Below are positions 1-25,167 of a stretch of 25,167 bases of DNA, in pieces. The notes beneath the pieces were generated by a model. The model ran no database searches. It was given only the letters and a program-made list of their open reading frames with translations, and was not told where the DNA came from. The DNA comes from a virus. The DNA is taken from positions 1 through 25,167 of the IMG/VR virus record IMGVR_UViG_3300025840_000224. The stretch is one strand, 5' to 3'. Position 1 is the stretch's first letter, and the number at the start of each line of letters is the position of its first letter. A program made the position numbers and the translations under genes.

Positions 1-1536
1 TTCAAGGTTCGCGCTAATAGGGTCAGCGTCTGAGGTTAAATCCGCAGTAAGTCGCCACTGATCTATTTCGGTAATCCCATTGGTGTGCGTGTAGGGCACC
101 CAATTAGTTCCGTTCCATTGCAATAGGTCGCCCGTAGATGGGGCAGCAGTTGTTGTATCTACGTCAGTTAAGTCATCAACACCCAAAGAGACAGTGCCGG
201 ACGGGTTTGTTTGTACCCACTGGTTAGACGAGCCATCGGTGTAGTAGACGTACAACTTCAAGTCGGTGCTGTGCCACCAAAGATCTCCCGAGGACGGGCT
301 GCTAGGAGCCGTATCTGAGACAGTGACGGACGCTCCGCCTGACCCTGAACCACCGCCGCCTGTCGGGTTGGCCTGAACCCACTGATCTGAATCGCCGTCG
401 TTGTAATAGATATAGGTCTTGAGCGCGTTGGGGTCGAACCACATATCCCCCGAGCTGGGGTTGCTCGGCGCAGTTTCTTGGATCGCCACAGATGTATTGG
501 AATCGCGGGAACCAGAGGGGTTAGCCTTGACCCACTGCGACGAAGATCCGTCGTTGTAGTAAACGTAAAGCCGCAGAGTGGTTGTGTCGTACCAAAGATC
601 ACCATCAGACGGGGAGCTTGGTGCTGTATCTGCGGTGGTTACAGACGCCCCGCCGCCACCGCCCGACTGTGCAACCCAATCGTAATCTGTGCCGTTCCAA
701 CTTAAAACTTCGTTTGTGGCGGCTGTACTGGTATTGAGGTGCGTATCTACACTGGCGTCGTTATAACTACCGCCCGATGGCGAGGCCGCGTCCCAGCGGC
801 TGTTTGCGTTGTCCCATGTAAGCACTTGACCGTCTGTTGGGGCCATAGTGTTTACATCAGACAAGTCCTCAATACTCTGACCTGAAATGCTTGTCAGATA
901 CCCCGATAAGTCAGGAGGTGTATAAGTAAACACCCCGGTGTTATTGGTATATGTAAGCGCCGCTGTGCCTGCGGTGTTGGTCGTAACAGAAATGTCAGTC
1001 AGCGCAATGCCGCCGCTCGCTGTAGCAGGCTCCCACTTACTGTTCGCATTGTCCCAAGTCAGAACCTGCCCATCAGTCGGCGCTGTCGTCGATGTATCTA
1101 CATCACTAAGATCATCAATTTGTGCAGCCCTGGGGATGATAATTTCCCCTGCCATCGCAGCATGAGCAGAACAGTTGTAATAAAGCTTAGACGGCGCGTC
1201 CTGCGGAACAACAAACTTAATCGTCCCGCTGGCAGTTCCGTTGTTGGTTACACCATCGGAGTAAGCGTTGCCCGTGCCGGTGCCAGATACCGTCTTGATG
1301 TAGAACGGATGGCCGGTGGCGTTTACTGCAAACTCGTAAGTCTTACCCCTGTGCAGGTAAAGCGTCGGGTTACTGTCGCTATCGGTGCCGAATCCGTTGA
1401 AGACATAAGCACTGGAAGCATTGTTGGTAACAGCGAAGTATCCGTCAGATGTGGCAACGTCCCACACGCCGAGTGTGGCGTTATAGATAAATCCGTTGAA
1501 AAGGTCGCCGCCTGATGGGTTGTCTGGGAAATTCAT
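1..1536 (-). CDS. Tail fibre protein with cupredoxin-like domain (3' end missing)
   Basis: The frame stays open from an ATG at 1536 to the window edge (512 codons, no stop), so the gene is C-terminally truncated by the window. Residues about 56-135 form a cupredoxin-like domain: NPTLYLHRGKTYEF, then GHPFYI, then VPQDAPSKLYYNCSAHAAMAG. H76, C122, H125 and M128 match type-1 copper ligands with amicyanin-like C-x2-H-x2-M spacing. Next come two DLSDV..PTDGQVLTWDNANS modules (about 143-168 and 225-248), a Gly-rich linker, and three 40-residue repeats around a DGDLWY/YVYYNDG core. A further DDLTDVDT module lies near the cut end. Such low-complexity linker modules and this fold are familiar in marine phage fibres. 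The upstream gene stops in a TAATG overlap with this start, so translation is probably coupled. Role as a virion fibre is inferred from composition and position; copper binding is untested. Confidence 0.82.
   Translation of the reverse strand, partial: MNFPDNPSGGDLFNGFIYNATLGVWDVATSDGYFAVTNNASSAYVFNGFGTDSDSNPTLYLHRGKTYEFAVNATGHPFYIKTVSGTGTGNAYSDGVTNNGTASGTIKFVVPQDAPSKLYYNCSAHAAMAGEIIIPRAAQIDDLSDVDTSTTAPTDGQVLTWDNANSKWEPATASGGIALTDISVTTNTAGTAALTYTNNTGVFTYTPPDLSGYLTSISGQSIEDLSDVNTMAPTDGQVLTWDNANSRWDAASPSGGSYNDASVDTHLNTSTAATNEVLSWNGTDYDWVAQSGGGGGASVTTADTAPSSPSDGDLWYDTTTLRLYVYYNDGSSSQWVKANPSGSRDSNTSVAIQETAPSNPSSGDMWFDPNALKTYIYYNDGDSDQWVQANPTGGGGSGSGGASVTVSDTAPSSPSSGDLWWHSTDLKLYVYYTDGSSNQWVQTNPSGTVSLGVDDLTDVDTTTAAPSTGDLLQWNGTNWVPYTHTNGITEIDQWRLTADLTSDADPISANLE
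196..630 (-). repeat. Three 40-residue coding repeats in the fibre gene
   Basis: Three in-frame 120-nt copies lie at 511-630, 358-477 and 196-315. Each starts at the D/E before TAPS and ends at NP(S/T)G. Shared features are TAPS(S/N)PS(S/D)GD, an aromatic pair, Y(V/I)YYxDG and QWVxxNP. Copy starts are 153 and 162 nt apart, with Gly/Ser linkers of different length between them. Shorter relatives occur in the next two fibre genes at about 2013-2126 and 2903-3010. Confidence 0.85.
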
Positions 1537-2309
1537 TAAACGTCTCCGACCTTGACGGCTGTTACTTCAGCAGAAATATCGCCCGTTCTATTAAATTGGT
1601 CATAACTAGTCCTGATCTGATAAGAGCTGCTAACAGACACAAGCCGCACCCAAGCGCCTTCTAAAGGCTCATCTGCCGAGTTATCACGAATTGTTGCCGT
1701 GGCTGCAAAACCCCCGAACCATAAGTCGTATGGGTTCTGCGTCACCCACCCATTTCCGTCATTAGTTTCCAGTCGTACTGAGGCGCTGGGGACACCACCA
1801 GACGCCGTGCTTTTTCCGATAGACATCCTCACATCAACAAGCCACGCTCCAGCCGAAAGGGTATAAGTTCCAAACGCAACACCATGAACAAAGCTGTTTT
1901 TATCAGAAGTTAGCCAGTCAGAAGACGTGCTCTCGTAACTTAAAGAGCTGCCCGCTGCAGCGGAGGTGAAGCCTACATCCTGCATTGCGGCTAAAGAGTG
2001 GACACCAGACTCTCCAGACGATGTTCCCACCGCAACCCAGTCACCCGACGCTGAGTCGTAAACATACGTCACCCCATTGCTCTCTGAGAACCAAGGCTGA
2101 CCGTCGATAGGGTTTGATGGCTTGGTAGACGAGGTTGTTATAAATGAATCAGCAACTAAATTAGCCCACGACCCGTTTTCTCTTATGTACTGCGTACCAT
2201 CTGAGGGCGCGTCGTCTAACTTGTCTGTATTCAAGTTAGAGAAGTTTGCGTCCATCTCAGTGGCGCTGAGAGGCGAGCCTTTACCTGATACTGTGACAAC
2301 CGTAGCCAT
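1536..2309 (-). CDS. Tail fibre/adhesin protein with jelly-roll-like C-terminus
   Basis: A 257-residue protein. Residues 1-50 carry a phage fibre N-terminal module (SGKGSPLSATEMDANFSNLNTDK, then DAPSDGTQY), nearly the same as in the upstream gene. Residues 62-99 are a shortened copy of the 40-residue fibre repeat (TKPSNPIDGQPWFSESNG, then TYVYDSASGDWV). The C-terminal half (about 125-257) has alternating hydrophobic beta-strand segments such as GTYTLSAGAWLVDVRMSIG. That pattern suggests a C1q/TNF-like jelly roll of the sort used as receptor-binding tips. The two ends overlap by one base with the flanking genes as TAATG, so the three fibre genes are probably translated in tandem. Fibre role is inferred from module content and location; no receptor is indicated. 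Confidence 0.75.
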   Translation of the reverse strand: MATVVTVSGKGSPLSATEMDANFSNLNTDKLDDAPSDGTQYIRENGSWANLVADSFITTSSTKPSNPIDGQPWFSESNGVTYVYDSASGDWVAVGTSSGESGVHSLAAMQDVGFTSAAAGSSLSYESTSSDWLTSDKNSFVHGVAFGTYTLSAGAWLVDVRMSIGKSTASGGVPSASVRLETNDGNGWVTQNPYDLWFGGFAATATIRDNSADEPLEGAWVRLVSVSSSYQIRTSYDQFNRTGDISAEVTAVKVGDV

Positions 2310-3196
2310 TAGGTTGCCCCTAGTCGCTGAAACAGCACATGGACATCTAACTTGTCACTTGAGGCAGCGTTTGAGTCTGATTTGGCTCTAAGCCTTATTT
2401 TATGTGTGCTAGTGCTAGTTACATCAAAAACAAAAGAAAGCGTGGCTGTTGAATTATGCTCCGCCGTGTTAGAAGAGCTAGTCTGATGTGATCTATCAGC
2501 AAAGCTATTTCCAGTGAGGTTCGAGTAGGTCGAGCCGTCTGTAGTTTTTTCTATGCTTCCCCCAAGAATTGCTGCAGTCCGATTTGAGGAGGAAGTGCCA
2601 TAAAAAGAAAAGTCAGCTCTAACAAGCCAATGACCAGTAGAAGGGAAGGTAAACACACCAGATGTCTGCGTCATTGCGCCGTTAATATTTGTCTGCCGCG
2701 CCCAACCTGAACTAACAACGGAGTTTGTGCTCGCGCCGAAGGTCAACGTTCCGCTTTCCCACTGCTCAATGACAGGCGTTTCGTTTATCCACTTGGACGC
2801 GCCGCTGTCATAAACGAGAATGTCTTTATCTTGGACAGACGTGATTGCTACGTCACTCATCTCAGACAAATTGCTGAAACCACCTAGCGAACCAGTCGGC
2901 GCACCAGTAGCCACCCACTGCGAAGATGTTCCATCGTCGTAATACACGTAAGTAACGCCATTACTTTCTGAATACCAAACGTCTCCATCAGATGGAGATG
3001 ACGGTGCTGTGCTAGACGTTGTGATCGTAGCCGCAGCAGCAGTAACCGCCGTCCACGCACCAGACTGACGGGCATAAGTGGTTCCGTCAGATGGAGCGTC
3101 CTCGATCTTGTCTGTATTCAGATTAGTGAAATTAGAGTCCACCTCTGTGTTAGTCAGAGGTGAACCCTTTCCACTACGAGTGACAATGGTTGCCAT
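2309..3196 (-). CDS. Tail fibre/adhesin protein, paralogue of the next gene
   Basis: A 295-residue protein. Its N-terminus (SGKGSPLTNTEVDSNFTNLNTDK) is a clear paralogue of the start of the following gene. Residues about 62-98 hold the shared fibre module (TAPSSPSDGDVWYSESNG, then YVYYDDGTSSQWV). A short SNLSEMSDV linker follows at about 108-116. The C-terminal part from about residue 145 has strands such as SGVFTFPSTGHWLVRADFSF and ends in DVHVLFQRL, consistent with a trimeric jelly-roll tip. The C-terminal domain differs from the paralogue's, as expected if receptor-binding tips were exchanged while the base was kept. An AGGA sequence 8 nt before the ATG serves as ribosome-binding site. Its stop overlaps the next ATG by one base. 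Confidence 0.77.
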   Translation of the reverse strand: MATIVTRSGKGSPLTNTEVDSNFTNLNTDKIEDAPSDGTTYARQSGAWTAVTAAAATITTSSTAPSSPSDGDVWYSESNGVTYVYYDDGTSSQWVATGAPTGSLGGFSNLSEMSDVAITSVQDKDILVYDSGASKWINETPVIEQWESGTLTFGASTNSVVSSGWARQTNINGAMTQTSGVFTFPSTGHWLVRADFSFYGTSSSNRTAAILGGSIEKTTDGSTYSNLTGNSFADRSHQTSSSNTAEHNSTATLSFVFDVTSTSTHKIRLRAKSDSNAASSDKLDVHVLFQRLGAT

Positions 3197-3210
3197 CGTG
3201 TTTTCCTATA

Positions 3211-3657
3211 TTAGGAAGCTGAGACCGTTATAGTCCACGTAATGGTCATGCTGTCATCAGCAGCTTTTGTGACGGTCCCAAAGACCGTACGGCAGAGCAT
3301 CGTTCCTGCTGAAGAGGCATTGAAGATACCGGCTTCGGTCAATGAACCAGTTCCGTCACCTGCGGCCCAGCTACAAACATATGCAATAGCGTTATCTGTA
3401 ACCGTGGTGCTGGTTAAGGCGTTACGATCCAGCTCGGTGCCGAGAGCAGTGTCAGCGCCAGCCGCAGCAGTAGAGCCAGTGCCCACTGCCATGTGGCTCA
3501 TTACGTTCTCGCTCGTACCGCTCATGCGAGATGCAATGTAGTCCAGTCCAGTGTCAACAATCAGGTTTTCAACCTTCTTCTCGTCTTTGATACTTCCATC
3601 GGGGCCACGAACAATGATGTCCAGTGTTCCCTTAGCTTTGAGTCCATCGATGATCAT
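3211..3657 (-). CDS. Phage tail structural protein, 148 residues
   Basis: A full-length small protein of a type recurrent in tailed phages. It has a short basic start, then KVENLIVDTGLDYIASRM, then HMAVGTGSTAAAGADTALG, then LTEAGIFNASSAGTMLCRTV, ending in a strand-rich SMTITWTITVS. I recognise this pattern from unnamed phage tail or virion proteins encoded next to fibres. The exact role (fibre attachment or baseplate decoration) is unknown. The ATG is preceded by AAGGA at good spacing. It lies 12 nt after the 18-residue-repeat gene and 14 nt before the first fibre paralogue, which fits an appendage role. Confidence 0.65.
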   Translation of the reverse strand: MIIDGLKAKGTLDIIVRGPDGSIKDEKKVENLIVDTGLDYIASRMSGTSENVMSHMAVGTGSTAAAGADTALGTELDRNALTSTTVTDNAIAYVCSWAAGDGTGSLTEAGIFNASSAGTMLCRTVFGTVTKAADDSMTITWTITVSAS

Positions 3658-3669
3658 GGCTTAGTTCCT

Positions 3670-4950
3670 TTAGGTTAGGGTTCGTTTGACTCCGACAAAG
3701 TCGTCGCTGAAATAGTCAGTGCTACTGACGTAGCCCTGAGCCAGAAGAACGCCCGTGTCGGAGCAGTTAGCGGGGTCTTCTAGGGTCTTGGAGAATGCGG
3801 CAACGTAAGCATCCGCCGCATCGAAAGTGTTTGATTTGTTCGCGCCGAAGGAGAAAGCAGCAGCGTCTGTCGCATTGGCTGTGTTGCTGGGGTTAACCAC
3901 TTCCTCAAGTGAGAACGCATCCGAGATGTCAGCGGTGTCAGCAATAACTTTGGAAATCGACTTGGCGAACACGTCGGCAACCGAAGGCGTTTCGGTCCTG
4001 ACAAGAGACAGAGAGAACACAGTACTCTCACTAACTTCTGCCGTGTTTCCTGTCTGAAGGCCGGTGCCAAAGTTTTTCTCAAGCAGGAGTAGCGGGCTGT
4101 CAGCGGCGTCCGCGCCATCCGACTTAACCAAGCTGGGTGTTTTGCCTACCTGCTCTGATATTGACGGGGCTTCGCTAAGGGTCTTGCTGAATGTGTAAGA
4201 GTGAACATCCGTTGCTGACGGGCTTTCGGAAATAGACTTGCTGTAACCTAAAGCAGCAACGTCTGTTGCTCCCGCCGTATTTTGGGGGAACTGATTTAAG
4301 CCCTCAGTTATTGAAGGAGAAATTGAGTCTCCAACACTAACTGAGTCGCTAAACGTTCGCACGTACTGTACTACACGGGAAAACACGTCTGCAGCTACGG
4401 GCGTATCAGTTAAACTTTTATTGACTGTAAATATTTGCGCGTCAGTAATTTGTGGAGCTTCTGACAGATTTTTAGAAAAACTCCATAGATAGCTGTCAGT
4501 ACTAGACGCGGCGTCTGAGTACGCAGGCTGAAAATATATCTGAGCTATATCAGTCGCCGACCACGCGTCTGCGTAAACAGTATCGAGGTCAAAACTAAAG
4601 CTATCGCTAGCCTCAGCCATTTCTGAGACATTCTTTGCAAATTGAACAGCGGCGGCGTCCAGAACCGTGCCCGTGGACACCACGTCAGAAACATTTTTGA
4701 ACAAGTGAGCAACGTAAAGATCAGAACTGCCTGCCGAATCGATAATGGCTTTTTCCACTGCGACTCGCATAAGATCGGCCAATAACATTTCATCAGTTAG
4801 AGAAATAATCTTACCGACAAACAACGATCCAGAGTCCAAATGCACGTTTGTAGCAATCATTTCTGCTGTGCGAACGTCCGCAAGGCTAATCTGTGCATTA
4901 GCCTCGCTAATTGCTCTAAGCAGTGCTTGCTGTATGAAAGCGCGAATCAT
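3670..4950 (-). CDS. Virion appendage protein built of 18-residue repeats
   Basis: A 426-residue protein with a helical N-terminus (residues 1-66: MIRAFIQQALLRAISEANAQ, then SLTDEMLLADLMRVAVEK). The rest is almost wholly a tandem repeat from about residue 67 to 405. The unit is 18 residues, for example KSISESPSATDVHSYTFS (238-255) and KNLSEAPQITDAQIFTVN (160-177). Position 5 is usually D/E and position 11 is Asp in most units (D77, D116, D134, D152, D170, D188, D248, D284, D326, D344, D362, D380, D398). The C-terminus reads SSTDYFSDDFVGVKR. It begins within an ATGA overlap with the BppU-like gene, so the two are coupled. I do not recognise a named family. The regular period and location between baseplate-like and fibre genes suggest a fibrous or solenoid tail component. 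Confidence 0.72.
   Translation of the reverse strand: MIRAFIQQALLRAISEANAQISLADVRTAEMIATNVHLDSGSLFVGKIISLTDEMLLADLMRVAVEKAIIDSAGSSDLYVAHLFKNVSDVVSTGTVLDAAAVQFAKNVSEMAEASDSFSFDLDTVYADAWSATDIAQIYFQPAYSDAASSTDSYLWSFSKNLSEAPQITDAQIFTVNKSLTDTPVAADVFSRVVQYVRTFSDSVSVGDSISPSITEGLNQFPQNTAGATDVAALGYSKSISESPSATDVHSYTFSKTLSEAPSISEQVGKTPSLVKSDGADAADSPLLLLEKNFGTGLQTGNTAEVSESTVFSLSLVRTETPSVADVFAKSISKVIADTADISDAFSLEEVVNPSNTANATDAAAFSFGANKSNTFDAADAYVAAFSKTLEDPANCSDTGVLLAQGYVSSTDYFSDDFVGVKRTLT
3736..4752 (-). repeat. About 19 tandem 18-residue (54-nt) coding repeats
   Basis: Reading the protein in 18-residue steps from residue 67 keeps register for long stretches: 67-84, then 106-213, 238-291 and 316-405. Three units of 21-24 residues (85-105, 214-237, 292-315) break the step. 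The units are diverged at both protein and DNA level, so the repeat is old rather than a recent slippage array. Confidence 0.8.
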
Positions 4951-5321
4951 CCGAAAGCGGCTCTAACCTTTAATTTCAGTAGGTCAACTACTGTCTGGAT
5001 TGATCCGTCTTGGAATGTGGCTTCGATTTCTCCTTCGAAAATCCCCGCTGTATCTAACGCAGGTGCAGGAAAATCTGTCGTCGCAACCCCGTTGTCAGCA
5101 TCACTAATGGTCATCGTCAAAGTCGACTTGACCGTTGATGATCCAAGCTCCCTGATACGTAATCGTACAGTGGCCCCGTTGAGGTCAATGGGAGCCCAAG
5201 TATCGGGATTATTAGGGTCGAGCGTAGCCCCCGAAGCAGCTTCGCTAGCGTCTTTCAGAGTAACTACTACCCTCGGCAGCGTATCTCCCTGAACGAGTTC
5301 GAGTGTATCCGAGTAAGCCAT
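4947..5321 (-). CDS. BppU-like baseplate/tail protein, Ig-type fold
   Basis: A 124-residue protein with the layout of the BppU N-terminal (baseplate upper protein) family: LVQGDTLPRVVVTLKD, a DLNGATVRLRIRE strand, a KSTLTMTISDADNGVATTDF segment, then GIFEGEIEATFQDGSIQTV and a closing LLKLKVRAAF strand. In this family the domain is a beta-sandwich that attaches appendages to the tail. An insert (SGATLDPNNPDTWAPI, about residues 30-45) lengthens the first loop. The stop codon forms an ATGA overlap with the 18-residue-repeat gene, making the two proteins likely assembly partners. No strong Shine-Dalgarno lies in the 24-nt gap before its ATG. Family match is from recall of the pattern. Confidence 0.66.
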   Translation of the reverse strand: MAYSDTLELVQGDTLPRVVVTLKDASEAASGATLDPNNPDTWAPIDLNGATVRLRIRELGSSTVKSTLTMTISDADNGVATTDFPAPALDTAGIFEGEIEATFQDGSIQTVVDLLKLKVRAAFG

Positions 5322-5345
5322 ATCTTATATTACCACTGCTAATAG

Positions 5346-5699
5346 TCAAACGTAAGTCCATAGCATCGGAGAACTATCACGCCGATCCACATGGATGAAG
5401 GTTTTTGCTACTCCAATTCCGGTAAATCCTTGCTCTATCGCCTTTGTTACGATAGTCCATCGCTGCGCCCCACCACTTACCGCTATATCTGCTGCAATCC
5501 CTTGAGCATGTTGACCGGGGGAACTTTTTTTAGCTTCGAGGCTGTGTCTGGGAGATCTATAACCAGAAGTAATGACAAATGGAAAGCCACACGCTTCTCG
5601 CAATTCATCCAAGCTCATAATGAAGTCAAGATCCATCTCGTTCTCACCCGTCTCTTGGCAGTTAAAATCGCTCAGCTTGAAGTATTTAAACGCGCTCAT
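5346..5699 (-). CDS. Endolysin, peptidase M15-type (D-Ala-D-Ala carboxypeptidase-like)
   Basis: A 117-residue protein of the Peptidase_M15_3 type, which cuts peptidoglycan cross-links or stem peptides. Visible motifs are FKLSDFNC at the start, ITSGYRSPRHS (43-53), GQHAQGIAADI (62-72) and FIHVD (101-105). Zinc ligands should be H64, D71 and H103. The size is normal for a single-domain phage lysin; there is no cell-wall binding domain and no signal peptide, so it needs a holin. The frame is open upstream to a TTG at 5867. The ATG at 5699 is preferred because it makes an ATGA overlap with the small membrane protein and because homology starts there. It is the last gene of the lysis cassette. Confidence 0.86.
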   Translation of the reverse strand: MSAFKYFKLSDFNCQETGENEMDLDFIMSLDELREACGFPFVITSGYRSPRHSLEAKKSSPGQHAQGIAADIAVSGGAQRWTIVTKAIEQGFTGIGVAKTFIHVDRRDSSPMLWTYV

Positions 5700-5890
5700 T
5701 CTTTTTTCCCTAAAAACAGGCCAAACGCCCCAGTCAGCGCTCCGGTCATAACCGATACCATCGCCGCCTGCTCGGGCATTGGCGCGGGCAGCGTCATAAA
5801 CCACTCGACGACCCGATAAGTCATAACGACCATCGCCAGCATTAATAACCTGGGGATGATTCGCCAAGCATTAAGGTTTTCGGGCGTCAT
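5696..5890 (-). CDS. Small two-helix membrane protein, putative holin/antiholin
   Basis: A 64-residue protein. It opens MTPENLNAWRIIPRLLMLAM and has two hydrophobic helices (about 11-32 and 41-60), ending in the charged tail GKKE. This pattern is common in marine phage lysis regions, where it is usually labelled putative holin. It overlaps the 3TM holin by four bases (ATGA) and the endolysin by four bases (ATGA), so it sits exactly between them. With a second holin-like gene directly upstream, one of the two may act as antiholin or pinholin partner. That division of roles is inference. Confidence 0.72.
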   Translation of the reverse strand: MTPENLNAWRIIPRLLMLAMVVMTYRVVEWFMTLPAPMPEQAAMVSVMTGALTGAFGLFLGKKE

Positions 5891-6288
5891 TTCTCGCGTG
5901 ACACTCTTTTGGTCTTTTCGAACGTCCTTAAACCTCCAAGCCCCAACATTCCGAGAAGCACTGTCAGCAAGCTGTCCATGTCAAACTCAGGAAGCGGGGG
6001 CGCTTCCACACCCGTGTACGCAATCACAAACGTAGCCAATGGCTGTAAAACGAAATGCCAGAATAAGGCGATTGAACAGCACCAGCCGGTTGCCGGACGC
6101 CAGCCCGCCACAAAGATCGATTTGTGCGTTGCTTCGGCCTTATTTATCTCAATTTGACCTTTCGCCAGTTCGTGAGCATGGCGTTCGGACATGGTGGCGA
6201 TCTCATGGGCCAAACGATTACGCTCATCTGCGTCAGGGATGAACTTGTCGAGAAGCCCCGTGACGGGGCCGATTAATGCTTCAAGCAT
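5887..6288 (-). CDS. Holin, 3TM/GTA-holin type
   Basis: A 133-residue protein resembling the 'holin of 3TMs, for gene-transfer release' family. It has an amphipathic N-terminus (LIGPVTGLLDKFIPDADE), a charged helix (about 21-55), the WRPATGW motif (63-69) leading into a membrane segment (about 67-91), and a second hydrophobic segment (about 104-122), then the basic tail RTFEKTKRVSREK. Holins of this kind form inner-membrane lesions that release the endolysin. It starts in a one-base TAATG overlap with the exported EF-hand-like protein and ends in an ATGA overlap with the 64-residue membrane protein. Confidence 0.8.
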   Translation of the reverse strand: MLEALIGPVTGLLDKFIPDADERNRLAHEIATMSERHAHELAKGQIEINKAEATHKSIFVAGWRPATGWCCSIALFWHFVLQPLATFVIAYTGVEAPPLPEFDMDSLLTVLLGMLGLGGLRTFEKTKRVSREK

Positions 6289-6668
6289 TACTCACCCCAA
6301 CCGTCATCATTTTCGTCGTATTTGCCGTCGTTGTTGGTGTCACACGCCCGCTGCCACGAAATCATGTCGAAAGTTAAACCTTCGTGCCATGGGATATAGG
6401 CTTTACACCATTCATGGGAGCCTATAGCCATGTCATCAGTACCATCTGGATCGGGGACATAATCACGCTTAGACCAAGGCTTTTGGACACGAAAAAACGT
6501 ATCCTTGTTCTTCATCAGTTGCCGCTTGAATAAAGCGCTATTTGGAGTGCTGATGTAAATCTCCTGATTAGTTTTCAGCGTGTATGTAGACCCGTCGTCA
6601 TAGTTAATAACGGTTTCCGCTGACGCGGCGCTTGCCGCGAGTAATGCTGCTAGTGCTGTTTTTTTCAT
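6288..6668 (-). CDS. Exported protein with EF-hand-like calcium loop, lysis region
   Basis: A 126-residue protein with a textbook Sec signal peptide (MKKTALAALLAASAASA, AxA cleavage after residue 17) and no lipobox Cys. The mature part has an aromatic, charged middle (FFRVQKPWSKRDYVPDPDG) and two cysteines (C88, C109) that could form a disulfide in the periplasm. The C-terminus carries an EF-hand/dockerin-like loop: D110, N112, D114, G115, D118 and D121. It would act in the periplasm. It is the first gene of the lysis block, with a strong GGGGAAGG ribosome-binding site, 10 nt after the giant ejection protein. Function is unknown; a lysis accessory or cell-envelope role fits the position. It lacks spanin features (no lipobox, no transmembrane anchor after cleavage). 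Confidence 0.75.
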   Translation of the reverse strand: MKKTALAALLAASAASAETVINYDDGSTYTLKTNQEIYISTPNSALFKRQLMKNKDTFFRVQKPWSKRDYVPDPDGTDDMAIGSHEWCKAYIPWHEGLTFDMISWQRACDTNNDGKYDENDDGWGE

Positions 6669-6678
6669 GACCTTCCCC

Positions 6679-9600
6679 TCATAGGACGTTGTAAACAGGT
6701 AACAAGCGATCTTTTAACGTGCGATCTACACGCCAACCGTTCTCTAACGCTTCTGTGATCGTTTCTGCAGTTGGACCAAGAATTGAAGTGGCCCCGCCAA
6801 TCGGGCCATCCCATTCATACTGTTGATGTGCCATTACTCCAAGTGACAGCGGGCCTAAGAAACCTGACCGGTCAATGGTCTCGAACAGGTACTCGTCCCA
6901 ATCCATGCGGTCGGTTCTGAAGTACCGCGCTTTCGGCTCGACACCGGGGAGCGCCCACGCTAGCCCTGTCTTCGCGTACTCGCGCAGTTCCATGCCCAAC
7001 ATGGCGAGCGGCATCGTTGCGACCGCTGCCAATGCGAACACACTCAGCGTCGCGCTAATCTGCGCCGCGTTGAGTTCGCCGGGGTTCTCTGCCATCCGCG
7101 ACTGCGCTTCTCGAACGATTCCGCCGCCGATGACTTTTGAATAAGCGTAGAAGTAAGACTTCAACTGCCAGACCAACGCCCACCGTGGATCAGATGCCCA
7201 GATCGGTCGCTCAGCAGCATTGGGTCGCAGGATCGAAGACTCAGTGAAACGCTGGATGGCCTGCTTCACCTTTTTACCTTCAGGGGTCGAGAACTTACGG
7301 CCCTCTTTGTTCCACTTGTTTACATCTTCGGCAGTCAGACCGAGCTCACGCAGGTAGCGCTCAGAACGGGGGTTATCAAATTCGTTCCGCGCATGGTGCG
7401 TGATAAATGAAGCACCCATGCCTGCTGCAAACTCACGGCTAAACCGCGTGAACTGATCCAGCATGATGACCCTAAAATACGCGTCCGACAGCTTTCGAAC
7501 TTTCGGGTCCATGTAATCCTGCTCGGCCTGAGTGACCCAGCCATTAGCGACGGTCTCGTTCGTTACAACCCCAACATCCCTTGCAAACTGTCTTCGCTCT
7601 TCAGGATCACGCAAGCCGTCTTTGATCTGTTTCATCGCCATACCGAAGGTATGAAGAGAAAACTCTTTTGAGTTGATTACCGGACCCGCAAGGTCGGTGA
7701 GTGACGCAATAGTGGCAAAAGGCAGAATCGTGACGAACTGCAGAAACTGACCGTAGCTGTTGAGCTTTCGCCATAGCGGGCTGATCGGACTGGACTGATA
7801 GCCCATGTAAGCATTCAGCACCTCTAGCGTTGCCGCTCTATCCTCTTCAGAAAGTTTCGACAGCTCTTCTTTCAGCGCGAGGCCGTTGTTAGTTGCTTTG
7901 TTGAACTCAACACGCTTTGCAACGTGGCGCAAATAGGACACCAACGCTTCCTCTGGTTCTTGCAGGAAGCCCGCGTCTTGTAGCGTTTTACGGTCGATAC
8001 CGCGCGTGAGCATAATGTCCTGCTCAACGCCTGCCGCTGGGTTAGTAGGGTCATAATCAACCGGCTTGTCGTCGCGCATCGCTTGGCTGTACTGTCGCAA
8101 CCGATAGATAGCCGCCTCTGCACGGGCTGGTGAGATGCCTTGCTGCTCAGCAAGAATCAAGTTCTTGAACTCTTCCGTCCGGTTTTCAATTTCCAGCATG
8201 TTCAGCAAGACCGGGAAGTAATCTTTCTGGAAACCGATGTCTGTATTCGACGGCTGGATATAGTCGGTATACACGTCTTGTAAAAACTGTCTCACTTGCT
8301 GAGCCTTGGGAGACAGCGTCTCTGTAGCGTCAGACGACGCGGCCTCACGCAACGCATCCTTTACCTCTGGGTCATCTAAACTTCCGACCGTATCTTCGAA
8401 TGTGTTCTGAAACTCTGCCACTTTCAACGCCGATGCCCGCAACATGCCTAAATTACCGCCAGACCCATCTTCTTGAGAGCGACGGTAAAACATGTCCGCG
8501 ACTCGGTTTCCTGCATGCATTCGCAGCACGCCGTCTGCGGTTGCAACAAACTTCATCAAAGGTCGAGACGCACGGCTAATGCTGCGTTCCCAGTGGCGCG
8601 CCAACGCTTCGCCGCCCTCTTTGACGACAGCCTCTTTAACCGCATGCGGCATGGCTTTTTCGGTAAAGGTAAGCGGTGGCTCTGAGGGTGCTGGACCTGC
8701 ATCTTCCTGAACTTGCCCAGTTATTTGGGTAGGCGCTGGCCTGCCCCCGTACTGATACTTAACCTGCCCTCGCACTACTTCATTTACGAACGCGCTTTGT
8801 TTCTTAGAAGCCACCACGCCTTCGATGTACTGTTCAAACTCGGGTGATTTTGGTCCTTTACGTGCTCGGAATCCCTGCTTCATGGCTCGCCACATTTTTT
8901 TGAGCTTTTCTACAAGCTCTTTGAAATGCTTATCAACCATATTTTTGGCGGCTTTATTTGCGTACCGCTTAGTCGCCCAGCGAGACAGCTGATCTGCGTA
9001 CCACTCTTCAAAGCCTTTCTCGAAGCCGTAGAGTTCGACATACCGATCATGCTTGGGATGTCGTTTGTAAGACTCAACAAGCCGTGGTCGGAGTGCGTCG
9101 TTCTCTAACGCGGCCTGTTGCTCCTGCTGATACACCGCGTGTCCGATTTCATGGGCAGCTGTCATAGCATCACTAAGAGCGTTGCCAGTCGGGTTAATAA
9201 CAGCGATATTTACTTTGCCGTCGTAACTGCCGCCAATTTCAAGATTGTCTAGCTGCCGCTGTATCATTCGCTGCACTGCAACAAGCTCGACTTCGGAAAA
9301 CAACCGAGAAAGCTGCGCGTCCGACAGCTGCGTCAGTCGCTCCAGATTAAAAATACGCGGGGGGTTTACGAGCTTAACGGCGTCGAGCGCATCGTTGATT
9401 AGGCTTCGCACAAGAGGGTCGTCAAAGCCCTGTGGATCTTCTCGCGGTGGGGGCACAGACACAGGGTCCGCTGCTGTCTCTCCTGTACCAGTAGAAGGTG
9501 CGGAGCCAGTGCGTCGATCAGGATCGATATCGTCGCGGGGGTCGCCAGCAAAAACTTCTGTCTCTGTCCTTCCCTCGGCAGCTTGTTCTATCGGCACTTG

Positions 9601-12261
9601 CCTAAAGGTACGTTGTCCCTCAACGTAGTCAGGGTCACCTGGGACTACTTCCTCGCTACGTGTCTCGCGGGGCATTTGATACGGCACGATCTGCCGCAGT
9701 GCGGGGTCGTTGTAGGTCTGACGCAACTGACGTTTATTTTCAGCCTTCTGATCTTCGGTAAGGAACCGCTGTTTGCCGGGATCTTTCACACCGTTAAACA
9801 GGTCCGCGAGACCAACCGTCTGCCCTGCGATCCTAGCGGCGGGTACATTTAACCGCTCGTCCACCCGACCACTTAACACCTCATTTATAGGCTGACCGAG
9901 CACCTCAACCTGATACCCCTCAAGAAGTAGGTCACCCAGCACTTCTGACAGGCCTTGCTGTGCGGACTGTATCGGCTCTGCGCCGACAAAGGGCTTACCT
10001 TCTCTGTTCTCTACCAACCTCTGCCCAGAGAAAGTCAGGTCTGCCAGATTGATGCGATGGGTCTTACCGTCAGGCGCGATTAAAACAACGCCAGACTGAC
10101 GCGAGAACTTGCCCTGCTTCGCCTTAGTAATAGCCCGGCTAATAAACTCAGGCAGCGTAAGACGCAGCTCTTTGCCGCCAGCTTGGAACCGATAAAGCTT
10201 GTCAAAATCTGTCCGCACAACCTCAAACTGCCCGTCTTGGTTCTTGGTGATCTCAACGATTGAGTTCGGGTTATTTCGGGACTCTTGGACCGCGCGATTT
10301 AACGTAGACTCACTGACGCCCGCAAACTCTGGCGAATTGAAGTCTGTTTCACCAAACGCCGCTACATAATCTGCTCTAGCCTGTTCAGTGTTGTCGAACG
10401 TTCGCGCAGGATCAGTCTTAGGCGCATAAGTTTCGACTATGGTGCGCTCACCTTCCTGTTCAGTCATCGCGAGCTCTGACTTCAAGGCAGACAACTCTTC
10501 AAACTCAGAGCCAAATGTAGGTGTTTCTGTTTGATCGGGAGCGTCGAAAGAGTCAGGGTCGTCATCGACAGGCTCTACAGTCGGTCCTCGCTCTCCATTA
10601 AACCGCTTGGCGCGCTCTTCGAGTGCTTGTTCGGCATCGACGCGCTGCACGCTGCCGCCCTCTGGCATCAAGCCGCGCGCTGCCTCCATAGCCGCGTCTA
10701 TGGTGTCCTCGCTGGCTAGCTCCTCAGAGACGACGTTACCGTCTGCATCTAGCGCCCGCGCTACTAACAACGATTCACCGCTTCCAAAACTCTGGGGTTT
10801 TACGTTGCTATACCCAAGCGCGGCACCGACCGCCTCATCTGAAGCTCCAGACGCTACTACCTCGTCGACTATTTTCCGACTAGTACTGACGATTGTCCCA
10901 CGACCGGGTATGAAAGCTGCAAATGCCAGCTGACCATCTACAGTAATCTCAGTGGATTTGTTGGGGCGAGCGCTGTACTGAGCTTCATCACCAGATACCC
11001 ATACCGCTTGCTTCTTACTGGTTGGGTTCACCATTGCGCTCAGCTGAGCATTAATGTCCGCCGCCGCTTCGGGCTGAGTCTGTCCCTCTGGTACGTCGCC
11101 CACCGTCTCTTCAGCAATCGCCTCTTCAGTGCGTTGCGTCTGAGCGTCATCCATATAACGGCGGGCTTTATCAAATATTGTCGCTACCTGTTCCGTAGCA
11201 CCTTTCACCGGCTGCGACAGAGATTCACCAACAGCTTGCGCGATCTCATTACGATTTCCAACTACAGAACCAGCCGCTCCTGTAGTACCACCTAACGCTG
11301 TTCCTCCAATAAGTGATGTGAACGCGGTTTCTAATCTTCGTAAATTTGCGTCTTCCTGTGTGTAGGTTTCGTCGAGGTCAAATCGATTTTGTATGGCGAT
11401 CTCTTCTTGGGCCATTTCAGAGGCTGTTTGAATGACGCCCCCTTTTCCGGCACTACGACTAATATCTGCTGCTAACTGACCATAAATACTGTCTGCTTTT
11501 ACAGTCCGTCGCGCTGCAACATCGCCCAACAATTTTAGGAAAGCGACATCCCCCCCAACACCTAATGCGGCTTGCGGGACCGCAACGCCCGCTGCTCGCA
11601 AAGCTTGACCACGGTCCAACTCCTGACCGGAATCTAACGCTTCGGACAAATTCGACCCTGCTAGTGGCACGAACTCAGATCCGAAAGCACCGGTAATAGC
11701 CCCGCGTTTGAATGTAGTGTAGGCAGCTTGCGCTAGTTTTTGCTCATCGGGCGTGGCTGTTTTATTGGCTGTTTTACGAAGGGCATCTTTGACAATTTTC
11801 TCGGCGGCTTTTTTCGTGACAGTCGAGAAAGCAGCTTTGCCTGCCACCGCCGTTACTCCGCCTATAACACCGCCCGCAATAGAAGTTAAGGCATACGGAA
11901 GAAGCTGTGCAGGTGCTTTGGTTAGTTGAGTTGCAAATCCTTCCCAAGTAGGCGCGTCTAAAAACTCTTCGAAAGGCTGTATCCCCTCTGAAGCATTTGC
12001 CGCACGGACTTCGTCGTAACGAGCCTGCCGAATATTTTCAACTGCAGCCTCGTCGTCGCCTATGAGTGTATTACCCAATGCTTTAAAGTATTCGAGATCA
12101 GCCTCAAAACCCGCCGTAGAGGCTTTGACTTGCGCGTCAAATACTCCCGGTAACGGTAAAGCTGCGCGCGGTGCATTGCTTACACCTTGCGGATCTATAG
12201 GCTCCTGATTATCCGCAGGAAAATCAGCCTCTAGAAACTGACGCAGCGGATCGACGGCCAC
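6679..12261 (-). CDS. Giant internal virion/ejection protein with HExxH metallopeptidase
   Basis: An 1860-residue protein, the largest in the window. It starts with GTG at 12261, directly after the upstream stop and 7 nt from GAGGG. The N-terminal third has Gly/Ala-rich hydrophobic stretches (around residues 105-130 and 310-335). The centre holds AAHEIGHAVYQ, with H1037, E1038 and H1041 as HExxH, and GFEEWYADQ with E1085/E1086 as candidate third ligand; this is a gluzincin-like zinc peptidase signature. The C-terminal portion (about 1200-1860) resembles the large conserved C-terminal domains of phage polyvalent proteins (possibly LPD38-like), with a hydrophobic segment near 1738-1760. Position last in a T7 gp13-16-like series suggests a core protein injected with the DNA. 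I see no lytic transglycosylase motif. Tape measure is unlikely, since no tail-tube genes accompany it. Confidence 0.8.
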   Translation of the reverse strand: MAVDPLRQFLEADFPADNQEPIDPQGVSNAPRAALPLPGVFDAQVKASTAGFEADLEYFKALGNTLIGDDEAAVENIRQARYDEVRAANASEGIQPFEEFLDAPTWEGFATQLTKAPAQLLPYALTSIAGGVIGGVTAVAGKAAFSTVTKKAAEKIVKDALRKTANKTATPDEQKLAQAAYTTFKRGAITGAFGSEFVPLAGSNLSEALDSGQELDRGQALRAAGVAVPQAALGVGGDVAFLKLLGDVAARRTVKADSIYGQLAADISRSAGKGGVIQTASEMAQEEIAIQNRFDLDETYTQEDANLRRLETAFTSLIGGTALGGTTGAAGSVVGNRNEIAQAVGESLSQPVKGATEQVATIFDKARRYMDDAQTQRTEEAIAEETVGDVPEGQTQPEAAADINAQLSAMVNPTSKKQAVWVSGDEAQYSARPNKSTEITVDGQLAFAAFIPGRGTIVSTSRKIVDEVVASGASDEAVGAALGYSNVKPQSFGSGESLLVARALDADGNVVSEELASEDTIDAAMEAARGLMPEGGSVQRVDAEQALEERAKRFNGERGPTVEPVDDDPDSFDAPDQTETPTFGSEFEELSALKSELAMTEQEGERTIVETYAPKTDPARTFDNTEQARADYVAAFGETDFNSPEFAGVSESTLNRAVQESRNNPNSIVEITKNQDGQFEVVRTDFDKLYRFQAGGKELRLTLPEFISRAITKAKQGKFSRQSGVVLIAPDGKTHRINLADLTFSGQRLVENREGKPFVGAEPIQSAQQGLSEVLGDLLLEGYQVEVLGQPINEVLSGRVDERLNVPAARIAGQTVGLADLFNGVKDPGKQRFLTEDQKAENKRQLRQTYNDPALRQIVPYQMPRETRSEEVVPGDPDYVEGQRTFRQVPIEQAAEGRTETEVFAGDPRDDIDPDRRTGSAPSTGTGETAADPVSVPPPREDPQGFDDPLVRSLINDALDAVKLVNPPRIFNLERLTQLSDAQLSRLFSEVELVAVQRMIQRQLDNLEIGGSYDGKVNIAVINPTGNALSDAMTAAHEIGHAVYQQEQQAALENDALRPRLVESYKRHPKHDRYVELYGFEKGFEEWYADQLSRWATKRYANKAAKNMVDKHFKELVEKLKKMWRAMKQGFRARKGPKSPEFEQYIEGVVASKKQSAFVNEVVRGQVKYQYGGRPAPTQITGQVQEDAGPAPSEPPLTFTEKAMPHAVKEAVVKEGGEALARHWERSISRASRPLMKFVATADGVLRMHAGNRVADMFYRRSQEDGSGGNLGMLRASALKVAEFQNTFEDTVGSLDDPEVKDALREAASSDATETLSPKAQQVRQFLQDVYTDYIQPSNTDIGFQKDYFPVLLNMLEIENRTEEFKNLILAEQQGISPARAEAAIYRLRQYSQAMRDDKPVDYDPTNPAAGVEQDIMLTRGIDRKTLQDAGFLQEPEEALVSYLRHVAKRVEFNKATNNGLALKEELSKLSEEDRAATLEVLNAYMGYQSSPISPLWRKLNSYGQFLQFVTILPFATIASLTDLAGPVINSKEFSLHTFGMAMKQIKDGLRDPEERRQFARDVGVVTNETVANGWVTQAEQDYMDPKVRKLSDAYFRVIMLDQFTRFSREFAAGMGASFITHHARNEFDNPRSERYLRELGLTAEDVNKWNKEGRKFSTPEGKKVKQAIQRFTESSILRPNAAERPIWASDPRWALVWQLKSYFYAYSKVIGGGIVREAQSRMAENPGELNAAQISATLSVFALAAVATMPLAMLGMELREYAKTGLAWALPGVEPKARYFRTDRMDWDEYLFETIDRSGFLGPLSLGVMAHQQYEWDGPIGGATSILGPTAETITEALENGWRVDRTLKDRLLPVYNVL

Positions 12262-14343
12262 TTACTTACCCTCTTCTGCAATCCGTGATAACCGGCGTCT
12301 CCCAGCGTCTACCATCCAGGTATACATTTCTTTCCCGAGATTTGCTTCTATTTCACTTGCATCTACGCCTCGGTCTGTACGATTTCCCCTAACGTCGAGG
12401 TAATAAAATGTTTTAGGTCGGCCATTGATGCTACCGTCTGCCGTAACCAATTCGATACGGTCGCCTATAAAATCAGTGGAAACCGCAGACTGATCAGCTT
12501 CTCCGCGATCAAACGGCAACCAGCCTCTAAGATTCAATATGTCGCCAAGATTTGGGACCGGAAGAACCCCAATAGACGTAAACCAATCAAAATTATTTGC
12601 GTAGGCGGCTAATGACAGACCAACGCCTTGCGTTATTGCGGCCCGCAGCGCTTGATATTCTGCTATTTGATCAGGGTTTATGGGCTGTCCATCTCTACCT
12701 AATTCTATCTTCGATAGCTGTGCTTGAAGGTCAGGCAAAACTGTTTTTGCCCACTTGTCTGCTATGGGTGCAGAACCGGACCACGGGTCTCTGAACTTTC
12801 CGTTTTCATCGAAAAACATAGTTTCGGTCGTTTTTCTTATTTCTTGCAGGCCTTCAACCATTCCATCAGTTCTAGCCTGACCGTCTTTCGAAAGTTCGCG
12901 CCTAAATTTAGCCATATCAATCCGTAACCGCGCTTCCGACTGAGCGAGCCTTTCCTCGGCTTGGGTTATCTGCTCATCAGTCTGTCTGGCACTAATACTA
13001 TCCTTCCGGCTCATGGACGGTGAGCCGGTTTCCATGATGTTATCTATGTTGTCTAACAAAGCGCGCTGAGTTGCTGGATCTGTTGTCGAAGCCGCCATAA
13101 CCGCAATAGCTAAAGAGCGCTCAGTGTTGTTGAGCCGTTTGAGCTGCTGGAGTTCTTCGATACCTTTGCCACGGAGCATATCCGCAGTTAATTTAGTGAC
13201 CTCTGGCGTGACTTTGAGTTGCCCGCTTTGAATGGCCTGACTTAGCTCTTCTGCAGACGCACTTTCTGTGGCGGCAACAAGATTCGCCGCCTCCGTGCGA
13301 GCACCACTGCTGTTAAAACCAAGCTCAGCGAGTTCTGCATCGATTTCAGCAATTCTTGCCGTAGTACGTTCCCGATTGCCGCCCAGCTTCCCTTTTTCTT
13401 GCGCCTGTCTGCGCTGCTCTAACAAAGCCTGCGCTTGTGGCGGCATACCGGCATCTTGTGCTATCGCATCTATCACTTCGGCGCGCTCTTCGACCGTCTC
13501 AGCAGCAGCGATCACACTCATAGCGGATCGTTGCGCCTCGGCTGGCAAACTTTTTACCACCTGACTTCCGTAAGCAGCAGAGCTAAGTGCGGCATCTATT
13601 TCAGCGGCATCCGCATCTAAGCCTATTTTATTTTGTAACTGGCGAAGCAGCATAGGGTCATATTTGCTCGCTGCGAGCGTACCGAGCTGGTAACCCACTT
13701 CAGCTAAGCCTGCTAACTGCTCCGCAGTAAACTGAGCCGGTTTAGCATTAGGGTCACTGCTACCATCAGGGCCAGTAACAACCCCTGGAGACCCATCACT
13801 ATTCTTCACTCTGACGACGTAATTCCCATTCGGTAGTCGATCTAACCCAACAGCCGTCGAACCTGTTGGTAGGTCTAGCTGACTACTTGCTTGACTAAGT
13901 ATTAAATCTGTAGAGGTCTTGTCTCCATTTCGAATACCTTCCGCTAGCCTACGCTTGTCTAGCAGAGTCCAATCATTAGGATTTATAAGGTTCTGACTAG
14001 TCCACCCGTCAATCAGATCCGTGTTTACTCGGGTATCGTGTGTAAGCAGTTCAGATCTGGCCTGTACCTCTGCGCGGTCAGCTTCAGCCGTTGTTTTACG
14101 TAAGTTTTGTGCCCGAAACGGAGCTGCTTCGTCGTATTGTCTTTCTGCTAACGCCCTCGTTGCTTCTTGCCCATCTAAAATATCTCTCCGATATTCAGCA
14201 AGCGCCCGTGATTCTGCTAGCCGATCCGCACGATTTATCGCATCCTGCTGCCGCTGATACTCAAGCTCGTCCCTAGCCATGCGGTTTCTCTGCATAGCTT
14301 GAAACATAGAAATCGCGCTGGTAGCCCCTTCAGCAATTGACAT
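12262..14343 (-). CDS. Large coiled-coil internal virion protein (T7 gp15-like position)
   Basis: A 693-residue protein starting at the ATG at 14343; the frame also has an adjacent GTG at 14346, but AAGGGG spacing suits the ATG. Residues about 10-110 are strongly helical and charged (MARDELEYQRQQDAINRADR and following). The middle is Ala/Gln/Glu-rich (ALLEQRRQAQEKGKLGGN) and a second coil region reads ITQAEERLAQSEARLRIDM. No enzymatic motif is visible. By size and place, just before the giant ejection protein and after two small Ala/Gln-rich proteins, it corresponds to T7 gp15 of the ejected core. That equivalence rests on gene order and composition only. It stops directly before the GTG of the next gene. 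Confidence 0.66.
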   Translation of the reverse strand: MSIAEGATSAISMFQAMQRNRMARDELEYQRQQDAINRADRLAESRALAEYRRDILDGQEATRALAERQYDEAAPFRAQNLRKTTAEADRAEVQARSELLTHDTRVNTDLIDGWTSQNLINPNDWTLLDKRRLAEGIRNGDKTSTDLILSQASSQLDLPTGSTAVGLDRLPNGNYVVRVKNSDGSPGVVTGPDGSSDPNAKPAQFTAEQLAGLAEVGYQLGTLAASKYDPMLLRQLQNKIGLDADAAEIDAALSSAAYGSQVVKSLPAEAQRSAMSVIAAAETVEERAEVIDAIAQDAGMPPQAQALLEQRRQAQEKGKLGGNRERTTARIAEIDAELAELGFNSSGARTEAANLVAATESASAEELSQAIQSGQLKVTPEVTKLTADMLRGKGIEELQQLKRLNNTERSLAIAVMAASTTDPATQRALLDNIDNIMETGSPSMSRKDSISARQTDEQITQAEERLAQSEARLRIDMAKFRRELSKDGQARTDGMVEGLQEIRKTTETMFFDENGKFRDPWSGSAPIADKWAKTVLPDLQAQLSKIELGRDGQPINPDQIAEYQALRAAITQGVGLSLAAYANNFDWFTSIGVLPVPNLGDILNLRGWLPFDRGEADQSAVSTDFIGDRIELVTADGSINGRPKTFYYLDVRGNRTDRGVDASEIEANLGKEMYTWMVDAGRRRLSRIAEEGK

Positions 14344-14353
14344 CACTTACCCC

Positions 14354-15100
14354 TTAAAACGCGAACGCAAAAATTGCCATAGCGCCCAAAGTGCCTAGGG
14401 TGCTGTAGGTTTGTGCTCGGGAATTCGCTTTGGCCTGACGGTATGCGTTATCTAACTGCACCTTGTTAGCAGCAGATGTCGCAAGCTGCTGCTGACTGGA
14501 GCGGTTTACGCCCTGCCCGATATTTATCAAGTCAGACAACAGCCGCGTATTCGACTCTCGCTGAGCAATTTTGGCGTCGCTCACCGCCTGTATACCCCCC
14601 AGGGTGTTACCTAACTGCAGCCGCCGGTCCTGCTGCTGTTGCTGCACGGGTGTCAACGCCGCCCCGTACCGACTACGATTTCGTTCAGCCATGCCTGCAG
14701 TAAGCGCCGAAGCTTTCTCGCGGTCCTCTCTCGCTTGATCAATCAGGCTCGTGTCCGTCGTCGCTTTATTAATCAGGTCAAGCTCAAAATCACGGTAGTT
14801 CGTGATGTAGTCGAGATACTCTTGCCGAGTCAGATCAGCGTAAGCCTTGTCGGGATCAGAAACAGCTGGCAGATTATTGCCGGTGTTGTAAATACCGGGG
14901 TATCCACCGCGTGGGCCGGTATACCCTGTCCCGCCGCCTGTTGCGGCGCCTGCGGTCGTTCCGGCAGTAGTCCCAGTTACCCCAGCAGCGCCAGCACCAA
15001 TCCCCCCATCCTCTGGATCTACAGCGCCCGTCATGTATGAGTCTTGAATCGCTCTTACGCGCGCAGCATCTATATTGCCTAGATTGCCTAAACTAATCAT
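14354..15100 (-). CDS. Small internal virion protein with Gly-rich segment
   Basis: A 248-residue protein. Residues about 30-75 are Gly/Ala/Thr-rich (GAGAAGVTGTTAGTTAGAAT). A helical central part follows (LTRQEYLDYITNYRDFELDL, then LIDQAREDREKASAL), then a Gln-rich stretch (TPVQQQQQDRRLQLGNTLGG) and a hydrophobic end (LGTLGAMAIFAFAF). The hydrophobic tail could insert in a membrane, as T7 gp14 is thought to do in the outer membrane. It begins in a TAATG overlap with the previous small virion protein and is followed 7 nt later by the 693-residue gene. A named family is not recognised; the role is inferred from context. Confidence 0.62.
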   Translation of the reverse strand: MISLGNLGNIDAARVRAIQDSYMTGAVDPEDGGIGAGAAGVTGTTAGTTAGAATGGGTGYTGPRGGYPGIYNTGNNLPAVSDPDKAYADLTRQEYLDYITNYRDFELDLINKATTDTSLIDQAREDREKASALTAGMAERNRSRYGAALTPVQQQQQDRRLQLGNTLGGIQAVSDAKIAQRESNTRLLSDLINIGQGVNRSSQQQLATSAANKVQLDNAYRQAKANSRAQTYSTLGTLGAMAIFAFAF

Positions 15101-15735
15101 TAGCCACCCGTCCCGTAAGTGAACCTGTTTTTAAACCCTGTGATCGGCTTGCCTTGCTTATCAACTGGCGTGAAGAACGAGCCCTGAACCTTGGTAGACG
15201 GACCCATATTTACTTTTGTGCCGCTCGTCTGCATATTGTCAAAGCCCTGCAGCGCAGCAGATGTAATTAATTGGGCAGCGGCTCCGTACAACGCGTCTTT
15301 TTCGGTCTGCTTAGCTTGCGCTCTAGCAAGCGCTTCAGATGTGCCTAACCGCGCTGCTTGCGCCATGCCTGTTTGTGCGTCCGCAGCCTGTCCGCGCGCT
15401 GTACCAAGTACGTTAGTCTGCATCGTATTCTGGATCTCTTTACCGGCGGCGCTGGCTCCTTGCAGCTGTCCTTGCAACGCCGTGTTTATATCGCTAGGTA
15501 AATCACTCATCTGGGTACTTCTGTAGCCAGACGGCGTTAACGCTTGCATCGTGTCGGCATTAGCACGGCCCCGCAGCGTTGCTGAAAAGTCCTCGTTCAT
15601 AGACTTGTCGCGCATCTGCTGCAGAAGTGGGTCATAGTTCTGCTTGAAGAACCGATACTCAGCCATGGCAACCGATGCGTTCGCCTTGTCAGCTTCGCTT
15701 GGTTTGTAATCGGATTGACTTGGTGTACTACCCAT
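15100..15735 (-). CDS. Small Ala/Gln-rich virion protein, ejection module
   Basis: A 211-residue, mostly helical protein: KANASVAMAEYRFFKQNYDP, then LLQQMRDKSMNEDFSATLRG, a central Ala/Gln region (ALARAQAKQTEKDALYGAAA) and a Gly/Lys-rich end (KNRFTYGTGG). I recall similar unnamed structural proteins in marine podoviruses at this position. It overlaps the GNAT-like gene by 8 nt and ends in a TAATG overlap with the 248-residue gene, placing it in the T7 gp14-like slot. No signal peptide, no membrane helix. Confidence 0.6.
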   Translation of the reverse strand: MGSTPSQSDYKPSEADKANASVAMAEYRFFKQNYDPLLQQMRDKSMNEDFSATLRGRANADTMQALTPSGYRSTQMSDLPSDINTALQGQLQGASAAGKEIQNTMQTNVLGTARGQAADAQTGMAQAARLGTSEALARAQAKQTEKDALYGAAAQLITSAALQGFDNMQTSGTKVNMGPSTKVQGSFFTPVDKQGKPITGFKNRFTYGTGG

Positions 15736-16156
15736 TTCTCAAATCTCTTCTGTAGACAACTGTCTCTTTTTCCCAACCAACAGACTGTTCTATGTACTCA
15801 CCTAGTTGCTCGTGGCGGGTTCTTACTTCGATAGAACTAAAACCCGCGTCGTAAGCAACTTGCTCAAAAAACCCTACGCACTGTGCCGCTATGTTCATGC
15901 CTTTCTTTTTTGCCCAAGCGAACCAAATCAGCAATGTTCGTTTACCGCTGTAAGGGTCAGTCAACCCCGTCGTTACCACAAACCCATCATCTGTAACCCA
16001 CAGATGTGCAGACTCTGTTTTGCATGCCGTAAAAACGTCTTCGGGGATGACATCAATAAAGGGATCTTCATTAAGAATCTCTTCAAGCCCCGGCCTAACC
16101 CAACCCCAATGCTCGCGAATATCTGCAATAACTGGGTCACGCGATTTCTCGTCCAT
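15728..16156 (-). CDS. GNAT-fold internal virion protein, T7 gp13-like
   Basis: A 142-residue protein. The frame is open further upstream to 16351, but the ATG at 16156 has a strong AGGAAG ribosome-binding site and gives the usual length of this family (T7 gp13 is 138 residues); the extra N-terminus would overlap the previous gene by over 200 nt and is Cys/Arg-rich shadow sequence. Visible segments are HLWVTDDGFVVTTGLTD, the strand RTLLIWFAWAK, a helix FFEQVAYDAGFSSIEVR and a closing GWEKETVVYRRDL. These follow GNAT acetyltransferase topology. The acetyl-CoA loop (normally Q/R-x-x-G-x-G/A) reads KKKGMNIA, so catalysis is doubtful and a structural or assembly role is more likely. It overlaps the 3' end of the adaptor-like gene by 20 nt. 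Confidence 0.76.
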   Translation of the reverse strand: MDEKSRDPVIADIREHWGWVRPGLEEILNEDPFIDVIPEDVFTACKTESAHLWVTDDGFVVTTGLTDPYSGKRTLLIWFAWAKKKGMNIAAQCVGFFEQVAYDAGFSSIEVRTRHEQLGEYIEQSVGWEKETVVYRRDLRNG

Positions 16157-16826
16157 ACTTCTTCCTAGAAAGACCATAGGACCGGTGAACTCCTCCGTAC
16201 CGGACCTTCCTTGCGATAGGCATGTCGCCATGTCGCGCTTTTGTTTCAGCATCTTTGATGCCTTGCTGGAACAAACTGCCGTACACCTGCGCGCCCGCGT
16301 AGTCCGTCCACTCTTTGCTTGGCAGACGAAGCAAACGGAACAGCGCTCCATTGATAATGGTGTCTCGGTAGTCGTCCATGATCTCGTTTTCGCATGCTGT
16401 CGAAGTATGCGTTGGCTTCAGCTGCACACGGAGCACAGTGCTAGATACAATGGTTTCGTCTGGGACAGGCACTAGCCAAAACAGCGCCTGCGAGGGCTTC
16501 ACGAAATACTCGGGCTCGCCGCGCTTATCCGCATCCCGCCAGCTGGGTTTACGTTGCTCCAAGAGACCAGTAGATATCGGCTCTAGATCCTTGCCCTTGT
16601 GTACTACCCACAGAACCTTTTCTACTACCGTGTTCGCGGGGGGTTCAAGGTCGTACTCGTACAGCCCCGCTACAGTAGTCACTGGGTCAAGTTCAGCCTG
16701 ATATACCCCCGCCTTTTCACACAGCTCTATCACCGCCGCTCGAATATTGCTTTCGATTAGCGTATCGGGGCACCCCGGCACCATAGGGATGACCTCGGGG
16801 AGTAACGATTCGTAAAGTATCGCCAT
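16137..16826 (-). CDS. Putative tail/head-tail connector protein
   Basis: A 229-residue protein starting directly after the previous stop (TAA-ATG). Features are LLPEVIPMVPGCPDTLIESN at the start, beta-rich PVTTVAGLYEYDLEPPANT, VEKVLWVVHKGKDLEPI, a SQALFWLVPVPDET strand pair, and a helical C-terminal half (MDDYRDTIINGALFRLLRLP). Similar unnamed proteins occur after the adaptor in marine podoviruses. By position it could serve as the short tail tube or nozzle-proximal protein. It is much shorter than T7 gp12 (794) or P22 gp10 (472), so equivalence with those is not supported by size. Confidence 0.63.
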   Translation of the reverse strand: MAILYESLLPEVIPMVPGCPDTLIESNIRAAVIELCEKAGVYQAELDPVTTVAGLYEYDLEPPANTVVEKVLWVVHKGKDLEPISTGLLEQRKPSWRDADKRGEPEYFVKPSQALFWLVPVPDETIVSSTVLRVQLKPTHTSTACENEIMDDYRDTIINGALFRLLRLPSKEWTDYAGAQVYGSLFQQGIKDAETKARHGDMPIARKVRYGGVHRSYGLSRKKYGREIA

Positions 16827-17540
16827 TTACTGAGCCATCATCTGCCCACCGGCAGTCAGATTAGGATTTGAACGTGACTCGGCGTTCGGCGTTGTGATGA
16901 GATCAACCTGCGCTTTGCCTGTTACAGACGCTGTAAATAGCTGGAAATGATTCGCGGCACGCTGGCTGTTACCTGCGTATTCCGCGTCCTTCATGTAAGC
17001 CATATACAGCACGTAGTTCATAACCGCATTGGCATAAATATCTGGGATAGACAGATTGTCGCTTGCGGTGACAGTAGTTGGATTAGCAGAATAGACAATT
17101 TCTATATAAGCACTCCCACTTACGCCGGGGTACACATAAAAATTACGTGGGTCTTGCTCGTCGTACATGTAGTGTTTGACGACAGATCCATGTGCTGCAT
17201 CGCCTGATACAGTCGGGTCGTGCCAATCAGGTGTCTGAGCATCAAGAATCTCGCGCGAAACTAACCGAATAGAACGCTTTCCAGTACCCCCGCTCGCAGC
17301 AGACATGTTACGTACCACGCGCAACAGCCGGTTCCCCGCGCTTGGGATCGACTGCTTTGTTCCAGTGACAAGCGTAATCGTGTCATTAGTGGCAGATGCG
17401 TCGGGCTTTAGCAGCGCTATTTCACGCTGCGCGTCGTTCACCCAAAGAATGAGCTCGGACGTTTCGGGCCACCGGATACCAGTTGTATCCTGCAAGGTAA
17501 CTTGAACTCTATCGATAACACTTGCTACTGAAACGGCCAT
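16827..17540 (-). CDS. Head-tail adaptor protein (DUF6682-like)
   Basis: A 237-residue protein of the phage adaptor type: VIDRVQVTLQDTTGIRWPET, then LILWVNDAQREIALLKPDAS at the N-terminus, a beta-rich centre with LVSREILDAQTPDWHDPTVS and YPGVSGSAYIEIVYSANPT, and a helical hairpin (IYANAVMNYVLYMAYMKDAE). This layout is that of ring proteins that bind the portal from outside, as T7 gp11 and P22 gp4 do. I recall the DUF6682 label for it but cannot confirm. GAGGAAAG precedes the ATG. It follows the small HeH/LEM-like gene by 12 nt. Confidence 0.74.
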   Translation of the reverse strand: MAVSVASVIDRVQVTLQDTTGIRWPETSELILWVNDAQREIALLKPDASATNDTITLVTGTKQSIPSAGNRLLRVVRNMSAASGGTGKRSIRLVSREILDAQTPDWHDPTVSGDAAHGSVVKHYMYDEQDPRNFYVYPGVSGSAYIEIVYSANPTTVTASDNLSIPDIYANAVMNYVLYMAYMKDAEYAGNSQRAANHFQLFTASVTGKAQVDLITTPNAESRSNPNLTAGGQMMAQ

Positions 17541-17552
17541 TATCTTTCCTCG

Positions 17553-17915
17553 TTAAGAATTAAGCGCTTGTTCCCAAGCCTGTTCGCGCTCTTCCGGTGG
17601 GACTGTCCTACCGGCTGCTTTATTTACGACAGCCGCTTTCGGAGTGCCGTCTGATTTAAAGTTGTCAGGGTCAGCTGAATCGATCAGATCATTCATGACT
17701 CCGACTAATGCTTCCTCTTCATCCTTCGTGATTAATGGTTCATCGATCACGACTTCATGGGTGACTAAAGGCTCATCTGCACGTCTTGCACCCATGGTTA
17801 TGGCCTTCAGGCCTATGTCGTCTCCGAGTTCTCGTGGAACCCCGGCTTGGAGTAACACCGCCGTACCACCTAGCGTCGTCACTCGTAAATCTTTGTCGGA
17901 AATCACTTTCATCAC
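17553..17915 (-). CDS. Small capsid-region protein with HeH/LEM-like C-terminus
   Basis: A 120-residue protein (or 119 if the second of two adjacent ATGs is used; AAGGA at 17920-17924 is 7 nt from that one, 4 nt from the first). N-terminal part: KDLRVTTLGGTAVLLQAGVP, a short beta segment typical of small capsid-associated phage proteins. C-terminal part (about 66-115): EEALVGVMNDLIDSADPDNF, then KSDGTPKAAVVNKAAGRTV, and ERE-x-AW, which resembles the HeH/LEM-like helical domain in many phage head proteins. It lies immediately after the capsid gene's terminator and before the adaptor. A head-completion or capsid-decoration role is inferred. Confidence 0.64.
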   Translation of the reverse strand: MMKVISDKDLRVTTLGGTAVLLQAGVPRELGDDIGLKAITMGARRADEPLVTHEVVIDEPLITKDEEEALVGVMNDLIDSADPDNFKSDGTPKAAVVNKAAGRTVPPEEREQAWEQALNS

Positions 17916-17924
17916 TTAATCCTT

Positions 17925-17952
17925 AAAGAAAAACCCCCTCCGAAGAGGGGGT
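17925..17952 (-). terminator. Rho-independent terminator after the capsid gene
   Basis: Reading the minus strand, an 8-bp perfect stem (ACCCCCTC with GAGGGGGT) closes a TTCG tetraloop and is followed by TTTTCTTT. The stem arms are 17945-17952 and 17933-17940, the loop 17941-17944. It begins 9 nt after the capsid stop codon and ends just upstream of the next gene's ribosome-binding site, so it should reduce, not abolish, transcription of the downstream genes relative to capsid. Confidence 0.9.
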
Positions 17953-17960
17953 GATCAGGT

Positions 17961-19106
17961 TTACTGAGCAGTGTCGAGACAGATAACTCCGAAGTCTTCA
18001 ACAGAGCCGTTGTAGTCGCTGTTGTACTTAGGCTTACGCAGGCCGAAGATCTTGCCGATTGAGATACCAGCTTGGTTCTCGTAATCGAAAGTATCTTCTA
18101 CGATCTCTGGGAGACCGATGTCAGCCATGGCGAGCGCTTGAGCACCACAGAACAGCGCGCGTGCACCAACTACGTCAGCGTCAGCACCCCACTTATAGCC
18201 AGCGGCACCAGCGTTACCGGAAGTACCGGTCGTCGCACCTTCGGTTGAGAAGACGTGGCGGAACTCATGGACCATCACACCATCAACCATCAGTGAAGCA
18301 GAGCCTGAGAACAGCTCGTTGTTAGGACCACGAACGCCAGCGTTACGAACGTTAGCGAGGAAGTCAGCGTCAAGCTTCAAGTTAGCCATCTGCTGCGGAG
18401 TGACAAACAGGTGGAACAGCTCCTGATTGCCCTGACCTCGCAGACCACGGATGTAGTTGTCTTTGGCGTAAGCCTTCAACTCTACAATGTGGCGATAGCC
18501 CAGCTTGTCGGTAGCCGTTACAGCCGTGGTATCTCCAGCAACGATGTCGTTACCTGAAATACGGCGGTGACGATTAGCAGTAGGCGCAGATACATCAGAC
18601 GCGTACTCTAGGTCTACCAACTCATGCCCAGCGGATGCTGAAGTGGGGCGCAGACCACCATTCGTCTTGTGCGTGTAAGCAACACCAGACAGCGTCAAGA
18701 ACCCTAGCTGGTCCATGCGGTCAGCCATGGCATACGCCAGCATGTCGCGAGAGGTCTCACGGAAGTTGACGACAGACTTCTGGTCAGCCAGTCGGCCAGC
18801 GATTCGGTTCGCGAAACGCAGCTGATCAAGCTGAATAGTAATGTCGTAGCTTCTGAGAGCTTCTTCATTACCTTCCAGAGTGTTGTCACCAGTGATACCG
18901 TCTCCGGTCATGTCGGCGAGCAAGGTCAATACAGCGCGGGTGCCCTTCTCAGACTTGGTGAGTTCAGTGACTCGCTGGACCATGGCGTTAGAGCCACTAC
19001 CGGCGAACTGGTTAATGAAAGATGCGTTGCGAGCAACACGCCAAAAATCGCGGCTCCATGCTGTTAACTGTTCAGTAGTCAGCGCCGCAAAATTAGTTAA
19101 AGCCAT
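17961..19106 (-). CDS. Major capsid protein (DUF4043 / N4 gp56-like)
   Basis: A 381-residue coat protein. The family pattern lies at residues about 65-141: DMTGDGITGDNTLEGNEEAL, then YDITIQLDQLRFANRIAGRL, DQKSVVNFRETSRDMLAYAM and DRMDQLGFLTLSG. HK97-fold coat proteins of the DUF4043/N4 gp56 group share the G-x-x-G-D-x-x-LEGNEE element and the following Q-rich helix. Later parts include HLFVTPQQMANLKLDADFL and EDTFDYENQAGISIGKIFGL. It has the strongest ribosome-binding site in the window (AGGAGG, 6 nt from ATG), a structured leader of about 250 nt before it and a strong terminator after it, all fitting very high expression. No N-terminal delta domain is evident, matching the separate scaffold gene. 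Confidence 0.9.
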   Translation of the reverse strand: MALTNFAALTTEQLTAWSRDFWRVARNASFINQFAGSGSNAMVQRVTELTKSEKGTRAVLTLLADMTGDGITGDNTLEGNEEALRSYDITIQLDQLRFANRIAGRLADQKSVVNFRETSRDMLAYAMADRMDQLGFLTLSGVAYTHKTNGGLRPTSASAGHELVDLEYASDVSAPTANRHRRISGNDIVAGDTTAVTATDKLGYRHIVELKAYAKDNYIRGLRGQGNQELFHLFVTPQQMANLKLDADFLANVRNAGVRGPNNELFSGSASLMVDGVMVHEFRHVFSTEGATTGTSGNAGAAGYKWGADADVVGARALFCGAQALAMADIGLPEIVEDTFDYENQAGISIGKIFGLRKPKYNSDYNGSVEDFGVICLDTAQ

Positions 19107-19112
19107 GATAGG

Positions 19113-19118
19113 CCTCCT
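19113..19118 (-). promoter_or_regulatory. Consensus ribosome-binding site of the capsid gene
   Basis: The minus strand reads AGGAGG followed by six bases and the ATG at 19106. It is a full match to anti-Shine-Dalgarno; no other start in the window has one as complete at this spacing. Confidence 0.85.
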
Positions 19119-19225
19119 TTTGCGATAAATACGACGGGCATACGCCCACTCATAGCCGACTTATGGAGCGGCTAATCCGTTTCCCCGTATCGTGAGGCGA
19201 CGAACTAGCGCTTATTAGCGAGGCG

Positions 19226-19264
19226 CGACCTCGGCAGGTTTAACGCCTGTGCAGGCGGAGGTCG
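19226..19264. repeat. Inverted repeat in the capsid leader
   Basis: The arms CGACCTC and GAGGTCG are exact complements separated by 25 nt. The interior contains GCCT-GTGC-AGGC, which can fold as a nested 4-bp hairpin. On the plus strand it is followed by TCGGTTTTAA; on the minus strand no T-run follows, so it is not a standard terminator for the phage genes. Confidence 0.6.
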
Positions 19265-19319
19265 GTTTTAACGTGTACGACACGGCCTTCTATCGTTTAG
19301 GCATACGAATCTTAACTAT

Positions 19320-19348
19320 ATATTAGCGCCGGTAATATTTAAGCGCAA
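19320..19348 (-). promoter_or_regulatory. Weak sigma70-like promoter candidate for the capsid gene
   Basis: On the minus strand, TTGCGC (19343-19348) and TAATAT (19320-19325) are separated by exactly 17 nt. The matches to consensus are 3/6 and 4/6, so it is weak and could be chance in an AT-rich stretch. An overlapping TATAGT (19315-19320) offers an alternative -10 box but no good -35 partner. A promoter is expected in this gap because the capsid gene has its own terminator. Confidence 0.25.
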
Positions 19349-19357
19349 GACCTAACG

Positions 19358-19447
19358 CTACTTTGCCGTTTTTTTAGCCTTCGCTTTCTTCTTAGTCGAG
19401 GCTTTCTTCTTGCCGCGCTTTGCGCTGCATGGTTTTCCGTCGTGCAT
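19358..19447 (-). CDS. 29-residue Lys-rich microprotein
   Basis: The frame runs from an ATG at 19447 to a TAG at 19358 and encodes MHDGKPCSAKRGKKK followed by ASTKKKAKAKKTAK: 12 Lys and 1 Arg in 29 residues and a single Cys. The ATG is two bases after the stop of the 103-residue basic gene, and AAGGGAG at good distance lies within that gene's last codons, so translational re-initiation is likely. It lies between head-assembly genes and the capsid leader. A nucleic-acid binding or charge-neutralising role is a guess. Short length means coding status rests on the ribosome-binding site, coupling and biased composition. Confidence 0.58.
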   Translation of the reverse strand: MHDGKPCSAKRGKKKASTKKKAKAKKTAK

Positions 19448-19449
19448 AA

Positions 19450-19761
19450 CTAACTCCCTTTCTTCCACTTGGTTGATGACGACTTCGTCTTACTGGGCGA
19501 CCACTTCACCTTGTCAGCCCAGTAAGCCGCTGAAAGGCAACCTTTGGCTATGTTCTTAGCGTGGCGCGACTTAAACGCCTTGCGCTGCCCAACCGTCTGG
19601 TTGGTTTTGACCCCCTGCTGACCAAAACGTATGGTTTTGACCTTGCCACCACACTTAGCCACAACAATGTGTGACTTAGTGGGATGAGACGGAGTGCGTT
19701 TGGGTTTGTTGTACCCAGACACACCCGCCCTCGCGAGCCGGGAGTCTTTTTTCTCAGCCAT
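19450..19761 (-). CDS. Basic 103-residue protein of a conserved marine-phage family
   Basis: A Lys/Arg-rich protein: MAEKKDSRLARAGVSGYNKP, then KRTPSHPTKSHIVVAKCGGK, VKTIRFGQQGVKT, FKSRHAKNIAKGCLSAAYWA and a DKVKW plus Lys/Ser tail. I recognise this combination from a protein conserved beside capsid genes in many marine phages (I recall the label DUF6321 but cannot confirm it). No catalytic motif or membrane segment. It begins in a one-base TAATG overlap with the scaffold gene. Location between scaffold and capsid, with strong positive charge, points to a DNA- or scaffold-interacting head protein; the role is not known. Confidence 0.75.
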   Translation of the reverse strand: MAEKKDSRLARAGVSGYNKPKRTPSHPTKSHIVVAKCGGKVKTIRFGQQGVKTNQTVGQRKAFKSRHAKNIAKGCLSAAYWADKVKWSPSKTKSSSTKWKKGS

Positions 19762-20774
19762 TACAAAATATCCCCTCGTAATCGTTTGATTGTGGCGTCT
19801 GGCAGAGCGTTAAACTCGTCCTCAGACATGGTGGATACGTCCACGGCCCTTTCGCCCCGCGCGGCAGAACTCTCACCGGGTAATTCGGGCGGCTGTGACT
19901 CTGCAGCCTTCAGTTTTTTGCTCACTTCAGCCCGCTTTTTTGCAACTTCGTCCACAGGCTTCTGTTTCGGCGCAGTTCGTGCATCCAAAGTGCTACTTGT
20001 AGGCTCTGGAGCGGCCAAATCGTTTGTTTTAATGACGAAATTTGCCGCTTTAGTCAACGCATCTACCGCGTCGTAGCCCTGCATGATGAACGCGTCACGC
20101 AAACCGATGACTTCCTGCGTGTAACCCTCGTTATAAGCCTCAGAATTCTGGTCAAATACCGGAAACTGCGCCTCTAACTCGTTTGCAGCCGCTTGTAACG
20201 CTGTAGCTTGTGCGTTGTGCTGCACGGTCTGCTGCATTTTTTCGTTCATATCGAACTCAAGCTGCGCTTTTTCGGCGTTTCGGATCTCTTGGCGGAGCTT
20301 GACCGCGTCTGCTTCCTTGCCATCGAGCACCAAATTCATGTACTCGCGCTCTTTTGAGTCAAAATCGTAAGGATCAGGCGCGTTTGCAGGGGGTTCCTGC
20401 GCTTTTTTCATGTCCTCCAACTGCTTTTGCAGGGCTTTCTGCTTCTGCAACACCTCGTCCAGCCGAGATTTAGGGACCATGTGCTCTTTTTTCTCGGGTT
20501 CTGGCTCGGGTTCTGGCTCAGATTCAGCCTCTGCGACCGGTTCTTCGGTCTCTTCGGCAACTACCTCCTCTTCCTCCTGCTCTTCTTCAGGCGTTTCAGC
20601 CTCCGCAACCGGCTCCTCCTGCTCCTCGGTTTCGGGTTCTTCGGGTTCTGGCTCCTCTTCGCCCAGCCCAAAGTTCATATCTACTGCTTCGACTTCTTCA
20701 GTATCGCGCTCTGCACCGGGCATTACGTCAAATACCGTATCAAACTGCTCTTCAGGGGTTTCTTTCTTAGCCAT
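19761..20774 (-). CDS. Capsid scaffolding protein
   Basis: A 337-residue protein. Residues about 20-95 are extremely acidic and Pro-rich (GEEEPEPEEPETEEQEEPVA, ESEPEPEPEPEKKEH). A coiled-coil segment follows (MVPKSRLDEVLQKQKALQKQ, then LEDMKKAQEPP), then a helical middle (KEREYMNLVLDGKEADAVKL) and a short helical end (MSEDEFNALPDATIKRLRGD). Acidic, coiled-coil composition directly before the capsid gene is characteristic of podovirus scaffolds, which guide coat assembly and then leave the prohead. The C-terminal helix would be the coat-binding part by analogy with P22 and T7 scaffolds. AGGAGA lies 7 nt before the ATG. Confidence 0.85.
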   Translation of the reverse strand: MAKKETPEEQFDTVFDVMPGAERDTEEVEAVDMNFGLGEEEPEPEEPETEEQEEPVAEAETPEEEQEEEEVVAEETEEPVAEAESEPEPEPEPEKKEHMVPKSRLDEVLQKQKALQKQLEDMKKAQEPPANAPDPYDFDSKEREYMNLVLDGKEADAVKLRQEIRNAEKAQLEFDMNEKMQQTVQHNAQATALQAAANELEAQFPVFDQNSEAYNEGYTQEVIGLRDAFIMQGYDAVDALTKAANFVIKTNDLAAPEPTSSTLDARTAPKQKPVDEVAKKRAEVSKKLKAAESQPPELPGESSAARGERAVDVSTMSEDEFNALPDATIKRLRGDIL

Positions 20775-20785
20775 TTTGCAATCTC

Positions 20786-22948
20786 CTATTGATTGTTAGG
20801 CGAGTTAGGGATGTTTACCGGCCCCGGCCTTGCAGACTGCTTCTTAGCAGCGGTCTGCATCGCCGTTGCAGCGATTCGTGTTGCAGCATTAGTCTCCGCC
20901 TGGGACTGACGCGTCTGATTCGTAAGATCCGCCAGATCACGACGCAACTGGAGTTCTTCCATCTTGGTGTCAATCTGACTTTGCAGCTCGGTGAGGCGCA
21001 GCTGCGGCTGTACGTCAGTCATATCCTGTACCTTGGCGATGTTGACCGCCGCGTCGGACTGCAACTTACGGACTTCCGCTTCGAGCTTGGCAATCTCAAG
21101 CTGCAACTGCTGCATAGCCATCTGCTGCTGCATCGCCATAACTTCCGCCTGCTCCGGTGTCGGTGGTTCCTGACCGGTGAGTACACGGATGCGCTTCGCA
21201 AGCTCCTGCTTTCTCGCCAGATGCGAGTATTCAATAATGGCGTCGTCTGGGATGGCGACCCCAACCTGACGCAAGTTAAGCGCCTCGGCAAACTGCACCT
21301 CATCAAACGAGTCGCGCGCGGGCGCGGTGGAGATAACTACGTCGTACTCACCGATAGTCAGGTCATTAATGATCTGCCCTTCGGGTGTCATCTCGTTGAT
21401 GACCATCGGCTCGCGTGGTTTAAGCGGGTCTTCTTCGTTGGTGATCATGATGACGCGCCGCTCTGTGTAGAACGTCTGCACCAAGTCTAAAATCTTCTCG
21501 GCGAGGTACTGTCGAGTCTTACGCAGGTTGTCCAGCGGCACTTGGATCATTATCGCGCCACGGTTCTGCTTGGCCTGAATAGCAACGCCCGATACCTCGG
21601 CACTGTCGGTGCCCAACATCGAATCGTTGATACCACTAATAGCTTTAATATTTAGCGCCGCTTTCTGGCTGATACGATCCAGACCAGTAGGGATCTGGTT
21701 TGGCTGTATCTTCACGGGCGGTGTAGAGCCACGGTTGTACTCAAGTACCAGACCGGTCTCAGCGCCGTGCTCTTCCAAGTCATCGGCTGACATACCCACC
21801 AGCGATCCGCTTTCTACCATCCAGCCACTATTAGCTGTGGTATTAACGATATGCAGCTCTTGGCTGGCTATTTTGTTTAGCTGTTCCTGCGGCGAAAGGA
21901 GGTTACGCACCATACCGAAAGGTCTACCGCGCCTAAAATAAGCAAAGTAAGGCACAATGGTAAAATCGTTATAAGGAGACCAGTCGTCATGAAGTACTAT
22001 TTTGTCGCATGTCACTGTCCATCGGACTTTTCGTTTAACTTTTCGGATTAGGTTTAAGCTGTACTGCTTGGCAAACTTCTTGGCCTTTGCCTCGGACCAT
22101 GGTTCTGGTACATCTCTCGTGTCGCCTGTTTCAGGGTCCACGAAGCACATCACACGGGTCATTCGTTTGTGCTGTCTTTCGATGACCCGAAGCGCCCGCA
22201 CGTTGCGATATTCATCGTCGCCGGGAATACCAGCCCCTAGATAATCGTCAGTACTATCGAGATCGCCATAGCGATTCTCCTCGTACTCAATTGAATCCCG
22301 CCCGTAGCCGTTACCGTTCTCGGCGATGAAACGCAGCTCTTCCGCTTTCTTCTTACCGTAGAGTTCTTCGATCTCATCCAGCGTCATCCACTTCGTTTCG
22401 AAGACTTCGTTCCACGTCTTGGGGTCAGACTCTTTGGCGTCGGGATCAATAAGAATGTCGAGCGGATCTTTGGCGGTGATGCGGATCTCACCTTCGACGT
22501 GGTCGCTGAAATCAATACGAACGTCGAAGTAGCCGCGCCCGTCTAGGATCAAACCGTCGCTGAAGACCTGCTGCTCAACCCAGTCGAGCTTGTTGTTGTC
22601 AGCGATCTGCATGTACAACTTTGTCAGCGTGTGCGCGACCGCTTCGTCGCCGCCACGGCGCGGTTTGAACTGCACATCTGCACGCCGCGTGGACTGTTCG
22701 CCAAGCACCGTGTTTACAGTCGGCAGCACCGTATTAATAGTCAAAGCGGGCCGACCCTCTGCATCTAGTGCAGCTACATCCGACTCATCCCACTGGTCCC
22801 CGCGATAGAAGGCATCGCACTTCTTAGCCATCTCAACGTATTCAAGGTGGCCGTTATCACGGGCGCGAACGTAACGATCCCACTGTTTAGACGAGACCTC
22901 CTGCTGTTCGGCGGGTGTCATCTTCTCCACAGCTTTATAGGTAGCCAT
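20786..22948 (-). CDS. Portal protein, P22 gp1-like
   Basis: A 720-residue portal; the ATG at 22948 is one base after the terminase stop and is preferred to an in-frame GTG three codons upstream. Length is close to P22 gp1 (725). Typical portal segments are visible: CDAFYRGDQWDESDVAALDA, EGRPALTINTVLPTVNTVLG with EQSTRRADVQFKPRR, DPLDILIDPDAKESDPKTWN, SPYNDFTIVPYFAYFRRGRP and FGMVRNLLSPQEQLNKIASQ. The last 120 residues are a Gln-rich coiled coil (MAMQQQMAMQQLQLEIAKLE and following), corresponding to the long C-terminal barrel of P22-type portals. It forms the dodecameric DNA channel at one capsid vertex and docks terminase during packaging. Confidence 0.9.
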   Translation of the reverse strand: MATYKAVEKMTPAEQQEVSSKQWDRYVRARDNGHLEYVEMAKKCDAFYRGDQWDESDVAALDAEGRPALTINTVLPTVNTVLGEQSTRRADVQFKPRRGGDEAVAHTLTKLYMQIADNNKLDWVEQQVFSDGLILDGRGYFDVRIDFSDHVEGEIRITAKDPLDILIDPDAKESDPKTWNEVFETKWMTLDEIEELYGKKKAEELRFIAENGNGYGRDSIEYEENRYGDLDSTDDYLGAGIPGDDEYRNVRALRVIERQHKRMTRVMCFVDPETGDTRDVPEPWSEAKAKKFAKQYSLNLIRKVKRKVRWTVTCDKIVLHDDWSPYNDFTIVPYFAYFRRGRPFGMVRNLLSPQEQLNKIASQELHIVNTTANSGWMVESGSLVGMSADDLEEHGAETGLVLEYNRGSTPPVKIQPNQIPTGLDRISQKAALNIKAISGINDSMLGTDSAEVSGVAIQAKQNRGAIMIQVPLDNLRKTRQYLAEKILDLVQTFYTERRVIMITNEEDPLKPREPMVINEMTPEGQIINDLTIGEYDVVISTAPARDSFDEVQFAEALNLRQVGVAIPDDAIIEYSHLARKQELAKRIRVLTGQEPPTPEQAEVMAMQQQMAMQQLQLEIAKLEAEVRKLQSDAAVNIAKVQDMTDVQPQLRLTELQSQIDTKMEELQLRRDLADLTNQTRQSQAETNAATRIAATAMQTAAKKQSARPGPVNIPNSPNNQ

Positions 22949-22949
22949 A

Positions 22950-24605
22950 TCAAGCACTCATCGCGGATCGTGACCTAGTCGCAGATCCTTTCACTAAGTA
23001 GTCAAGCCGGTCTCTCCAAGATGGCTCTCTAATTACTGGCGCGGTAAAGACCGCAAATTCCGTCATCATGAGACCGAGCCATGCCAACGCATCAACCTGA
23101 TCGTCATGCACCCCGTTGGGGAAACGCAGCAACTCTGCAACCAACGGCCCGGTAAATATCTCATTGCGCGGAAAGTGCACCATGCCCTGCTGCATACGTC
23201 CTTGGATGGCTCTGGCCCGCGCCTCCTTATCCCGCCTACCTGTTTTCAGATCTTTGAAATACGCTTCATATAAACCGCGCTCTCTGACCCGCTTCTCTAG
23301 GAACGGCCCTAGCGCCATCTCAATGTGACCCTTCTCAATACCCACAATGGACGGACGCCACAGCTCGTACATGTCGAGAATCTGCTCGACCAACTCAAAG
23401 CCGTCGAACCGCCCTCTCACTACATCTACAACATATATATGTTCCATCTCATCGATGCCGACCACCATGCCAACCGAGTAGTCGTTACGATCCTTCTTAC
23501 CAATCGCCAAGTCCCACGCGCAGTAGAACTTCATCCGATCCAAATCTATGTCGTCTGAGTCGTAGTACTGGATCATGCTTCGTGAGAAGTAATCACCATC
23601 GTCTGCAACCGGGTTCTGCTGGTACAGCGCCGACCAATCTCTTGGGCCAACTGCGCGCTGAATACGCTGCAGCGCCTCTACGTCATACCGCTCTGGGTGT
23701 AGTGCATCTCCAGTGGTGCGGAACTCTTCGTCTTCTTCGGCAATTGCGGGGTACTTAACAACGGTCCACTCATCACCACCTTCGGAACCCGCTCGAAGGA
23801 GCTTTCCAGCAAGATCGTCATCATGCCAGCGAGTGAGAATGACAAGTACGCCACCACCAGGAGCGAGACGCGTATAAGCAGTCGACGTGTACCAGTCCCA
23901 GTTAGCTTCGCGATTATTCTGGCTTTCAGCATCTTCACGGTTCTTTACTGGATCGTCGATGACGAGAACATGAGCTCCCTTACCAGTAATACCGCCGCCA
24001 ACACCAGCAGCAACATACCCGCCGCCACCGGTAGTAAGCCACGCTTCCGCGCTTTGCGAATCTGGATCAAGGCGCGTCTTAAACGCTGTTTTATAGGAAG
24101 GATCACGTAGTAGCGAACGGACCTTACGACTGAAGCCCATCGCAAGCGAACCTGAGTACGAGCAAGAAATAAATTCGTGGTCAGGGTGTCGACCCAGATG
24201 CCAAGCCGGGAACGCAATCGACGCAAGCGTACTCTTGCCGTGTCGAGGCGGCATAAAGAGCATAAGTCTTGGACTTTTCTTTTCAGCCACGTCGCGACTG
24301 AACTGCTCCAGCCGACGACAGATGTCTTTATGGACCCAGCCAGCGCTGTAATCGGGGTTAAAGCGTTCGACAAACGGGAGCAGACGCTTTCTAGTAAGGA
24401 TGCGTAGCGCCAGTTCTGCTTTAGCTTTATCTTCAAGGCTCATCTCCTCCTTGGGCGGCTCTTCTTCCTCTTTCTCTTTCGCAGCAGGAAGAGCCTCTTG
24501 CTGCTTAGCTACGCAATACACACAGTCGTTACTCTCAGAGCTTGCGAACAGCGTCTCAGGCTGAAACGTTCTGCAGACACTGCACTCTCGTTTTTCAACC
24601 TCCAA
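22950..24605 (-). CDS. terL: Terminase large subunit
   Basis: A 551-residue packaging motor and nuclease. Walker A is MPPRHGKST (118-126), Walker B VLVIDD (213-218) and the coupling motif LTRW (257-260). The C-terminal RNase H-like nuclease has WDLAIGKKDRNDYS with D365, GIEKG with E424 and HDDQVDALAW with D501, D502 and D505. An unusual N-terminal piece holds two Cys pairs, C8-x2-C11 and C28-x2-C31, a probable zinc ribbon, before an acidic linker. The start is a TTG at 24605 with GGAG seven bases upstream; the first ATG (residue 55) would lose all four cysteines. The gene overlaps the small subunit by 11 nt. It works with the portal to package DNA from concatemers. Confidence 0.93.
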   Translation of the reverse strand: MEVEKRECSVCRTFQPETLFASSESNDCVYCVAKQQEALPAAKEKEEEEPPKEEMSLEDKAKAELALRILTRKRLLPFVERFNPDYSAGWVHKDICRRLEQFSRDVAEKKSPRLMLFMPPRHGKSTLASIAFPAWHLGRHPDHEFISCSYSGSLAMGFSRKVRSLLRDPSYKTAFKTRLDPDSQSAEAWLTTGGGGYVAAGVGGGITGKGAHVLVIDDPVKNREDAESQNNREANWDWYTSTAYTRLAPGGGVLVILTRWHDDDLAGKLLRAGSEGGDEWTVVKYPAIAEEDEEFRTTGDALHPERYDVEALQRIQRAVGPRDWSALYQQNPVADDGDYFSRSMIQYYDSDDIDLDRMKFYCAWDLAIGKKDRNDYSVGMVVGIDEMEHIYVVDVVRGRFDGFELVEQILDMYELWRPSIVGIEKGHIEMALGPFLEKRVRERGLYEAYFKDLKTGRRDKEARARAIQGRMQQGMVHFPRNEIFTGPLVAELLRFPNGVHDDQVDALAWLGLMMTEFAVFTAPVIREPSWRDRLDYLVKGSATRSRSAMSA

Positions 24606-25146
24606 CAGCAGGCTCCAAGTAGTGCTCGTCTTTCCCTACCAGCTTTATCAGCTCCTCATCCGACAGCCGCTCCAGCTGCTTAGCCGACGCATTTATCTGC
24701 ACGTTGACCTGCGTCTGCGGCTCGTTCTGCACCAGCCCATGCAACTTGACGAGACTGTCCGTCGTATTCTTCATCTCGGTCGCGGTAGCAGATGCGGAGT
24801 ACGCCTCCATATACATGGAGTGCGCGTTAGCCACCGTGAAATTGACCTTTTCTCGCGCCTGCTCACGAAAGTACTCTAGCGCCCGCTTACATTCGGGCCG
24901 TGCCATCACGTCATAAACTGTGTTGCGATGCGAGTAACCCGCTGCTCTTCCAGCAGCTGCAATCGACATACCTGATGCAACGAGCATGACTAACTTCTCT
25001 TGCTGCACCGTCAAGGAATTTAGGCCCAAGCCCATATAAGGTAAGTGGGACTGGAACTCAGAATGCGTTAACTCCGCAGGATCACTAATGGAGTCGATAG
25101 CCTGATCCTGTGCCAACTGCTTTAAGCTCATATTTGATGTCGTCAT
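24595..25146 (-). CDS. terS: Terminase small subunit
   Basis: A 183-residue protein with a helix-turn-helix region at about 45-83 (LTVQQEKLVMLVASGMSIAA, then AGRAAGYSHRNTVYDVMARP), a central helical oligomerisation part (CKRALEYFREQAREKVNFTV, SMYMEAYSASATATEMKN) and a C-terminal tail RLSDEELIKLVG that probably contacts the large subunit. Small subunits bind the packaging site and load the motor. It is the first gene in transcription order within the window and overlaps the large-subunit gene by 11 nt. No good Shine-Dalgarno is visible in the 21 nt before the ATG, where the window ends. Confidence 0.85.
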   Translation of the reverse strand: MTTSNMSLKQLAQDQAIDSISDPAELTHSEFQSHLPYMGLGLNSLTVQQEKLVMLVASGMSIAAAGRAAGYSHRNTVYDVMARPECKRALEYFREQAREKVNFTVANAHSMYMEAYSASATATEMKNTTDSLVKLHGLVQNEPQTQVNVQINASAKQLERLSDEELIKLVGKDEHYLEPAVGG

Positions 25147-25167
25147 CCAACCAAATAAACATAGGTG

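Follow-up and report, generated by a model that had tools for sequence, protein, structure and literature searches.

A predicted cupredoxin fold and a jointly conserved type-1-like ligand set in phage tail fibres and connectors

Introduction

Does a phage tail fibre carry a type-1 copper site and, if so, what would such a site do on a virion? The question is raised by one end of a 25,167-bp IMG/VR virus fragment (the window, that is, the whole stretch of DNA analysed here). The original prediction, made from the letters of this DNA, described a cupredoxin-like domain in a tail fibre that keeps the complete His, Cys, His and Met ligand set with amicyanin spacing, and proposed that bound copper might serve as a structural rivet or let the fibre sense, or attach to, a metal-rich surface receptor or a redox protein. 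It suggested structure prediction as a check, and named free variation of the four ligands in homologues that keep the fold as grounds for rejection.

In the literature that was covered (subscription journals and preprints lay outside it), no paper was found that connects cupredoxins with phage tails or virions. As far as this literature shows, the fold and the ligand set are already known, and what is new is their setting in virion fibres and connectors, a His-Pro signature and the uncharted family to which the domain belongs. We assembled 394 loci from IMG/VR, GTDB genomes and isolate phages, plus PF00127 controls, resulting in 281 unique domain copies.

Results

The fibre ORF and its genome surroundings

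Read on the minus strand, the window contains terminase genes, a P22-like portal, a Phage_capsid_3 coat protein and virion proteins, together with a run of tail and fibre genes. Since the closest isolates of the portal are KPP25/phiR18-like Pseudomonas phages (~41% identity), the source of the window looks like a podovirus of an uncultured lineage. The fibre ORF and its parts are as follows.

1..1536, minus strand: tail-fibre ORF; ATG at 1534-1536, 512 aa visible, exits the contig end
1432..1536, minus strand: N-terminal segment, residues 1-35 (MNFPDNPSGGDLFNGFIYNATLGVWDV...), common to relatives L001-L006 and L018
1135..1431, minus strand: cupredoxin-like domain, residues 36-134 (AF2, Foldseek, hhalign)
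1309..1311, minus strand: H76, first His ligand position (GHPF); H in 231/281 unique copies
1306..1308, minus strand: P77, after the first His, where Asn is usual; P in 227/230 site-bearing copies
1171..1173, minus strand: C122, Cys ligand position; sole Cys in the 512 visible residues
1162..1164, minus strand: H125, second His ligand position
1153..1155, minus strand: M128, axial Met position
1..1131, minus strand: stalk-like fibre repeats, residues 136-512 (DLSDV...PTDGQVLTWDN; APSSPSDGDLWYD...QWV), matching PHROG tail-fibre families
1536..3196, minus strand: two more fibre/whisker-like ORFs adjoining the fibre ORF (1536-2309 and 2309-3196)

A 61-kb relative (L001) carries the same 512 residues, identical throughout, in a full protein of 640 aa. 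Both stretches quoted in the original prediction, H76 within GHPF and C122-x2-H125-x2-M128 within LYYNCSAHAAMAG, are exact. The location that it gave was also right, although its coordinates, 1132-1371, take in residues 56-135 only, whereas the whole domain comprises residues 36-134 (1135-1431).

Two other minus-strand ORFs of the window have features of their own. A 1860-aa virion-type protein (6679-12261) contains a HEIGH zinc-metalloprotease motif (...AAHEIGHAVYQQ...), with weak M78/IrrE-like matches and, further along, PHROG virion structural matches; it is possibly a protease within an internal or ejected virion protein. A 126-aa ORF (6288-6668) has a signal-like N-terminus and a DTNNDGKYDENDDG stretch resembling a calcium-binding loop.

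Predicted structure and match to cupredoxins

The AF2 model of the domain, built with 29 homologues (pLDDT 92.7, pTM 0.84), is all beta, with eight strands arranged in a beta-sandwich. When the model was compared with the PDB by Foldseek, the top match was the cupredoxin domain of nitrite reductase 2dv6 (E 2.7e-4), and further matches were mostly plastocyanin, amicyanin, pseudoazurin with an amicyanin loop, and multicopper oxidases. An azurin with an engineered CAAHAAM loop (3fs9/3fsa) was also among them, the loop of the fibre domain being CSAHAAM. TM-scores to solved cupredoxins were moderate at ~0.5 (TMq 0.4-0.58), and some Ig-like domains appeared among the Foldseek matches. Structure prediction, as suggested at the outset, thus returned a confident cupredoxin-like fold with matches to copper proteins. 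The Greek-key beta-sandwich of seven or eight strands that characterizes the cupredoxin superfamily was found in the predicted models of both site-bearing and site-less domains. Site-less homologues were modelled with a pLDDT of 92.3 and had AcoP, rusticyanin and plastocyanin as best matches; because these copies also match cupredoxins by predicted fold, the fold call is independent of the copper motif.

In the model (domain numbering), the first His lies two residues ahead of strand 44-47, Cys closes strand 83-88 and Met stands just before strand 95-99, a predicted placement consistent with a cupredoxin site. The order of a type-1 site, His/Cys/His/Met with Cys-His-Met in the last loop, is found in the sequence and in the predicted strands.

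Profile-profile alignment with seven cupredoxins by hhalign gave a probability of 95% and a score of 47.6 (the maximum of 200 column shuffles was 20.5) and put H76, C122, H125 and M128 all on the canonical amicyanin/plastocyanin ligands, which bears out the claim of a complete ligand set. The amicyanin spacing C-x2-H-x2-M is likewise as predicted (C-TPH-PFM in 1aac). With the four ligands masked, the score fell to 19.6, at the noise edge; most of the hhalign sequence signal lies in the ligand residues. Sequence-only HMMER alignments set H76 two residues before the canonical His, whereas profile-profile alignment puts His on His, and masking H76 shifts the hhalign gap. As its placement is not robust, the equivalence of H76 to the canonical His rests on conservation and fold.

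Sequence profile searches found copper proteins weakly, with the Copper-bind, amicyanin, halocyanin and plastocyanin models below their cut-offs, and no Pfam model scored above its cut-off for the domain. For PF00127 (Copper-bind), the window domain had no match, other members reached 16.4-18.8 bits against a cut-off of 21.2, and 10/29 alignment members matched weakly (best E 0.004). Acquisition of a host plastocyanin as a metabolic gene was ruled out, the domain being fused inside fibre proteins and not close to plastocyanin.

Six phage members of the alignment have a match below cut-off (best E 0.001) to PF25489, a plant At5g54830-like domain, which is a hint that the domain family also has a eukaryotic branch. 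Structural matches in BFVD include A0A481Z6J5 and A0A481YWX9, and belong to 'beta-sandwich' proteins of ~124-333 aa from metagenomic giant viruses labelled Pithovirus or Marseillevirus.

Conservation and loss of the ligands as a set

All four ligands (HCHM) are present in 230 of the 281 unique phage and bacterial copies, and the other 51 are site-less. The 230:51 ratio is not a natural frequency, since several searches used seeds overlapping the ligands and most of the site-less copies were retrieved with a site-less domain as the seed; a scan with a pattern avoiding all ligands gave HCHM in 59/60 cases. Not one of the 281 copies lacks exactly one of H76, C122 and H125, whereas ~101 such copies would be expected under independent loss, and zero was reached in 0/5000 shuffles. 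The absence of single losses persists at 90% (0 versus 69.7 expected) and 70% non-redundancy (0 versus 28.6 expected), with the proviso that kinship inflates these statistics because most site-less copies form one clade. In the 29-sequence alignment, the ligands are four of only eight invariant columns. The four residues therefore do not vary freely while the fold is kept, the outcome named in advance as grounds for rejection; they are kept or lost in concert, and selection on a putative metal site is the simplest reading of this pattern.

Two other explanations of the residues were ruled out: a chance motif, by the joint behaviour of the ligands and their share of the invariant columns, and a disulfide role for C122, by the single Cys found per domain in 219/230 site-bearing copies.

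The tree, which was built without the ligand columns and has few columns and many open forks, implies at least four changes of site state, at least two of them forced by supported branches. In site-less copies the remaining core positions stay conserved, and notable relaxation is seen only at P77 (0.98 to 0.59) and Y44 (0.92 to 0.42), which suggests that both belong to the site. Met is kept in 79% of these copies and would thus have at least a packing role.

The site-less phage clade on viral contigs (L225-L285) carries L/F/Y, N/S/A and Q/E as substitutes and keeps 85-100% at most other conserved core columns, forming a natural control set of apo type.

The His-Pro signature

In type-1 sites, the usual Asn after the first His gives a backbone hydrogen bond to the Cys sulphur. 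The domain family has Pro at this place in nearly all site-bearing copies (227/230). Asn is not universal in this position, as 2dv6 has His-Asp and 9cck His-Thr. Because Pro cannot donate the backbone hydrogen bond, the predicted copper site is expected to be atypical, perhaps greener or of lower potential.

Position and distribution of the domain

Similar domains had been said to recur in marine phage fibres, and we found matches in 359 phage-collection records, nearly all of them from cyanophages. Relatives of the window fibre keep the domain constant at the N-terminus and exchange the C-terminal tip. The domains of L001 and L002 are 100% identical while their C-termini are unrelated, and the C-terminus differs again in most other relatives. 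The L001 and L002 fibre ORFs, with the same N-terminal parts and unrelated tips, are an instance of fibre tip exchange between close relatives. In cyanomyoviruses, gp9/gp10-like wedge connectors have the domain at their C-terminus and proximal fibres have it near their N-terminus; carriers of both kinds were found in isolate cyanophages. Across 139 complete single-domain viral ORFs, it is C-terminal in 74, N-terminal in 23 and internal in 42. In phage S-SCSM1, whose virion proteome is known from mass spectrometry (PMC9602691), the record of the protein carrying the domain bears the label virion protein.

The bacterial copies are largely from Bacteroidota and Myxococcota and belong to exported proteins, either small stand-alone lipoprotein-like forms (about 140-180 aa) or larger proteins with the domain at the C-terminus. 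In the bacterial group L162-L208, all 48 unique copies are HCHM, with at most 62% identity over the domain, and no Pfam model passes its cut-off for the members tested. Bacteroidota proteins of this group have the domain C-terminal to repeats. Bacterial and phage copies intermingle on the tree, which suggests exchange between phages and bacteria. Four cellular loci inspected for a functional clue had unrelated housekeeping-type neighbours and were uninformative.

Discussion

A putative copper-stabilised module and its alternatives

On balance, residues 36-134 probably form a cupredoxin-fold module with a complete type-1-like site. The module lies in that part of a podovirus-like fibre which stays constant and is probably close to the virion, and there it would act as a copper-stabilised structural junction. 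Binding of a metal, its identity as copper, the orientation of the N-terminus towards the virion and the structural role are all inferred, the last from position and analogy. Most likely, a single copper ion would be acquired once the cell has lysed, or wherever copper is accessible, and the domain would fold around it. This ion would pin the loop of the first His to the Cys-His-Met loop, rigidifying that end of the sandwich, and the rigid, robust module may then form the junction between virion and stalk; as a movable copper-stabilised beta-module, it could serve at joints of the tail apparatus. Against this reading count the assembly of virions in a cytoplasm with little free copper, the site-less clade, which shows that the domain can serve without metal, the moderate TM-scores, the fall of the ligand-masked similarity to the noise edge, and the Pro after the first His. 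A wider proposal, which is possible but doubtful, is that aquatic phages have widespread true virion-borne blue (or green) copper proteins, with copper loaded on the particle and mattering for infection or for marine copper speciation.

The four ligands could also hold a physiological metal other than copper, such as zinc, or Cu(I) only, in a redox-inactive site. The metal cannot be read from the sequence, sites of the type-1 kind accept other metals in vitro, and His-Pro departs from canonical sites; however, His/Cys/His/Met with C-x2-H-x2-M is characteristic of copper when the fold is that of a cupredoxin, and we consider a different metal state unlikely. Somewhat less credible is a role in host recognition, in which a host protein for copper uptake or redox reactions would be the docking target of fibre-bound copper or of the cupredoxin surface, as the Trojan Horse hypothesis proposes for iron. 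Such a role has a precedent in the iron sites of phage fibres and the accompanying metal-receptor hypothesis (PMC11705849), and mimicry is conceivable because the related bacterial domains are on surface or exported proteins. Nevertheless, sensing of or attachment to a metal-rich receptor, as proposed for this fibre, found no support: the domain of the window phage sits in the constant N-terminal part while tips are swapped between relatives with identical domains, and its variable place in the 139 viral ORFs is not what a fixed receptor role would predict. Receptor sensing is disfavoured because of this position, which, together with the recurrence of the domain in cyanophage connectors, proximal fibres and bacterial lipoproteins, favours a copper-stabilised virion module instead.

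That no metal is bound at all, and that the four residues persist from a cellular cupredoxin because packing or folding needs them, appears improbable. The site-less copies do retain the fold, and most of them retain Met; yet H, C and H go together and never singly, P77 relaxes upon loss of the site, and packing explains poorly why a free Cys and two His are kept while almost all other columns differ. Type-1 copper proteins are electron carriers, and on this ground the site might be imagined to serve electron transfer or redox protection on the virion. We regard this as very improbable, as neither the fibre nor the neighbouring genes examined revealed a redox partner or partner domain, and the cellular loci inspected lie among unrelated housekeeping-type genes.

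Implications

If copper is confirmed in the proposed structural module, abundant phages would have type-1 copper sites in their tail apparatus, and a class of metal proteins best known from electron transfer would serve in a virus particle. Such sites would be to copper what iron-bearing fibres are to iron, and might have a bearing on marine copper. The site-bearing and site-less clades provide a natural pair for comparing what copper adds. In addition, an identity is given to a domain of many cyanophage structural proteins that are annotated but functionally blank.

Comparison with known systems

Amicyanin, plastocyanin and pseudoazurin (PF00127) share with the fibre domain the fold class, the His...Cys-x2-His-x2-Met order with the spacing of amicyanin, and Met-x-Gly after the loop. 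They have His-Asn where the fibre domain has His-Pro, and the latter scores below the PF00127 cut-off, is fused into virion fibres and has a predicted copper site. The engineered loop of azurin 3fs9/3fsa, CAAHAAM, equals the natural CSAHAAM in length and nearly in letters, but it was placed in an azurin core with a longer native loop, and that protein is an electron carrier. The bacterial proteins L162-L208 share both the domain and HCHM with the phage copies; they differ in being cellular exported proteins, and are also uncharacterised.

By sequence, the same domain occurs in PHROG 677/9158 (cyanophage baseplate wedge tail fibre connector and others), with an E-value of 3e-32 for the C-terminal end of phrog_677. 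This match spans positions 307-409 of 412 only, and not the whole profile, and the rest of the window fibre matches tail-fibre repeat families outside that stretch. The PHROG annotation covers the whole connector and says nothing on copper, whereas the window domain is N-terminal in a podovirus-like fibre. Finally, the iron-binding HxH tail fibres (T4 gp37 and alterophage R22Y) of the Trojan Horse hypothesis resemble the putative site in that a metal is held in a phage fibre (PMC11705849). They hold octahedral iron in trimeric needles, with another fold and other ligands, whereas the fibre domain would hold its metal in a type-1-like site within a single chain.
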